From the NCBI RefSeq assembly GCF_000007345.1, contig NC_003552.1, forward strand, positions 806,001-870,000: a DNA stretch of 64,000 bases, read 5' to 3'. This DNA is from Methanosarcina acetivorans C2A (GTDB taxonomy: Archaea; Halobacteriota; Methanosarcinia; Methanosarcinales; Methanosarcinaceae). Shown here piece by piece: positions 1-64,000 of this stretch. A program made the position numbers and the translations under genes. The notes beneath the pieces are model-generated. The model had not been told where the DNA came from. It saw only the letters and a list, made by a program, of their open reading frames with translations, and searched no databases. How positions within the stretch are numbered: the first letter of the stretch is position 1; each line of letters starts with the position of its first letter.

Positions 1-126
1 TCGGAGAACATGCAGGCTGTTTCATTTGTCCCTGTTCAGGGGGTTCTTCTCCTCAAGGATGGTTGCTTCAATACGGAAGCAAATGTTGAGGAAATAATCC
101 AAAAAATGGAGATGTGCAATGTATAA
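1..126 (+). CDS. C-terminal end of an unidentified protein (partial)
   Basis: Frame 1 is open from the first base to a TAA at 124-126 and gives the last 41 residues of a protein that starts outside the window. The tail ends in KMEMCNV. It overlaps the start of the DUF116 gene by 8 bp, so the two are probably one transcript. I do not recognise the family from this fragment. Confidence 0.5.
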   Translation, partial: SENMQAVSFVPVQGVLLLKDGCFNTEANVEEIIQKMEMCNV

Positions 127-751
127 CATTATCGGGCAGGCTCTTTTTATCTCAATGCTGGCATCCTTCATCCTTTCAGGTATGGCGCTGCTTGTCAGCC
201 GGTGGAGCCTTACACGCAGCGTCTATCTTGCAGGTTTTTTTGCGGATGTTCTTGACTTCTTTTATCTGCCTCTGAGACAGATTTTTCTCAAGTTTTCGGA
301 TACTCGCGTTCTGGACAAGTGGATGGCGTCTCTAAAAAACCGGGCTCATAAGTCTGCTTTTGCGAAAACAAAGAAAAGGATTGTCCTTGCCCCTCATTGT
401 ATGCGCAGCCTCGACTGTCCTGCCCATTCCACACAGACCGGAATCCAGTGCAAGTCCTGCGGAAAATGCGTCTTTACCCAGTTAAAAAAGGATGCTGAGA
501 AATACGGGTATAAGGTGTTTATCCTCACAGGCTCCTCATATGTGAAAAATATCCTTAAAATGGAGGCTTCAGATGGTGTCCTTCTTATTGCCTGTGATTA
601 TGAAATCAACAAAGTCATGCGGGCTCTCAAAGGAAAAAAAGTGACAACTTATGGAATTCCCATGGAAAACGATGGTTGTTTCGGGACAGTGGTGGATTAC
701 CAGAAAGTGCTTGAGGTTTTTGAAGATTTTAAAAGTTTTCCCTCACTTTGA
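119..751 (+). CDS. DUF116 family membrane-anchored cysteine-rich protein
   Basis: A 210-residue protein with two hydrophobic segments near the N-terminus (about residues 5-25 and 34-57) followed by a soluble domain. Five cysteines lie close together (C94, C100, C111, C114, C117, including CKSCGKC), which suggests a metal or Fe-S site. This pattern matches the archaeal and bacterial DUF116 family, whose function is not established. The ATG overlaps the preceding reading frame by 8 bp, indicating translational coupling. Membrane attachment on the cytoplasmic side is an inference from the hydrophobic segments. Confidence 0.75.
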   Translation: MYNIIGQALFISMLASFILSGMALLVSRWSLTRSVYLAGFFADVLDFFYLPLRQIFLKFSDTRVLDKWMASLKNRAHKSAFAKTKKRIVLAPHCMRSLDCPAHSTQTGIQCKSCGKCVFTQLKKDAEKYGYKVFILTGSSYVKNILKMEASDGVLLIACDYEINKVMRALKGKKVTTYGIPMENDGCFGTVVDYQKVLEVFEDFKSFPSL

Positions 752-926
752 AATACATATCAATGTTTTCTGTCGATTTGTCTCATCTTTTTACTCTTTT
801 CCCACTTCTTCTCTTTTTCTTAACCCAATCGTAATTTTAAATTAAGATTGACACTTTAAATTAGCTCTTGATTGAATATAAGTGAAGTTCAGATTATTTC
901 ATGACATTTTTGAAGGTACTACTTTC

Positions 927-2051
927 ATGTATGACGTAATCATCATAGGTGGCGGCCCTTCCGGAGCCTCGGCCGGAAGAAGGGCAGGAAAACTTGGCCT
1001 CAATACACTGCTGCTTGAAAAGGAAGAATTCCCCAGGTACAAACCCTGTGGAGGAGGGCTTTCGAAACATGCGATTTCTTACCTTGACTTCGAGCTGCCT
1101 CAGGATATTATCGAGTGGGAGGTAACAGGGGCAAGAGTCTCTTTTAGAGAGCATATAATTGAAGTTCACAAAGACCACTGCCTTTCCGTGATGGTCTCAA
1201 GAGATGTATTTGACAATCTCCTGCTTGAAAAAGCAAAGGAGAGCGGGGCTGAAGTCCACACCGGAGAAAGGGTTTCCCAATGTATGGAAACTCCTGAGTG
1301 TGTGGAGGTCACAACAGAAAAAGGGACCTATCAGGCAAGGTTTGCCATAATTGCTGAGGGGGCAAACGGGCTGCTCAAGACCTCTGTAAGACCTGTTGAT
1401 AGCGATGAAGATTGCGGAGTCTGTGTGGTTACCGAAGTCCCTGCAGGCGAAGAAGAAATGGAGAAAAGAATTGGCAAGACCGTTTATATGCGCTTCGGAG
1501 TGGCAGGCGGCGGATACGGCTGGTTTTTCCCTCACAGAACTTATTATTCGGTTGGAATCGGCGGTCTCATTAAGGATCTCCCACACCCTAGGGAGACCAT
1601 GCTCGAGTTTCTGAGATGTAACGGTTTTACCGGCGATTACAAATTAAAAGGGCACAAAATCCCTCTGGGTGGGGTTAAAAGAAGGGTCACGGGTTCAAGG
1701 ATCCTTCTGAGCGGGGACGCTGCAGGATTTGTAGACGCTTTTTTAGGTGAAGGGCTTGCCTATGCCATAAGTTCGGGACAGTTTGCTGCTGAAGTGATTG
1801 CCGGAATTTGCCAGTGTAATGGAAAAATAAAAGATCTAAAAAAGTATGAGTACCTCTGTCAGGCTGAGTTCGGACCCCATCTTAAGTATTCCCTTATGTT
1901 TTCAAGGATTATGCATCGTTTCCCTGATAAGACGTTTAAGATCTTCACATCAAATGAAAAAATGATTGATAAATACCTTGATGTTGTGGATTCCAAGATT
2001 AATTATAAGGATTACCTCCGCTGGTCCCTCTTGAACTTTAAACTCAGGTAA
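927..2051 (+). CDS. geranylgeranyl reductase family flavoprotein, copy 1
   Basis: FAD-dependent reductase of 374 residues of the archaeal geranylgeranyl reductase (GGR) family, which saturates the isoprenoid chains of ether lipids. Visible landmarks are the N-terminal dinucleotide motif GGGPSGA (residues 8-14), the conserved cysteine in KPCGGG (C41), the YGWFFP signature at 197-202 and the GDAAGF motif near 263. The start chosen is the ATG at 927, just before the FAD motif and behind GAAGG; an upstream ATG at 882 would add 15 residues that look non-coding. A paralogue follows 227 bp downstream. The electron donor is usually a ferredoxin, and none is encoded next to it here. Confidence 0.85.
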   Translation: MYDVIIIGGGPSGASAGRRAGKLGLNTLLLEKEEFPRYKPCGGGLSKHAISYLDFELPQDIIEWEVTGARVSFREHIIEVHKDHCLSVMVSRDVFDNLLLEKAKESGAEVHTGERVSQCMETPECVEVTTEKGTYQARFAIIAEGANGLLKTSVRPVDSDEDCGVCVVTEVPAGEEEMEKRIGKTVYMRFGVAGGGYGWFFPHRTYYSVGIGGLIKDLPHPRETMLEFLRCNGFTGDYKLKGHKIPLGGVKRRVTGSRILLSGDAAGFVDAFLGEGLAYAISSGQFAAEVIAGICQCNGKIKDLKKYEYLCQAEFGPHLKYSLMFSRIMHRFPDKTFKIFTSNEKMIDKYLDVVDSKINYKDYLRWSLLNFKLR

Positions 2052-2278
2052 TCAAAAAGATATTTTAAAACAAGCAAGGCATGTCTAAAAAAATCGGTAT
2101 CTTTCTAAAATAAGCCGGGATCTTCAAAGGCCCTCCGGGGTTTTAGCCGGTCTTCTTTGATTCTCTTTTTTCCTCTACCTTTTTATTGTTCGAGCATCAA
2201 TTTACTTTTGGGGTAAATCATTCATTTGAGGCTGTCTGTTCACGGCAAGCCTCTTATCCATAAATAGGGGTCCTTAGA

Positions 2279-3448
2279 ATGTATGATCTGATTATAGTAG
2301 GGGGAGGACCTTCTGGAGCTTCTGCTGGAAGGGTAGCTGGAAGTGCTGGAATCTCAACCCTTCTGCTCGAGAAAGAAAATTTTCCCAGGTATAAGCCCTG
2401 CGGAGGGGCTCTATCTCCGTATGCTCTTTCCTGCCTTGATTTCGAACTTCCTGAGTCCGTAGTTGAGAGGGATATTTCAAAGGTAAGGGTTCATTTCAGG
2501 GAGCTCTGTCTTGAAAGGCAAAGAGATTACAGGTTAGCTCTACTGGTCTCCAGAAAGGCCTTTGACAATCTTCTACTTGATAAAGCCCGGGAGACGGGAA
2601 TTGAGGTTCACTGCGGAGAAAAGGTCCTGGACTGTGAAGAAGGGGAAGAATGGGTTGAAGTCAGGACTTCGCGGAACAGTTACCTTGCAAAGTTTGTCCT
2701 CATTGCGGAAGGTTCCGAAGGTATACTTAAATATAAAGTAAGACCGCAGAGAGCTCGAAGAACAGAATATGACCTTGCTCTTGTTTCGGAAATCCCTGAA
2801 GAGGACGAGGTGATAAGAAATCGTTTTCCCGGTATGGTAGACATTCATTTCGGGGTTGCACCCGGAGGGTATGGCTGGGTTTTCCCTCATGCAGGGTACT
2901 ATTCCGTGGGAGTTGTGGGAACAGCCGAACATCTGAAACATCCGAAAAAGGTAATGCAGGATTTTTTACAGGCAAATGACTTTTCCGGGGAATTTCAGGT
3001 CTGTTCCCATATTATTCCCGTGGGAGGAATAAAACGAAAAACCGTGAGTTCAAGAATTCTTCTGAGCGGAGATGCCGCAGGTTTCGTGGACGCCTTCATA
3101 GGGGAAGGTATTGCATACGCCATTCGGTCAGGGCAGCTTGCAGCCGAGATAGTAGCGGATCTTGTGCTTTATAACCGGAAATTGAGCGACCTTAAAGAAT
3201 ACGAATCCAGATGCGGACAGGAATTCGGGAATTTTCTTGTAAGTTCCCTTAAGCTGGAAAAGGTCATGCACCGTTTCCCTGAGACATCTTTCAAACTCGC
3301 TCTCAGCAGGGAGGAAATTCTGGACAAATATCTGGATGAAGTTGTAATAAATAGAAGTCATAAAGACTACGTCCGGTGGTTGTTGCTCAATTTCAGTCTG
3401 GCTGAACCTGCTTCCAGAATTATGTCCATGGCAGGGAAAAATCAGTAA
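2279..3448 (+). CDS. geranylgeranyl reductase family flavoprotein, copy 2
   Basis: 389 residues with the same architecture as copy 1: GGGPSGA at 8-14, KPCGGA with C41, YGWVFP at 198-203, and a GDAAGF motif. The two align almost without gaps for their first 370 residues, so they arose by tandem duplication, but they have diverged clearly and are unlikely to be redundant. Copy 2 has a short extra C-terminal tail. Its 3' end points at rnpB, transcribed from the other strand, with only 17 bp between them. Which copy acts on phospholipid chains and which on another prenyl substrate (for example a quinone-like or dolichol-like lipid) cannot be told from sequence. Confidence 0.85.
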   Translation: MYDLIIVGGGPSGASAGRVAGSAGISTLLLEKENFPRYKPCGGALSPYALSCLDFELPESVVERDISKVRVHFRELCLERQRDYRLALLVSRKAFDNLLLDKARETGIEVHCGEKVLDCEEGEEWVEVRTSRNSYLAKFVLIAEGSEGILKYKVRPQRARRTEYDLALVSEIPEEDEVIRNRFPGMVDIHFGVAPGGYGWVFPHAGYYSVGVVGTAEHLKHPKKVMQDFLQANDFSGEFQVCSHIIPVGGIKRKTVSSRILLSGDAAGFVDAFIGEGIAYAIRSGQLAAEIVADLVLYNRKLSDLKEYESRCGQEFGNFLVSSLKLEKVMHRFPETSFKLALSREEILDKYLDEVVINRSHKDYVRWLLLNFSLAEPASRIMSMAGKNQ

Positions 3449-3465
3449 GATAATGGAGTTTGTAT

Positions 3466-3831
3466 GCGAGTGAGGCACGTAAGCTCCCTTCTGTTCATGC
3501 AAATATTCCTGCCACCCATCAGTGGGAGGAACGGTCCCTGGGGACTCTTGCATCGACGGCATTCGGCTAAGCGTTACCAAAAACAACCGGGATGAGTCCA
3601 GACTGCTCGTGCTTTCCCGATTTCCAACTTGCACCCACGAGGATTCGCCGTTTCATCCACTCTCCCTGTGACCTCAGCTTATGACATCATCGCATTTCCA
3701 GGGGATGGTTATCGTTTCTGTGCCAGAGCCCGGGCTCTCGCCCGACATCCTTTACAGATGTTCGTGTGTCCGGAACGGTGGGGAGACTTTCCTCAGACCA
3801 GTAGGTCCGGCAACCGTCCAGCCTCTCTCGC
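3466..3831 (-). ncRNA. rnpB: RNase P RNA (archaeal type)
   Basis: No convincing protein reads here. On the minus strand the RNA has the hallmark GAGGAAAGTC (forward 3785-3794) near its 5' end and ACAGAAGGGAGCTTA (forward 3481-3495) near its 3' end, fitting conserved regions I and V of RNase P RNA. The two ends pair to form helix P1: GCGAG-A-GAGGC at the 5' end with GCCTC-A-CTCGC at the 3' end. These pairing limits define the approximately 366-nt gene. The RNA is the catalytic component that removes tRNA 5' leaders. The exact ends are set by pairing, not by mapped transcripts. Confidence 0.92.
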
Positions 3832-3850
3832 ATTTTGCTGATTAACTGGC

Positions 3851-3862
3851 TCTATATATTTT
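3851..3862 (-). promoter_or_regulatory. TATA box of rnpB
   Basis: Read on the minus strand, AATATATAGA is centred about 26 nt upstream of the predicted rnpB 5' end at 3831, the normal distance for an archaeal TATA box. A second AT-rich match at 3871-3880 lies further out. Confidence 0.6.
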
Positions 3863-4325
3863 TTGGTGGTATATATATTTATGGGACAACATCTCTGCAA
3901 AAGGAGCCTCACCGGCGAGGGCTTCCAGGCAGACGAATGAAACATTGTTTTCAATTGCTTTCAATGGCTTCTAACTTATTTTATGCCTTATTTTTTCAGT
4001 AGTTTTTCAATAGTTTTTCAGTAATTTTCATGGGTCTTTGGACTGATTTTTTTCTGGTCGGCGATATCACTCTTTCTCGGCTCGGGATAAACAGGCTCAT
4101 TCCTTCCGTGTACTCTTTATAACTTTTACGTGCCGGGGATATGCCTAAATATTAATATATATGTATTGTAATCAAGAAAATAAAGTGAATTTTCCATTCC
4201 CATAAATTCTTTGAAAGAAGATTGAAAGAAGATTCTCTTAAGCTACAAAAGATTCGTTAGTTTAATATGTGACTATAACTATCATTTTTGTGTTCAGTTT
4301 CCAGGCTTATTTTTAGAGGTAAAAC
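3863..4325. other. intergenic region with a short GC-rich hairpin
   Basis: No gene is supported here. At about 3899-3923 an isolated GC-rich segment (GGAGCC ... GGGCTTCC) can fold into a small hairpin in an otherwise AT-rich spacer. A direct repeat GAAAGAAGATT occurs twice near 4212-4235, and AGAGGT precedes the ATG of the downstream gene. The region probably holds divergent promoters for rnpB and the marker-9 cluster. Confidence 0.4.
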
Positions 4326-5465
4326 ATGAATGATTGTCTATTTGATTTGCATATTGGATATGTCCGTTTTAGAAACCCCATAGCACTGGCGCCAATGGCA
4401 GGAATTGTCGACGGTGCTTTTGCCAACCAGTATGCAGGTGATGCCGGGCTGGTAGTGCTCGGAGCCTTCAACCTTGATGAAGGATCTATTGAAGTTGCAT
4501 CAAAGCTCGTAGCCAGAGGTAGAAAAGAGTTCATCTCCGATGAACCTATGGAGCTTATAAAAAAGGAAATCCGGGCCGTAAACTCGGGCAGTGTTGTTGC
4601 GGTAAACGTCAGAAGCACCACCCTTGAGCCCTTAATTGAAGCTGCAAAAATAGTGAAAGAAGAAGGAGCAATTCTTGAATTAAACGCCCACTGCAAGCAG
4701 CCTGAAATGCTTGAGGCAGGCATAGGAGAAGCCCTTCTGCGGGACCTTCCGAGGCTTTCTGCCTGGATAAAGGCAATAAAGGAAACCGGAGTCGTGCTTT
4801 CCGTAAAGGTAAGGGCAAATGTAATAAATGATATCGAACTTGCCAGGCTTATTGATAAAGCCGGGGCTGATATTATCCATGTGGATGCCATGCTCGAAGG
4901 TTTCGGAGCCGACCTTGATGCGATTGTAAATTATAGGGATGCCACGAGGCTTTTCCTTATAGGCAACAACTCGGTTACCGATTTCGCCACGGCAAAGGAT
5001 ATGTTTTCCCGGGGAGCCGACATGGTCTCGGTTGCGAGAGGAGCTATGGAAAACCCAGAGCTGATTTCACAACTGGTAGAAAGTGTTACTTCATATCAGA
5101 AATCGATAGGCTGGTACAATGCTCCCAAGCACGTTTGCAGTGAAGGGGACTTCAGGGCGCTGGCTTTCTGCTGCCTTCCGGTAAAACCCTGCCCTGTGCA
5201 CGAGAAATTCAAAAAGCTGGGATATACTGCAGAAGAATTTGCCCGGACAAAGATGGAATTTGCCAGGGGCACAATGCTGGAGTACGGAGAAGATACCTGT
5301 TTTGGTAGCCTTGTCTGGTGCTGTAAAATTACAAAACCCTGCTGGATCAGGGATGGTGTCCTGAACACACTTGACCTCTCCGATGCAGAGTACATGAAGC
5401 TTAAGGAGCAGCTGGCAAAATACATCCTTGACCATGCCAGGATTCCGGTAAATGAATCACGTTGA
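4326..5465 (+). CDS. TIM-barrel protein with C-terminal methanogenesis marker 9 domain
   Basis: 379 residues. The N-terminal two thirds resemble the dihydroorotate dehydrogenase / tRNA-dihydrouridine synthase TIM barrel (NPIALAPMAGI near the start, GADIIHVDAM and GADMVSVARGAME in later strands), suggesting FMN binding. The C-terminal part is rich in cysteine (CCLPVKPCP, DTCFGSLVWCCKITKPC) and fits the putative methanogenesis marker 9 domain, whose role is unknown; the cysteines could hold a metal cluster. The gene overlaps the next by 14 bp, and that one overlaps DUF447 by 4 bp, so all three are one operon. Its association with coenzyme biosynthesis genes is a context inference. Confidence 0.8.
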   Translation: MNDCLFDLHIGYVRFRNPIALAPMAGIVDGAFANQYAGDAGLVVLGAFNLDEGSIEVASKLVARGRKEFISDEPMELIKKEIRAVNSGSVVAVNVRSTTLEPLIEAAKIVKEEGAILELNAHCKQPEMLEAGIGEALLRDLPRLSAWIKAIKETGVVLSVKVRANVINDIELARLIDKAGADIIHVDAMLEGFGADLDAIVNYRDATRLFLIGNNSVTDFATAKDMFSRGADMVSVARGAMENPELISQLVESVTSYQKSIGWYNAPKHVCSEGDFRALAFCCLPVKPCPVHEKFKKLGYTAEEFARTKMEFARGTMLEYGEDTCFGSLVWCCKITKPCWIRDGVLNTLDLSDAEYMKLKEQLAKYILDHARIPVNESR

Positions 5466-6492
5466 CACTGCTTTTTCCTCACATATCCCTGAATGGGCCG
5501 AAGGGGCCCCGAGCCTGATTGCACGCTGTGCCCAGCTTGCCATGCTGCTCGAGGTCTCAGCTTCCCCAAAACCGGGAAATGTTGATAGGGAACACAATTA
5601 CCCGGATACCTGTTTTGAGCATTTTGTAGCTTCCTCGGTTGCTGTCTATCCTGTTCTGGAACTTGCTGCAAGGAGTAGAGACGGGATAGGTCTACTTCTC
5701 AGGAGAGCGGTTTACGAAAGCTCTGTCTGGCAGAAGGGAGGAAATACCCATTTCGGAGCTTTCTTGCTCCTGATTCCTCTGGCAATGGCTGCAGGCGAAA
5801 TCTCCCGGGAAACTCCTTCCCCCGGGAAAGCCGGTTTCCGGCTTGAGGTCGAAGAGTTTGAATTCCTTGCTGCTCGAGCCCACGCCTTTGTCCGCGCAAC
5901 GAGCTGCGAAGACGCAGTTGAGTTCTACCGGGCTTTCGGGCACGCAGGAGTCAGGGTAAACAGTGTGGGCGAGTTCGATCTTGAAGATCCCGAAGCAACT
6001 GCCGATCTCAGGGAACAGAACATTACCCTTTACGACCTTATGGAAATTTCCAGAGGATATGATCTGATCGCAAACGAGTGGACATCAGGTTTCGGGCTTT
6101 GCCTGGAGGGCGCAGAAAGCATCCTTGAGTTCATGCAGGCAAGAAACTGTGAAGCCGAAGCTTTAACGGGGGGCTCGGTTTCCACCTGTTCCGGCACAGG
6201 AATCAACGAGGCTGTGGTGTATACTTTCCTGAAAATGCTCTCCAGGCACAGGGACACCTTCATCCAGACCAAATTTGACCCCGCAACTGCAGATTATGTC
6301 TCTGCCAGAGCAGGCGAACTTCTTTCGGGCTGGGAAGCTTCCGGGAAGACGTCAAGGGATTTTGCCTTCATCTTGCCTGCAGTACAGGAATTTGACTCCG
6401 AGCTTCTGGAAAAAAGGATCAATCCGGGTTCTACGGCAGATATCATTATTGCAGGACTTTTTATTGCTCTTCTCGGAGGCTTGCGCTTTTGA
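5452..6492 (+). CDS. CitG-like (triphosphoribosyl-dephospho-CoA synthase family) protein
   Basis: 346 residues with the family hallmarks SPKPGNVDR (about residues 38-46) and, further on, the block ending QKGGNTHFG. In bacteria CitG joins ATP and dephospho-CoA through a ribosyl transfer. Methanogens lack the citrate lyase that needs this cofactor, so the archaeal members must do something else. Homologues travel with tetrahydromethanopterin genes in some methylotrophic bacteria, which together with dmrX downstream points to coenzyme synthesis. It overlaps both neighbours (14 bp and 4 bp). The precise reaction is unknown. Confidence 0.75.
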   Translation: MNHVDTAFSSHIPEWAEGAPSLIARCAQLAMLLEVSASPKPGNVDREHNYPDTCFEHFVASSVAVYPVLELAARSRDGIGLLLRRAVYESSVWQKGGNTHFGAFLLLIPLAMAAGEISRETPSPGKAGFRLEVEEFEFLAARAHAFVRATSCEDAVEFYRAFGHAGVRVNSVGEFDLEDPEATADLREQNITLYDLMEISRGYDLIANEWTSGFGLCLEGAESILEFMQARNCEAEALTGGSVSTCSGTGINEAVVYTFLKMLSRHRDTFIQTKFDPATADYVSARAGELLSGWEASGKTSRDFAFILPAVQEFDSELLEKRINPGSTADIIIAGLFIALLGGLRF

Positions 6493-7127
6493 CGAATTTC
6501 TCTTCTGATTGCAGGGGATTTGAAAAGTCATATCATGCTATCGACCTTTCTTCTTTCGGGATCCGGGAAGGAATCTCGGAAGTAATAGTAAGCACGGGTT
6601 TTGAAAACCCGAATGCTGCGCCCATAGGTGTCATCACAAAGGGAGGAAAGCCTTTTGTCCGGCTTTTCAAAGGCAGCCACACCTGGACAAATGTGGCTAA
6701 AGAGAGGTATCTTGCTTCAAACGTTGTTTATGACCCCCTGCTCTTTGTACGCTCGACCTTCTTCGATCTTGAGCTCTCCGAATTTGAATATGTGCCTGCA
6801 GGCGGGCTTAAGTTCCCAATTCTCAAAGAAGCCGTTGCCTGGGTTGTTTTCGAATGCGTTAATGTAAAGAACACGGACCAGGCTCTTATTGCCGAGCTTG
6901 TGCCTGTGGAGGCAGGTTTTAACGAAGAGCACAGAAAAGACCTTCCAGTACCCAACAGGGGATTCAATGCCGTGCTTGAGGCTACGGTCCATGCAACCCG
7001 CTATCAGCTCACAGGAGAAGAAAAATACCTTGAATGGATCCGGCACTATGAAACCCTTGCTTCCAAATGCGGGAGCGATGAGGAAAAGAAGGCGATGAAA
7101 CTGCTTTATGAAGTACTGGGGATTTGA
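6489..7127 (+). CDS. DUF447 family protein
   Basis: 212 residues. The gene begins with TTG at 6489, whose last bases form the TGA stop of the CitG-like gene (TTGA overlap), so translation is coupled. The segment GFENPNAAPIGVITKGGK near residue 35 is typical of DUF447, a family with a flavin-reductase-like split-barrel fold whose members occur next to methanopterin genes. The C-terminal half is mostly helical. No catalytic residues can be assigned. Role in tetrahydromethanopterin synthesis or maintenance is inferred from gene neighbourhood only. Confidence 0.75.
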   Translation: MTNFSSDCRGFEKSYHAIDLSSFGIREGISEVIVSTGFENPNAAPIGVITKGGKPFVRLFKGSHTWTNVAKERYLASNVVYDPLLFVRSTFFDLELSEFEYVPAGGLKFPILKEAVAWVVFECVNVKNTDQALIAELVPVEAGFNEEHRKDLPVPNRGFNAVLEATVHATRYQLTGEEKYLEWIRHYETLASKCGSDEEKKAMKLLYEVLGI

Positions 7128-7274
7128 TTTTCTTTCTAATTTAGACCAGCTATGATTTTTTAGTTTCAATTTTCTATTACAATTCTCAGTTACTTTGTTT
7201 TAAGTTACCTTTCCCTGTCCCAGGTTACCTTTTTTAGAAAATTATATTATCTCCCTCCTGCATGAGTTCTTTTC

Positions 7275-7994
7275 ATGAGTTTTAAGAGCATTGCATGGGG
7301 TATTACTGGAGCAGGGCATTTCCTGGACCGCAGTTACCAGGTCTTTAAAGAACTTAAACAAAGAGACCCCGAACTTTCCGTAAACACGTATATTTCCAGG
7401 GCAGCCGAAGAAGTGCTCAGGATGTACGGGCTTGAGCAGAAACTTGTGAAAATCTCAGGAGGGGACTACCTTGAAGAGATCTTCCGGGAAAGCGAGCAGG
7501 GTTCAAGTTCCCCCAAGGTCGGGCGCTTTCTGCTTGACAGGTACGATGCTCTCTTCGTTACACCAGCAACCTCAAACACAGTCTCGAAAATCGCCTACGG
7601 AATTGCCGATTCCCTTGTAACCAATGCCGTTGCCCAGGCTGTTAAGGGAAAGGTTCCTGTTTATGTTGTGCCCGTGGACATCGAAGGCTCGATCATATCG
7701 GAAATGCCCTATAACATTGACCGGAAACAGTGCAGGCACTGCGAAACCTGCCCCCCGCGGGAAAACTGCCCTCACGGGGCAATCACTGAGAAAAACGGTG
7801 TCACAGACCAGATAGAACTTCTGAAGTGCAAAGGCTGCGGGATCTGCAAGGAACTGTGCCCTTATAACGCCATCAAGGGCGGGCCTGTTGAAGTCCTTGT
7901 CAGGGACGTGGACATGCGCAATGTTGAGATTGTAAAAGGGCTGCAGGGAATCACCGTACTTGAAAGCCCGGAAGCCATTCTGGAATTATTTTAA
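7275..7994 (+). CDS. dmrX: dihydromethanopterin reductase (acceptor), flavoprotein with two Fe-S motifs
   Basis: 239 residues. An N-terminal flavoprotein (UbiX/DmrB-type) domain begins with GITGAGH at residues 9-15 and includes VTPATSNTV. After it come two ferredoxin-like cysteine groups, CRHCETCPPRENC from C153 and CKGCGICKELC from C185. This combination matches DmrX characterised from Methanosarcina, which catalyses the last reduction to tetrahydromethanopterin using electrons passed through the Fe-S clusters to FMN. The gene starts 147 bp after DUF447; AAATTATATTAT at about 7238-7249 could be its own TATA box. Flanking genes support a coenzyme cluster. Confidence 0.85.
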   Translation: MSFKSIAWGITGAGHFLDRSYQVFKELKQRDPELSVNTYISRAAEEVLRMYGLEQKLVKISGGDYLEEIFRESEQGSSSPKVGRFLLDRYDALFVTPATSNTVSKIAYGIADSLVTNAVAQAVKGKVPVYVVPVDIEGSIISEMPYNIDRKQCRHCETCPPRENCPHGAITEKNGVTDQIELLKCKGCGICKELCPYNAIKGGPVEVLVRDVDMRNVEIVKGLQGITVLESPEAILELF

Positions 7995-8085
7995 ATCCAG
8001 GATTTCAGCCCATTTTCTTCTCTCTTTTTCCTTTTCTTCTTTTTTCCTGCAACCACCTGTGAAACCTTTTGTTTTTCTCTTGCTG

Positions 8086-8784
8086 TTAACCAATTATCTT
8101 TAGGTGCCCTTTTTCAAGCTCTCCGTAGCTGTCGGACATAAAACGAATCACAGCTTCATCATGGGAGATAAGGAGGTAACCTATCTTTCTTTCAGCCTGC
8201 ACTTTTTTAAGCATGTGGAGGATCTGGGCCTGTACTGAAACATCCAGGGCAGAAGTCGGTTCGTCAAGGATGATGTATTCCGGGTCGAGCAGGAGAAGCC
8301 TGCCGAGGGCAAGACGCTGGAGCTGCCCTCCCGAGAGCTGGGATGGGTAGCGGGAAAGCACTTCTTCCGGGAGACCTGTGATTATAAGCAGCTCTTCTAT
8401 CTTTGGGGCATATTTGACTTTAGGGACTCTGAGGAGAGCAAGGACTTCAGAAACCGAGTGTCCCATCTTTTTCCCGGGATTGAAAGCGTCCGTTGGGTCC
8501 TGAAACATTATCTGGACTTTGCTGCGGAAGGCTGTATACTCTGTTTTTTTCATCCCGGTAAGAGGAGAGCCTTTATAATATATGGTGCCTTTCGTGGGCT
8601 TTTCAAGCCCGGCAACGACTCTTCCCAATGTGCTTTTTCCTTCTCCCGACGGACCCATAAGTCCGAATGTTTTGCCCGGGCTTATTTCGAGGGAAATCTC
8701 CCGGAAAATACACTTTCCCGGACCCAGCAGGCCAGCTCCGTAAATTTTTGAGATACTGGCTGCTCTCAGGGACATAGAAAACAC
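8086..8784 (-). CDS. ABC transporter ATP-binding protein (DppF/NikE-like), short
   Basis: 232 residues with Walker A GPSGEGKST (44-52), the signature LSGGQ and Walker B ending ILDEPTSALD. It is one of two nucleotide-binding subunits of the peptide/nickel-type importer encoded upstream and works at the inner face of the membrane. Typical DppF proteins exceed 300 residues; this one stops shortly after the switch histidine region (LLISHDEA) and lacks the usual C-terminal extension. It overlaps the preceding gene by 19 bp and is the last gene of the five-gene operon. Confidence 0.85.
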   Translation of the reverse strand: MFSMSLRAASISKIYGAGLLGPGKCIFREISLEISPGKTFGLMGPSGEGKSTLGRVVAGLEKPTKGTIYYKGSPLTGMKKTEYTAFRSKVQIMFQDPTDAFNPGKKMGHSVSEVLALLRVPKVKYAPKIEELLIITGLPEEVLSRYPSQLSGGQLQRLALGRLLLLDPEYIILDEPTSALDVSVQAQILHMLKKVQAERKIGYLLISHDEAVIRFMSDSYGELEKGHLKIIG

Positions 8785-9719
8785 CTCACAGCCCTCCTGC
8801 CTATCTCTTTAAGTCCCGGATGGCTCTCTTTGCATCGTTTTTCCCTGAAAGGGCACCTCGGGTGAAATTTGCAGCCTGAAGGAGGGGAGCTGAGAGGCGG
8901 GGAAAAGCCCGGTATGGGAACGAAGCCTTTTTCGGGCAGGCTGTTCAGGAGCCCCCGGGTGTAGGGGTGCATGGGGCTTTCAAAAAGGCTTGAGGGGTCG
9001 GAAATCTCCACAATTTCGCCTGCATACATTACGGCGATCCGGTCGGCAAGCCTCCGCACAAAGCCAAGGTCATGGCTTATGAGGAGCAGGGCAGTTTTCT
9101 TTTCCCTTTTCAATTTCGTAAGTTCGGTCTCCAGCTCAGTTACGCATTTCCTATCAAGCCCTTTGCTGGGCTCATCTGCTATCAGGAGGGCAGGATTAAG
9201 TATGATTGAAGCTGCAATCAAAAAACGCTGGTTCATCCCTCCCGAGCACCATGACGGGTAATAGCGAATGCACTCTGAGACGTTTGAAAAACCCATATTT
9301 TTCAGGGCTTTCGCGGCCTTCAAAAACGCTTCCTTTTTCTTTTCTTTCCGGTGTACCCTCAGGGGTTCTGCGAGCTGGTGCCCTATGGAATATACAGGGT
9401 TAAGAGCCAGGGAGGGGTTCTGGAAAATAATGGCAATTTCTTCCTCTCTTATCTTTGCCATCTCTTTTTCACTCAGTTCAAGGAGGGATTTTCCCCCGAA
9501 TTCTACAGTTCCTTTTACTCTGGATTCAGGGGGCAGGAGGCGCATAATTGCGTGTGCGACCACGGATTTTCCGCAGCCTGTTTCTCCCACAAGAGCCAGG
9601 GTTTCGCTTTCTTCAATCGAAAAGGAGACTCCTGAAAGAGCTGTTACGGTTTTTATTCCCTGGAAAGAGACCTCAAGATCCCTAACTTCAAGCAATGTTT
9701 TCACGGTGTGCGGCTTCAT
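8766..9719 (-). CDS. ABC transporter ATP-binding protein (DppD/NikD-like)
   Basis: 317 residues with Walker A GETGCGKS (45-52) and a C-terminal oligopeptide-transporter extension carrying the cysteine motif CKFHPRCPFREKRC. The ABC signature reads CSGGM instead of the usual LSGGM, and Walker B is followed by DEPSKGLD, so this half-site is slightly atypical. It pairs with the shorter ATPase downstream to energise the importer. It overlaps the permease gene upstream by 4 bp and the second ATPase gene by 19 bp, as expected of one polycistronic message. Confidence 0.88.
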   Translation of the reverse strand: MKPHTVKTLLEVRDLEVSFQGIKTVTALSGVSFSIEESETLALVGETGCGKSVVAHAIMRLLPPESRVKGTVEFGGKSLLELSEKEMAKIREEEIAIIFQNPSLALNPVYSIGHQLAEPLRVHRKEKKKEAFLKAAKALKNMGFSNVSECIRYYPSWCSGGMNQRFLIAASIILNPALLIADEPSKGLDRKCVTELETELTKLKREKKTALLLISHDLGFVRRLADRIAVMYAGEIVEISDPSSLFESPMHPYTRGLLNSLPEKGFVPIPGFSPPLSSPPSGCKFHPRCPFREKRCKESHPGLKEIGRRAVRCFLCP

Positions 9720-10687
9720 GCCACATCCGCTCCTTCTCCCGAGTATTTCTCTTCCTCTGTCTCAAGCCCGAATCCTATCAGTGCGATAGCCATCACGCAG
9801 AGGGTGATGCAGATCCCGGGAGGCAAATACCACCACCACATGTCCCTGATAAAACCTCCCCGGAAAAAGGCAAAAGAAAGCATGTTTCCCCAGCTTTTCA
9901 TACTTATGTCGCTGAGTCCCAGAAAAGAGAGGGAGGCTTCGGAAATCATTGCCGAAGCTGTAGCTAGCATGAACTTTGGCAGCAGGACGTGGACGATGTT
10001 TGGGAGAATATCCGATATCATGATATGGCTGGAGGAAAAACCCATACATTGAGCACTCTTGACGTAGCCTGCCTCTCTTAGCTGCAGGGTTTTCGAGCGT
10101 GTGACCCTTGCAGTTGACTCCCAGGAAAGGAATCCCAGGACAGGGATCAGTACCCAGATGCTCGGCCTCAGGAACGCGCCCAGGACTATGATAAGAGGTA
10201 TCTTCGGGATAATAAGGACAACATCGGTAAAACCCATCAGCAGCTCATCCAGAGCTCCCCTGAAGTAGCCTGCACAGAGGCCCAGGGTGGTCCCTATCAG
10301 GGTTGAGATCAGGGCTGCAGCAAAGCCCACGGTCATTGAGATCCTGGCTCCGTATACAAGTTCGGAGAGGATATCGTTTCCTATGTCGTTTGTCCCGAGG
10401 AAGTGCTCTCCTGAAGGCTCTTCGTAGGGTATGAATCGCTCATCCGGAGCATAGGGGGCAAGAAGGGAAGGAAACAGCGCCATAAACAGGAAAAATGCAA
10501 GGAGAAAAATGCCTCCCCTATTGAATTTCCCGAGAACCCCTTCCCGTTTTTGGATACTCCGGAATGCTCTTTCTCCTGAAAGGCTTAAACCGGAAGTTTC
10601 AGGACTTATTAGCTGTTTTTCGGAATGCCCGTCAGCGCGGGTTTCTTTGATGGAAGTCCCTTCGATATGGGCAGCTTCAGGGTTCAT
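9716..10687 (-). CDS. ABC transporter permease (DppC/NikC-like)
   Basis: 323 residues. A hydrophilic N-terminal tail of about 55 residues precedes the first membrane helix, longer than in typical DppC. The binding-protein-dependent permease core includes FLGTNDIGNDILSELVYG and the cytoplasmic EAA-like loop (REAGYVKSAQCMG) that contacts the ATPases. It forms the transmembrane pore together with the DppB-like subunit. Four-base overlaps at both ends show tight translational coupling. Confidence 0.87.
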   Translation of the reverse strand: MNPEAAHIEGTSIKETRADGHSEKQLISPETSGLSLSGERAFRSIQKREGVLGKFNRGGIFLLAFFLFMALFPSLLAPYAPDERFIPYEEPSGEHFLGTNDIGNDILSELVYGARISMTVGFAAALISTLIGTTLGLCAGYFRGALDELLMGFTDVVLIIPKIPLIIVLGAFLRPSIWVLIPVLGFLSWESTARVTRSKTLQLREAGYVKSAQCMGFSSSHIMISDILPNIVHVLLPKFMLATASAMISEASLSFLGLSDISMKSWGNMLSFAFFRGGFIRDMWWWYLPPGICITLCVMAIALIGFGLETEEEKYSGEGADVA

Positions 10688-11637
10688 ACGGGCCTCCTGA
10701 CTCTGGGGTCAATTAAGGCATAGAGCAGGTCGGCAAGCATATTTGCAAACAGGGCCGTAAGGGCAATTACCAGAAAAGCCCCCTGGAGCAGAGGATAATC
10801 TTTTCCCATTATTGCGTCGTAGATGAGGGTTCCCATGCCGTTTAAAGAGAAGATAATTTCTGTGAAGAGTGCCCCGCTGAAGAGAAACCCGAAATCCAGG
10901 GCAAGGAGGGTAATGACAGGGAGTGAAGCGTTTTTTATGACGTGCCTGAAAAGTATGCCGGTATTGTGCAGGCCCTTTGCTCTGGCATACAGGGCATAGA
11001 GCTGCTTTTTTTCCTGGATCACGCTTCCGCGCATGACCAGAAAATTCCTGGACGCTGAAAATACTGACATTACGCAGACAGGCAAAAAGAGATGATGCAT
11101 TACACTTCCGATTTCCGGCGCATCATAGAATCCCTTCGAAGGAAAGAGCCCCAGCTTGAAAGAAAAGAGATAGAGAGAAAGAAGGGCAAGAAAATAAGGC
11201 GGTGTACAGGAGAACATGACAAAAGCAAAACCGGTAAAACGGCTCATCTTTCTTTCCGGTTTCCAGCCTGTAAGAGCCCCCAGCAGACTTCCCAGGAGGG
11301 CTCCTATCAGCACTGATACCCCCACAAACAGCAGGGTCCAGCCCATCCTGTCCAGGAGGATCTCTGCAACAGGAGCATGGAGGTGGTAGGAGTATCCCAG
11401 GTCAAGGTGCAGGAGGTCCAAAAGGAAAGACGTGAACTGCTCATGGAGAGGTCTGTTCAGTCCCAGTTCTGTCCTGAGCTCTTCCATCACGTCTTCAGAC
11501 ACATAAACATCTTCTCCTATGAGGTTTTTTACCGGATCTCCGGGCATTAGCCTCGGGAGGGTAAAATTGATGATGGTTATGAGCATGAATGAAGCTGAAT
11601 ATCGGATTACTTTTCTTGTTATTCCTTGCATTGTCAT
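10684..11637 (-). CDS. ABC transporter permease (DppB/NikB-like)
   Basis: 317 residues with the N-terminal membrane helix and the PRLMPGDPV motif characteristic of DppB/NikB, followed by several membrane segments and an EAA loop (LYALYARAKGLHNTG). It partners the DppC-like permease, whose gene overlaps by 4 bp. The ATG at 11637 has another ATG two codons later, so the exact start is uncertain. The 187-bp gap to the binding-protein gene contains a purine-rich repeat on the sense strand. Confidence 0.87.
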   Translation of the reverse strand: MTMQGITRKVIRYSASFMLITIINFTLPRLMPGDPVKNLIGEDVYVSEDVMEELRTELGLNRPLHEQFTSFLLDLLHLDLGYSYHLHAPVAEILLDRMGWTLLFVGVSVLIGALLGSLLGALTGWKPERKMSRFTGFAFVMFSCTPPYFLALLSLYLFSFKLGLFPSKGFYDAPEIGSVMHHLFLPVCVMSVFSASRNFLVMRGSVIQEKKQLYALYARAKGLHNTGILFRHVIKNASLPVITLLALDFGFLFSGALFTEIIFSLNGMGTLIYDAIMGKDYPLLQGAFLVIALTALFANMLADLLYALIDPRVRRPV

Positions 11638-11656
11638 TATTTTCCCATTTTTCTGC

Positions 11657-11720
11657 TTCTTCTGTTCCTTTATTCCTCCTTTTCCTGGTTCTTCTGTTCC
11701 TTTATTCCTCCTTTTCCTGA
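11657..11720. repeat. two tandem 32-nt pyrimidine-rich repeats
   Basis: The unit beginning TTCTTCTGTTCCTTTATTCC occurs twice head to tail (11657-11688, 11689-11720), followed by degenerate copies up to about 11840. On the sense strand of the ABC operon this is a run of purines containing GGAGGAAT, lying between the binding-protein gene and the first permease gene. Confidence 0.7.
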
Positions 11721-11824
11721 TTCTTTTCTTCTTTCATTCCTCTTTTTCCTGACTCCTCAAGTCCTTTATGCTCTTTTTCTGCTTTTTCTTTTCCTTGCGC
11801 CCTTTTTCTGGCTCCTCTATTTCT

Positions 11825-13624
11825 TTATGCCTCTGTTTTTCTTACATTTACAAAGTTATCCAGGTTGTAAATCCCGTAAAGAGGGTCAGTATACCAGCCC
11901 TCAAAATGCCTGTTATAGGGGGTAAGCACGGTGTTCCAGTAGAGCGGAATTGCAGGCAGGTTCTCTGCATAATAATCCTGAAGTTCGTATGCATAATCCT
12001 GAAGTTCTGAGGAGTCTGTAGTTGCAAGGATATTGTCGCAGAGCTGCAGGAACTCGGGGTCGTCCAGGTTATGCATTACTCCCTGGCCCGACCTCCTTGA
12101 ATCGAAATAGCCGCTTCCCCAGCTTGCGTGCATGAGCATACCCCAGGGAGTGGAACGAGTAACGGTCAGGTCGTATTCATAATTGTCTTTCAGGGTCATC
12201 CAGGTATCCGAATCCGCAGTCCTCAGGTCGGCGCCAAGGCTTACATTTTCAAAATATTCTTTAAGGAGCTCCCCGGTGCGGGCGTAATCCGGCCGGATAA
12301 GGATTTCAATCTCGATGTTTTCTCCGTCTTTCCCTTCCAGGATTCCGTCCCCGTTGCTGTCCGAATATCCTGCTTCTTCCAGAAGCTCTCTGGCTTTTTC
12401 CGGGTCATATTCAAGTTTTTCGGTTTCCTTGAAATTTTCCATTGCAGGGGGCACAAAGCCACGGTTCGGGACTTCCCCGTATCCCAGGGTTTCAAGCCTG
12501 ACGATTTCTTCATAATTTATGGCGTATGCAAGAGCTTCCCTGAATTTCAGGTCCGAAAAAGGAGCTTTTTCCAGATTCGGGGCAAGGAAGATCAGTCCGA
12601 TATCTGTCTTTTCCAGAAACTCAAAATCTCCGGTTTCTTCAAGCTGCTCAATTCCGGAATAAGGGTATGACCCTGCGTATTTGTAGTAAGTGTCGGCCTC
12701 CCCGTTTTTGAGGGCAAGGGTGGCAACGTCCACGTTTGAGTAATAATGGACTTCCACGGTTTCAGCCTCCGGGACTTTTCCCTTCCAGTAAGGGTTTTTC
12801 TCAAAAACGAGTTTTCCGGCATTGAGGTCTATCAGCTTGAGATAGTAAGGTCCGCAGCCCACATATGGGCCGCTGTTTGTGTATTCCATCGGGTTTTCTA
12901 CCGTTTCCCACACATGGGCAGGAAGAATATTGTAGGTTGCAAACTCCAGGTTAATACGGGTGTAAGGCTTGTTGAATTTGAAGGTCACGGAATTGTTTGC
13001 TTCCGATACGGCCGAACTTTCCAGGGTATCATTGATCCAGCTGGCCCATGGGGTCTCTTTCCCGTAGTAGCGGATCGAAAACTCAATGTCTTCCGGGGTT
13101 ACCGGTTCTCCGTCACTCCAGTATAGGTCATCTCTCAGGTAAAAGGTCCAGCACGTGTTATTTTCCGAGACTTCGTAGCTTTCGGCAAGCTGGCCTGCAA
13201 GGTGTCCCTCGGAGTCCATTTTCATGAGTGGAGGGTTTGAGAGATGGGTAAAAACCCCCAGGTTTGAGTCCCCTATAAATGATGCGGATTTTATTACGTT
13301 TGGAGTTGCGATTTTCAGGACCGCTCCTTCGGAAGCTGCTGACTGTTGCATTTCCGCGGCTTTTGCTTCGGAGACCTCTTCAGGGTCCTGCAATTCTTCT
13401 TCTCCTCCAAACAGGGCTTTTATATATGTAATAAACCGGTCAAAAATTCCTCCTTCCGAAGACGTAAGGTTTTCTCCGGAAACTTCAGAGTCCGCCGCTC
13501 CTGCCGGATACATGTTCACACAAAAAATAAAAATGAGTATGGCAAGTGTTAGTCCCTGTTTCAATCCTCTGTTTAGTCCTGATCTGTTTAACCCTGCTTC
13601 CTTGAAATGTTTCCCCAGTTTCAT
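11825..13624 (-). CDS. extracellular substrate-binding protein of peptide/nickel ABC transporter
   Basis: 599 residues, first gene of the importer operon. The first 45 residues hold a signal sequence with a basic stretch and a hydrophobic core (LTLAILIFIFCVNMYPAGA). A low-complexity acidic linker of about 50 residues precedes the family 5 solute-binding domain, recognisable by LAESYEVSENNTCWTFYLRD and YWSDGEPVTPEDIEFS. This family binds oligopeptides, nickel chelates or similar small ligands outside the membrane; the ligand cannot be predicted here. No lipobox cysteine is evident, so attachment is either through the N-terminal helix or absent. Confidence 0.88.
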   Translation of the reverse strand: MKLGKHFKEAGLNRSGLNRGLKQGLTLAILIFIFCVNMYPAGAADSEVSGENLTSSEGGIFDRFITYIKALFGGEEELQDPEEVSEAKAAEMQQSAASEGAVLKIATPNVIKSASFIGDSNLGVFTHLSNPPLMKMDSEGHLAGQLAESYEVSENNTCWTFYLRDDLYWSDGEPVTPEDIEFSIRYYGKETPWASWINDTLESSAVSEANNSVTFKFNKPYTRINLEFATYNILPAHVWETVENPMEYTNSGPYVGCGPYYLKLIDLNAGKLVFEKNPYWKGKVPEAETVEVHYYSNVDVATLALKNGEADTYYKYAGSYPYSGIEQLEETGDFEFLEKTDIGLIFLAPNLEKAPFSDLKFREALAYAINYEEIVRLETLGYGEVPNRGFVPPAMENFKETEKLEYDPEKARELLEEAGYSDSNGDGILEGKDGENIEIEILIRPDYARTGELLKEYFENVSLGADLRTADSDTWMTLKDNYEYDLTVTRSTPWGMLMHASWGSGYFDSRRSGQGVMHNLDDPEFLQLCDNILATTDSSELQDYAYELQDYYAENLPAIPLYWNTVLTPYNRHFEGWYTDPLYGIYNLDNFVNVRKTEA

Positions 13625-13983
13625 CCTGCTGCCTCTTCCTGTTTTACTTTCTTTCTCCTGAGTTGCAGAAATAGCACAAAGGTTCCGGTTCTTTTGAAAA
13701 ATTCATTGGTGTCCAGTCCCCACGTACCTATAGAGGTGTGGGTAATACCTTGCGTAGATTCTGAGTAATTCTTACATTCCGGATACTTACATGAATTCTG
13801 AGTAAGAATGACGATGGTAACCTTTATGTGCTATTTTTTTCAATTTTATCTGTATCTTTAATAACAATGAGTTCGAAGATATTTAAAAATCATACTAAAT
13901 TACTGTTTTTTATGTAAAAGACTCTAAACAATTTGTAATATAAATCTTTTGATTTTTAATGTTCATTTAAAAAACAGATCCAG
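13625..13983. other. intergenic region upstream of the ABC operon
   Basis: No gene is supported. A small inverted repeat, CCCCAC ... GTGTGGG, lies at about 13717-13742, and ATTCTGAGTAA occurs twice (about 13758 and 13795). These sit upstream of the binding-protein gene and could be regulatory sites. I see no classical NikR operator. Confidence 0.35.
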
Positions 13984-14226
13984 ATGCAGTATCTTTTTTT
14001 ACTGAGGGTTCCAATCTACTCGGAAATAAGAAAAAATACATCAGACAATGATAAAAAGAAATCTTCAGATAAAAATAAGGAGGAGTCTTCAGATAAAAAT
14101 AAGGAGGAGTTTTCAGGTAAAAATAAGGAGGAGTCTTCAGGAAAAAATAAAGAGGAGTCATCAGGTAAAACTAAGAAAAAATCATCAGATAGAAATAAGT
14201 TAAGGAAAAATGTGTTTTACTTTTGA
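13984..14226 (+). repeat. 24-nt tandem repeat, possibly encoding a small Lys/Glu/Ser protein
   Basis: From about 14040 to 14199 a 24-nt unit recurs six to seven times with few changes; each copy encodes an octapeptide like SGKNKEES and most contain AAGGAGGA, identical to a ribosome-binding sequence. The plus-strand frame is open for 80 residues from an ATG at 13984, and its last 10 bases overlap the 3' end of the PHP gene. The frame is preserved through the repeats because 24 is a multiple of three. Whether it is translated is doubtful: composition is extreme and there is no clear ribosome-binding site before the ATG. Confidence 0.4.
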
Positions 14227-15221
14227 CCTTTAATCTCAATCTTTTTTTCAATTTTTCGTGCTAAGTTTTCTTTCGAGTGAATATAGAGCGAAGCCGGAAG
14301 TCCGGTATTTGAAATCATGTAGAGCAGGCTCATGGTTGTCCTGTTCAGCCTTGGAGAGTAGTTTAAAAGTGTGCTCCTCGAGATCCTTACCATTGCATCG
14401 AGGGATTTTATTCCTGTCAGGTACCTTTTTATATCGCGGGTTCTCTGGCTCTTTTCAAATATCAGGTCTATCCATGTATTTATTTCTTCCATCAGAATTT
14501 CCCTTGTCAGGTCTTCAGGGACAATGTAACTTTTTCCTCTCTCTATATTTTTGAAATACTCCCTGAAGCTGTCTCCCTTTGCAAGCGTATACACCTTCCC
14601 AATACCCCCCGAGTGGCTGTCCGTTGTTGCAGCGATGCCTTTGCCGAACTTTTCCGCAAGGGCGATCGTGAGCTCGTTTTTCTGCTTGAGCTCATGCATG
14701 TTATATTCAAGTACGGGAAAGAGTTTTGCCAGTTTAGGCACTGCAAAGATGTCAGGCTCCTGGTGAAGCTCAAACCAGAAGGGGTGGTTGTAGATAAAAG
14801 GCAGTTTATGGCGTTTGAGGTATCTTATAAAACCCTTCAGGTCATGTTCTACTTTTGAAATCTCAGTCAGTTCTGAAAAGTCCTCTCTACAAAGTTCAAA
14901 AACATTCACGTGCAGTGTGTGCCCTGCAAACTCCGGGTCATAAACGGCCATTTCAACGCCAGGGACCAGTTGTTCTCTGTCCCATCCGAGAATATCGTAT
15001 GCATCGACCGTATCGTGGTCCGTAAATGTGACAAAATCCATACCCATTCCGAGGGCTTTTTCATAGAGGCTCTCGGGCTGCAAATCTTTTGCCGGGAGCA
15101 CGTCAAAAGAACAGGTAGAATGTACGTGCAGGTCTGCCCGTTTCCAGCCCGCTTCCATAAGCTCGGCTGCCCGTTCAGGTGCAATCAGCTTTTCCTCGTA
15201 ATTCCTCTGCCTTCCCCCCAT
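14217..15221 (-). CDS. PHP domain metal-dependent phosphoesterase
   Basis: 334 residues. The PHP domain is shown by DLHVHSTCSFD (H32, H34), FVTFTDHDTVDA, the glutamate in PGVEMAVY, YNHPFW and ATTDSHSGG, which together provide the metal-binding residues of this superfamily. Members hydrolyse phosphate esters, for example nucleoside phosphates or 3',5'-bisphosphates, in the cytoplasm. The last 100 residues have no recognised domain. The substrate cannot be named. The gene stands alone, with convergent low-complexity repeat sequence at its 3' end. Confidence 0.8.
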   Translation of the reverse strand: MGGRQRNYEEKLIAPERAAELMEAGWKRADLHVHSTCSFDVLPAKDLQPESLYEKALGMGMDFVTFTDHDTVDAYDILGWDREQLVPGVEMAVYDPEFAGHTLHVNVFELCREDFSELTEISKVEHDLKGFIRYLKRHKLPFIYNHPFWFELHQEPDIFAVPKLAKLFPVLEYNMHELKQKNELTIALAEKFGKGIAATTDSHSGGIGKVYTLAKGDSFREYFKNIERGKSYIVPEDLTREILMEEINTWIDLIFEKSQRTRDIKRYLTGIKSLDAMVRISRSTLLNYSPRLNRTTMSLLYMISNTGLPASLYIHSKENLARKIEKKIEIKGQK

Positions 15222-15429
15222 GGCGTAGAATCCTGAGATTTTAATTTTATTCCGGATTATTTTATTTTGGCTTTATATTTCTCCTACTATAATATAGTCC
15301 TTTTTTTAAATTAAGGTTTTCCGGGAATTTCTCTTGGCGTACAATCCATATTTTTTGTGTTTCATACCACCATGTTTATAAATATGCTAAAGTATCCCGA
15401 TAGTTTCACAAAAACGATAGTGATCAGAT

Positions 15430-15927
15430 ATGGGGTTATTCCAAAAACTAAGAAAAATTCTCAGTGTTATTTTTGAAAGCGAAGCCGAGCAAAAAGGAGA
15501 CGACTTTGAAAAATATGTGGTTAACCTATTCGATGAAAAAAGCTTCTCCATCGTACAGTGGACCACGGATATGGCAAGAAAGCACACCCGTTTCGTAGAA
15601 TCCGACTGTGGTCCTGACCTCGTCCTTCGCTACAGGCGGACCAATGAAATCTTCTGCGTGGAATGCAAGTACAGGTCAAAACTCTTCAAAGGCAAACTCC
15701 AGTGGTCAAGTCCAAAGCAGCTCGGGCGTTACAGAACCTTTGCAAACGATAATCTCATCCCTTTTTTTGTGGTTATAGGACTCGGTGGAAATGCCCGAAA
15801 ACCAAAAAGGATGTTCTGTATCCCTCTTGAGGAGGCAAAGTATCCTGCACTTTCTCCAGAGTGTTTTGAGAAGTTTGAACGGAGTCCGAAGAAGAAGTTT
15901 CTCTGGAAAAATGGGATGCTGAAATGA
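15430..15927 (+). CDS. PD-(D/E)XK nuclease-like protein
   Basis: 165 residues. A glutamate-bearing first helix (EQKGDDFEKYV, E27) is followed by GPDLVLRYRR (D63) and FCVECKYRS (E78, K80), which reproduces the E...D...ExK catalytic layout of restriction-endonuclease-like folds. Proteins of this shape cut or bind DNA in restriction, repair or mobile-element contexts. There is no adjacent methyltransferase, helicase or specificity subunit, so it is not part of a visible restriction system. TTATAAATATG at about 15375-15385 may be the TATA element. Function beyond fold is not known. Confidence 0.7.
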   Translation: MGLFQKLRKILSVIFESEAEQKGDDFEKYVVNLFDEKSFSIVQWTTDMARKHTRFVESDCGPDLVLRYRRTNEIFCVECKYRSKLFKGKLQWSSPKQLGRYRTFANDNLIPFFVVIGLGGNARKPKRMFCIPLEEAKYPALSPECFEKFERSPKKKFLWKNGMLK

Positions 15928-16154
15928 GAGTCACTGAAATAATTTTAGATCTAAACTTTTATTTTTTATCATTCTGCTTTTCAGCATATTCATGCGTCCC
16001 TCCCCCGAAAAAACATATTTCTTTCTCCGTACCTTTATTCTGGACATAATAAGACTTCATCAACACATTTTGTCCTTTTCATGTTTTATTTTCCCTTAAA
16101 TTATAATACCGGGTGAATTCAATATTAATAAGTGACTCTTTTTGGGGGAAGAGC

Positions 16155-17519
16155 ATGAAAATCAAATCCATTAATCCTTATACCGAAGAAATAAACCGGA
16201 CTTATGGTTCTTTTCCTATCGAAGAATGCAGGAACAGGATCGAGAAATCAAGGGCTGCTTTTTCAGGGTGGAGTTCATTGCCAGCAGAGGAAAGAGCAAA
16301 ATTTTTCTTGAATGTTGCGGAGCTGCTTCGACGGAATACTGAAATTTATGCCGGGATTATTACAGAGGAGATGGGGAAGCCCATCAGGCAGTCCAGAAGT
16401 GAAGTCCAAAAATGTGTCAGGCTCTGTGACTATTATGCGGAAAATGCGGCTGGATTATTGAAGGCTGAAATTGTGGAGCTCGGGGCTGAGAAAAGTTATG
16501 TTACTTTTGAGCCTCTGGGAGTGGTTTTCGGGATCATGCCCTGGAATTTCCCTTTCTGGCAAGTTTTCAGGTTTGCAGTGCCTGCAATATGTGCAGGAAA
16601 TGTCTGTGTGCTCAAACATGCCTCAAATGTGCCAGGATCAGCTCTTGAGATTGAAAAGATCTTTCTGGAAGCCGGATTTCGGGAGTATGTTTTCAAAACC
16701 CTTTTAATTGACTCGAAAACTGCAATGGAAATTATTAAAGAAGAATTGGTGGACGGGGTTTCGCTTACCGGCAGCACAGGCGCAGGCTCGAAAATCGGAA
16801 AACTTGCAGGAGAAGCTATCAAGCCTCAGGTACTGGAACTTGGAGGGTCGGACCCCTTCATAGTGCTCGAGGATGCCGATATCGAGAGGGCTGCACAGGC
16901 GGGTGTAAGGTCCCGTTTTCTGAACGCAGGACAGAGCTATACCGCTGCCAAGAGATTTATTGTTGTAGAAGAAGTTGTGGGGGATTTTATCGAGGCATTT
17001 GAACTCCATATGCAGGAACTGAAAATCGGGGATCCTATTGATGAGGAAACCGATATCGGGCCTCTTGCAAAAAAAGAATTCGTCGAAATACTTGAAAAAA
17101 TTCTGGAAGATGCAAGAAAGAAAGGAGCAGAGCCTCAAACTTACGGAGAAAAGCATAAAAAAGGTTTTTTCTTCAATCCGACTATTATCCCTGCAGCCAG
17201 TACCTATATGGAAGTATGCAATATCGAGGTTTTCGGGCCTGTTGCACCGGTTATCACTGCAAAGGATGAGGACGAAGCAGTGGAAGTTGCAAACTCCATA
17301 GAATTCGGGCTTGGGGCCAAGATCTGGTCAGGAGACCTTGAAAGGGCCGAAAAGCTGGCAAAAAGGATCAGGGCAGGATCTGTGGCTGTCAATGGAATGA
17401 TCAGGTCTGACCCGAGACTGCCTTTTGGCGGGACCGGGAAGTCAGGTGTCGGGAGGGAGCTTTCCCACTACGGACTCAAGGAATTTGTGAACATAAAGAC
17501 TGTAGTTGTTAATAAATAA
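16155..17519 (+). CDS. aldehyde dehydrogenase (succinate-semialdehyde type) homologue lacking the catalytic cysteine
   Basis: 454 residues from the ATG at 16155, preceded by GGGGGAAG; the ATG at 16113 would add an unlikely tail. The NAD(P)-binding and catalytic domains are full length: MPWNFPFWQ, TGSTGAG, LELGGSDPF with general base E228, and GPVAPV near the end. The active-site motif, normally GQ-S/V-C-T, reads NAGQSYTAAKR, with Tyr-262 (codon TAT at 16938-16940) in place of cysteine. E228 and Y262 are 34 residues apart, the usual Glu-to-Cys spacing, so this is the nucleophile position. It either has lost dehydrogenase activity, performs another function, or carries a TGT-to-TAT mutation or sequencing error. 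Confidence 0.88.
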   Translation: MKIKSINPYTEEINRTYGSFPIEECRNRIEKSRAAFSGWSSLPAEERAKFFLNVAELLRRNTEIYAGIITEEMGKPIRQSRSEVQKCVRLCDYYAENAAGLLKAEIVELGAEKSYVTFEPLGVVFGIMPWNFPFWQVFRFAVPAICAGNVCVLKHASNVPGSALEIEKIFLEAGFREYVFKTLLIDSKTAMEIIKEELVDGVSLTGSTGAGSKIGKLAGEAIKPQVLELGGSDPFIVLEDADIERAAQAGVRSRFLNAGQSYTAAKRFIVVEEVVGDFIEAFELHMQELKIGDPIDEETDIGPLAKKEFVEILEKILEDARKKGAEPQTYGEKHKKGFFFNPTIIPAASTYMEVCNIEVFGPVAPVITAKDEDEAVEVANSIEFGLGAKIWSGDLERAEKLAKRIRAGSVAVNGMIRSDPRLPFGGTGKSGVGRELSHYGLKEFVNIKTVVVNK

Positions 17520-17575
17520 AGGGCTTCTGTAAAAACAATACGGCAATATATTCAATAGCTTAAGGAGGAGATTTG

Positions 17576-17938
17576 TTGTCCGAATTAGCTGAGCAGGATG
17601 TGATGTCCAGATTAAGCGAGTTAGAACGAAAAATGAACGATCTGGATAATAGGGCGAATGCTCTGATAGATGAATTAGAGAGCCTGCAAACGGTGGCCAG
17701 AGAATTAAAGATGACAGATTTTGTCGATAAATTCAATGAGCATATAGAAGAGGTAGGAAAAATCAAAGAAGACTTAAGCTGCAAATTGTCCGATGAAATC
17801 GAAAATGAACAGATGAAAGAACTGGTGGAGTCGAGGATGAAATCCGTACCGACGGACATCGAAAAGTTAAAAAATGAGTCTAGTTATATTCGTGGTAAAT
17901 TAGCAGAGATAAAAGATGAAATAAGCAAAAAGAAATGA
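17576..17938 (+). CDS. small coiled-coil protein
   Basis: About 120 residues, almost entirely helical with heptad-like spacing (LSELERKMNDLDNRANALIDE), highly charged and without cysteine. The ribosome-binding site AAGGAGGAG at 17562-17570 is strong and selects a TTG start, either 17576 (7-nt spacing) or 17573. The gene lies 56 bp after the aldehyde dehydrogenase homologue and could share its transcript. I do not recognise a family; the shape suggests an oligomerisation or scaffold role. Confidence 0.6.
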   Translation: MSELAEQDVMSRLSELERKMNDLDNRANALIDELESLQTVARELKMTDFVDKFNEHIEEVGKIKEDLSCKLSDEIENEQMKELVESRMKSVPTDIEKLKNESSYIRGKLAEIKDEISKKK

Positions 17939-17990
17939 AATAATAAATAAAAGTAAACTGAGTAACGTGGGCAGTGTGCCTAATTTTCTG

Positions 17991-18063
17991 TAAAATTTAC
18001 TTTATACCCTTTTAGTCTTCTTTTTTGTAGAATTTACTTTATACCCTTTTAGTCTTCTTTTTT
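17991..18063. repeat. 36-nt tandem duplication
   Basis: TTTACTTTATACCCTTTTAG and flanking bases are repeated head to tail (17991-18026 and 18028-18063) with one mismatch. The second copy ends two bases before a MITE copy. Confidence 0.8.
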
Positions 18064-18065
18064 AT

Positions 18066-18181
18066 AGGACTTACGCGGCTGAAACGATAGATCAATAACA
18101 GCAAACATTTTTCAGATTAATTCTCATATATAATTACAACGTCTATTGTGCTTGATTTTTGATCTCAAGTGCGTAACTTCC
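18066..18181 (+). mobile_element. MITE family A, copy 1 (GGACTTACGC ends)
   Basis: A non-coding element of about 116 bp that starts AGGACTTACGC and ends GCGTAACTTC. The inner sequence (about 90% identical by eye) recurs inverted at 46837-46951, and a more diverged copy lies at 32797-32910. No reading frame is present, so it must rely on a transposase from elsewhere. The right-hand edge is followed by a second GTAACTTCCAGAATA, a 15-nt direct repeat. Confidence 0.8.
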
Positions 18182-18336
18182 AGAATAGTAACTTCCAGAA
18201 TATATAGAAGCCATTGTACCATTAGCGGTTTCTTTCTCGGAAAGAACACATTCTATGTAGCAGATGAAGACCTAATAGTACCCCGATCGGCTCTTAATAT
18301 ATAGCTACTTATACTGCTCTTGTACATTCGGGGAAT

Positions 18337-18927
18337 TCATCTTTTCCGGCAAACCAACTCTCCGTTTTTAAGTGGGACAAGTACTGTGTCGACTCGCTGG
18401 TCATTGTACACATAGTCAAGAAATGGCTTGAGCATAGCAGCGTGACTTATCACATTGTCAGCTATCAATATGCCACCCCTAATCATTTTAGGTATGACTG
18501 CCTCATAACAATCAGGATAATATTCTTTATCGCAATCTAAGAAACAAAAGGAAATCCCAGCGTATCGGCTTATCAGGTGTCTGGCATCGCCATGTACGAG
18601 TTCTACGATGTTCTCTATTCCGGCTTTCGAGAAGGTTTCACGTGCCATTTTTACTTTCTCTTCCTGTATCTCGAATGTGATTAATTTACGGTTTGTCTCT
18701 CTACATGCAAGTGCAAGCCACATGGATGAATAACCTGCGCTTGTACCGATCTCCATAGCTATCCCATCCGGGGAGGCAGATAGCATGAGCGCAATAAACT
18801 TACCGGTTTCCGGCGGAATCTGTCTTAACCTGTGTAATTTCGGTGTTCCATCAATTCTATCATTTTTATCGATAAGCTCAAGGTAATTCATTCGTTCCTT
18901 TATAGGGTCAAATATGTCATGGAACAT
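18337..18927 (-). CDS. SAM-dependent O-methyltransferase-like protein
   Basis: 196 residues with the class I methyltransferase motif I AMEIGTSAGYSSMW, acidic motif LITFEIQEE, motif ELVHGDARH and SFCFLDCDKEYY. This arrangement is that of the catechol/caffeoyl-CoA-type O-methyltransferases, which are soluble and metal-assisted. The substrate is not predictable from sequence. The gene is monocistronic, flanked by AT-rich spacers, with a MITE behind its 3' end. Confidence 0.8.
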   Translation of the reverse strand: MFHDIFDPIKERMNYLELIDKNDRIDGTPKLHRLRQIPPETGKFIALMLSASPDGIAMEIGTSAGYSSMWLALACRETNRKLITFEIQEEKVKMARETFSKAGIENIVELVHGDARHLISRYAGISFCFLDCDKEYYPDCYEAVIPKMIRGGILIADNVISHAAMLKPFLDYVYNDQRVDTVLVPLKNGELVCRKR

Positions 18928-19330
18928 GTCGTCATCCTCAGTATCAGTTTAAATTTCCTATAACTCGTTATGTATTTAAGACCTATCTTTAAAGCTTCAT
19001 AGATATCGGCTTATTTGTCATTTTTTATTTAACTACGTCCACAAACAGAATCATATTGCTTTAAAATTTTAGACGTACAAGAAAAAAGAATAGTTAAAAA
19101 TAGGAGAATGAGTCAGAAGCCCTACAATCGGCTTTGTAGAAATTCTCAATTTAGCTCAAATTATTCTACAACTTTTTTGTTTATGTTATGCACTATCAGT
19201 TACTTAATAAAATTTTAATAAATAGACTGAAGCCATATTTATTTATCTCCTGTACATTTTCCTCAATAGTGCTGCGTTTTTCTTCTCTCCACTCAACAAA
19301 TATATATTACTCTTTAAGTATCTTTTATTC
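18928..19330. other. intergenic region between divergent genes
   Basis: No gene is supported. It separates the methyltransferase from nurA. AAATATATATT at about 19297-19308 is a good TATA candidate for nurA and lies so close to the ATG that the leader must be very short. The segment TTGTAGAAATTCT near 19134 partly repeats as TTCTACAA further on. Confidence 0.45.
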
Positions 19331-20671
19331 ATGACCCTTGAGCCCGTGCATATGCATAAAATCTCGGAGCTTGCAGAGAGGATTGACCGTTCATTTGAGC
19401 TTGATGAACCGAAAACGGCAGCGGATGTTTATTCTCTGCTTGAAGAGTTGAAGATTGACGGGAAGGTAATCCTGAAGGCTGTGGACAGGCTCTTTAGGGG
19501 GATGGTCAGGCCCGAGCTGATGGCACAGGGAGAGGACCCGTATCCGGTTACTTATGCCTGTGACAGCGGGAGTACGAATCCCAGGACTTATGACAGCGGG
19601 CTTTTTGTGGATTTCTGTCACTGCGGGCTGGCTGCAACCCCTACCGACCTTGATGTCCAGAGGTGCAGGACAATTGTCTGTGCGGCTTATTCTTCTTCGC
19701 AGAGGATTGCAATGCGGGCAATAGCGGGCTGGGAAACCTTCGATGAAGGGCTTGGAAGGGCAAAGCTTGTCACAATTGCTCCGGACGAGCTGAAAAGAAA
19801 GGCTCCTGACATGGTGCACAGTTTTGCCATGTACCTGGCAGAATCCGAACACATGCTTTTCATGAAGGATATGCTGGAGCCCGAGAGCTTTTTCATAATG
19901 GACGGCCCTCTTTATCCGAAACAGCTCATGTACTGGATGGTGCTGGACGACGAGGAAGTGCAGATCCGGCGGAACAATGACGCCCGAAAAATCCTTCAGA
20001 ATTACATTGACATTATGGATCATTTTCTGGAAAAAAAGAGACCTGTGATAGGCTTTGTAAAAAACCCGACTGACGTGCAGATCATGGACAGCGTCCGGAA
20101 GAAGAGGGAAGGCTTTGACCTGCCCTGGATGCTTGATTCTCAGTTTTTCCGAAACCTCCTTTCCCCTTACAAAGTTGAAGGTCAGAGAGGGCAGGGACAT
20201 GAAGGACGGAATTCGAAAACCAACGGGAAAAACGGCAAGTATAACGGTTCCCGAAATACTTACATTACTTACACAAACTGGTTTTTACAGCCCAACAGGT
20301 TTTATGAAAGGATGCTTAACGGGACTTCTCCTCTTGCAGCCGGGGATGCGTTCCAGCAAGAGCTCAGGCATAAGTTTTCGCCTGAGGGCTATGCCCTCTG
20401 TTTCTTCATGCTTTATGTACCGTCCACGGATGTGGTTTTTAAAGTTGAAGCTCCTTATGGACTTATTAAGGATGATTTCCTGCGCATGCAAATTACCAAA
20501 AAAGTGCTCTTTGACCTTTCTCTGCATGGTTTTCCTCTCACCCTCACAAAGGCAGACCACCTCGCAAAAATCAGGAAAGTGGAGAGGCAGGAGATCGACA
20601 AATTCTTCGAAAACATGAATCCTGATATATCTTATAATGATACTCGGTGGGGTAAGTTCAATGAAGTATGA
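19331..20671 (+). CDS. nurA: NurA domain 5'-3' nuclease
   Basis: 446 residues. The NurA domain carries the metal-binding motif YACDSGSTNP near residue 76 and further acidic residues (FFIMDGPLYP). NurA works with the HerA hexamer to resect DNA ends before recombination; in many archaea they are encoded with mre11 and rad50, which are not nearby here. The downstream herA gene overlaps by 11 bp, consistent with coupled production of the two partners. A 30-residue Gly/Asn/Lys-rich insert (GQGHEGRNSKTNGKNGK) interrupts the C-terminal half. Confidence 0.85.
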   Translation: MTLEPVHMHKISELAERIDRSFELDEPKTAADVYSLLEELKIDGKVILKAVDRLFRGMVRPELMAQGEDPYPVTYACDSGSTNPRTYDSGLFVDFCHCGLAATPTDLDVQRCRTIVCAAYSSSQRIAMRAIAGWETFDEGLGRAKLVTIAPDELKRKAPDMVHSFAMYLAESEHMLFMKDMLEPESFFIMDGPLYPKQLMYWMVLDDEEVQIRRNNDARKILQNYIDIMDHFLEKKRPVIGFVKNPTDVQIMDSVRKKREGFDLPWMLDSQFFRNLLSPYKVEGQRGQGHEGRNSKTNGKNGKYNGSRNTYITYTNWFLQPNRFYERMLNGTSPLAAGDAFQQELRHKFSPEGYALCFFMLYVPSTDVVFKVEAPYGLIKDDFLRMQITKKVLFDLSLHGFPLTLTKADHLAKIRKVERQEIDKFFENMNPDISYNDTRWGKFNEV

Positions 20672-22793
20672 AGATGCCGATATTCTGGCTTTTATTTCCG
20701 GGAAGTCAAAACCGACTCAGGATCCTGAAAAGGATGCTTCCTCAGATAAGAACGCAGGCTCGGAGGAAATTCCCGGGAATAAAAATGAACAGCTGGAGCA
20801 GAAATCCCTGGAACATAAAGATCTGGAACATAAAGATCTGGAACATAAAGATCTGGAACATAAAGATCTGGAAAAGGATCTGCTTACGGAGTCCCCCGTC
20901 TCGGACTCGCTGCCGGGTTTTGAAGAATTCCCTGTTTCATCAGCCGAATCCCCCTCGGAAGTCGATCCGCATAACTTTTTAAATGGCGGTTCAAGTACAG
21001 GTCCTACTACAGGTTCAACTACAGCCGCCAGCACTCTTCCCGGAGAAGACGAACTTCCCTTTGAAGCATTTGACGATTATGATTTCGAACCCTCCAGATC
21101 CGTTCCTTCTCTGGACGAAGCTTTCGGAATTGTCACAACCGGCATAGAGCCTCTGGAAATTACCCACTCGGGCGCTACGATTACTGGATACATTGCTTCT
21201 GCCCGCAGGAGTGAGATACGACTCGGGACATATGTTGTCGTGCCGTATGAAGGCGGAGAAAAGCTTTTTGCAAGGGTAGGAAAGCTTCAGTACAGGCAGG
21301 AGTTTGCAGTGGATGATGCAACCGAAATCCACTCAAGGCGCATGCTGAATGCCAGGGCAAGCCCTGTAAACGAAGCCGATTACAAGTTCCTTGCCTGCCT
21401 TGATCCCCTCTGTATCCTTTACAGGAAGAAAGCGGACAGTTCACTCACACGGAGGATGGCAGACAGGATTCCCCGTCCTAATACTCCCATTCTGCCTGTT
21501 ACGGACAGGCTTGAAGTCCAGACCGGGCTTAACATCCCGGAAGAAGGGGTTTTCCTGGGACATCTCAGTGTTGGTGGGGAACTTGTGAAGACACACTCCG
21601 AGCCCGAAACCGTTGCTTATTATCTGAGAAACGACTATTTGATGGGCGACCCTCTTATTTTCAGGCATATGCTGGTCTGCGGGAGTACGGGGACAGGAAA
21701 GACTTTCCTCTCAAAAAACATCCTGCGCCAATTCATGACGGAAGATAACCGGTACAGGCTGCGGAATTCTCAGGACAAAGCCCGGAAAAATCCCTGCCTG
21801 GTGATTATGGACCCTCAGGACGAATACTCCCAGATTTTCGAGGATAACGAAACCCTGACCGAAGAGGATAAGTTCAGGTTTGAGTCCGAAAACGTCACTT
21901 ACGGCAGGGTTCAGTCCACAAAGGCTTTTGTGGCAAAGGTCGAGGGGCAGAAGTACCCGGGCGATAAGTCAAGGGCGGAACAGGTCGAGTTCACAATTCC
22001 TTTTTCCCTTGTGGAACACAACTCCTGGTTGATTGCAGCAGCCGGGATGTCCGAACTTCAGTATATCGGGCTTGAAGTCCTTCTCGGGGACTTTTTCAAG
22101 TCCAGCGTGCCGCATACCTATCAGAATTTCATTAACCATATTGAAAACGAAGGTACGCGTTCCCACTACGTTGACAGCGGAAAACTGCACGAGTCTTCCT
22201 ATGACGGGATCGTGCGGAGAGTAAGTAGCCGCTTTTTCTCAAAGGTGTTTGACCGGGATGCAACCCCTATTACCGAAATTCTGGACAAAATCTTCAAGCC
22301 GGGGCAGGTTTCGGTTTTCCCGACCGAGTACATAAGTTCTCCAAGGATCAGGGACCTCATAGTACTTACAATCATGAGCCTGATTGTTGACAACAAGCTC
22401 AACACCACAGGGGTTGATGCCATCAAAGAAACACCGATTATCCTGACACTTGACGAGGCTCACCGCTACCTTTCAAAGGCAAACGGGGAACATGCCCGCC
22501 TTATCATCTCCCGTTTCGCAGATGCAGCCCGCCAGGGCAGAAAAGAAGCACTTGGGCTCTTTTTGATCACGCAGGACCCTCAGGATATCGATGACACGGT
22601 CATCAAGCAGATCAACACAAAGCTGATCCTTAACCTCAATAACGATGCTGCAATCTCGTCCCTGAAAGTCCCCAAAGAATACGAACGCAGGATTCCCTAT
22701 CTCAAAAAAGGGCAGATGATAATTCACAGCCCTGATAACAGTGACATTGTGGAAATCCTCGGGCTTTCAAACTGCGTTGTAAGGCACCGCTAA
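20661..22793 (+). CDS. herA: HerA-type DNA translocase/helicase ATPase
   Basis: 710 residues from the ATG at 20661, which has GGTGGGG upstream and overlaps the end of nurA; an in-frame ATG at 20637 lies deeper in nurA. A low-complexity N-terminal region of about 150 residues, with four LEHKD repeats, precedes a HAS-barrel-like domain (EPLEITHSGATITGYI) and the FtsK/HerA ATPase core: Walker A GSTGTGKT from G341 and Walker B LTLDEAH with D598. HerA forms a hexameric pump that drives NurA along DNA. The long acidic N-terminal extension is unusual for the family. Confidence 0.88.
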   Translation: MKYEDADILAFISGKSKPTQDPEKDASSDKNAGSEEIPGNKNEQLEQKSLEHKDLEHKDLEHKDLEHKDLEKDLLTESPVSDSLPGFEEFPVSSAESPSEVDPHNFLNGGSSTGPTTGSTTAASTLPGEDELPFEAFDDYDFEPSRSVPSLDEAFGIVTTGIEPLEITHSGATITGYIASARRSEIRLGTYVVVPYEGGEKLFARVGKLQYRQEFAVDDATEIHSRRMLNARASPVNEADYKFLACLDPLCILYRKKADSSLTRRMADRIPRPNTPILPVTDRLEVQTGLNIPEEGVFLGHLSVGGELVKTHSEPETVAYYLRNDYLMGDPLIFRHMLVCGSTGTGKTFLSKNILRQFMTEDNRYRLRNSQDKARKNPCLVIMDPQDEYSQIFEDNETLTEEDKFRFESENVTYGRVQSTKAFVAKVEGQKYPGDKSRAEQVEFTIPFSLVEHNSWLIAAAGMSELQYIGLEVLLGDFFKSSVPHTYQNFINHIENEGTRSHYVDSGKLHESSYDGIVRRVSSRFFSKVFDRDATPITEILDKIFKPGQVSVFPTEYISSPRIRDLIVLTIMSLIVDNKLNTTGVDAIKETPIILTLDEAHRYLSKANGEHARLIISRFADAARQGRKEALGLFLITQDPQDIDDTVIKQINTKLILNLNNDAAISSLKVPKEYERRIPYLKKGQMIIHSPDNSDIVEILGLSNCVVRHR
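20808..20867 (+). repeat. four perfect 15-nt repeats inside herA
   Basis: CTGGAACATAAAGAT is repeated four times without mismatch and encodes LEHKD four times, followed by a partial LEKD. Perfect identity at the DNA level points to recent slippage expansion. Confidence 0.95.
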
Positions 22794-22799
22794 GATGAT

Positions 22800-22926
22800 A
22801 TGAAACAAAGACGCGAAATAAAAAGCGAAAGTAAGAACTAAAAAGTAAAACCAAGAAACGAAAAGTAAAACCAAGAAACGAAAAGTAAACCAAGAAATAA
22901 AAAGCGAAACCAGATATTAAAAAGCA
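22800..22926 (+). repeat. degenerate A-rich tandem repeat after herA
   Basis: Units resembling AAAAGTAAAACCAAGAAACG (20 nt) are repeated four to five times just after the herA stop codon. It lacks a convincing start and reads as non-coding low-complexity sequence. Confidence 0.65.
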
Positions 22927-22995
22927 AAACTTGATGAAAAAATGCGCAGTGCCTGAATATTTACGGCCCCTTCTTTTTTCAAAAAAGAGTCATCA

Positions 22996-23045
22996 GCGCA
23001 TGCCTGCTTGAAGTACAGGCATGTGCTTCTTCTCTTATATTTCTT
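22996..23045 (+). terminator. hairpin followed by T-rich tract downstream of herA
   Basis: GCGCATGCCTG pairs with CAGGCATGTGC across a 9-nt loop (22996-23026), and T-rich sequence follows. The placement after nurA-herA fits a transcription end, though archaeal termination mostly needs only the T tract. Confidence 0.5.
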
Positions 23046-23088
23046 CTTTCTTTTTATTTTCCTATGTTTTCTGTCCCTGCTTTTAAGA

Positions 23089-23517
23089 TTAAATCAGTTC
23101 ACAGAGTTCCATATTATCGAGAACTGACTTGATCTTCCAGTATACATACCTTTTATATGCAACCGGGTTAGGGATATCATAAATTACATTTGCATGAACG
23201 TTCCAGGCAACGTTGTTGACAAGCTCGCTTTGTTGCAGTTCATCTATAAAATATTTGAGCTGTCTGAAGTCATCGATGCTTTCCCTCCAATCTCCGGCCC
23301 TCAGTTCGCTTGCCTGATCTTCCTGTGTCATCTCCATCTTCCGCAGGGTAAAAGCATATACTTCGAGCAGGTCGATGTTTGCAGGTGAGACGTTCCTGAC
23401 AATCGGAGTTCCTTCTCGCATGCTTTCTTTCAGTTTATCCGTGAATGCAAAGATGTCTTCGGATGTCAGGGTGTTTTCGGCGATCTTTTCTTTTAATGTT
23501 TCAAGAGTCTGTTTCAT
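23089..23517 (-). CDS. hypothetical helical protein
   Basis: 142 residues, rich in Glu, Asp and Leu, predicted helical throughout, without membrane segments, cysteine motifs or a family I can name. The start ATG at 23517 follows a reasonable purine-rich leader (GGGGTAAAAT). Codon use resembles the neighbouring genes, supporting expression. It lies between herA and tRNA-Pro, and the arrangement gives no functional hint. Confidence 0.6.
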   Translation of the reverse strand: MKQTLETLKEKIAENTLTSEDIFAFTDKLKESMREGTPIVRNVSPANIDLLEVYAFTLRKMEMTQEDQASELRAGDWRESIDDFRQLKYFIDELQQSELVNNVAWNVHANVIYDIPNPVAYKRYVYWKIKSVLDNMELCELI

Positions 23518-23567
23518 GATATTTTACCCCTACATTCAATGGCTCACATATTGTATTTTTAATGGGT

Positions 23568-23702
23568 GAGTTCCAAGGAGTACTTATTCACACCTAAAAT
23601 AAGTAATCAGTTTCTGTATTAAAATGATTCTAAATCAGTTAATTCCGCGGAGTGCTTCACTCACACCTAATACAAGATTGTCTGTTTTCTGTATTAAAAT
23701 TG
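23568..23702. repeat. imperfect direct repeat of about 55 bp
   Basis: Two related blocks (about 23568-23626 and 23636-23702) share GGAGT-CTT--CTCACACCTAA and end in TTTCTGTATTAAAAT. They lie upstream of the hypothetical gene at 23089-23517 and could be duplicated promoter sites. The rest of 23518-23861 shows no gene. Confidence 0.6.
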
Positions 23703-23861
23703 CTCGTCATTTATAAACATCATATTTAAAAATTAATATTTTTTTGATGTAGTTCTGATGCGTGCTATTTTTTGCGTGGTAAAACTGAGTAAAAAAGCAA
23801 TTCCGAGGAAATAAGCCGTTAAGCAACCTGTCAGGAATTCTATAAAAAAGATGAAAAAGGA

Positions 23862-23936
23862 TGGGATAGCGCGGATTTGAACCGCGGTCCAAGCGTCCCA
23901 AACGCTCGAGGATGGACCAAGCTACCCTACTATCCC
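23862..23936 (-). tRNA. tRNA-Pro (anticodon TGG)
   Basis: On the minus strand the 75-nt sequence folds as a cloverleaf: acceptor GGGATAG/CTATCCC with discriminator A, anticodon loop TTTGGGA between GAGCG and CGCTT, and T arm CGCGG TTCAAAT CCGCG. The anticodon TGG reads proline codons. CCA is not encoded. CTATATAAAGG on the minus strand (forward about 23965-23975) is a plausible TATA box. Confidence 0.95.
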
Positions 23937-24086
23937 ATAAGGGCTTCCTCTCAAAGGCGATTATCCTTTATATAGCTTTCGTTAGAACATGCACATGTAC
24001 CCGGACTTTACGGATCAAAAGTTCCGGATTACTTACTTCAATTCTGGACTTTGTTCCGGGATCTTTCCCATCTCAGGCCTTTTTCT

Positions 24087-24638
24087 TCACTCCCAGCGAC
24101 GGTAAATGTCGTTTTCCACTCCTAAAAGGTCAAGTGCCCTGCCAGTCATGGTGTCTATGAGGTCTTCAAGGGTTTTCGGTCGCGAATAGAAGCCCGGACA
24201 TGCCGGGAGAATACTTGCACCTGCCTGTTTAGCCCTGAGCATGTTTTCGATGTGTATCAGGTTCAGGGGAGTTTCTCTTGTCATAAGAACCAGTTTTCTC
24301 TCTTCTTTCAGGCAGACGTCTGCAGCCCGTGTAAGCAGAGTGTCAGATATCCCGTTTGCAACCGCCCCAAGGGTTTTCATGCTGCAGGGAGCAACGACCA
24401 TCCCTGCAGTCTTATAAGAGCCACTGGCTATGGGGGCTGAAAAATCCTTCTGGGAATAATTCCAGGTTGCAAGCTTTTCCACTTCAAGGGGTAAGTAATC
24501 AGTTTCGATCCCGATTATCTGTTTTGCAGCTTCGGTCAGTACAAGATGGGTCTCTATCCCTTTTTCTGCCAGCACTTCAAGCAGGCGGATCCCGTACTGT
24601 ACCCCTGAAGCCCCGCTGATACCTACGATTATTTCCAT
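24087..24638 (-). CDS. ubiX: flavin prenyltransferase UbiX
   Basis: 183 residues of the UbiX/Pad1 flavoprotein family: GISGASGVQYGIRLLE (residues 5-20) binds the FMN phosphate, and VVAPCSMKTLGAVANG is the second signature. UbiX attaches a dimethylallyl group to FMN to make prenyl-FMN, the cofactor of UbiD decarboxylases. Its ATG shares one base with the stop of the preceding gene (TAATG), so the two are co-translated. No ubiD gene lies in this window; its client must be elsewhere in the genome. Confidence 0.9.
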   Translation of the reverse strand: MEIIVGISGASGVQYGIRLLEVLAEKGIETHLVLTEAAKQIIGIETDYLPLEVEKLATWNYSQKDFSAPIASGSYKTAGMVVAPCSMKTLGAVANGISDTLLTRAADVCLKEERKLVLMTRETPLNLIHIENMLRAKQAGASILPACPGFYSRPKTLEDLIDTMTGRALDLLGVENDIYRRWE

Positions 24639-25018
24639 TATTCGCTTCTCCTTGCAGTCACTTCACTTTTTTCGCAGGAGGCAATGAAACTTCCGACCAT
24701 TTCCTCTGCGGCTGAGATTATCTCCTTAATCTCTTCAGGGATGATATTATCCACATGGATACCGGCAACAACTACCGAGGTCTTTCCTGTTGCCCCGCTT
24801 ATTCGTCTTGCACTGTCAAGGGCAAGCTGTTCTTCCCTGTGTCCGGGAAGGGTGAGTACGGAAGAACTGGCTCTCCCGCTTTTTTTATCAAGCGTCCCTA
24901 CCGCAACAGCACCCACATGCTCTTTCCCGCCGGTAAGGGTCAGCAGGTAGTCTTCCCCAAGCTTTTTTGCTTCGAGTATGATTTCTATCCTGCCGACTTT
25001 CCTTGTGGTTTTGAACAA
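24638..25018 (-). CDS. LpdD-like prenyl-FMN-associated small protein
   Basis: 126 residues. The segments LTLTGGKEHVGAVAVGT and SSVLTLPGHREEQLALDSARRI resemble the small LpdD-type family linked to UbiX/UbiD-dependent decarboxylases, proposed to act as a prenylated-flavin chaperone. The overlap of its stop codon with the ubiX start supports this reading. It has no cysteine motif or membrane segment. The family assignment rests on remembered sequence pattern plus gene neighbourhood and is therefore moderate. Confidence 0.6.
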   Translation of the reverse strand: MFKTTRKVGRIEIILEAKKLGEDYLLTLTGGKEHVGAVAVGTLDKKSGRASSSVLTLPGHREEQLALDSARRISGATGKTSVVVAGIHVDNIIPEEIKEIISAAEEMVGSFIASCEKSEVTARRSE

Positions 25019-25023
25019 AAGTT

Positions 25024-26241
25024 TTACTCCTCTGCTTTGTATTTTTCCAGATCATTCAGCTTAAATTGCTTTGTGGCTTTCTTGATGTTAAAGTATTCCT
25101 TTGCAGCTTTTCCTACGGCTTCGCAGTGCTCTTTCGGGCTATAGACTCCTATTCTCCAGTTATCCATGTGGGCTTCCTGCAAGATTGAGACGAAATGAGA
25201 GGCATCTTTAAGCGGGATCATTTTGTGGTCGGTTTTTATCATCGCTTTCATTTCCAGCATTTCAGGGGTCTTCGGAATATCCACAAGCACGCATTCTTGG
25301 CCTACCCCTGCAAGTTCTGCGATCTCCTTCTCGGCTCTCTCTATTTTATCCCGGTACTTGAGCACCCCTTTTCCTGCTTCCTCAAGCCCTGTATAGAGCG
25401 CCCGCTTATAGAGTTTGCGTGCGTCCAGCCGCCTGCTAAGCTCTCCTCCATGCCCGCTTGAGTTTCTCATGGCGGCTATCAGGTCTATGTCATCCATCTG
25501 CCTGAGCCTTTTTGGGTCGAGTTCTCCGTTTTCGATCATGTACTCCACGGCTTTTGAGCACATTGCTTCCGAGATCCTGGTTACGTGATGATAGTAAACC
25601 GAGGTATTCATCCAGAAACGGGAGACCAGGAGGGATTCGGCAGCTTTCAATCCCCCGTAGTCAATAACAAGCCTGTCTTCGTAAAAACTCATCTGGTTGA
25701 TCAGGCGGTTGTAGTCCACGACCCCGAAGGCAACCCCTGTATAATGGGAGTCCCGGACAAGGTAGTCCATCCTGTCCACATCGATCTCGCTGCTGAGGAT
25801 CTGCCCTAACGAAGTCTCACCCTTAATATGTTTTGCAAGGTTTCCGGGGGAAATCCCGTGCTTTTTCAGGACTTCTTTTATTTCCCCTTTCCTTACAATA
25901 TCCATCACATCGTCATGCCTGCGCCTAGTATACTTGTCTATGACGTTCTCGGTTACGTGAGAAAAAGGCCCGTGTCCCACATCGTGCAAAAGGGAGGCAG
26001 CTCTTATCTCCACTTTTTTATCCTTTTCAATAGAGTCGAGGTTTTTCATCAGCATGGAGGCAAGGTGCATGGTTCCCAGGGAGTGTTCAAATCGGGTATG
26101 GTTTGCTCCCGGATAAACGAGGTTTGAAAAGCCTAGCTGCCTGATTCTTCTTAGGCGCTGCACCTGGGGGGTAGCCAGAAGTTCCTGGACGATTTCATCC
26201 AGTTCGATGTAACCGTGTACGGGATCAAGGACTACTTTCAT
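25024..26241 (-). CDS. HD-domain phosphohydrolase (dGTPase-like)
   Basis: 405 residues. The HD domain has H53 in HTRFEHSLG, the doublet H86-D87 in LLHDVGHGPFSH and a downstream aspartate in SEIDVDRMDYLVRD, the usual metal ligands. The N-terminal DPVHGYIELDE is shared by the SAMHD1/dNTPase-like group, which dephosphorylates dNTPs. It stands 5 bp upstream of the LpdD-like gene and so opens the HD/LpdD-like/ubiX operon. The link between the three functions is not obvious. It diverges from cofD, which is transcribed the other way. Confidence 0.85.
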   Translation of the reverse strand: MKVVLDPVHGYIELDEIVQELLATPQVQRLRRIRQLGFSNLVYPGANHTRFEHSLGTMHLASMLMKNLDSIEKDKKVEIRAASLLHDVGHGPFSHVTENVIDKYTRRRHDDVMDIVRKGEIKEVLKKHGISPGNLAKHIKGETSLGQILSSEIDVDRMDYLVRDSHYTGVAFGVVDYNRLINQMSFYEDRLVIDYGGLKAAESLLVSRFWMNTSVYYHHVTRISEAMCSKAVEYMIENGELDPKRLRQMDDIDLIAAMRNSSGHGGELSRRLDARKLYKRALYTGLEEAGKGVLKYRDKIERAEKEIAELAGVGQECVLVDIPKTPEMLEMKAMIKTDHKMIPLKDASHFVSILQEAHMDNWRIGVYSPKEHCEAVGKAAKEYFNIKKATKQFKLNDLEKYKAEE

Positions 26242-26365
26242 TGTTCTTTAGACAGATGTCATTATATATTGTTGTATCTATTACTTTGATGCTGTTACTT
26301 TGATAGTGAAAATTGCAGGAGAACTTGCTACCCGATGGCTGAATAAATCCAGAAAAGGTATTATC

Positions 26366-27289
26366 ATGATCATATTGTCAGGCGGCACCGGAACTCCCAA
26401 ACTCCTTGACGGGCTCAAGGAAATCCTCCCTCTGGAGGAACTGACCGTTGTTGTAAATACTGCCGAAGACCTGTGGGTTTCTGGGAACCTGATTTCTCCA
26501 GACCTTGATACAGTGCTCTATCTCTTCTCGGACCAGATCGACCGGAAGAAGTGGTGGGGCATAGAAAACGATACCTTCAGGACTTACGAGCGCATGCATG
26601 AACTCGGGATCGAAGAAAGCATGAAGCTCGGGGACAGGGATAGGGCAACCCATATTATCCGCTCAAACCTCATCCGGGGCGGAACGTCCCTTACGGAAGC
26701 TACGGTAAAGCTTGCCTCCCTCTTCGGGATAGATGCGAACATTCTGCCCATGTCCGATGACCCGGTTTCTACCTATGTCGAGACTCTTCAAGGGGTTATG
26801 CATTTCCAGGACTTCTGGGTCGGAAAACACGGGGACCCCGATGTACTTGGAGTTGATATCCGGGGTGTTTCCGAAGCTTCGGTTGCTAAAAAGGTTCTTG
26901 AAGCCTTCGAAAAAGATGACAACGTCCTCATCGGCCCGAGTAATCCCATAACCAGCATAGGGCCCATAATTTCCCTGCCGGGAATGAGAGAACTGCTGAA
27001 ACGGAAAAAGGTAATTGCAGTCAGCCCCATAATCGGGAATGCTCCGGTCAGCGGCCCTGCCGGGAAGCTTATGCAGGCATGCGGGCTTGAAGTCTCTTCC
27101 ATGGGCGTTGCGGAGTATTATCAGGAATTCCTTGACGTTTTTGTCTTCGATGAGAGGGACAGGGCAGATGAATTCGCGTTTGAGAGGCTTGGTTGCCGTG
27201 CCTCCCGTGCAGATACCCTCATGACCTCCACGGAGAAAAGCAGGGAACTGGCAGAGTTCGTAGTCGGGCTTTTCGACACCGTATGCTGA
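26366..27289 (+). CDS. cofD: 2-phospho-L-lactate transferase (coenzyme F420 biosynthesis)
   Basis: 307 residues from the ATG at 26366, which places the nucleotide-binding loop LSGGTGTPKLLDGL at the N-terminus as in the family; an open frame continues upstream to 26300 but looks untranslated. Other landmarks are NTAEDLWVSGNLISPDLD, GDRDRATHI and GPSNPITSIGPI. CofD joins a lactate-derived (or phosphoenolpyruvate-derived) moiety to the deazaflavin FO to make F420-0. The protein is cytoplasmic. The gene appears to stand alone. Confidence 0.92.
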   Translation: MIILSGGTGTPKLLDGLKEILPLEELTVVVNTAEDLWVSGNLISPDLDTVLYLFSDQIDRKKWWGIENDTFRTYERMHELGIEESMKLGDRDRATHIIRSNLIRGGTSLTEATVKLASLFGIDANILPMSDDPVSTYVETLQGVMHFQDFWVGKHGDPDVLGVDIRGVSEASVAKKVLEAFEKDDNVLIGPSNPITSIGPIISLPGMRELLKRKKVIAVSPIIGNAPVSGPAGKLMQACGLEVSSMGVAEYYQEFLDVFVFDERDRADEFAFERLGCRASRADTLMTSTEKSRELAEFVVGLFDTVC

Positions 27290-27677
27290 TTTTTCAAATT
27301 CCTTTTTTCTTTTTTCTTTTTTTGATTTTTTTTCTCCAAATTCTCCTTTCTTTTTCTTCCCTTTTTTCTTTTTTCTATTTTCTCTTCTCTTTTTTCTTCC
27401 TTGTTTTTCATATTTCTCTTTTCTTTTAGCATGAAAGTTCCGGAGTCCTTTCATTTTTTGTGTCTGTAGTCCGAAATTTCATGTGCGTTTATTCTGCTTA
27501 CGTAGTCTTCGACGTTAACAAAATTCGAAAGTTTTATGTATCACTTTTTCTACACTTTGTAACACTAAAAAACATGAATTTAAAATTTTATCTTAATTAT
27601 TAAACTCTATTTTTCTGACAAATATTATCTTTTTGTCAGGTTTAAAGAACTGATTTATAAGCAGTAGAGGAAAAATT
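27290..27677. other. intergenic region with pyrimidine-rich tract
   Basis: From about 27298 to 27430 the plus strand is almost pure C/T (many CTTTTTTC units), leaving long artefactual frames on the other strand. It may end cofD transcription. The remaining part up to the secreted FmdE-like gene has no gene. Confidence 0.5.
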
Positions 27678-29750
27678 ATGGTTGGAAAAAGTGGAATCGC
27701 TAATCGAAAAATCAAAACAAAAATCACGGATTTTGTTTTGCTGACGATGCTCGTTTTCTTCCTGGGTTCCATACCTGGGATGGCATTTGAAGCTGATAAT
27801 TCTGAGTTGATGGCTCAGGTTTTTGGCGCAGCCGAAGAAAGCCTCGGAGATCTTGGTCTTGAAGATACCCTTATCATCACGGATCTTGGTTCTCCTGCAG
27901 AATCTTATGTTTTTCTGGACGATTTCTATTCGGAGTTTTATGATAGGGAGTTATTGTATACGGATAACCTGCTAGTAGTCCAGAACGCCAGGAATGCCCC
28001 TCTCTGGTTTGCTTTCTTTGACAAACCCAGCGGGAACTGCACTTTTATCGAGGTTTCATACGGAGATGGGAATGAGATCAGCTATCAGGTAACCGAAAAT
28101 ATAGACTTTGATACCCTTTCCGAAAACCAGGAGTCCATAGATGCCTGGAGTGAAAAAGTGAGTTCTAAAGTGTTTGACGGACGCGAGTTTGCCATTCTTA
28201 CAATCTGCAACGCTTGGGCCACCGGAGATCTTGACTATGAACTGATGCAGTGCCTGGAACTGCACAATCATTTCTGTCCCGGAGTTTCAAGCGGCTATAT
28301 ACTTGCAAACTGGATGGAAGAGAATTTCCCGTTTGAGGACGGGGTAAGTTATACGGTTTTTTCCTGTCCTAACTGGTGTAAAGATGATGTTTTCGTAAAG
28401 CGCTGGGATGCCACTCCTGGAAAAGGAGGAATCTGGGTTTCTGCCCTGACAGACGAAGAAATAGAAGAAATAGGGAACTCTCCTGCCGGGATCTTTGTGG
28501 TTACGGACAAGAACGCCGGAACAATGAAAGCTGTAGTGCTCGGGTTCGATTTCGATGTCGTGAATGCGGAGTGCGGAGCACAAGCCGATGATCCTTCCTG
28601 GATTTCGAAATATCTTATGGACCTCTGGCTCATGGACCGGGGTAACTGGGATGAAGAAGGTCTTGTTACCGAAATTGCAGTCATTGATATTGATTCGGAT
28701 ACCCTGAACGAAATGAAACTGGCGGGAGTCAATCCTTATGTTGTTCTCGGCCTGCTCAACCCGGAAGGAAATGGCAATTCTTCAGTTGAGGACAGTGAGC
28801 TGATGGGTCAGGTTTTTGCCGCAGCCGAAGAAAGTCTTGGAGACCTTAGCTCTGAAGATACTTTCATAATGACGGATATCGGCTCTCCTGCAGAGTCCGA
28901 TTTTTTTCTGAATGACTTCTATTCGGAGTTTTACGGAAGGGATTTACAGTACACACAGAACCTGCTTGCAGTCCAGAACGCAAGAAATGCCCCTCTCTGG
29001 TTTGCTTTCTTTGACAAATCCAGCGGGGACTGCACTTATATCGAGGTTTCATACGAAGATGAGAATGAGATCAGCTATCAGGTAACGGAAAATATAGACT
29101 TTGATACCCTTTCCAAAAACAAGAAGTCTGTAGATGCCTGGAGTGAAAAAGTGAGCTCTAAAGTGTTTGACGGGCGTGAATTTGCCATTCTTACAATCTG
29201 CAACGCCTGGGCCACCGGAGATCTTGACTATGAACTGATGCAGTGCCTGGAACTGCACAACCACTTCTGTCCCGGAGTTTCAAGCGGCTATGTGCTTGCA
29301 AACTGGATGGAAGAGAATTACCCGCTTGAGGATGGGGTAAGTTATACGGTCTTTTCCTCCCCTCAGTGGTGTAAGGACGATGTCTTCTTACAGCGCTGGG
29401 ATGCCACTCCCGGAACAGGAGGAATCTGGGTTGCCGAATTGACTGACGAAGATATAGAAGCAATTGACAGCTCCCTTGCCGGAATTTTCGTTGTCAAAGA
29501 TAATAATGCCGGAACTCTGAAAGCAGTGGTGCTCGGATATAACTCTGATATTGCAAGTGCGCAGTGCGGGGCAAAAGACACCGATCCTTCATGGGTCTCG
29601 AAATACCTGAAAGACCTCTGGCTTATGGAACCGGATAACTGGGACGGCCTTGTTACGGAAATCGCAGTTATCGACATTGATTCGGATACCCTGAGCGAGA
29701 TGAAACTGGCAGATACGAATGCCTATGAAGTTCTTGGGCTGCTCGACTGA
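27678..29750 (+). CDS. secreted protein with two tandem FmdE-like domains
   Basis: 690 residues: signal sequence (hydrophobic core LLTMLVFFLGSIPGMA, ending near residue 36) followed by two copies of a domain of about 331 residues, starting at 38 and 369. Each copy contains the FmdE-type motif HNHFCPGVSSGY (residues 196 and 527) and the same DNA context, offset by 993 bp, so the gene arose by internal duplication. FmdE domains occur beside formylmethanofuran dehydrogenase and bind metal through His/Cys; here they are exported, so the role differs. Repeat 1 has FSCPNWCKDD whereas repeat 2 has FSSPQWCKDD, losing one cysteine. No membrane anchor follows. Confidence 0.75.
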   Translation: MVGKSGIANRKIKTKITDFVLLTMLVFFLGSIPGMAFEADNSELMAQVFGAAEESLGDLGLEDTLIITDLGSPAESYVFLDDFYSEFYDRELLYTDNLLVVQNARNAPLWFAFFDKPSGNCTFIEVSYGDGNEISYQVTENIDFDTLSENQESIDAWSEKVSSKVFDGREFAILTICNAWATGDLDYELMQCLELHNHFCPGVSSGYILANWMEENFPFEDGVSYTVFSCPNWCKDDVFVKRWDATPGKGGIWVSALTDEEIEEIGNSPAGIFVVTDKNAGTMKAVVLGFDFDVVNAECGAQADDPSWISKYLMDLWLMDRGNWDEEGLVTEIAVIDIDSDTLNEMKLAGVNPYVVLGLLNPEGNGNSSVEDSELMGQVFAAAEESLGDLSSEDTFIMTDIGSPAESDFFLNDFYSEFYGRDLQYTQNLLAVQNARNAPLWFAFFDKSSGDCTYIEVSYEDENEISYQVTENIDFDTLSKNKKSVDAWSEKVSSKVFDGREFAILTICNAWATGDLDYELMQCLELHNHFCPGVSSGYVLANWMEENYPLEDGVSYTVFSSPQWCKDDVFLQRWDATPGTGGIWVAELTDEDIEAIDSSLAGIFVVKDNNAGTLKAVVLGYNSDIASAQCGAKDTDPSWVSKYLKDLWLMEPDNWDGLVTEIAVIDIDSDTLSEMKLADTNAYEVLGLLD

Positions 29751-30208
29751 TGTGAGCGCCTGAAACATAGAGCTTCTGAAATAGGGAGCTGGATGAATAT
29801 GTCTAAAACAGGGTAAAATTCCCAGTGCTGATGATTGAAAGCTTTGAGGTTTTTATCCTGATTTCTTTTTTCCCTTGATTTCTTTCTTACCTTGTTTATT
29901 TTTTCATGGATTTTTACATATATCCTTATTTTTGATAGCCTCTTACCTTTAATTATCCTTAAATTTATTAACACTGACTTAACTATCTATTACAAATTTC
30001 CTGCATTCCGGTGTAAATAAAAATAGCATCTGGAAAACCAAAGCTATATGAAGTACTTCAGTGTTTCCTGAATTCGATTTATCTTTCCAGAAAGCGGGTT
30101 TGTTTGTCATTATCCGCTTTAGAAGGACATATACTTGAGGGAGCAGGATTATATTTCAGGATTTTTTACTTCCCGGAATATTGAAACCGCCAAAAAAAGG
30201 TTAAAACC
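29751..30208. other. intergenic region without recognised features
   Basis: AT-rich spacer between the FmdE-like gene and hpt. I see no RNA gene, no clear repeat and no supported reading frame. AAAAAAGG precedes the hpt start codon as a weak ribosome-binding site. Confidence 0.5.
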
Positions 30209-30778
30209 ATGCTTGAAAGACTGAAAGACTCACTGGTTAATTCTCCTGTGATCAAGCGAGGGGAATATAACTATTTCATCCATCCTATTTCTGACGGTGT
30301 CCCTTCCATCGATCCCCGTCTGATAGAAGAGATCGCCAATTACATCATCAGGATAGCAGATATGGATGTTGACACCATTCTTACGATAGAGGCTATGGGC
30401 ATCCCGGTTGCAAATGCCCTCTCCCTGAAAACCGGAATTCCTCTCACTATTGTCCGGAAGCGGCCTTACTTCCTTGAAGGGGAAGTTGAACTCTCCCAGA
30501 GCACAGGCTATTCGAAAGGGGTCCTCTATATAAACGGGCTCAAAAAGGGAGACAGAGTAGTCATCGTGGATGACGTTATAAGTACGGGTGGGACGCTTCT
30601 CGCCCTTGTAAAGGCGCTGCAGAATATGGGTGTCGAGATCACGGATGTAATTTCCGTTATAGGACGCGGAGCCGGCTATTTTAAGTTAAGGGAACTGGGA
30701 GTTGAACCCAAGATTCTCGTCACAATTGATGTGAGCGAGAAGGGCGTGGAGATTCAGGATGTCTTTGGGGATCAGTGA
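30209..30778 (+). CDS. hpt: hypoxanthine/guanine phosphoribosyltransferase, archaeal type
   Basis: 189 residues with the PRPP-binding loop [13 protein letters not shown] at 117-129 and an N-terminal half ([19 protein letters not shown]) typical of the archaeal Hpt family. It salvages hypoxanthine or guanine to IMP or GMP using PRPP in the cytoplasm. Some relatives in haloarchaea act as purine-sensing regulators instead, so a regulatory role cannot be excluded. The last 20 bp overlap the dph2 start, indicating a shared transcript. Confidence 0.85.
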
Positions 30779-31766
30779 AGCGTTCGATTTAAGACCCGAC
30801 TATATAATCAGCGTGATAAAGGATACGAAAGCAAAGCTTGTAGGTTTTCAGTTTCCCGAAGGGCTTAAACGCAAGGGTCCGGAGCTTGCAAAAATTGTTG
30901 AGGAAGCAACCGGAGCTGAGGTGCTCATCTCGGGTGATCCCTGTTTCGGGGCGTGCGACCTTGACAGGACGCTTCTTGACCATGTTGAGCTTCTTTTCCA
31001 CTTCGGGCATGCGGAACTGGAAGATGTCAGGCTTTCGGATAAGGTGTACTTTATCGAAACCCGCTCCTCAGTTGATGTTCGGCCCGTTGTCGAGAAGGCT
31101 CTCCCGGGGCTTAAAGGGGAAAAAATCGGGCTTATCACCACTGTCCAGCATGTCCATAAGCTCCATGATGTGTGCAGGGTGCTAGAGGCCGGGGGAAAGA
31201 CCTGCGTCATTGGGCGCGGGGACTCAAGGCTTGCCTATGCGGGGCAGGTGCTCGGCTGCAATTTCTCGGCAGCAAGGGATGAAGTCTGTGATGAATACCT
31301 TTATATCGGAAGCGGGGATTTCCATCCCCTGGGAGTAGCTCTTTCCACAAAAAAACGTGTCCTTGCAGCCGATCCTTTTTCCGGGGAAGTCCGGGAAGTT
31401 GACCCTTCAAGGATTCTCCGCCAGCGGAGTGCGGTAATTGCAAAGTCTCTGGATGCACAGGTTTTCGGGATCATTGTCTCAAGCAAAAACGGGCAAATGA
31501 GGATGGAACTTGCTTCTTCTCTCAAAGAAATTGCAAAAAAACACGGAAAAGAAGCCCACCTGATTCTTATCGATCTCGTAACCCCAGACCAGCTGCTTCA
31601 GTTCAAGGTGGACGCTTTCGTAAACACTGCCTGTCCCCGGCTTGCCGTGGACGAAGTGGGGCGTTTTCCCTCGCCCATGCTTACTCCACAGGAGTTTGAG
31701 ATCGTGCTTGGAGAGCGGGAATGGGAAAAGCTTGTGCTCGATGAAATTACCGAGGAGCCTGTATAA
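30759..31766 (+). CDS. dph2: diphthamide synthase subunit Dph2 (3-amino-3-carboxypropyl transfer)
   Basis: 335 residues. [15 protein letters not shown], then [10 protein letters not shown] (C62, C66), [10 protein letters not shown] (C167) and [11 protein letters not shown] (C292) supply the three dispersed cysteines that hold the unusual [4Fe-4S] cluster of archaeal Dph2. The enzyme cleaves S-adenosylmethionine to a 3-amino-3-carboxypropyl radical and adds it to a histidine of elongation factor 2. It overlaps hpt by 20 bp. An ATG start in that overlap is well placed. Confidence 0.9.
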
Positions 31767-31897
31767 CCTTTTACAGGTATAAGCAGAGAATACCCGCAAA
31801 ATGAAATCAGAGAAGACTTTTAAAACGAAACAGAGAATACTCACGAAATGAAATCAGAGAATATTCTCAAATCCGAAACCAATAGAATTCAAAAGAT

Positions 31898-32491
31898 ATG
31901 AAACAGAGAAAACTCGAGATGCTGCTTGAAGAAGTCGAAGGTTTTTCCAGTCCCGAACTTGAGCTGGAGCAATACCAGACTCCTTCTCCTCTTGCGGCGG
32001 AAATCCTCCATTTTGCTTACATGCAGGGAGACCTTGACGAATCGGTTCAGGACCTGGGCTGCGGTACGGGGATTCTTGCAATAGGGGCAAAACTTTTGGG
32101 AGCCAGGAAAGTTGTAGGGTACGATACAGACCCAAAGGCGCTTGAGGTTGCCAGAAAAAACGCCGAAAGGCTCGGAGTGGAGGTTGAGTTCGTTTGCTCA
32201 GATATTAAGAAAGTTTCAGGGCATGTAAAAACCACACTCATGAACCCTCCTTTCGGGGCAAGAGTTAAAGGCAGGGACAGGCCTTTTCTTTCGTCAGCAT
32301 TAAGAACAAGTGAGGTAATATATTCCATCCATAACCGTGGAAGCCTTGCTTTTATCCAAAAGTTCATTAAGCCTGCGGTCATTACACACTCTTACGTTGC
32401 GAAATTCCCTCTTAAAAGGACTTTCGACTTCCATCAAAAAGAAAGAGAAATTATTGAGGTAGAAATTTACAGGATCGCTGTTCATGGATGA
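31898..32491 (+). CDS. METTL5-like RNA/DNA N6-adenine methyltransferase
   Basis: 197 residues. The N-terminal [17 protein letters not shown] resembles the METTL5 family signature, followed by motif [14 protein letters not shown], the acidic GYDTDPKAL and the catalytic NPPF at 116-119. NPPF marks methylation of an exocyclic amine, usually adenine N6. In eukaryotes METTL5 modifies small-subunit rRNA, and the archaeal version probably modifies 16S rRNA, by inference. It follows dph2 closely, fitting a translation-related cluster. Confidence 0.8.
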
Positions 32492-32624
32492 GGCTGGTGT
32501 TCAAAACCTGTGTTCAGGAGTCATTCAGGGTCTCATGTTTTACAGCCTTAAATTTTCAGATTTCACTTTAAAAGGCGGGATTGATAAATCTCCTTAATGG
32601 AGAACGGGTCAATAGTGCAGAGAA

Positions 32625-32716
32625 TATCTCCGCAACAATGGGACAATTTATCCGTAACAATGGAACAAATTCTTCCATAAGATTGGAACCAATTATCCAT
32701 AACAATGGAACAGGTC
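32625..32716. repeat. four degenerate repeats around AACAATGGAACA
   Basis: The motif TCC-N2-AACAATGG-ACAA recurs four times at about 23-nt spacing (TCCGCAACAATGGGACAA, TCCGTAACAATGGAACAA, TCCATAAGATTGGAACCA, TCCATAACAATGGAACAG). The spacing is tight and the units drift, which suggests either an old tandem repeat or clustered protein sites. No spacers of CRISPR type are present. Confidence 0.6.
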
Positions 32717-32796
32717 TATGGCGTAGATAGGTACTTCGGGAAGGTTATCTAAATAATTTGATGGCTAGTAGAATAATATGGTTACTTTGCATTAAT

Positions 32797-32910
32797 AGGA
32801 CTTACGCACTTGAGTACAAAATCAAGCACATTCGGCGTTGCAACTTGGTTATTGTTTTATACCGTGAAGGTTTAATGCCATTGATTACTCGGTTCAACCG
32901 CGTAAGTCCT
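32797..32910 (+). mobile_element. MITE family A, copy 2 (GGACTTACGC ends)
   Basis: 114 bp starting AGGACTTACGCACTTGAG and ending CGCGTAAGTCCT, perfect 11-bp terminal inverted repeats. The sub-terminal sequences AAATCAAGCACA and GGTTCAACCGCG match copies 1 and 3, but the middle has diverged. Flanks read TTAAT on the left and AATTA on the right, so a short target duplication such as AAT is possible. No coding capacity. Confidence 0.8.
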
Positions 32911-33118
32911 AATTAATATAGCTACATGTATTGAAACGTATGCCATGCTGTAAGGGAAGAACTAAACTGGAAAATATTGAGGAAGGAGATTGCTCCTGTG
33001 CCTCCTGAAGTTGAATTCTCGATGGGTTAAGTTGCCGCCAAAAACTCTATAAAGATTACTGAAAACCAGTAGAATGACTTATTTACATAACTAATAGCGA
33101 TAATTCAAATGAGGGATC
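32911..33118. other. spacer between MITE and csl4
   Basis: A short plus-strand frame of 22 codons at about 32942-33010 begins MPCCKGRTK and contains CSC; it lacks a supporting context and is more likely a gene remnant than a gene. GAGGG sits before the csl4 ATG as ribosome-binding site. Confidence 0.3.
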
Positions 33119-34054
33119 ATGATTAGAATCCGAAAAAATAAGACTACCAGGAAAAAATTAACAGGCCCTGGGGAAGGAAAACCGGTTGCTGAAAAATCTG
33201 TTCCGGTAGCTGCAGAAAGCAGGGAACAGTTTAAAGGCCAGCCAAGGGATCAGCCAAGAGATCAGTTTAAAGGTCAGTCCCGCGGCCAGTCCAGAGACCA
33301 GTTTAAAGGTCATTCAAGGGATCAATTTAAGGGCCAGTCCCGTGGGTCCAGAGATCAGTCAAAGGATCAGTTCAAAGGTGACCTTGGAAAAAAGAGAAGA
33401 TTCCCATATTCTAAGAAATCTCCCAGAGATAGGAAGGAAATTCCGGGGTTCAGGCCTCCTGCCAGAGAGCCTGTGAGATCCGAAGAAGACCTCGAAAAAG
33501 GAGGTTTTGTCCTTCCTGGCGAACTTGTCGGGACTACAGAGGAGTTCAAATCGGGTGCCGGAACAACAGTAATTGGTGGGGATATCTATTCCACTGCCAC
33601 GGGAAATGTGCTCATTGACAGAAAATCCAGAGTTGTCTCGGTTAAGCCAAACACCCTTACCCCAAATATCCTTAAGGTAGGGGACATAGTTTACGGCAAG
33701 ATCACTGACGTCCGAGAGTCCGGGGCAATGGTGGAAGTTGCAGGAATCGAAGGAAAAGAGAACAGGGAAATTGTCAACACAAGGCCTGGGGATATCCATG
33801 TTTCAAATGTGAGGGACTCCTATGTAAAGAGACTCTCAGATGAGTTCAGGCCCTCTGATATCGTAAAAGCCAGAGTTATTGATGTTGATAGAATGCGTCT
33901 TACCACATCCGAAGATTCCCTTGGAGTTGTAAAAGCTTACTGCTCAAACTGCAGAGGCGAACTTGTCCTGGAAGGGAAAAAGCTTAAATGCCCGGTCTGC
34001 AATATGACTGAAACCCGTAAGATCTCAACCGAGTACGGGAAAGGAATCCGGTAA
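33119..34054 (+). CDS. csl4: exosome subunit Csl4 with repeat-rich N-terminal extension
   Basis: 311 residues. The C-terminal two thirds are canonical Csl4: N-terminal domain (GFVLPGELVGTTEEF), S1 RNA-binding domain (VGDIVYGKITDVRESGAMV, about residues 190-265) and zinc ribbon with C275, C278, C291 and C294. Csl4 caps the archaeal RNA exosome and steers RNA and DnaG to it. The first 130 residues are unusual: a basic, disordered stretch with repeated RDQFKGQ units (residues 37-90). Most archaeal Csl4 proteins are under 200 residues, so this extension is lineage-specific. rpo11 follows. Confidence 0.9.
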   Translation: MIRIRKNKTTRKKLTGPGEGKPVAEKSVPVAAESREQFKGQPRDQPRDQFKGQSRGQSRDQFKGHSRDQFKGQSRGSRDQSKDQFKGDLGKKRRFPYSKKSPRDRKEIPGFRPPAREPVRSEEDLEKGGFVLPGELVGTTEEFKSGAGTTVIGGDIYSTATGNVLIDRKSRVVSVKPNTLTPNILKVGDIVYGKITDVRESGAMVEVAGIEGKENREIVNTRPGDIHVSNVRDSYVKRLSDEFRPSDIVKARVIDVDRMRLTTSEDSLGVVKAYCSNCRGELVLEGKKLKCPVCNMTETRKISTEYGKGIR

Positions 34055-34171
34055 TTTTCTCTTTCCCCATCTTACTTTATGCAGGTTTTGGCATTTTATG
34101 ACGGATTATGCATTTTGCGGCAGGTTGTAATATAACCAGCTATATCACTCACCATTTACAGGTGGTCACCA

Positions 34172-34450
34172 ATGGAACTGAACATTCTTAATAAAACAAA
34201 TAACGAGCTTGAAGTCGAGCTTAGAGGCGAAACTCATACCCTTCTCAATCTTCTTAAGGACCTCCTGATTAAAGATGAAAGGGTTGAAGCGGCTTTCTAT
34301 GACATGAAACACGTGAGCATCAGCGATCCTATCCTTTACATCAAAACCGATGGTACAGACCCGATTCTGGTCTTAAAGGAAACGGCAGCAATCATTATTG
34401 CTCAGTGTGATGAGTTCATCGATGTCTTCAGCAAGGCAGCAAATGCCTGA
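34172..34450 (+). CDS. rpo11: DNA-directed RNA polymerase subunit L (Rpo11)
   Basis: 92 residues, full length for the archaeal Rpo11/RpoL family, with the dimerisation motif GETHTLLNLLKDLL and the conserved VEAAFYDMKHVSISDPILYI. It pairs with Rpo3 to nucleate polymerase assembly, as bacterial alpha subunits do. GGTGG precedes the ATG. A strong hairpin terminator follows 27 bp after the stop codon. Confidence 0.95.
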   Translation: MELNILNKTNNELEVELRGETHTLLNLLKDLLIKDERVEAAFYDMKHVSISDPILYIKTDGTDPILVLKETAAIIIAQCDEFIDVFSKAANA

Positions 34451-34477
34451 AGCCGGATGACCTGCAGGACGTCTCTT

Positions 34478-34513
34478 AAAACGTCTCTTAAAAGACGTTT
34501 TGCCCTTTTTTCT
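34478..34513 (+). terminator. hairpin terminator after rpo11
   Basis: AAAACGTCT pairs perfectly with AGACGTTTT over a 6-nt loop (34478-34501), followed by GCCCTTTTTTCTT. The rest of the gap to pscS (34514-34783) shows no gene. Confidence 0.7.
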
Positions 34514-34771
34514 TACCAGGGGGCTTTCTCCTACTCTATATACTTTAGATAAGGGTTTCCGGATAGTATTTGTTCGCTTTCACAAGGATTTTTACGGGAT
34601 TTTACTGTCTCTTTATAAATTGCTTCTGGAATACCTTTTTATGAATTCCTGATATATCACTGGATATATAGGGCTCCAGACAGTTAATTTTCTCAGATCT
34701 GCTCTCATAACCAGGACAGAAACCAGAGGAGAAATTTTTCGTTTGAATAGGAAATTTTCCGTTATCACTGA

Positions 34772-35944
<1,173 letters not shown>

Positions 35945-36303
35945 AAAACTTCAAAATCGATTTTTTTTCTGATGCCCTGGAGCAATCTAATAGTCTGTTC
36001 CTTATACTGGGTATCCGGGTTACTTTTTTTGAATCTGGTTTTTGAAATCTATTTTAGACTCTCATTCTGAATGATAGATTTCTCTGAAAAGGTCTCATTC
36101 TGGATGATAAGCTAGCTGAGATGACTGTTTTTTCACCGTCTGATCCTTATTTTTTGATTTCAATTTCAGGAGAAAATTCAGTTTAAATGCTCTACGGCAG
36201 CCCCGGATGGAAAAATTTTTAAAAAAGTTTTGGGATTGTATGTTCTGTTTTTCAACATTTCCTGTAAAAAAACAAAGCCCTGTTTTCGGGGAGTTACCTG
36301 TTT
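35945..36303. other. convergent intergenic region with paired palindromic repeats
   Basis: TCTCATTCTGAATGATA (about 36060-36076) recurs with one mismatch at about 36093-36109; each copy contains the near-palindrome TCATTC-T-GAATGA, and the two are 33 nt apart. The region lies between the 3' ends of pscS and a winged-helix gene. No coding sequence is supported. Confidence 0.4.
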
Positions 36304-36642
36304 TTACTTCTTCATTTCCACGTTTTCCACATACCCTTCTCCCCGCGGGGTTTGGGCATAAAATACTTTTCCTTCCTCTTCTATTTTTTCGATGTAAAGT
36401 GCATCTTCCAGCATGTTGAGGTGGAAATTTGCCATGCTGTCGTTCAGGTTGAATTTTTCTTTTATCTCCTCATAGGATTTTCTCTCACTTCCGAGCGAGA
36501 TAAGGATCTCTCTTCTCGTGGTATTCTGAAGAACCTTGAGTCCGAATTTATGGTCTTCGGTCGGGTTTCTCGTCAGTTTACCTTCACGTTTCATTCGCTC
36601 GAGCCATTCTTCTTTTTTTCTTGCATTTTCATCTGAATCCAT
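36304..36642 (-). CDS. winged-helix (ArsR-like) transcriptional regulator
   Basis: 112 residues. After a charged N-terminal segment, VLQNTTRREILISLGSERKSYEEI and FNLNDSMANFHLNMLEDALYI form a helix-turn-helix with wing (IEKIEEEGKVFYAQT) of the archaeal ArsR type. It probably binds DNA as a dimer. No ligand-binding cysteines are visible, so it is not a classic metal sensor. The target is unknown; a second regulator gene lies upstream on the same strand, 115 bp away. Confidence 0.75.
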   Translation of the reverse strand: MDSDENARKKEEWLERMKREGKLTRNPTEDHKFGLKVLQNTTRREILISLGSERKSYEEIKEKFNLNDSMANFHLNMLEDALYIEKIEEEGKVFYAQTPRGEGYVENVEMKK

Positions 36643-36757
36643 ATTCGGTCACCTTTCCAATAGCATTCATTATTCCCTATATTTGCCTTACTGGAGTTGC
36701 TTTTTTAACTACTTCAACTATATCATTTTTTCAATCACTAAACCGTTTACTATAAAA

Positions 36758-37354
36758 TTAAGAATCAAACGATACAATGTACATTTCATCTCCAAGCTTA
36801 CGCTCTTTCACCAGTTCACAGTGTCTTAGTATTGCAAGCTGGTTCATCGTTTCCTGAAGGGTGAGTCCAAAAAGCTTTGAGAGTTTTTCGGGGGTAGCCC
36901 CCCCATCTTCCAGGATAAAGTTATAGATCTCTTTTTGCAGTTCGGTCAGGCCTTCAGTCCCTTTAAATCCGTGCTGTTTCCTGAAGAGTTTCATTGAACG
37001 CACTGCCATTGGGTCTGCAAACTTTATTTTTTGATGCTCTTCCAGATAGCAGTCTTCACAGATTATCCGACCGTTCTCTTTGACGGATTCGTTTTCCTGA
37101 ATTTCTTTCCCGCACGCTGGGCACATTACAAAATAGAGGACGTCTGGATCAAGTTCCCGGTTCCCGGATTTATTCGTTTTTACTAGGCCGTGGAACTCAA
37201 GATAACTCACTATTTCGTAAACTGTTGACCTGCATAGTCCATATTCGGCTTTTGCCTTTTTGATAACATCCCGGATATGGAAACCACAGTCCACGTGAGC
37301 TTTTTTAATGCATTCAATTATCCAGATTTCTTCTTCATCCAGCACAAGTTTCAT
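36758..37354 (-). CDS. regulator with two helix-turn-helix segments and a zinc ribbon
   Basis: 198 residues from the ATG at 37354, which has CTGGAG before it; a longer frame to 37414 is less likely. An N-terminal helical DNA-binding domain (GFHIRDVIKKAKAEYGLCRSTVYEIVSYL) is followed by a zinc ribbon, CPACGKEI and ICEDC, and a second winged-helix at the C-terminus (GATPEKLSKLFGLTLQETMNQL). The layout suggests a DNA-binding transcription factor. I cannot name the family or its regulon. It may be co-transcribed with the smaller regulator downstream. Confidence 0.65.
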   Translation of the reverse strand: MKLVLDEEEIWIIECIKKAHVDCGFHIRDVIKKAKAEYGLCRSTVYEIVSYLEFHGLVKTNKSGNRELDPDVLYFVMCPACGKEIQENESVKENGRIICEDCYLEEHQKIKFADPMAVRSMKLFRKQHGFKGTEGLTELQKEIYNFILEDGGATPEKLSKLFGLTLQETMNQLAILRHCELVKERKLGDEMYIVSFDS

Positions 37355-37680
37355 TGAAATCTCCAGGAATATTTGACCAAGCAGAAGCAACTTTCTGATG
37401 AAAAACGGTTTCAAAACCCGAAGTTTTCATTTCTCACAAAACCGGGAATTCTGGAACAGTCTTTTTTGATATCTGTCTCTCTATTTTTTCATCTTTTTAG
37501 TATAAAAATGTATCGTTATCTATATATATATATTTCATTTTTCAGAGGATCTTTCATTAAGATTTCATGTAAAGATTCTATTGCTTTTCAGGTACCTTTA
37601 CTAATATCACCGGTTCTTTCGTTTTGCAGTCCAAAGTTCCGCCACTTAATTTATAAATAGACAAGAAGTTTTTTATTCAC
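37355..37680. other. intergenic region between divergent genes
   Basis: No gene is supported. ATCTATATATATATATTT near 37518-37535 is a strong AT-rich element that could serve as TATA box for the DUF2148 gene or the regulator. ACTTAATTTATAAATAG at about 37645 lies closer to the DUF2148 start and is the better candidate. Confidence 0.4.
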
Positions 37681-38235
37681 ATGAAACTGAACTCTGAACT
37701 CGAAGCAATCGAAACGCTTGCAAAAATCATTCTTACCGCAGCCCGGACTGCCCCCAAAGGCAAAGGGATTGATGATATTGTGACCTGCCTCCTCTCACCT
37801 GAAGAAAAAACCGAACTTGCCTCCAGGATGGAAGAATTAAGCGAGATCAAAGACCTTAAATTCCTGCTCCGGGACGCCCGGAATGTCAGGGACGCCGATG
37901 CCGTCATCCTGATCGGGCTAAAAGCTTCGGGTGTGAGCAGCCTGGACTGCGGAGCCTGCGGTTTTGAAACCTGTAAAGAGATGCTTGAGCATGAAAAGGT
38001 GCAGAAAGAGTTTCTGGGCCCCCAGTGCATGATCAAGTACCTGGACCTCGGGATTGCCGTGGGCTCAGCTGCCGCAAAAGCAAAAGATCTCTGCATCGAT
38101 AACAGGATAATGTATTCTGCAGGGGCTGCAGCCTGTTATTTTGAGATGATCGATGCGGATGTGGCCATGGGGATTCCGCTGAGCGTCACAGGGAAAAATG
38201 TCTTTTTTGACAGGAAGTCTACGAGAAAGCCCTGA
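37681..38235 (+). CDS. DUF2148 ferredoxin-domain protein
   Basis: 184 residues with cysteines C90, C93 and C98 (LDCGACGFETC) and C116 (GPQCMIKYLDLGIAVGSAAA), the pattern of DUF2148, a family predicted to bind an Fe-S cluster. The N-terminal part (TAARTAPKGKGIDDI) recalls nitroreductase-like sequences. The enzyme or electron-transfer role is uncharacterised. The gene is monocistronic and its start lies directly behind the TATA-like element, so the message may be nearly leaderless. Confidence 0.75.
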   Translation: MKLNSELEAIETLAKIILTAARTAPKGKGIDDIVTCLLSPEEKTELASRMEELSEIKDLKFLLRDARNVRDADAVILIGLKASGVSSLDCGACGFETCKEMLEHEKVQKEFLGPQCMIKYLDLGIAVGSAAAKAKDLCIDNRIMYSAGAAACYFEMIDADVAMGIPLSVTGKNVFFDRKSTRKP

Positions 38236-38406
38236 ATCAAAAATTAAAAGTGGAAAATTAGATTCTAGGAATTCTGCTAAATAAATCAGTGTAAAGAAAA
38301 AGGAACCAAAACAAAGAAAAAGGCGGACAGATACGAAAGAAATTAGCTCCGCCTCTCACTATTTTTTTCTTCAATATTTTTTTCTTATATTTAACCAAGA
38401 AATCGT

Positions 38407-39669
38407 TCATCTGAAACTTTTCAACTGCTCAAAATCAAGGGTTGCAAAGTAGTCCTCGATGGTCTCTGCCCTGCGGATCTGCACAACGCTTCCGTCTTCT
38501 CTCAGCAGTAGTTCGGCAGAGCGAAGTTTTCCGTTGTAGTTGAATCCCATGGCATGTCCGTGGGCTCCGGTGTCGTGGATCACCAGGATGTCTCCTACTT
38601 CTACTTCAGGGAGCATCCGGTCGATTGCGAACTTGTCATTGTTTTCGCAGAGGGAGCCGGTTACGTCGTATTTATGGACAGGGGGCTTGTTTTCTTTCCC
38701 GAGGACGGTTATATGGTGGTATGCCCCGTACATACCCGGCCGCATCAGGTTTGACATGCAGGAGTCCATGCCCACATAGTCCTTGTACGTGCTTTTCAGA
38801 TGCCGGACCTGTGAGACAAGGTAACCGTAGGGGCCTGTGATGATCCTTCCGCATTCAAGGTAGACCTTGAGGGGAGCAAGCCCGTTAGCTGTTATGGTAG
38901 CATTGTAAGCTTCTTTTACGCCTTTTGCTACAGCTTCGAGGGATACCGGCTCCTGTTCGGGCCTGTAGGGGATGCCTATTCCACCTCCCAGGTTTACGAA
39001 TTCGAACTGGATTCCAAGTTCCTTTGAGATTTCCACAATGAGTTCGAAGAGAATCCTCGCGGTTTCGACGAAGTAGTCGGAGTTAAGTTCGTTCGAAGCA
39101 ACCATTGTGTGCATCCCGAAGCGCTTTACACCTTTGTCCCTGAGGACTCTGTACCCTTCAAACATCTGTTCCCGCGTAAAACCGTATTTTGCCTCTTCGG
39201 GTTTTCCGATGATTGCGTTTCCTTCCTTGAGAGGGCCGGGGTTGTACCTGAAGCAGACGATTTCCGGAAGCCCTGCAGCCTTTTCCAGGTAGTGGATGTG
39301 GCTGATGTCGTCAAGGTTGATAAAGCCGCCAAGCTCTTTTGCTTTTGCAAACTCTTCAGCTGGCGTATCATTGGAACTGAACATAATATCGTCGCCGGTC
39401 ATCCCTGCTTTTTCCGCAAGGATCAGTTCCGGCAGGGAACTGCAGTCCGCCCCGAAGCCTTCCTCTTTGAGGATTTTTAGAATGAAAGGGTTGGGTAGGG
39501 CTTTTACAGCAAAAAATTCCTTAAAGCCGGGGACGTCTTTGAAGGCTGATTTCATTCTTCTGGCGTTTTCCCTGATGGCTTTCTCATCATAAATATGAAA
39601 GGGAGTGGGATATTTTTCCGTTATTTTCAGTATTTCTTCTTTTGTGAAGGGAAGGTCCTTTGAAACCAT
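38407..39669 (-). CDS. lysA: diaminopimelate decarboxylase-type PLP enzyme
   Basis: 420 residues of fold-type III PLP decarboxylases: PLP lysine K56 in FFAVKALPNP, GGGIGIPYRPE for the phosphate, YLECGRIITGPYG and the substrate-facing GSLCENNDKF near the C-terminus. These match LysA, which makes lysine from meso-diaminopimelate. No other lysine genes are adjacent and Methanosarcina may have more than one LysA-like enzyme, so a related substrate is possible. It is a single gene, with a MITE in its upstream region. Confidence 0.75.
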   Translation of the reverse strand: MVSKDLPFTKEEILKITEKYPTPFHIYDEKAIRENARRMKSAFKDVPGFKEFFAVKALPNPFILKILKEEGFGADCSSLPELILAEKAGMTGDDIMFSSNDTPAEEFAKAKELGGFINLDDISHIHYLEKAAGLPEIVCFRYNPGPLKEGNAIIGKPEEAKYGFTREQMFEGYRVLRDKGVKRFGMHTMVASNELNSDYFVETARILFELIVEISKELGIQFEFVNLGGGIGIPYRPEQEPVSLEAVAKGVKEAYNATITANGLAPLKVYLECGRIITGPYGYLVSQVRHLKSTYKDYVGMDSCMSNLMRPGMYGAYHHITVLGKENKPPVHKYDVTGSLCENNDKFAIDRMLPEVEVGDILVIHDTGAHGHAMGFNYNGKLRSAELLLREDGSVVQIRRAETIEDYFATLDFEQLKSFR

Positions 39670-39696
39670 TATCTTAACCTTTTACCTGATTTTTGT

Positions 39697-39748
39697 TTAA
39701 TCGGTTTTTTTAATCGGTTTTTTTAATCGATTTTTGTTTAATCAGTTT
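39697..39748. repeat. short tandem repeat TTTAATCGGTTTTT
   Basis: A 14- to 16-nt unit, TTTAATCGGTTTTT with small changes, is repeated about four times just upstream of the LysA-type gene. Confidence 0.7.
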
Positions 39749-39880
39749 TGTATCAAATTGAATTTTTACTCCTTTATTAGTTTTTCCTCTATTTCTTATA
39801 CTGTCCTGAAAAAGTATTGATTTACAGAAACGGATCACATTGTCTCAAACAAACGTTAAGTTTCTGTTATTTAACATAAG

Positions 39881-40059
39881 GGCTCTTCGCTGTTTCGAGT
39901 GGGTAACTTAAATCCACCTCCTAAATATCGAAAGAACATCTATAAAATTTAGGTACATTTGCCGTTGAAAATCACATTCAAGCTCAATATTTCTCTTTTT
40001 GGCTTAGCTACTTTATAACTATGCAAATATTTCTAACCCACAGGAAATAGCGAAGAGCC
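39881..40059. mobile_element. MITE family B with ISL3-like ends and 8-bp target duplication
   Basis: A 179-bp non-coding element with terminal inverted repeats GGCTCTTCGCTGTTTC and (reverse complement of the right end) GGCTCTTCGCTATTTC, followed by GTGGGT on both sides. It is flanked by an exact 8-bp direct repeat AACATAAG (39873-39880 and 40060-40067). GGCTCTTCG ends and 8-bp duplications are typical of the ISL3 family, whose transposase presumably moved it. The intact duplication shows this is a clean insertion. Confidence 0.85.
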
Positions 40060-40126
40060 AACATAAGTTTCTGATATACCGGCTACATCTGGACTGGCGA
40101 AGTTAGCTTTTTTTTCATTTTCCTTC

Positions 40127-41893
40127 TCAATCCCGGAGTTTTTTGAAAACTTCCTTGAGCCTGGAGTATGGGTAGGTATTCACAACATCTTCTTTTTCAA
40201 GCCAGCCCCTCCTCGCTTGCCCAAGCCCGTAGCGCATGGAAGCAAGGTCCGACATGGAATGGCTGTCTGTTGAAATACAGAATTTCAGCCCATACTCTTT
40301 TGCCCTAAGGATAAGCTCGTCGTTAAGGTCCAGCCTTGAGGGCTGGCTATTGATCTCCATTACCTTCCCGTTTGCCGCTGCCGTCTCAAAGACCGTTCCG
40401 AAATTAACCGCATAAGCCTCCCTTTTCCCGAGCAGCCTGCCTGAAGGGTGGGCAAGTATGTCAAGGTGCCTGTTTTCAAGAGCGGTGACAATTCTTCCTG
40501 TCATCTCTCTTTCCGAAGAGGAAAAACCTGAGTTCACGGCTCCGACCACGATATCGAGCTCTTTAAGGATTTCATCCGGGTAGTCAAGGCTCCCGTCTTT
40601 AAGAACCTCGACCTCGGAACCTCGGAGGATTTTTATTTTGAAGCGTTTTGACAGTTTTTTGATCTCTTCCCACTGTGCTTTCAGAGTATCGATTTCCATT
40701 CCGTGTGCAATTCTCTGGGAGCGCGAATGGTCTGTAACGGCAATATATTCGTACCCCATAGTTTCGGCTTTTTTCACCATTGTCTCAAGGCTGGCCCTTC
40801 CTTCGCTGTAGTCCGTATGCAGATGGAAGTCTCCTTTGAGGTCTTTTGCTTCTATAAGTTTTGGAAGGATTTTTTTTATTGCAGCCTTAATCTCTCCCCG
40901 GTTTTCTCGGAGTTCGGGTACGATGTATTCAAGTCCCAGTTTCCTGTAGACTTCTTCCTCACTTTTTCCTGCAACCTGTTTTCCCGAAGCTTTTTCGTAC
41001 AGTCCATATTCTGAAAGCTTGTAACCCTCTCTTTGGGCAATATTCCGGAGTTCTATGTTGTGCTCCTTTGAACCCGTGAAATACTGAAGCGCAGCCCCGT
41101 AACTTTCAGGAGGAACAACCCTCAGGTCCACTTCCAGTCCTTCTTTGAGGATCACGCTGCTTCTTGTGTTACCTTTTGAGACTACCTGTCCAACAGCAGG
41201 GAGGGAAACAAAGGCATTCATTACCTTCCCCACCTGTTCTCCTTCTGCTTCTGCAAGGATATCGATATCCCCTATCGTCTCTTTCAGTCTGCGCAGGGAA
41301 CCTGTGTAGATGAGCTTTGAGAAGTCGATTTCCGGGGTTTTGCTCCCGAGTTCGGTTTTCAGGGTAGTTTTGAGGGCAGATATAATCTCTTCGGCAAGTG
41401 GGAGTACCTTTCCAAGCGCCATTCTGGAGTGGCTTTTTTCGTAATTTCTAAGTGATCGGGCAATATTTTCTTCACTTATCTCCCCGAAGCCTTCAAGCCT
41501 CCTGATCCTGTGCGCATTAACCGCAGCTTTCAGGTCCGGAATAGTTTTTACTTTGAGCTCATCAGCAAGCCTTTTTGTCTTTTTTGCTCCAAGCCCTCTG
41601 ATCTCCATAAGCTCGGTGGTGCCTGAAGGGGCTTTCCCTTTCAGGTCTTCGAATTTTTTAACCTTTCCGGTTTCGAGGTATTCGGCTATATGGTCAGCAA
41701 TGGCTTCCCCAATCCCCGGAATTTCTGTCAGTCCTTTTTTCCCCTTCTTCTCATAGACTTTCTCGATGTCCTCTCCGAGGTTTTCGATATTCTGAGCTGC
41801 CCTCCTGTAGGCTCGCGGTTTCCACTCTATCTGCTGGAACTCCATAATGTCAGCAGTTTCGTATAACAATTCGGCAATCTCGCGGTTTCTCAA
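40127..41893 (-). CDS. polX: family X DNA polymerase with PHP domain (PolX)
   Basis: 588 residues. N-terminal helix-hairpin-helix motifs (IPGIGEAIADHI, IRGLGAKKT) lead into the polymerase beta-like core with catalytic aspartates in TIGDIDILAE and the third in GLEVDLRVVP. The C-terminal PHP domain shows DFHLHTDYSEG, AVTDHSRSQ and STDSHSMSD, giving metal-dependent 3' exonuclease or phosphatase activity. The enzyme fills short gaps in base excision repair. DNA ligase lies 94 bp upstream on the same strand, a sensible gap-filling and sealing pair. Confidence 0.9.
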   Translation of the reverse strand: MRNREIAELLYETADIMEFQQIEWKPRAYRRAAQNIENLGEDIEKVYEKKGKKGLTEIPGIGEAIADHIAEYLETGKVKKFEDLKGKAPSGTTELMEIRGLGAKKTKRLADELKVKTIPDLKAAVNAHRIRRLEGFGEISEENIARSLRNYEKSHSRMALGKVLPLAEEIISALKTTLKTELGSKTPEIDFSKLIYTGSLRRLKETIGDIDILAEAEGEQVGKVMNAFVSLPAVGQVVSKGNTRSSVILKEGLEVDLRVVPPESYGAALQYFTGSKEHNIELRNIAQREGYKLSEYGLYEKASGKQVAGKSEEEVYRKLGLEYIVPELRENRGEIKAAIKKILPKLIEAKDLKGDFHLHTDYSEGRASLETMVKKAETMGYEYIAVTDHSRSQRIAHGMEIDTLKAQWEEIKKLSKRFKIKILRGSEVEVLKDGSLDYPDEILKELDIVVGAVNSGFSSSEREMTGRIVTALENRHLDILAHPSGRLLGKREAYAVNFGTVFETAAANGKVMEINSQPSRLDLNDELILRAKEYGLKFCISTDSHSMSDLASMRYGLGQARRGWLEKEDVVNTYPYSRLKEVFKKLRD

Positions 41894-41987
41894 TAGCTTC
41901 CTACTCCTTAGCTCACTACCCCTTAATGGTTTTATACTTCTTTTTCGTCCTTTTTGCTTTATTTGTCTCTGATTCCCAGGCCGGCTT

Positions 41988-43730
41988 TCAAATTCCTTCC
42001 TTCAAATCCCTTATTTCCCTGACCGTCGTGGCATCAAAGGGCGCTCTGTCATACCTTATACGCAAAAAGCGGGGAAAACGCAGTGCAAGCCCTGTTTCTT
42101 CTTCCCCTTCTCCCGCAGTATGCCCCGGGCTGTTTGTGATCTCCGAGCCGAGGACTTCAATAACAACTGCCGGTTCTATGAAGATATCAGGAAGCATCCC
42201 TTTTTTTATGATGACATTCTTTGGAGCTTCACTTACCGTGTGGGCTGAAAGCAGGCTGTTGATTTCTTCAGCATCCGCTTCAGTAAAACCCGTACCTACT
42301 TTTGTGAAGGTTTCAAATTGCTGTTCCTCTTCGTTCAGGACTGCACATAAGAGTGCCCCAAAGGAGCCTTTCCTTTTCCCTTTTCCGTAATAGCTCCCTA
42401 CAACCACAAGGTCAAAGGTTTCTCTCATGCCTTCGGAGTATTCCTGTTTCCATTTGAGCCAGAGCCAGCTCCTTTTCCCGGCTTCGTAGACAGAGTTGCT
42501 GCTCATGGATTTGGCCACAATTCCTTCCAGCCCCTTTTCGACAGTTTCGTTAAAAAAGTCCTCAAGCTCCTCTATATTTTCCGTAACAGTTCTTCTGGTG
42601 AGGTGCACTATTCCTGACCCGTTAACATGCTCTTCGAGGAGAGCTCTTCTTTCAGGGTAGGTTTTCTTCAGAAGGGATTCTCCGTTGAGGTAAAGGATAT
42701 CAAAAAAGAATACCGCAACGGGGCATTTTTCCCTGTACTTTTCAACCTCGTATTTTCTACGCCTCTGCATCAGGTTTTGAAACGGGTAGAACTCTTCTAT
42801 CCGGGTATTCTCTTTTTCCAGTTCGGCATATGCAACGATTTCCCCGTCAAGCACGATTGTGTCCGCAGAGATACTTTCCCTTACAGCTTCTATAATGTCC
42901 GGGTACTGGGCAGTGATGTCTTCAAGCCTGCGGGAAAAAGCTTTAATCTCGTCTCCGGCTTTGTGGATCTGCACCCTCTCACCGTCGTATTTCTCCTCGG
43001 CTGCTTTTTTCCCTTTAATCCTTTCTTCAAGCTCTTCAAAGCTTTCAACACGCTGAGCAAGCATTGATTTCACAGGTCTTCCCGGTTTTATGGAGAAATA
43101 CCCTGGAGCCCCGGCTCCATGCTCTGCAAGGGTTTGTGCAAGTTCTCCGATGTCCGTGCAGACACTGTAGCTTTCTTTTATTTTTCCTGCATGCTTTTTA
43201 TCTCCCGTAAAGGCAATTGAAAAGGCTTCGAGTAAAAACTGGTCTCCAAATCCCAGCCTGAGCCTCCCGAGTACAATCCTTATTATGTATTTCCCTTCTT
43301 CAGGTGTGGCCTTCTGCAGGATATCCGAAAGAAGCCCGGTCTTCTTCTCCTGGCTTCCTTTCCCTGAGGCTTCTTTTATCTGTCTCAGCCTTTTGAAAAC
43401 TTCTTCAATTGTCAGTGAAGCTTCTCTTTTTTTACTCAGCTCAAAAGCTACATCTCCGAGGTCTCCTGCCCTTGCATATCGCTTTTTGACCTCTTCTTCG
43501 GAAACTCCATAGGCTCCTGCGATGGCTCTTGTAACAAGCCTATCTTTTATCCCTAAAGTTGTGTTCTCAAAGGCAGGGCCTATGCTCCCAAGAAAAAGAT
43601 AGGCACTATCCTTTACCTCGTCCCCTTTAAGTCCCCCAAAAAATCCTGCAAGCTTCCTTACGATTTCCTTATGGGACGTGATCCGTTCGAGCTCCTCAAA
43701 AAGCTCGGCAAGCTCCTTAAACCGCACCAT
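41988..43730 (-). CDS. lig: ATP-dependent DNA ligase
   Basis: 580 residues from the ATG at 43730; a frame to 43805 would add 25 residues not typical of the family. Motif I EKYDGERVQIHK carries the adenylated lysine K247; further landmarks are EIVAY, the GLEGIVAKS motif and the WLWLKWKQEY motif. The N-terminal DNA-binding domain (residues 1-220) is present, and the length fits archaeal Lig1. It seals nicks in replication and repair and is probably co-transcribed with polX. Confidence 0.92.
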   Translation of the reverse strand: MVRFKELAELFEELERITSHKEIVRKLAGFFGGLKGDEVKDSAYLFLGSIGPAFENTTLGIKDRLVTRAIAGAYGVSEEEVKKRYARAGDLGDVAFELSKKREASLTIEEVFKRLRQIKEASGKGSQEKKTGLLSDILQKATPEEGKYIIRIVLGRLRLGFGDQFLLEAFSIAFTGDKKHAGKIKESYSVCTDIGELAQTLAEHGAGAPGYFSIKPGRPVKSMLAQRVESFEELEERIKGKKAAEEKYDGERVQIHKAGDEIKAFSRRLEDITAQYPDIIEAVRESISADTIVLDGEIVAYAELEKENTRIEEFYPFQNLMQRRRKYEVEKYREKCPVAVFFFDILYLNGESLLKKTYPERRALLEEHVNGSGIVHLTRRTVTENIEELEDFFNETVEKGLEGIVAKSMSSNSVYEAGKRSWLWLKWKQEYSEGMRETFDLVVVGSYYGKGKRKGSFGALLCAVLNEEEQQFETFTKVGTGFTEADAEEINSLLSAHTVSEAPKNVIIKKGMLPDIFIEPAVVIEVLGSEITNSPGHTAGEGEEETGLALRFPRFLRIRYDRAPFDATTVREIRDLKEGI

Positions 43731-43941
43731 TGCCCTCTTTCTCCACAAAAGCGGTTTGAAATTCCCCCAATTACTATTCCCTGCTCCGGTCTTTACGCTT
43801 TGCATCCTTAATTTTCAGAAACAGATTGCACTTCCAGTACGGGATAACCAGTACTCTTCGGTATCCTCCTCCCTTTTACCGAAACATTTAATATCTAAAA
43901 GATGCATGAGAAGAGTACACAGCAGTTCCTTAAGACAGTTT

Positions 43942-44013
43942 GCGACTGTGGTTTAGTGGCTATGACCTGAGCTTCCCAAGCTTAGAACCCGGGTTCGAAT
44001 CCCGGCAGTCGCA
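43942..44013 (+). tRNA. tRNA-Gly (anticodon CCC)
   Basis: 72 nt with acceptor GCGACTG/CAGTCGC and discriminator A, anticodon loop TTCCCAA between TGAGC and GCTTA, and T arm CCGGG TTCGAAT CCCGG. The anticodon CCC decodes GGG. TTTAATATCTAAAA, about 45 nt upstream, is a TATA-like element. CCA is not encoded. Confidence 0.93.
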
Positions 44014-44157
44014 TTTCTGTGAAGGGATATAGGTTTCTTAAATTTTTTGTACGCTGTTTTGTATTAATAGTGCACAATAGTTTATTTTTAAAAGTTAGCT
44101 CACCAAAAATAATTACGGTTATAGAAGTTTTAGCAACTAGAAGTATAATATTAGTTT

Positions 44158-44580
44158 TTATTTTTTGTCTTTTTCATTCCATTCCATCAAAGCCTTCTCT
44201 ATAGATATTAATGTGAACATAGTAGTATTGAATATTTCGTCTGGGTGTTGTGGCATCCAACTGATTTCATCAAGAACGTCTTTTGGAAGCCTAACAATAT
44301 CGTTCATCTCTTCTCCTATCGTCATGAAATATTCAGCATATCGTAAACCATACCTACTATTATCACACGCAGTGATGGAGATGTACTGAATAAACGATCC
44401 ATCATTCATTATATCTCTTGCATATCTGTACTGAATTTCTTCAGCACAATCAGAGTAATCGTTATTGAGTCTTCTGATGGTATCTGGAATCGATTCACCA
44501 TTTTTTTGCAAAGCTTTCAGGTCTGAAAATACACTTTTAGAAAGTCTGATAGTTTTGTATTGCTTCATACTACTACTCAT
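44158..44580 (-). CDS. small protein with VapB-like ribbon-helix-helix N-terminus
   Basis: 140 residues. The segment KQYKTIRLSKSVFSDLKALQ with IPDTIRRLNNDY resembles archaeal VapB-type ribbon-helix-helix antitoxins. The remaining 100 residues are unfamiliar and contain no PIN-type toxin motif. No toxin gene is adjacent, so either it is a stand-alone regulator or the partner was lost. Base composition is more AT-rich than in the housekeeping genes nearby, and it opens the accessory region. Confidence 0.5.
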   Translation of the reverse strand: MSSSMKQYKTIRLSKSVFSDLKALQKNGESIPDTIRRLNNDYSDCAEEIQYRYARDIMNDGSFIQYISITACDNSRYGLRYAEYFMTIGEEMNDIVRLPKDVLDEISWMPQHPDEIFNTTMFTLISIEKALMEWNEKDKK

Positions 44581-44799
44581 GTAGTTAAAATATATTAATT
44601 ATCTACTGCATCTGTAGTTAATATTCCGTGTGCCTAAATTCTTTAAATCTCAAAAAAATACTTAAGTAGAAACCTTTGAGTTGGAAGAACCCTTGAGTGA
44701 TCTCTAAAAAATAGTTTTTCTCTTTTTTCAAAATTTATCTAAAGAAAGTCAAATTTTTTGTACTCTGATTCGTAAGATTAATTATAAGTTTTCTACAAA
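44581..44799. other. AT-rich spacer
   Basis: No supported gene or RNA between the ribbon-helix-helix gene and MITE family C. Confidence 0.4.
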
Positions 44800-44960
44800 C
44801 AGGCTGTCTCAAAACTCAAACCATTTCTACAATTGGATAATGAGCAACGTTGAATTTAAAAACAAGACCACCTAACTTAGAGAAATTTATACATGAATTA
44901 ACCTTGTAGTAGAAAAATTTGACACAATTGTAGAATTAACTTTAGTTTTGAGACAGCCTG
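44800..44960. mobile_element. MITE family C with 36-bp inverted ends (GGCTGTCTCAAAA)
   Basis: A 161-bp non-coding element. Left end CAGGCTGTCTCAAAACT and right end AGTTTTGAGACAGCCTG are exact inverted copies; the match continues imperfectly for about 36 bp to TTCTACAATTG on both arms. CAAA flanks both sides, a possible 4-bp target duplication. Ends of this kind occur on several DDE insertion sequences; the parent element is not in this window. Confidence 0.8.
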
Positions 44961-45001
44961 CAAAGCTCATTTTTACATTTTACAAGCAATCATACATATT
45001 T

Positions 45002-45445
45002 TTACTTTCGGCCTGAAACCAATGCTTCCAATTTATTTACCTTTTCCAGAACATGAGCGTTAAGACTAAACGGTTTATCTGACTTGGCGTTCTGTTTCAT
45101 ATTATGCAAAATTCCCTTAGAAAACCCTAATTTCTTCCGCTCAACATAAGAAATGCTCAGGATTTTTTGCCTGATCTCTTGAGAAGCAATTCTCTCAATC
45201 CCATATTCAGACTTAACTAAATCCAGTTTTCCCTTTTTACTTGTAGAATAATTGGCTAATTCTCTCATCTTGAGAAAGATAACATAACTCAGTTTGCTTT
45301 CTTTACCCTGGTAACTTACTTTTTATTCAGCATGTTGGAAAACTCATTAACAATCTTCCTGGCTCCTGCAGGCTTTAGCTTGAGGTTCTAATTCTCAGTC
45401 CTGATTAAGCTGTCCCTCATCAAACGGTGAGCTGGATACCGGTCT
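45002..45445 (-). pseudogene. cas1-like C-terminal remnant, frameshifted
   Basis: The last 88 codons read MRELANYSTSKKGKLD... and include LGFSKGILHNMKQNAKSDKPF, which resembles the C-terminus of CRISPR-associated endonuclease Cas1. Homology continues upstream: in the same frame KVSYQGKESKLSYVIFLK, then a stop, and after a one-base frameshift AGARKIVNEFSNMLNKK, with a further in-frame TAG before NLKLKP. So at least one frameshift and one nonsense change disrupt it, and the N-terminal catalytic part of Cas1 is missing. There is no cas2, effector gene or repeat array around it. The family assignment is from memory of Cas1 C-termini. Confidence 0.6.
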
Positions 45446-45686
45446 TTCCCGCCGTAATTCTAATATTATTTGTAGCAAGGTTCATGTATTTCATAGAAGA
45501 TTCTTATGTGCATAGTTCTTTTTTAATGATTTCACTCTCGCTTCTTTTTGCTGAACTTTTAGTGTAGGCTCCAAGCAGGTTGAAGATATTCAGATGAAGC
45601 AGTTGAATAATAAACAAACAATAATAAACAATAACATCGACTACAACCAACTCTAATAGTGTCAACCTTGAGCGAGAAATGATATT
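45446..45686. other. spacer before the orphan 256-residue gene
   Basis: No gene is supported. AT-rich; ATAAACAAACAATAATAAAC near 45610 is simple sequence. GAGCGAGAAATG precedes the next start codon. Confidence 0.35.
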
Positions 45687-46457
45687 ATGGGAGCAAAGTC
45701 TGGATCTGTTGGGGAACAGTCCTTAAATCTCATTCTAATGGCAGGACATGCTGAAAATTTTCGAAAAATCGATGAGGGCAGGAAAATAGCAAAGAGGACA
45801 AATCAAAAAGAATATGAGATTTATGCCAGTCAAGGTGAGCTTCGAGAGATTATACCTGCTGTAGAGCGAACACGTAAGGATAATCAAGAAGTAAGTGATA
45901 TGGGCGAGAATGCTGTAATAATGAAGAACTTGTTTTACGGTATCCAGGCGCAATCACTTGTGGCTCTGGATATAAAAATAGGGAAAAGTACAGCTTCGAG
46001 AGCTCAACTCTTGGAGTCCGGGGAAAAAAGTCGAGCTGGGGCTTTTTTTAAAGAAGTAAAGATGAAGCTTTATGACAGTTACACTAAATCTTCTACTCGA
46101 GGATGGCGTTTTATTCCCGTAAATGATGGAAATAGGGCAAAAGTAGGTCGAAATTCCGAGATATTCCTGAGGAAACAACTTGATAGAATAAATGTGGATA
46201 AAGATCCCGTGTTAAGAAGTATTATATGTCAACTTGATTTGATTAAAAAGAAAATGGAGCAAAGTCAAAAAACATTTATCGCATCTAGTATCCTGATTGT
46301 AATCGATCTTCAGCATCCAGAGGATGTACGTGCAAAATTGATTGATTTAGCGCATCCCATCGATGTGAATAATAAACTGTTCCAAAAATATAAAGAAAAT
46401 TTTAATGAAGGAATAAATGCACTTATTGCTTTTTTTAAAAGTTGTGCCGCCGAATAA
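45687..46457 (+). CDS. orphan hypothetical protein, 256 residues
   Basis: A charged, mainly helical protein without signal sequence or cysteine clusters. Two hydrophobic bits (SILIVIDLQHP and INALIAFF) are too short or too polar for membrane spans. SLNLILMAGHAENFRKIDEG near the N-terminus and the two echoing phrases DLQHPEDVRAKL and DLAHPIDVNNKL are its most distinctive features. I recognise no family. Composition is AT-rich compared with core genes, and it sits between a cas1-like remnant and an IS5-type remnant, so recent acquisition is likely. Confidence 0.55.
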   Translation: MGAKSGSVGEQSLNLILMAGHAENFRKIDEGRKIAKRTNQKEYEIYASQGELREIIPAVERTRKDNQEVSDMGENAVIMKNLFYGIQAQSLVALDIKIGKSTASRAQLLESGEKSRAGAFFKEVKMKLYDSYTKSSTRGWRFIPVNDGNRAKVGRNSEIFLRKQLDRINVDKDPVLRSIICQLDLIKKKMEQSQKTFIASSILIVIDLQHPEDVRAKLIDLAHPIDVNNKLFQKYKENFNEGINALIAFFKSCAAE

Positions 46458-46515
46458 GAGGTAAAAATAAAACCGGTCACACAGAAAAGTTACACGAGTG
46501 GTTATTAATTCACGT

Positions 46516-47149
46516 TAAGAGCTTATCGAAATTCCTGCTACTCTAAATGTTATCCGTATGCATGCTAAATGAAGCATAGCAAGGTAATTCTCAATTTTCT
46601 TTTCCCATCTTATAATGAGTCTTCTGAATCTGTTTAACCAGGAATGTGACCTTTCCACAACCTATTTTCTTGCCTTAAAACCTTGTATTTCCATTCTTAT
46701 GTTTACCTCTCCCCTACTTTTGATACGGGCATTATAACTGTATTCTTTAACCAATTCTCCGATATCAAGAAAGTCATATCCTCTGTCCACACACATATTC
46801 TGAATAACATTATCTGGAGAAGGTTTTTTAAAAATTAGAAGTTACGCACTTGAGATCAAAAATCAAGCACAATAGCATTGTAGTCATATATGAGAATTAA
46901 TCTGAAAAATGTTTGATGTTATTGATTTCTCGTTTCAACCGCGTAAGTCCTAAAAATAATGTCATTTAAAGTCCTTTTTACAAGCTTTTGAAGTCTTCCA
47001 GGCTTCTTTTGGGGTTTGGGAAGAAGTAACAATTGTTTGGTTTTATTCCAGAATTCGTCAGATATCTCGTAATTGTGTTCGTTTTTTCGTTTCGCTACTA
47101 ATCAAAATTACTCTTAAATGTGTTTTTTTACTTCTCGGATAAGCACTTA
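46516..47149 (-). mobile_element. IS5-family insertion sequence remnant
   Basis: Ends resemble each other as inverted repeats: AAGAGCTTATC at the left (46517) and, reverse-complemented from the right, AAGTGCTTATC (ending 47148). On the minus strand the N-terminal transposase part (about 47100-46955) reads EISDEFWNKTKQLLLLPKPQ and KKPGRLQKL, typical of IS5 transposases. The C-terminal part (46830-46515) reads VVERSHSWLNRFRRLIIRWE, with one internal TAG just before it. The central DDE region, perhaps 100-150 codons, is missing and MITE family A copy 3 sits in the gap. The element is dead. Confidence 0.82.
46837..46951 (-). mobile_element. MITE family A, copy 3, inside the IS5 remnant
   Basis: About 115 bp from AGAAGTTACGC to GCGTAAGTCCT; its reverse complement aligns with copy 1 over the full length at roughly 90% by eye (for example TTTTTCAGATTAATTCTCAT is identical). 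It separates the N- and C-terminal parts of the transposase remnant, and host sequence was lost at the site. Confidence 0.82.
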
Positions 47150-47234
47150 TCATCTGCGGTTACTTACATGAGTTTTTCCCCAGGGAAAAGTAAGTCAGTT
47201 TATCTAATTTCAGGACAATTTATGGGTTGAGCAA

Positions 47235-48082
47235 GATGTCAGTCGATCAAATTCCAATTGGTAAGTTTTCCTTCATGACCCGCCTCTTGCAAAAAGCTCT
47301 CAGGCTATATGACCGGATACTTGTTCCGGAGGCAATGGACCCTTTTACCGGGTATCGTTTTATACTGTTTCTCAACTGGAAAAAGGAATGAAAATTAAAA
47401 CCTTAAGCTCCTGGGTTTTTCTCTGGAGGAGATTTCCATGCTTCTGGATGCGGAAAGTAAGGGAGAGTTCAAGCAGATGGGAGAATGCTTCAGGAAGAAA
47501 CTTGAAGAAACGAGAGCCGAAATTGGGAAACTGCAGAGGATTGAAGGCATCTTGCAGGGCGCCTGCGAGCATAATAAAAAAATTATGGAGTTATTCAGTA
47601 TGTCTGTTAACAGAATCCATTATTAAGGAAATCCCGGAAATTAGAGCAGTAAGCAAACGTGAGAAGGGAACATTTGCAGTAACTATAGGAAAACTCATAG
47701 GCGAGATATGTGCATGCATCAGCGGTCCTGAAAATCAGCGGAACAGGGTAAAAGTCACAGGTCCTACTATGTTCATTTGCCACGACTAGGAATACAAAGA
47801 AACTGACGCCGAGATTGAGGTTGCCCTTCCGGTTTCAGGCAGATTTTCAGTCGAAGATCCGAAAATGGGATTAGAGCCATGCCTGCCGCAAGAGTAGTTT
47901 CTGTTATCTATCGGGGTCCGTATCCCGGAGTTGAAGCCGTTTACAACCGGGTCTTCTCATATCTCGAAGAAAATAATCTGGAAACTTTCGGTCCCAGCAG
48001 GGAACTTTACTTCAGCGATCCTGCAGAAGTTCCTGAAGAGGAGCTTACGACTGAGACCCAGATTCAAGTTAGAGAGAGGTAA
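47235..48082 (+). pseudogene. MerR-type regulator with GyrI-like effector domain, multiply frameshifted
   Basis: Conceptual joining of frames rebuilds a MerR-family activator: KFSFMTRLLQKALRLYDR, then DPFTGYRF and QLEKGMKIKTLSS (47235 on), after a frameshift near 47420 LGFSLEEISMLLDAESKGEF, a coiled linker (47438-47626), and after another frameshift a GyrI-like ligand domain ending PAARVVSVIYRGPYPGVEAV and a stop at 48082. A TAG at about 47787-47789 interrupts the last part. At least three lesions exist, so no functional protein can be made. Its target may have been the adjacent methyltransferase gene. Confidence 0.8.
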
Positions 48083-48092
48083 TCTATGCGTT

Positions 48093-48126
48093 GCTCCAGA
48101 AACCTGGAGCAGTTATCTTTTTTTCA
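48093..48126 (+). terminator. hairpin terminator after the MerR-type pseudogene
   Basis: GCTCCAG-AAAC-CTGGAGC (48093-48110) is a perfect 7-bp stem with a 4-nt loop, followed by ATCTTTTTTTC. Confidence 0.7.
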
Positions 48127-48221
48127 AGAAATACAATTGTAATCTCTCCTGCCGAATCCTATACTTAACCATCCAAATCTTTTTTAGCATCAAAATAGTA
48201 TTCTTTCCTTGGGTCAAGGTT

Positions 48222-48923
48222 GTGGAAAAGGACGTGGAGTTTTGGAAGGCGTTTGCCAGACGAGCGTCGCAGGTTATCGCAGGCTTATTATTATTTATGG
48301 TAGTGTTTTTTCTTTCAGCCGGGCGGATCGACCTGCCAAGGGCATGGTTTTTCTTTGCCATTTATTTTGTTTCGTTTCTCTTCAATACGGTAATTTTCCT
48401 CAGGTTCAACCCTGAGATCATAAGAGCACGGAGTGAAACTAATTGGGGAAAAATGAAGTGGTGGGATAAGGTGTTTGCAGTGCTCTATTTCGTGTTTCTT
48501 TTCTCAATGTTTATTGTTTGCGGGCTCGATGTAGGGAGATTACATCTTTCCAGCATCGGGATAGGGTTTTTAGTGGTAGGCGTGATAATTTTCGTTGTGG
48601 GCTGGGCATTTGCGGTATGGGCAATGGTTGAAAACAAGTTTTTTGAAACCACAGTCCGAGTTCAGATGGAAAGAGAGCACAGGGTTGTTTCCACGGGCCC
48701 TTATGCGATTATCCGGCATCCGGGTTATGCCGGAATGATTCTGTTTTACGGTTGCTCTCCGTTTATCATCGGTTCTCTCTACGGGCTGATCCCTGTAATA
48801 TTACTTGCTTTTGCTTTTGTTTTTCGCACATATTTTGAAGACAGGCTGCTCTACGAGGAGCTTACAGGATACAAGGAATACACGAAAAAGGTAAAGTACC
48901 GCCTCTTGCCATTTGTCTGGTGA
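48222..48923 (+). CDS. isoprenylcysteine carboxyl methyltransferase-like membrane protein
   Basis: About 233 residues from a GTG at 48222 (another GTG at 48234); no ATG with a good context fits, and the frame upstream belongs to the pseudogene region. Five or so membrane segments precede the conserved methyltransferase core REHRVVSTGPYAIIRHPGYAG, and the C-terminus reads YFEDRLLYEELTGYKEY. This is the ICMT/phospholipid-methyltransferase group, which methylates lipid-linked or prenylated substrates at the membrane using SAM. Archaea lack classical CaaX prenylation, so the substrate is open. A fragment of a second copy lies at 52425-52539. Confidence 0.75.
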   Translation: MEKDVEFWKAFARRASQVIAGLLLFMVVFFLSAGRIDLPRAWFFFAIYFVSFLFNTVIFLRFNPEIIRARSETNWGKMKWWDKVFAVLYFVFLFSMFIVCGLDVGRLHLSSIGIGFLVVGVIIFVVGWAFAVWAMVENKFFETTVRVQMEREHRVVSTGPYAIIRHPGYAGMILFYGCSPFIIGSLYGLIPVILLAFAFVFRTYFEDRLLYEELTGYKEYTKKVKYRLLPFVW

Positions 48924-49053
48924 GGACGTTATAGGGAAAAATGGCTCTGTACTGGATTTAGAGATGGCCTGTTTTTGAAAAGTATCGATTCCGGCTGAAA
49001 ATAAGTTATTTCCCAGGTACTTATTTTCAGCAGAATCCCCACAATTTATGGGT

Positions 49054-49461
49054 TTAAATATCCGAAAAATCAAGTGTAAATTTTTTCCTGTAAACCATTC
49101 CCTGAAATATTGCCACGAGGTCTCCTGCATCATCCGTGACGTTCACAGTATATGTGGCGATTTTAGGATTTATTGAAGTTTCCTTTGCTTCGGCCGTGAG
49201 AGTCCCTTTTGTTGCAGCTTTTACAAAAGAGATGTTTGAATTGATTCCAACTGCAGCAATTCCGTATGCATTTGAAGCTGCGGCAAAAGCAAGGTCTGCA
49301 AGGGTAAATATTGCGCCTCCCTGCACTGCCCTTAAAGCATTAAGGTGTTTTTCTTCTATCTCCAGCGTGGCTTTTGCATAGCCTGGAGCAGCTTCCAGCA
49401 GTTCTATTCCTGCATGTGCGGCAAACTTATCTTTTTTAAAAAAACGTTTGAGGTCTTCCAT
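49054..49461 (-). CDS. PaaI-type hotdog thioesterase
   Basis: 135 residues from the ATG at 49461, preceded by CCGGAG; the frame to 49494 is probably not used. HLNALRAVQGGAIFTLADLA is the PaaI hotdog signature, in which the aspartate and the preceding glycines shape the active site, followed by GINSNISFVKAATKGTL. Such enzymes hydrolyse acyl- or aryl-CoA thioesters in the cytoplasm. The specific substrate is unknown. It converges with the methyltransferase gene. Confidence 0.85.
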   Translation of the reverse strand: MEDLKRFFKKDKFAAHAGIELLEAAPGYAKATLEIEEKHLNALRAVQGGAIFTLADLAFAAASNAYGIAAVGINSNISFVKAATKGTLTAEAKETSINPKIATYTVNVTDDAGDLVAIFQGMVYRKKFTLDFSDI

Positions 49462-49802
49462 AATAGCGACTCCGGTAATTATCAGTAAAGTCACTTCCCA
49501 TTTGCTATATTTTTAATTAAAGTTATGCCTTTCGAATTAAACTCGGAAACACATTTTCTTCTCTTTCGTTCGAAAGCCTATTCACGTTTTTCTCTAATTT
49601 GTTTTCAAACTCCAGTTACTTTTGAATTCCTTTTAATACAGATTTCAGTCAAACTTTTGATTTTGAAACTGCGTTTCATGTTTTGCCTTTTAATGATAAT
49701 TTCACTACTTGTTTCGCTTTTTAATACTAATTTCACTACTTATTACTAAGTAATTTTACACTACTCGTAAGCGTCTAATAAGCCGGAGTTTTAGATACGT
49801 TT
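49462..49802. other. intergenic region with a short direct repeat
   Basis: TTTAAT-N-ATAATTTCACTACTT at about 49689 recurs at about 49718. Otherwise AT-rich with no gene. Confidence 0.4.
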
Positions 49803-50483
49803 ATGGATGGGAGGAAGAGATCCGAACTTGGGGTTGAATTGCTGGAAACCAATATACTGGGAATTAAAAAAGAAACCGGAGACGGATTTAAAACCGTTAT
49901 GATCGAAACAGATCGTGGAAGGGTGGAATGCCGTTACTATGCGGCAGAAGGAGCGAGCAAAGCGGTGATTATGGTCGGAGGGATAGGAGGGGGTTTTGAC
50001 ACTCCTGCAGATGGTCTTTATCCCCGTTTGTGTGTGGATTTGCTGGATTCCGGAATAAGTTCGCTAAGGATCAGATTCAGGTATCCTACCGATCTGGCAG
50101 AAGCTACTATGGATGTGCTTGTAGGAATTGAATTTTTAAAAGGTGAGGACATTTCCGGGTTTGGGCTGATAGGCCATTCTTTTGGAGGTGCTGTGGTCGT
50201 TCAGGCTGCGCATAACGAGAGCGCTGTAAAAACCATAGTCATTCTTTCCACTCAGAGTCTCGGAATTAGCCCGATCTCCAATCTTGCCGAAGGGGTTTCA
50301 GCGCTCTTGATCCATGGGGATAAGGATGAAACACTGCTGTCAGGGAGTTCGGTATACGCATATTTTCTGGCTCATGAACCGAAGAAACTCACGATATACG
50401 AAGGGGCAGGGCATGATTTAGCAGAAGTATCAGATGAAGTGTATAAAGAAGTAAAGAGCTGGATTGAAGACTACTTAAAATGA
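49803..50483 (+). CDS. alpha/beta hydrolase, dienelactone-hydrolase-like
   Basis: 226 residues with the nucleophile elbow GHSFGG (S126), a late aspartate in IHGDKDETLL and histidine in YEGAGHDLAE, completing an apparent Ser-Asp-His triad. The N-terminal VIMVGGIGGGFDTPADG forms the oxyanion region. The fold suits hydrolysis of esters or lactones in the cytoplasm, but no signal or cofactor motif tells the substrate. The gene is alone, immediately upstream of the sequon-rich secreted protein. Confidence 0.8.
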   Translation: MDGRKRSELGVELLETNILGIKKETGDGFKTVMIETDRGRVECRYYAAEGASKAVIMVGGIGGGFDTPADGLYPRLCVDLLDSGISSLRIRFRYPTDLAEATMDVLVGIEFLKGEDISGFGLIGHSFGGAVVVQAAHNESAVKTIVILSTQSLGISPISNLAEGVSALLIHGDKDETLLSGSSVYAYFLAHEPKKLTIYEGAGHDLAEVSDEVYKEVKSWIEDYLK

Positions 50484-50797
50484 GTCCTTTACGCCTTCCG
50501 GGCTACTATCTTTTATAAGTTTTATATTTTTTTCCTTCAGGTTTTTGTTCAACTGTTATTTCTGTTCAACCGTTCTTTATTAAAGCTCAATATTTAATTT
50601 CCATTTAATAGTTCTGGCTTCAAAAGTGCTTACTGATTGTGAAAAGCTGACTAACCCTCCATATAGTTAAATAGAGATTAAGTATTTATAAATTCTCCAT
50701 TTATTATTAAATTGGTTTTTATTAAACCTACTTTTATTTAATAGGGGATTATTTATTCAACTGGTCAGAAGACCAAATTCGTGTATGGGGGTATAGA
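50484..50797 (+). other. AT-rich promoter region of the sequon-rich gene
   Basis: Several TATA-like stretches (for example AAGTATTTATAAATTC near 50680) and TTAAT/ATTAA repeats. GGGGG stands before the ATG at 50798 as ribosome-binding site. No gene. Confidence 0.4.
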
Positions 50798-51814
50798 ATG
50801 AAAGTGAAACTAATAGTTTCTCTGATAGCTTTATGTCTAGCCCTGTCCATCGTATCCGTGCAAGCGCAGACAGACGCGGAAGAGGACATGGATAGCACAA
50901 ATCTGATCGTGACCGGAAATATTGCTAAGACCATTACGTGTAATATGACCGGTAACGCTGCTGTGATCGAAGAAATAAATAAGACTACCGAGGCGGATAA
51001 CGCTACCGAGGCAGACAATGCTACCGAGGCAGACAATGCTACCGAGGCGGACAACGCTACCGAGGCGGACAACGCTACCGAGGCGGACAACGCTACCGAG
51101 GCGGACAACGCTACTGAAGAGATAACGTGTACTGTGACTGGAAAAATGATTTTGATCAAAGATCTAAGTAATATGACCGAAAAGGCGGTTATAGTCGGAA
51201 AAACGGATAGTATGCCCGGAAACGTGGTTATTTTCGGAAAAATGGATAACATGACTGAAGACATGGGTAACATGACCGAAGGCATAGGTGACGTGACCGT
51301 ATTCATGGCCGGAAATATGACTGGAACCATGATGTGCAACATGACAGAAATGAATAAGACTATCGAGGGTGCGGATAACATGACCGTACTCATGGCCGGA
51401 AACATGACCGGAACCATAACAGGTGATATGACCAAAAAAGCGATTATAATCAAGAATATGGGCGATATGAAAGAAATAGCCGAAAAAATGAGTAATATGA
51501 CCTGGATAGCCGAAGACACGGATAACATGACTGAATCCACGGCATGTAATATGACCGGAAAAATGCTTGTAATCAAAACTATGGATAACATGACCGAAAT
51601 GGAAGAAGACATGGATGATATGGTCGAGATGGATGGAGATACGGCTGTAATCGGAAATATGGATAAAACGATGGAAATGGACAAGGCCGCGTACAACACA
51701 ACCGGAAAGATCATTGTGATCAAAAATATGGATGGTGCGATTGGAGTTGTGGCCAAGCCCATTACATTGAACGCGACTGAAAGAAGGTCTACAATCAGAA
51801 ATATGAATGAGTGA
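50798..51814 (+). CDS. secreted sequon-rich repeat protein
   Basis: 338 residues. A clear signal peptide (MKVKLIVSLIALCLALSIVS, cleaved near VQAQ) is followed by a low-complexity, Met-, Asp- and Asn-rich chain with no globular domain. It holds 23 N-x-T sequons and no N-x-S sequon by my count: seven lie in perfect EADNAT hexapeptide repeats (50990-51115) and most others are NMT in phrases such as MDNMTE and AGNMTG. Archaea glycosylate asparagine in exported proteins at such sites, so this may be a heavily glycosylated surface or extracellular polymer. No anchor is visible at the C-terminus. The opposite strand is also open but has no support. Confidence 0.75.
   Translation: MKVKLIVSLIALCLALSIVSVQAQTDAEEDMDSTNLIVTGNIAKTITCNMTGNAAVIEEINKTTEADNATEADNATEADNATEADNATEADNATEADNATEADNATEEITCTVTGKMILIKDLSNMTEKAVIVGKTDSMPGNVVIFGKMDNMTEDMGNMTEGIGDVTVFMAGNMTGTMMCNMTEMNKTIEGADNMTVLMAGNMTGTITGDMTKKAIIIKNMGDMKEIAEKMSNMTWIAEDTDNMTESTACNMTGKMLVIKTMDNMTEMEEDMDDMVEMDGDTAVIGNMDKTMEMDKAAYNTTGKIIVIKNMDGAIGVVAKPITLNATERRSTIRNMNE
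50990..51115 (+). repeat. seven 18-nt repeats encoding EADNAT
   Basis: GAGGCGGACAACGCTACC is repeated seven times; four units are nearly identical and the first three differ only at silent positions (GCA/GCG, AAT/AAC, GAT/GAC). Silent drift between copies suggests the protein sequence is under selection. Confidence 0.95.
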
Positions 51815-52424
51815 ACGATAGCGTGACCGAAAGAATTGTATGGACAGGTTAATTCAAGTTCGTTTCCATTACAAACTTCGGTCTGGAATAAGGGCTGTGA
51901 ATCTGCATATTCACAGTTCATCCTTTTTCATTTCTGAATTACATTATAACAGCTGTAGAATTCCCTGAATAAAATTTGTTTTTCTTCCGACCCATTGGAT
52001 AGAACCTGTCTTCAACAAACCTATTCTTTGCAAATCTATTCTCAATAGAGCTATTTTCATCAGAAACGAACTTTTTTGATTTTCATCTTAAATTCAGTTC
52101 TCTGGCTAAATATATTCATCTGGGATACCTTAAATGTCTTCACGAGGCTATAATATTCACAGATTTTTTATAAGGCCGCCCTTGCAAACCTTCTTATAGG
52201 CAAAGAAAAAGAAACTTCTTCAAAAGAGGTTGTAGACCTGCGCAGTGAAGTACAGTGGCTTTCCAATGAAATCAGCAGTTTTTCTTACAGGGAAAGGGAA
52301 AAAGGTGATTTTCAAGTAAGTATCTCGATATATTTCATTGACTATGCCTCTGCTCATTACTCCTTGCCTCTGCTCGTTACTTCTGTCTTTTCTGTCACCT
52401 TCATCCTTTCTTTCCCTGTTAATT
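51815..52424. other. region without an intact gene; possible gene remnant
   Basis: From about 52155 a plus-strand frame reads FYKAALANLLIGKEKE and KEVVDLRSEVQWLSNEIS before drifting into low-complexity sequence. It has no start codon and looks like the tail of a lost gene. Nothing is supported in 51815-52154. Confidence 0.3.
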
Positions 52425-52539
52425 GTTTTTCTTTCTTTTTCCGCACCTGTATGAAGACAGGCTGCTCTGCGAGGAACTTCCGGGATATAATGACTACAAG
52501 GCAAAAGTAAGATGCCGGCTGGCCCCTTTCTTTTCGTAA
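52425..52539 (+). pseudogene. C-terminal fragment of a second ICMT-like methyltransferase
   Basis: GACAGGCTGCTCTGCGAGGA and what follows encodes DRLLCEELPGYNDYKAKVR ending in PFFS and TAA, clearly related to DRLLYEELTGYKEYTKKVK at the end of the gene at 48222-48923. A one- to few-base indel just before it breaks the frame, and the rest of the gene is absent. Confidence 0.75.
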
Positions 52540-52897
52540 GGCTAAGACAAAAACGGGGCTGGAAGGGTTATTCATGTAAAAAAACGTTTATGAGTGAAAT
52601 ATTGTAATATTGTAGCAGAGTAAAAAATAAGCTAGGATTGAAGAATAAATTAAAACCTATTTTCAGGTTCTCATCTGGATTATGAGATTACACCAATTGG
52701 ACTATGCATAAAAGTAATGTAAGAATTGTGATTACTATGAGCCCTATTTCCATGGCTCCTAATTCAAAAGTACCTACCTTCATATCTTCTAAATTGTTTA
52801 AGCATCTATATATAGGTATTAATTTAGATTTTTTTCAATCTTTTTTCTGCATTCTTTTCTTCCTTCTCTCTTCCTTATTTTTACTTTTTTTCTGGAT
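52540..52897. other. intergenic region without recognised features
   Basis: AT-rich; two short open frames have no support. It lies behind the 3' end of the ferredoxin-domain gene. Confidence 0.4.
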
Positions 52898-53497
52898 TTA
52901 TATTCCCGATGGAGGTTCGATTGCGTCGTAAGGACAATTTTCTGCGCATCTCCCGCATTCCAGGCATATCGACCCGTCAATTTTATAGATTTCCCCTTTG
53001 CTGATAGCCCTTGAAGGGCATAATTCTTTACATATCCCACAGGCCGTACACTTTTCTGTAATTTTATAACCCGGCTCTGCCACTTTTGCCCCTCCGAAAG
53101 CGAATCTTTCACGTTTCGGAGGGATGCCGGATAAGTCATACATTTCCCCTACTCCGGAGGATAAACAAAATACCTCCAGAATATCTTTTGTATCTTCAGG
53201 GTATATCTCGTCAAGAACCGGGTTTATCTCAAATATTTTTTCCAGAAAAATGTTTTCAACGAATTCTATCCTTCCTCTGACCCTGACCATAACGTAGTTT
53301 TTATCCATGCCGACAAGTGCTATTTCCGGATTTTTCTTTAACTGTCTGTAATAGGGTTTTCCCCTTGCCGTGAGAAAATAGAGTTTCTCATGCTCAACCA
53401 GCATTACATCGCTCATCCTGACTGCCGGTTTTCCATCATCCACAGTTGCAACAGCAACGGATTTGATGTTTCTTAAGAATTCAAGCGGATCTTCCAT
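52898..53497 (-). CDS. split-barrel flavoprotein fused to a 2[4Fe-4S] ferredoxin domain
   Basis: 199 residues from the ATG at 53497, which has GGTGGAGGT just before it; a longer frame to 53557 adds an unlikely Lys-rich tail. The N-terminal 120 residues match the pyridoxamine-phosphate-oxidase-like split barrel (SVAVATVDDGKPAVRMSD, LYFLTARGKPYYRQL), which binds FMN or F420. The C-terminus has two ferredoxin motifs, CTACGICKELC and CLECGRCAENC. The fusion suggests direct electron transfer between a flavin-type cofactor and ferredoxin clusters. The partner substrate is unknown. Confidence 0.8.
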   Translation of the reverse strand: MEDPLEFLRNIKSVAVATVDDGKPAVRMSDVMLVEHEKLYFLTARGKPYYRQLKKNPEIALVGMDKNYVMVRVRGRIEFVENIFLEKIFEINPVLDEIYPEDTKDILEVFCLSSGVGEMYDLSGIPPKRERFAFGGAKVAEPGYKITEKCTACGICKELCPSRAISKGEIYKIDGSICLECGRCAENCPYDAIEPPSGI

Positions 53498-53800
53498 ACC
53501 TCCACCCCTTAGTTTTTTCATTTTTACTTTTTCATTTTTACATTCTCTTTGTTTCAAATCCTTTTTGTTTTAAGTCTTCTTCGTTTCAAATCTTCTTCGT
53601 TTCAAATCTGCTCTTAACATCTCGTAAATGCGCATAATAGAGGTTATATCGTAGTTTTCCTTTCCGAAGAAGCGAGTTCTGATAATGGCTGCGCTGCCTG
53701 TATACTATTATTTTGGATATTGTAATGATATATAACTTCACCAGGTCTGCAAAGAAGCTGAAATAGTCCCCGGTTTTGACCCCCTCTCATCCTGGAAACT
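53498..53800. other. intergenic region with T-rich tandem repeats
   Basis: TCTTCTTCGTTTCAAA is repeated about three times between 53545 and 53612 on the plus strand, upstream of the ferredoxin-fusion gene. No gene is supported. Confidence 0.45.
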
Positions 53801-54394
53801 TTACTCCTTCCTTTTCCAGTAGGTCTCTGTCCCGTTGCAGGTTATGTATGCAGCTGCAGGGACCTGGCTGAGGACAAAGCCCAGGTTCATCACATCCATG
53901 CAGGAACCCATGGAGTTTAACAAAATCAGGATTTTTGCCATTGGGGTCAGCAGGCCCAGAAACCCCAGGATTAAGGGCAGGGCTGCTGAAATAATTAGGA
54001 AAGGTGCTATCGTTATTAGAATGTACCTCAGCTTTGGCAGGCTTTCTTCCGAATAAACATACCCTCCGTAGTAAGTAATCCCCAGATATGTTTTCTCCGA
54101 TCTTATAAAGTTGGGAATGAAGATCAGGTGCAAGAGTTCATGACTTAACAGCAGCCCCATAAGACCTGCAAAGCCTTTCAGGCTTATGGTTGCGGATAGC
54201 CCATGCGAGGTTATTCCGAAGTCGGCGAGGGAAAAGGCTGTAAATATATTGAATATTTTTACGGTTGCAAGGGCGCTTAAGGCCATTATGGGAACCATTA
54301 ACAATCCGATGCTTACGATGTTTTGAGGTTCACGCAGCTGTATCCAGTCACTGGCTATTAGTTCCGATTTCCTTTCGGGATTTGTTTTCGGCAC
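53801..54394 (-). CDS. DUF3267 family membrane metalloprotease-like protein
   Basis: 197 residues with four hydrophobic segments. The third region contains LLSHELLHLIFIPN, an HExxH zinc-binding motif placed next to a membrane segment, as in DUF3267 zincins. YLGITYYGGYVYSEE then resembles the loop region of the family. The protein probably sits in the cytoplasmic membrane and could be an intramembrane or juxtamembrane peptidase; activity is not shown for most relatives. It stands alone. Confidence 0.75.
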   Translation of the reverse strand: MPKTNPERKSELIASDWIQLREPQNIVSIGLLMVPIMALSALATVKIFNIFTAFSLADFGITSHGLSATISLKGFAGLMGLLLSHELLHLIFIPNFIRSEKTYLGITYYGGYVYSEESLPKLRYILITIAPFLIISAALPLILGFLGLLTPMAKILILLNSMGSCMDVMNLGFVLSQVPAAAYITCNGTETYWKRKE

Positions 54395-55773
54395 CTTGTT
54401 GCTCAGCCGGATAATATCTTCTCCCTTTTTTCTATTACTGATATCAATCAGTTATTCGGCTATATCAATGGAACCAATTGAAAAAGTAAATGAACCGATC
54501 AGGGAAATCAACAATATTTCCTTCAGGATGACATTGGAGATGAGCCAGACCAGAAACACGACAGGGATCCGATGATACGGGATTTCAAGGAAATCCCGCC
54601 GGTCGGATAAACAGGAATGAAAAAGGGGAAAGCCACATGGATCTCGGGCAGGTGCATTGCCAGCTGATCAGGATTCCGATTACGGCAAAAGCAAAATCCA
54701 GGAGCGCAGGTTATATATACCGCTCTTTGTTAGAGATTCTGTCGCCCCGTATGTCCGGAAAACCGGTTTGTCTGGCAAGTTTTATGGCGATGAACCCGAA
54801 AAAAGCTGCAAGGATTATTGCTGCCCCTGCTCCGGTCCAGTTTTGTACGATCGGATGGTTCACGTCGAAATCTATCATGTCGCTTTTCCAAGCCCCATCA
54901 ATAAAACCAGGCCCAAGAAAGTCTTTTCCGAGGTAGTCAGTCTATCCACATTATAACTTTTGTTAGTGAATTTTACATAAATTTATCTGCCGGAGGTCCT
55001 GGCAGGAAAATTTGAAGTGTGAAGGGCTTTTGCAAGATCAGGTTTTTTTGATAGATCGGGTTTTTGAGAAATCTGTTTTTTTGATAGATCATTTTTTTGA
55101 AAAGTCAGGTTTTTTTGAAAAACGTCATTCTTCGGCATAGTAAATCGTTACAATGGTCACGGAGGTTTTTGCATCCACTCCTCCCATAAAGGGCTTTCTT
55201 TTAACCTTTCTTTTTCTGGTTTTTTATTTTTCCGGTGTCCGGTGATGCCGGCAACCAGCAGGAAAATATAAGGTGCTGCTTCGTATAATGGTGTAAAAAA
55301 CCTGTTTAAAGAGTATAATTCAGTAAAAATATCTTTTTTGTACTATATTCTTAATTTGGGGCCTTTATAACCTTTACAGGAGATCTTTCTGTTAAACTTG
55401 AGCGTCTTTTGAATAAAATTAATTTACTCAGTGAAATCTCACTGTAAACCAATCTTTCGGATATATTCCTGTTTAATAAGCATATCGTGAATTATATATT
55501 TCTTAAATAACATTCGTTTCTAATTTATATTTCTCTATCTATTATATCTTTCAAATACTAATTGCGTGTTGGTACAATTTTTTGGTATAATGTGAAAGTA
55601 CTTCCATCGGTTCATGAGGCGGGAATGGAATTAACCTTTACCGATTAATTAAGGAATAAATCCGATTATTGATTGGCAAAGTATTACTTATTCTGTGCAT
55701 GCCCCTACTGAAAGTGGACTGGATCAACGACCTGAAAATCGTATCAAAAAATACATTCTGGGAGTGTAAATAT
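54395..55773. other. 1.4-kb stretch without a supported gene
   Basis: Overlapping open frames at 54637-54956 give no recognisable domain and contradict each other. A TATA-like GGTTATATATACC lies near 54705. Between about 55035 and 55120 the units TTTTTTGATAGATC and TTTTTTGAAAAGTC alternate as a degenerate repeat. On the minus strand a short frame near 55194-55132 reads MGGVDAKTSVTIVTIYY and stops; probably a remnant. The 300 bp before the Cys-rich gene are strongly AT-rich. Confidence 0.35.
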
Positions 55774-56058
55774 ATGGGATTTAAGAAAGCATTGGCTATC
55801 TTGGTGTTAGTCTGTTTTGTACTGTCAATGACAATTGCTTCGGCAAGTGCATGTTCTGAAAATGACTGTGATTGCAAAGACAAGTGTGATTACAAAGACA
55901 AGTGTGATTACAAAGACAAATGTGATTACAAAGACAAGTGTGATTACAAAGACAAATGCGGCTATAAAAATAAATGCGGTTGCTTCTTCTTGTTTGACTT
56001 CCTATTTCTGTTTTTCGGAAATTGCTTTAACTGCATAACATGCTGCTGCATATTCTGA
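55774..56058 (+). CDS. small secreted cysteine-rich repeat protein (CDYKDK)
   Basis: 94 residues starting at the ATG at 55774, where a typical signal peptide begins (LAILVLVCFVLSMTIASASA). The mature part opens CSENDCDCKDK, then has four CDYKDK hexapeptides, a CGYKNK copy and CGC. It ends in a very hydrophobic, Phe-rich stretch followed by CFNCITCCCIF. An in-frame ATG at 55669 would hide the signal peptide and is unlikely. The even spacing of Cys, Asp and Lys suggests metal binding or disulfide-linked assembly at the cell surface; this is inference, as I recognise no family. Confidence 0.65.
   Translation: MGFKKALAILVLVCFVLSMTIASASACSENDCDCKDKCDYKDKCDYKDKCDYKDKCDYKDKCGYKNKCGCFFLFDFLFLFFGNCFNCITCCCIF
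55867..55974 (+). repeat. six 18-nt repeats encoding CDYKDK-type hexapeptides
   Basis: TGTGATTACAAAGACAAG recurs four times, alternating only at the last base (AAG/AAA); flanking units at each end are diverged versions (TGTGATTGCAAAGACAAG and TGCGGCTATAAAAATAAA). Confidence 0.93.
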
Positions 56059-56329
56059 ATGATCTGAGGGAGAAGGCAGAAAGTTAAATAAAGGCAAAAT
56101 GTAAAACCAATGATGGCCTGTTCGTACGGTCCTTCAAGATAAAGAATGGCGAAAATAAAAGTTGACCGGCGAATTTGTCTGGTTTTACATTTTTTCTGAT
56201 TCTAATCTGGTTTTTGATTCCGATCCGATAAAAATTTAAGGAAAGGTATCTGATTTTTAACTCGGTTTCTTCCCCCTGTATAATCTTCAGATCCTATTAT
56301 TCTTTACAAAAAAGTCACTTTTACAGCTC
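56059..56329. other. spacer between Cys-rich gene and acetyltransferase pseudogene
   Basis: No gene is supported. Confidence 0.4.
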
Positions 56330-56829
56330 TTACAGCAATTTTTGCATCCAAACCGTATCAAAGAGCTTTCCCTTCTTCTTTCCCACCTCACGGAACCTCC
56401 CACACTCCTCAAACCCGTGATTCAGGTGGAAACGGATGCTTCCGTCGTTGAGGGAGGAAATATTTGCAAGGATGCAGTGAAACCCTTTTTCCCTGGCTCC
56501 TGCAAGGAGATATCCGAGCATTGCAGCTCCAATTCCTTTTCCGGTGAATTCGGGCCTGATGAAATAAGTTACTTCGGCGGTTCCTGCCAGGGTGGGCATC
56601 GGGGAGTGCGGGTGAAGCATCCCGAAACCCAGGAGATTGTTGTTTTCATCCTTTGCGGCGACAGTGGGATATCCGGCTGTATTCCGAGGAATAAATCAAA
56701 AAATTCGTAGGGGACTTTCCTTTCGGGGTAAGCGGCAAAACTATTTTCGATGTAGTGGTTGAATATATTGATTACAGTTTCCCGGTCTTCGGGGGACATA
56801 GGAACCATGTCATATTTCATTTCATGCAC
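56330..56829 (-). pseudogene. GNAT acetyltransferase interrupted by a one-base frameshift
   Basis: The N-terminal frame (from 56829) reads RETVINIFNHYIENSFAAYP and stays homologous to LFLG near 56700. The rest of the domain lies in the next frame: GYPTVAAKDENNNLLGFGML, VTYFIRPEFTGKGIGAAML (acetyl-CoA loop) and the C-terminal FHLNHGFEECGRF. Restoring a single A in GGAATACAGCC would give a continuous LFLGNTAGYPT. This is the phosphinothricin-type N-acetyltransferase group. Either it is a young pseudogene or an assembly error. Confidence 0.8.
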
Positions 56830-57064
56830 CTGTTTTCCCTTGTTGGGATTTTTTTACTCAGAGGCTATATTGAGAAGTTAATTGTGAAACTATGTTGAAA
56901 GCCATATTGAAAATCATATTGTATGATCTATTGTATAGCTACTAAGCAATATTGGTACAATAATCCCCAAACTATTTTAATTTAGCTACTATACAAAATT
57001 CCCCCTATTTCTTTAGCTCTGTTCCTTCAAAAGTTTCGGGCTGAACGTCTAGGGGTTGTTCTGC

Positions 57065-57655
57065 TCATTCGTACCGTTCAATGCAGCGGTCCAGCATTCT
57101 TTCAAAATGCCTGTGGACCCTGAGCAGCTTTTCTATATCTGCATCACTCATCTGCTCAAGCTCTTCCCGGATTCCGGTTTCGAGGGACTCGTGGAGGGCT
57201 TTGTGCCACTCGAAGGCTTCCTTTCCGAAACCGGTGAGTTCAAGCATAATATTCTTCTTATTGTTAGGGGTTCGGACTCTTTTTACGAGCCCTTTTTTCT
57301 CGAGTTTCCTCACCATCTGGGAGATTGCCCCCCTGGTCACTCCGAGATGGGAAGCGATGGACGCCAGGTTCTTTTCCGGGTATTTTCCGACCACTTCTAT
57401 TATATGGAATTCCGAAGGGTAGAGTAGTATGCCGTTTCCGAGATCCACGGATTTTTTTTCAAGCATGTATGCTTTGTTCAGGGTACGGATTCCAGTCTCA
57501 AGAAGGGTGGTGACCTTTTCGTCCGGGTTCAAAATCTCTACCTGCTTTTTCCTTAATTGTAATTCCTGATGTATGCTTTTCTTGCAGGAATTGGGAATGA
57601 ATTCCTTATATTTTTTTTGATAGAATTCATTCCTGCCCTTTCTGCTCTTTTCCAC
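57065..57655 (-). CDS. MarR family transcriptional regulator
   Basis: 196 residues. The winged-helix core is IIEVVGKYPEKNLASIASHLGVTRGAISQMVRKLEKKGLVKRV, flanked by the dimerisation helices of MarR proteins; the wing contains RTPNNKKNIMLELT. A basic N-terminal tail of about 35 residues may be partly untranslated, since the true start is not clear. Such repressors usually respond to small phenolic or lipophilic ligands. No transporter is adjacent; the GNAT remnant and kinase gene flank it. Confidence 0.8.
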   Translation of the reverse strand: MEKSRKGRNEFYQKKYKEFIPNSCKKSIHQELQLRKKQVEILNPDEKVTTLLETGIRTLNKAYMLEKKSVDLGNGILLYPSEFHIIEVVGKYPEKNLASIASHLGVTRGAISQMVRKLEKKGLVKRVRTPNNKKNIMLELTGFGKEAFEWHKALHESLETGIREELEQMSDADIEKLLRVHRHFERMLDRCIERYE

Positions 57656-57702
57656 TCCCTTTTCCGGGACGGCTTGTCCTTAATATCTTCACATGCCTGT
57701 AC

Positions 57703-58677
57703 TTACAGGGCAGGTCTGTCCAGGAGTTCGAGGGCTTTATTTATAAGGTATTTCTGGTGTCCGGGATCCTTGCTCCTCCAGGCCACTCTCAGCAGCCCGT
57801 AGCTCATGTAGAGGGGGAGGACCTGCTTTATCTGGTGGTATTCTTTTTCGTCCCGGCTGTAGTTTCGGAGGAAGCCTTTGATATGGGGAATAGCGGCAGA
57901 AGCGGTACCTTTTCGTGCAAAATGGTGGAAGACTTCGGCGCTCAATATCCCGAGGTCGTGGGCAAAATATCCGTGCTCTGTGGAGAGTTCGAGGTCAATT
58001 GCATAGATTTTACCCCTGCAGAAAAGGTAGTTTGCCGGAGTGGCATCGGTGTGTGTGGTGCAGCCGTGAACCCTGTCCAGGCGCGAGCCTTTTTCCCATC
58101 TCTCAAGCTTTTTTTCATACCGCCGCCTGGTAGAGCCGCGCAGGGGCATATGGGCCAGATTTTTGCGGATCTTTGTAAAATCCCTCTCTTTTTCGTAATT
58201 GCTTTTCGTGTCCCTGTGGAGTTTGCCAAGCAGGTGGGCTACGGCTCTTAACTTTTCGTCCAGGTCCTTTTCGTTTTTCAGGTACCAGGAAAAGGGCTTT
58301 CCGGGAATGTATTCTGTCACGAGCACGCAGTCGAAATGCCTGTTTGCTGCAATAGGACAGGGGATATCGATTATTTTCTCAAGCTTTTTGAGTTTGTAAT
58401 ACTCGTTCAGCATAGCTTTCTTGCAATCGTATTTTTTTATCTTTCCGGTGGGTTTTTCTAAGAATTTTGCAATAACGCTAAAGCCTTCCCCTTCAAACTC
58501 ATATCTGCAGACCTTGTGGGATGCCGGCCTGACCCTGAATTCCCTGACATTGCACCTGAAATCCTTTATCCTGTGCCCCTGCACCCAGACCAGCCAGTCC
58601 CTGAAAGAATCTCCATGCTTCAATTTACGAACGTATTTCTCTGAAACTAAAATCCCCCCGGTTTCAGCAACAGACAT
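57703..58677 (-). CDS. aminoglycoside-phosphotransferase-like small-molecule kinase
   Basis: 324 residues. HTDATPANYLF carries the catalytic aspartate and the metal-binding asparagine of APH/choline-kinase folds, and YAIDLELSTEHGYFAHDLG the DFG-like acidic residue. The N-lobe includes FSVIAKFLE with its probable ATP lysine and VLVTEYIPGKPFSWYL as hinge. The substrate could be a sugar, lipid head group or protein. It lies 47 bp upstream of the MarR gene on the same strand and may be its operon partner. Confidence 0.75.
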   Translation of the reverse strand: MSVAETGGILVSEKYVRKLKHGDSFRDWLVWVQGHRIKDFRCNVREFRVRPASHKVCRYEFEGEGFSVIAKFLEKPTGKIKKYDCKKAMLNEYYKLKKLEKIIDIPCPIAANRHFDCVLVTEYIPGKPFSWYLKNEKDLDEKLRAVAHLLGKLHRDTKSNYEKERDFTKIRKNLAHMPLRGSTRRRYEKKLERWEKGSRLDRVHGCTTHTDATPANYLFCRGKIYAIDLELSTEHGYFAHDLGILSAEVFHHFARKGTASAAIPHIKGFLRNYSRDEKEYHQIKQVLPLYMSYGLLRVAWRSKDPGHQKYLINKALELLDRPAL

Positions 58678-58912
58678 CGGGATTCTTCCCGATCTCGTAT
58701 ATCAAATATTGAAATAATTACCTGTACTGGAATATTCAATCTTCCTGTCCGTACTCAATTTGAGCTTCAGGGTATAAAAGCACCGGACAGTTCCCGAACT
58801 ATCCTGCTCATAGTCAATAAATTTTGAATTATGTACAGGACCTTGATACCCTTTAATCTCCTATTTTGTTAAACCAGAAAAGGACTAAATCCCAACGGAA
58901 CAAACTTTATTT
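58678..58912. other. divergent promoter region
   Basis: No gene. GGTATAAAAGC near 58771 and AACTTTATTT near 58902 are TATA-like. The latter is too close to the GTG at 58913 to be its TATA box. Confidence 0.35.
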
Positions 58913-59548
58913 GTGTACATCGGACATTTTGCTGTTGCGTATTTACTGATCGGCATGTTTCCTGAAGTTCCGCCTTTAGTGCCCCTCATAGGAGTCGGGT
59001 TCCCGGATATACTCTGGCCCTTCTTTGTGTTTCTCGGGCTCGAAAAAGTGGAAATCAACAAAGAGTCGCCTCTCCAGAAGCATATCAAATTCGTAAGCTA
59101 CCCTTACTCCCATTCACTATTGATCTCTTTTTTGATCTCATGTATTGCGGGTATTATCCTGGGAGTTTTCATGAGCCCTCTGGCAGGAGTCATTTTTATC
59201 TTTGCGTCTGTTTCGCACTGGTTCCTGGACATTGTCGTGCACCTGCATGACCTTCCTGTGACCGGATTTAAAGGTGGCAGAAAAGTGGGATTCGGGTTAT
59301 GGAAATACCCCCTCATTGCTTTCGTATTCGAATATGTTTTTTATGCGCTGGTGACCATTCTGGTCATGCCTCCTGCTTACATCCCAGGTTTGCTGGCGCT
59401 GGGGGCTTTCGGGCATCTACTTAACATCAATTCTTTTTTCGGGTTCACAAAAGGCAACCCTGCCAAATCCGATAAAGCCTATGCAGTTTTTGCTTTAATC
59501 GGTTTTATCGGGTTCAGCCTTGTTGCAAATTACATTCTTGCGGGGTAA
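58913..59548 (+). CDS. membrane protein of the YdjM-like metal-dependent hydrolase group
   Basis: 211 residues from GTG at 58913. The N-terminal HFAVAYLLIGM and VGFPDILWP, then YSHSLLISF, ASVSHWFLDIVVH and later membrane segments reproduce the histidine/aspartate pattern of predicted membrane-bound metal-dependent hydrolases (YdjM/LexA-regulated type). At least five membrane spans are visible. No reaction is known for this group with certainty. No ribosome-binding site precedes the GTG. Confidence 0.65.
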   Translation: MYIGHFAVAYLLIGMFPEVPPLVPLIGVGFPDILWPFFVFLGLEKVEINKESPLQKHIKFVSYPYSHSLLISFLISCIAGIILGVFMSPLAGVIFIFASVSHWFLDIVVHLHDLPVTGFKGGRKVGFGLWKYPLIAFVFEYVFYALVTILVMPPAYIPGLLALGAFGHLLNINSFFGFTKGNPAKSDKAYAVFALIGFIGFSLVANYILAG

Positions 59549-59811
59549 CGATTGAAACCTGTTGATAAAGGTAAAGGAAGATTTTATTCGTAATTCTCTT
59601 TCCTGAAAGAAATGTCTGTGCAGGATATTCAGGAAAATGATTCAGGGAAAATGATTCTGGAAAGATAGCCTATAGGAAGATGGTCTTCAAGAAGAGTGCC
59701 TGCGGAAAGGAAAAATTATGTGAACGAAAACACCATATGTAAAATCATTTTCAGAGATCGGTATCTGGATATCAATAATAAAATAGAGGCTCTGAGAACG
59801 AGAGGATCGAA
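59549..59811. other. spacer before the rhodanese gene
   Basis: No gene. Contains short GGAAAATGATT and similar repeats near 59630-59660. GAGAGGA at about 59800 is the ribosome-binding site for the TTG-started rhodanese gene. Confidence 0.4.
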
Positions 59812-60267
59812 TTGAACAAACAGGATTTGACCTATATAGCCATTTTTTTAGTTTTTTTGATAACAGTATTGCTTTTCGCCTTAAGACCTGAAGACAGTCC
59901 TTCCGTACCTGAAAGTCCGGCCGGATTTGAGACCGTGAGTGTTGAAGAAGCCAGGGGAATGATCGAAAAAGACGAGGTCTTCATACTTGATGTCCGCACC
60001 CCTGCAGAGTTCAATTCCTCACATATTGAAGGGGCAACCCTGATTCCTGTTACGAATTCCGGCGGGTCAAATTTGAGCCCTGATCAGCTGCTTGAGGCCC
60101 GAATAAACGAAGTCCCGAGAGACAAAAAAATACTCGTTTACTGCAGGACGGGGCACAGGAGCATTACTGCCAGCAAAATCCTGGTAACTGCAGGATACTC
60201 TGATGTCTACAATATGGAGGGCGGGATCACCGCCTGGATAGGCGCAGGGTATCCTGTTGTAAGTTAA
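59812..60267 (+). CDS. membrane-anchored rhodanese-like sulfurtransferase
   Basis: 151 residues from TTG at 59812, chosen because GAGAGGA precedes it. One N-terminal membrane helix (YIAIFLVFLITVLLFAL) is followed by a single rhodanese domain: EVFILDVRTPAEFNSSHIEGA and the active loop YCRTGHRS with C111. The loop has six residues, typical of sulfurtransferases. The domain would face outward if the helix acts as a signal anchor. It may handle sulfane sulfur or cyanide; the partner is unknown. Confidence 0.85.
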   Translation: MNKQDLTYIAIFLVFLITVLLFALRPEDSPSVPESPAGFETVSVEEARGMIEKDEVFILDVRTPAEFNSSHIEGATLIPVTNSGGSNLSPDQLLEARINEVPRDKKILVYCRTGHRSITASKILVTAGYSDVYNMEGGITAWIGAGYPVVS

Positions 60268-60341
60268 GTAGACCGGGATATTCAGACTGGGATATTCAGA
60301 CTGAGATACTATTATTTTTTTCTGTATTCTCTTAAAAATTA

Positions 60342-60386
60342 AAGATCAATCCCTTCAAGATCAATCCCTTCAAGATCAATCCCTCT
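60342..60386. repeat. three 15-nt tandem repeats
   Basis: AAGATCAATCCCTTC is repeated three times, the last copy ending CCCTCT. Just upstream, GGGATATTCAGACT also occurs twice (about 60276-60306). Confidence 0.85.
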
Positions 60387-60485
60387 GATTAAGTATGCAA
60401 ATGATTGGGATGAAAAACAGGACAGAGGTCGGGTCACCCGTTTTTCCGTTTGTATCAGGGTTCTTTCAGCCCGATTTACATTTCA

Positions 60486-61484
60486 TCATCTATACACTCG
60501 GTTCAAAAGTTTGAGGGGATCTTTACTGACGGCAAACAAATGATATGCAAAAGGATAAGCCAGAGGGCCCAGCATTTCGAACAAAAACCTGTTTCTTTTT
60601 GAGTGCTCCATTTTCCTGGTCAGGTTCTCTTTTATCAAATCCTCATAAGTCCCTTCCCCCATTATGCTTCTTGCGGCAAAATTGGCGCTCTGGAAAGCAT
60701 ATCTCATTCCAAATCCCCAGAAGTAGTCCTGAAATCCGCCTGCTTCTCCTACAAGCATCGCGTCGTTTTCATCATAAAGATTTTTCTTTATTTCAAAGTG
60801 CCCGTAACCGCCAAATTTTTTACCGGAAGCTACATCCTTTTCGTCAAGGTATTCCGAAAAATAGTTAACTGTTTTTCTGAGGAACTCATCGGCATGGTGG
60901 ACATTTTTGCGGTCAAAAACAGTTGCAATCGTTCCGTGCCCGTTTTTAATCAGGAGATAGGAGTAAAATCCCCGGGCTATATCATCGCCAAAAGCCATGT
61001 GATAGCTTTTTTCAATGCCCGTATCGAATTTGATTCCCCTTGCGAGGATATTTGCATTTCTTGGACCGGTTGCGTTTACTTTTACAGGTACTCCTTCCCC
61101 AGGTACGGAACCCATATGGATATTTACGCCCAGTTCCTCAGCCTGCTTGCGTAAGCTGGTATCCAGGCAGCCTGTGCTGCTTCCCCTTCTTACCAGGTAA
61201 CAGGCATTTTTTCCTTTGATGGTTTTTGCCTTGCTGGAATAATGAATGGTTAATTCGGATACCGGCTCGTAATCAAAAGACAGTTCAATCCCGTATGATT
61301 CTATCTGTTTCAGGACATCGACTTTTTCAGACCAGTTTTCCAGGCCCTGCCAGTCATTATGAAACCTTTTGCCGGAATCATTCTTTTTTTCAAAAACGTT
61401 AACATCGTATCCGTTTTTGCGAAGAATTATCGCACATCCCAGACCGCTTATTCCTCCACCCAGGATATTTACTTCTTTTTCCAT
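60486..61484 (-). CDS. FAD-dependent oxidoreductase of the geranylgeranyl-reductase superfamily
   Basis: 332 residues with the N-terminal FAD motif ILGGGISGLGCAIILRKNGY, VFEKK for the ribose and GEAGGFQDYFWGFGMRYAFQ as the second FAD motif. The conserved KPCGGG cysteine and YxWxFP signature of true geranylgeranyl reductases are absent, so the substrate differs. It is shorter than copies 1 and 2 at the start of the window. It diverges from the maf gene. Confidence 0.75.
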   Translation of the reverse strand: MEKEVNILGGGISGLGCAIILRKNGYDVNVFEKKNDSGKRFHNDWQGLENWSEKVDVLKQIESYGIELSFDYEPVSELTIHYSSKAKTIKGKNACYLVRRGSSTGCLDTSLRKQAEELGVNIHMGSVPGEGVPVKVNATGPRNANILARGIKFDTGIEKSYHMAFGDDIARGFYSYLLIKNGHGTIATVFDRKNVHHADEFLRKTVNYFSEYLDEKDVASGKKFGGYGHFEIKKNLYDENDAMLVGEAGGFQDYFWGFGMRYAFQSANFAARSIMGEGTYEDLIKENLTRKMEHSKRNRFLFEMLGPLAYPFAYHLFAVSKDPLKLLNRVYR

Positions 61485-61685
61485 GTCAACACCAGCATAA
61501 AGTGGAACTCGGTATTATTTATAGTTGTTTTTTGGAGTTTACCGGCGATTTTTAATGTGAAGGCGTAAACTGTGGAAAATATGAACTACGCTGAAAAACT
61601 CTACATGCGCCATATTTATACCGCATTTTTTCCTTTTTTTCTTTTATCCATACAAATATATCCTATCCGTTCAGATTTTTTCCTC

Positions 61686-62279
61686 ATGCGCAGGATAATT
61701 CTCGCGTCCGCATCCCCAAGGCGAAAAGAACTGCTTAAACAGCTGATCGGAGACAATTTTGTTGTTTACCCGAGTTCTTATGAAGAACCTCCTCAGCCGG
61801 GGCTGGACCCTGAAGAGTTGCTTTTGAAGCACTCTGTTGAGAAAGCAAGGGATGTGGCAAAACACTTTGATTCCGGGCTTGTGATATCTGCCGATACGTC
61901 GGTGCTCTGTGAAGGTGAGGTGCTCGGAAAGCCCGGCTCTCCCGAAAATGCTGAAAAAATGCTGGAAAAGCTGAGCGGGAAAAAGTTCAGGGTCATAACA
62001 GGGCTTACCGTTCTGGACCTTGACAGCGGGAAGGAAACAAGTGAATTCGAATCAACAAACGTCTGGCTGGCTGAATTAAGCAAAGAACAGATTTTAGCCT
62101 ATGTCAGGACAGGAGAGCCTCTGGATAAAGCCGGGGCTTTTGCAGCTCAGGGAAAAGGGGCGGTGCTGGTGGAAAAAGTAGAGGGGGATTTTTTTAATGC
62201 TGTCGGGCTCCCTCTTTTTCGGTTGGGGAAAATTCTGGAAAGGCTTGGGGTTTCGGTGTTTGATGAAGGCTTTTCCTGA
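61686..62279 (+). CDS. maf: Maf-like nucleoside triphosphate pyrophosphatase
   Basis: 197 residues from the ATG at 61686, where the hallmark [13 protein letters not shown] starts; the frame to 61572 is not supported. Other Maf signatures are [26 protein letters not shown] and [16 protein letters not shown]. The enzyme cleaves modified or canonical NTPs to monophosphates and is linked to house-cleaning and cell-division control. It lies about 155 bp before cysS. Confidence 0.88.
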
Positions 62280-62434
62280 TTCTTTTTTTCCACCCGGAAA
62301 CTTCAGGCTGTTTTATTCAGGGAGTTTACCAGGCGTTGCAAAAGTAATAAAGCAATTGGAAGTAATAATAGCAGATAAGGCTAATAGCGGATAGGGCTAA
62401 TTTATCTGGAATTTAACAACCAGAGGTGTTCCGA

Positions 62435-63856
62435 ATGTTGCAAGTCTACAATACCCTGACACGAGAAAAGGAGATATTCAAACCTGTAAAGGAAGGCGAG
62501 ATTTCGATTTATGCCTGTGGGCCCACGGTCTACAATATGCCCCACATAGGAAACTACCGAACCTTTCTGATGACGGACAACGTCTTGCGGGCCCTCGAAT
62601 ACCTCGGGTACAGGGTAAAACTCGTGATGAACATTACGGACATCGATGACAAAACTATCAGGGACTCAAAAGCAGCCGGGATGACTCTTAAAGACTTTAC
62701 GGACAAATACACGGCCGAGTTCTTCAAAGGCCTTGACATGTTGAACATAAAGCGGGCTTTTGCGTATCCGAGGGCTACGGAAAACGTTGACGGCATGATC
62801 GAACTTGCACGGAAACTGATCGAAAAGGGGCTGGCTTACGAAAAAGACGGTTCAGTCTATTACAGGATTTCAGGATTCCCGGAATACGGCAAGCTTTCCA
62901 GGCTTAATTTTGACAACATCCTGATCGGAGCGTCTGTGGACGTTGACGAGTATGATAAGGACAACCCGCGGGACTTTGCCCTCCTGAAAGCTTCAACGCC
63001 TGAAGAGATCGAAAGGGGGATATATTACGACAGCCCCTGGGGAAAAATCCGTCCTGGCTGGCATATCGAATGCTCGGTAATGGCAATGAACAGTTTCGGG
63101 CCTACCCTGGACATCCATACAGGAGGCGTGGACCTGATCTTCCCGCACCATGAAAATGAGATAGCCCAGTCCGAAGGCGCAACCGGAAAGCCCTTCGTGT
63201 GCACCTGGATTCATGGGGAGCACCTTATAGTCGAGGGGGAGAAGATGAGCAAGTCCAAAAGAAATGTTTTCACCCTGCCCGAGATCGTTGAAAAGTACGG
63301 GGGCGAAGTTGTCCGTTTCATGTTCCTTTCAGTGCATTACCGGAAAAAACTGGACTATTCCGAAGCCTTTGCAGAAAATGCAAAAAACAACTATCTGCGG
63401 CTTAAAGAGACCCTCGACAACCTCGAATTTTCCCTGAAGGGGGCAGACGATAAATCGTACCCCGGAGACCTGGAGACCCTTAAAGCTCTTCCCGAACTTG
63501 AGACTCAGTTCAGGCATGCCCTTGAAGACGACTTCAATACCCCCAGAGCCCTGACCGTTTTCAGGGAACTTTCGCGCACAGCTAACTTATACCTTGAAGC
63601 CGGAAAAAACAGGAAAGTTCTGGAAAAGGTGCATACTCTCTACAGGAAGTTTTCGGATGTCCTGGGCCTTTTTGCACAGGCAGGCAAAGAGGAAATCCCG
63701 GAAGAGGTTTTCAGGCTTGTGGAGGAACGTGAGGCTGCCCGGAAAAAGAAGGATTGGGGAACTTCCGATACCCTCAGGGAGAAAATAAGGACCCTTGGTT
63801 ATATCATACAGGATAAAAAAGAAGGGCCGAATGTAAAGAAAGCTGAAGAGAGTTAA
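62435..63856 (+). CDS. cysS: cysteinyl-tRNA synthetase
   Basis: 473 residues from the ATG at 62435 (GTG at 62426 also in frame). Class I signatures are PHIGNYRT (HIGH-type) near residue 38 and KMSKS at 270-274. The catalytic zinc ligands include the early cysteine in YACGPTVYN and the downstream CSVMA and HHENE motifs. It charges tRNA(Cys) with cysteine directly. Together with SepCysS at 34784-35944 it shows the genome has both direct and indirect Cys-tRNA routes. The length matches the family, so the gene is complete. Confidence 0.93.
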
Positions 63857-64000
63857 TAATTTACTTCCCTGCCCCGACTCCTGGAAAATCAAATTCGAAT
63901 TTCTTCTTTTTCTCCTGTTTTTTTGCCGGCAGGGATCTGCAGCGGGGAACACTGGAGAGAGGAATATAATTCGTTCAGGCTCTGCAGGATCTTGAACCCC
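63857..64000. other. window end without a supported gene
   Basis: The minus strand has an open stretch ending PGVGAGK with stop at about 63866, but no start codon and an in-frame stop upstream within the window, so no gene is called. Confidence 0.3.

Follow-up and report, generated by a model that had tools for sequence, protein, structure and literature searches.

A protein of 338 amino acids from Methanosarcina acetivorans C2A, packed with N-x-T sequons, is probably a secreted surface or extracellular-matrix protein of the bottle-brush type, predicted from its sequence to be glycosylated by AglB at many sites. It is encoded in the 64-kb window that we analyzed (positions 806001 to 870000 of a single 5,751,492-bp contig; Table 1). 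The initial annotation had counted 23 sequons in this frame, and our recount gave the same number, with no N-x-S. All 23 lie in the mature 314 residues, where 20,000 shuffles gave 4.6 ± 1.9 (maximum, 14), and when the hexapeptide array was removed there were still 16, against 3.5 ± 1.7 in shuffles (maximum, 13). As comparators for density we used the open reading frames of at least 150 amino acids in the window and S-layer proteins checked in the same genome. With 6.8 sequons per 100 residues, the protein ranks first among 49 such frames, the other 48 having at most 1.2. The exclusive use of Thr, which had been noted, is real and yet uninformative: the composition predicts 0.6 N-x-S (probability of none, about 0.53) and the homologues carry 0 to 10, so the zero carries no weight. 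Met occupies the x position in 12 of the 23 sequons and makes up 11% of the protein, compared to a median of 2.3% for the window frames of at least 150 residues; His is absent, and the net charge is -35. Both the Met content and the acidity had been listed as oddities. Met richness is conserved, at 10 to 19% in the family, but the net charge of the homologues ranges from +6 to -71, which rules out acidity as a family trait and makes it a lineage-specific character.

Table 1. Features of the sequon-rich gene and its flanks (window coordinates)
Feature	Position	Strand	Remarks
Conserved promoter and 5' leader	50655..50797	+	72% mean column identity, nine species
TATA-box-like archaeal element TATTTATAAA	50683..50692	+	about 106 nt upstream of start codon
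Ribosome-binding-like purine-rich site GGGGGT	50787..50792	+	5 nt before ATG; invariant in nine orthologues
ORF of sequon-packed, putatively secreted protein	50798..51814	+	338 aa; signal peptide ending VQA, then Q
Signal peptide, residues 1-23	50798..50866	+	MKVKLIVSLIALCLALSIVSVQA followed by Q; predicted cleavage between VQA and Q, read by eye
First C-N-x-T-G module TITCNMTGNAAVIE, residues 45-58	50930..50971	+	C48, T51 and G52 invariant in 20 homologues
TEADNA x7 array, residues 64-105	50987..51112	+	seven perfect copies, seven N-A-T sequons
Conserved core EEITCTVTGKMILIKDLSNMTEKAVIVGKTDSMPGNVVIFGKMDNM	51116..51253	+	13-residue periodicity
GNMTGT / NMTVLMAGNMTGTITGDMTKKAI repeated modules, residues 166-212	51293..51433	+	beta strands, moderate pLDDT
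Terminator-like hairpin, downstream	51892..51919	+	about one such site expected by chance

Judged by its substitution pattern, the frame is a real gene. Among homologues, dN/dS is 0.25 to 0.56 (eleven pairs), which indicates purifying selection but fast evolution. An antisense frame of 390 amino acids (50749-51921, minus strand) is open along the entire length of the gene, and one could suppose that the plus frame is only low-complexity sequence or that the antisense frame is the true one. We regard this as highly improbable, as TTA, CTA and TCA sense codons are rare (4 in all), which explains why the antisense frame is open, the plus frame has a dN/dS below 1, and its signal peptide, start and ribosome-binding site are all conserved. 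The antisense frame was therefore rejected as a gene. Conservation extends about 145 bp upstream in nine species. When the upstream regions of nine orthologues were aligned, the TATTTATAAA block proved almost wholly invariant, and TATTTATAA and the GGGGGT before the ATG are fully so. The genome of M. acetivorans has no second full or strong copy of the promoter and leader, which rules out a regulon sharing this promoter in that genome.

The claim of a signal peptide was borne out by the cleavage site read by eye, which is kept in all 20 aligned homologues; V21 and A23 are invariant and Q22 and Q24 nearly so. The protein thus carries a putative export signal without a cytoplasmic domain, as a mucin-like protein would. 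A lipoprotein was ruled out, as no lipobox was found by eye at C13. Neither a C-terminal membrane helix nor a sorting motif that could act as an anchor was seen in the 338 residues, which leaves cell association without an explanation.

Absence of the frame from close relatives had been named as grounds for rejecting the initial proposal, but homologues, including full-length ones, are present in 24 of the 31 Methanosarcina genomes. In a scan of named records, all 12 loci belonged to Methanosarcina. A profile of the core (44 positions) matches 21 of the 31 Methanosarcina genomes; in 207 further genomes from the same class it has no match. Three further genomes of the genus have only divergent or array-like matches without the core, and in seven of the 31 no homologue was found, so Methanosarcina species can do without this protein. 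At the thioesterase site, no sequon-dense frame was present in the several kilobases read, either in four of the genomes without a match (L099, L100, L101 and L103) or in two with only weak or divergent ones (L102 and L104). Orthologues outside the genus were rejected as well: three weak matches from elsewhere in the same taxonomic family align mainly to the array and look like low complexity, and the profile of the core gave no match. In most species the gene adjoins the same thioesterase gene (49054-49494, minus strand) and often an alpha/beta hydrolase gene (49803-50483, plus strand). In the same comparison these neighbors are 65 to 92% identical, whereas the sequon-rich protein is only about 35 to 50% identical. 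No relative was found in Pfam, NCBIfam or the PDB by profile or sequence match, and our literature search on the protein itself, on Methanosarcina fasciclin proteins and on sequon-dense archaeal proteins returned nothing direct. By these searches it belongs to a genus-restricted family that has no description in Pfam, in NCBIfam or in the literature that we searched, and that is of a known general kind, the archaeal mucin-like glycoprotein. A small, secreted-looking, Cys-rich frame with CDYKDK-type tandem repeats and no Pfam match also lies in the window (55669-56058, plus strand); it is unrelated to the sequon-rich protein, and relatives of it occur downstream in two other loci (L053 and L060).

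The perfect hexapeptide array that had been reported was confirmed as TEADNA x7, the copies of which differ only at synonymous third positions. Together with the 23 sequons, it gives the protein the tandem repeats dense in candidate glycosylation sites that are expected of a mucin-like molecule. AlphaFold2 (AF2) gives the array a low pLDDT (about 28 to 35 in the model of the whole protein). Across species, the units at this position are TEADNA, GNMTKM, GNMTKI, DNMTGNMT, NNVTDDT, NQTQNMT and others, so that unit and length vary while N-x-T is kept. Among the family homologues, 116 of 138 Asn residues at the array position lie within sequons, compared to 382 of 656 elsewhere. In 14 homologue pairs, which are related and hence not independent, Asn is retained in 83% of cases within sequons and 64% outside them, and Thr or Ser in 87% and 72%, respectively. 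This better retention is the best evidence for selection on the sequon and not on the repeat alone.

Variable stretches separate the conserved modules of the protein. The core follows the consensus TGK-VIIKD-GNMTEKA-IIGK-DNMPGK-VIFGK, with an identity of 0.23 at lag 13 and 0.03 to 0.12 at other lags, and N125, T127 and E128 of its NMTE sequon are invariant. In the 20 mature homologues, 85 of 88 Cys residues precede N, D, S or T, and 55 of the 88 precede a complete sequon. The AF2 model of the whole protein has a pLDDT of 46; the core alone reaches 67, with a pTM of 0.57, and consists mostly of strands. The 13-residue period raised the idea of a beta-solenoid, for which AF2 gives strands of moderate confidence. 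With the core model, Foldseek gave no match at an E value of 0.001 or lower, the best VIA Z was 3.6, and no solved or viral structure was a convincing match. The main rival to our reading holds that NMT is mainly structural, in a Met-rich beta-repeat with N and T facing outward and M in the core, so that most sequons would be a side effect of the repeat and would carry few glycans or none. The frequent Met at x, the Met content throughout the family and the periodic core with its predicted strands would all fit. We nevertheless consider it unlikely, because N-x-T is retained in the TEADNA array, which is free of Met and predicted to be disordered, and likewise in units of the NQT, NAT and NVT type elsewhere, and because Asn and Thr are retained better inside sequons than outside.

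The family is part of a wider set. A DNA pattern of clustered NMT codons reveals further sequon-array genes in the genus. In M. acetivorans, a surface protein with Fasciclin and DUF4430 domains (L105:2688-5039; C1:2065.3-2068.0 kb) has 78 sequons in 783 amino acids, and its gene lies 6 kb from a paralogue of the sequon-rich gene. In a Methanosarcina genome of 4.14 Mb (G007), the corresponding protein (L106) has 1014 amino acids and a GNQTD array that is long. A 642-amino-acid orthologue in genome G008 (L040:5095-7023) has DUF4430 fused at its C terminus, the only case of this domain among the orthologues. As DUF4430 occurs both in this orthologue and in the FAS1 array protein, the family appears to mix with surface-protein modules. 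Two divergent relatives (L034:4119-5042 and L039:3425-4183), in which Met makes up 24% and 18%, respectively, and sequons reach a density of 14 per 100 residues, consist almost purely of GNMTGNMTCNMTGTM. Several species also have a downstream gene, here called gene B (L051:7671, L056:7739 and L047:6992), which closely resembles the sequon-rich gene in promoter, leader and signal peptide but has a different body; its promoter contains the TATTTATAAA element in three species, and the L047 copy ends in a cupredoxin domain. Gene B is absent from the M. acetivorans genome.

The cupredoxin domain bears on another explanation, namely, that the protein is a Met-rich secreted binder of Cu(I) or Ag, or an oxidant scavenger, that is glycosylated for solubility. 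The Met content of the family and its higher value in a divergent relative, the Cys residues that repeatedly precede sequons, and the cupredoxin encoded in one species under the same promoter and signal peptide could be understood in this way. Set against this are the lack of His in the protein and of Met in its array, the presence of cupredoxin in only one of three gene B proteins scanned, and a genome of M. acetivorans that has no gene B at all, and we give this explanation a low probability.

Among known archaeal proteins, the nearest in kind include halomucin (Hmu1) of Haloquadratum walsbyi and its relatives, which are likewise secreted and have direct repeats as well as sites that may be glycosylated, and halomucin is a proposed hydrated shield (PMC1544339, PMC3119063). 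In both proteins the length changes through the repeats; halomucin, which we compared by its description only, has 7,837 to 9,159 amino acids and a domain organization like that of animal mucins (PMC1544339, PMC3119063). The sequon-rich protein, in contrast, is small, Met-rich and very dense in N-x-T, with few Ser residues and no Pfam domain. The S-layer tile proteins of Methanosarcina (DUF1608/PF07752; MA0829, PMC3361143) share the signal peptide and are surface glycoproteins of the same organism, but those that we checked in this genome have only 0.6 to 1.3 sequons per 100 residues, roughly one-tenth of the density found here, and the sequon-rich protein shows no C-terminal membrane helix like theirs. 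A genome-wide search for PF07752 found 20 places, none at this locus, and the protein itself had no match, which rules out membership in the S-layer tiles. The FAS1/DUF4430 protein of M. acetivorans is also similar in type: it is secreted-looking and has NMTGNATE and GNQTD arrays and about 10 sequons per 100 residues, but the window protein has neither of its domains. A further relative is the paralogue at C1:2074213-2075256 (L002), another chromosomal site, which is 48% identical, with a signal peptide and the same core; its 347 amino acids contain 19 N-x-T along with 4 N-x-S, and a NITENMTENVTDNQT-type stretch stands where the array would be. The initial description as a purpose-built, mucin-like scaffold thus holds in part. 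A dedicated secreted multi-sequon protein is strongly supported by homologues, synteny, selection and an array turnover that keeps N-x-T, and "mucin-like" serves as an analogy for the mode of action. The description overlooked the conserved beta-rich core with its 13-residue repeats and C-N-x-T-G modules, as well as membership in the wider set of FAS1/DUF4430 sequon-array surface proteins.

Sequons, an export signal and AglB in the genome are all present, as expected of a candidate AglB substrate; four STT3/AglB homologues of M. acetivorans score above the Pfam cutoff. In M. mazei, hexose and N-acetylhexosamine have been detected on exported proteins, and the lectin eluate that contained these glycoproteins also yielded an AglB, which together indicate that the genus glycosylates exported proteins (PMC4350412); the parallel to the sequon-rich protein is one at the genus level. 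For PglB, a bacterial enzyme and not the Methanosarcina AglB, a sequon with Thr at +2 works better as an acceptor (PMC7226087).

In the mechanism that we favor, Sec would export the protein and signal peptidase would take off residues 1 to 23, and the AglB oligosaccharyltransferase would glycosylate many of the 23 N-x-T sites. Along the disordered array, the sequons would give rise to a short bristle of glycans; other sequons would lie in or beside the beta-rich repeat core with its C-N-x-T-G modules. Replication slippage or unequal exchange would lengthen or shorten the array, and selection would retain one N-x-T per unit; for these two steps the pattern is seen in the family and the process is what we infer. 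As array length changes while each unit keeps its N-x-T, the number of glycans could shift quickly between species. Such a protein would act as a hydrated element of the coat or matrix, with repeat number as its tuner, and its role may lie in hydration, in aggregation or in the control of access. A more tentative idea, which we hold to be possible though doubtful, is that the genus possesses its own toolkit of bottle-brush proteins with N-glycans, in which compact beta-repeat cores are combined with fast-changing N-x-T arrays and the repeat number in the DNA sets the number of glycans at the surface.

Most of what is known about archaeal N-glycosylation comes from S-layer proteins, archaellins and pilins. 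In a genetically tractable methanogen, a small protein with 23 natural, near-uniform N-x-T sites is a very good candidate for a reporter of site occupancy, choice between AglB paralogues and glycan structure, and among archaeal mucin-like glycoproteins its design is unusually testable. It would show an archaeal cell coat evolving through changes in repeat number, and it provides a defined candidate component for the outer surface of Methanosarcina, which is poorly known and governs aggregation and contact with viruses or partners. If the toolkit idea is true, it would be an N-linked counterpart of the O-linked mucins and could control aggregation, virus access or electron-conducting contact.
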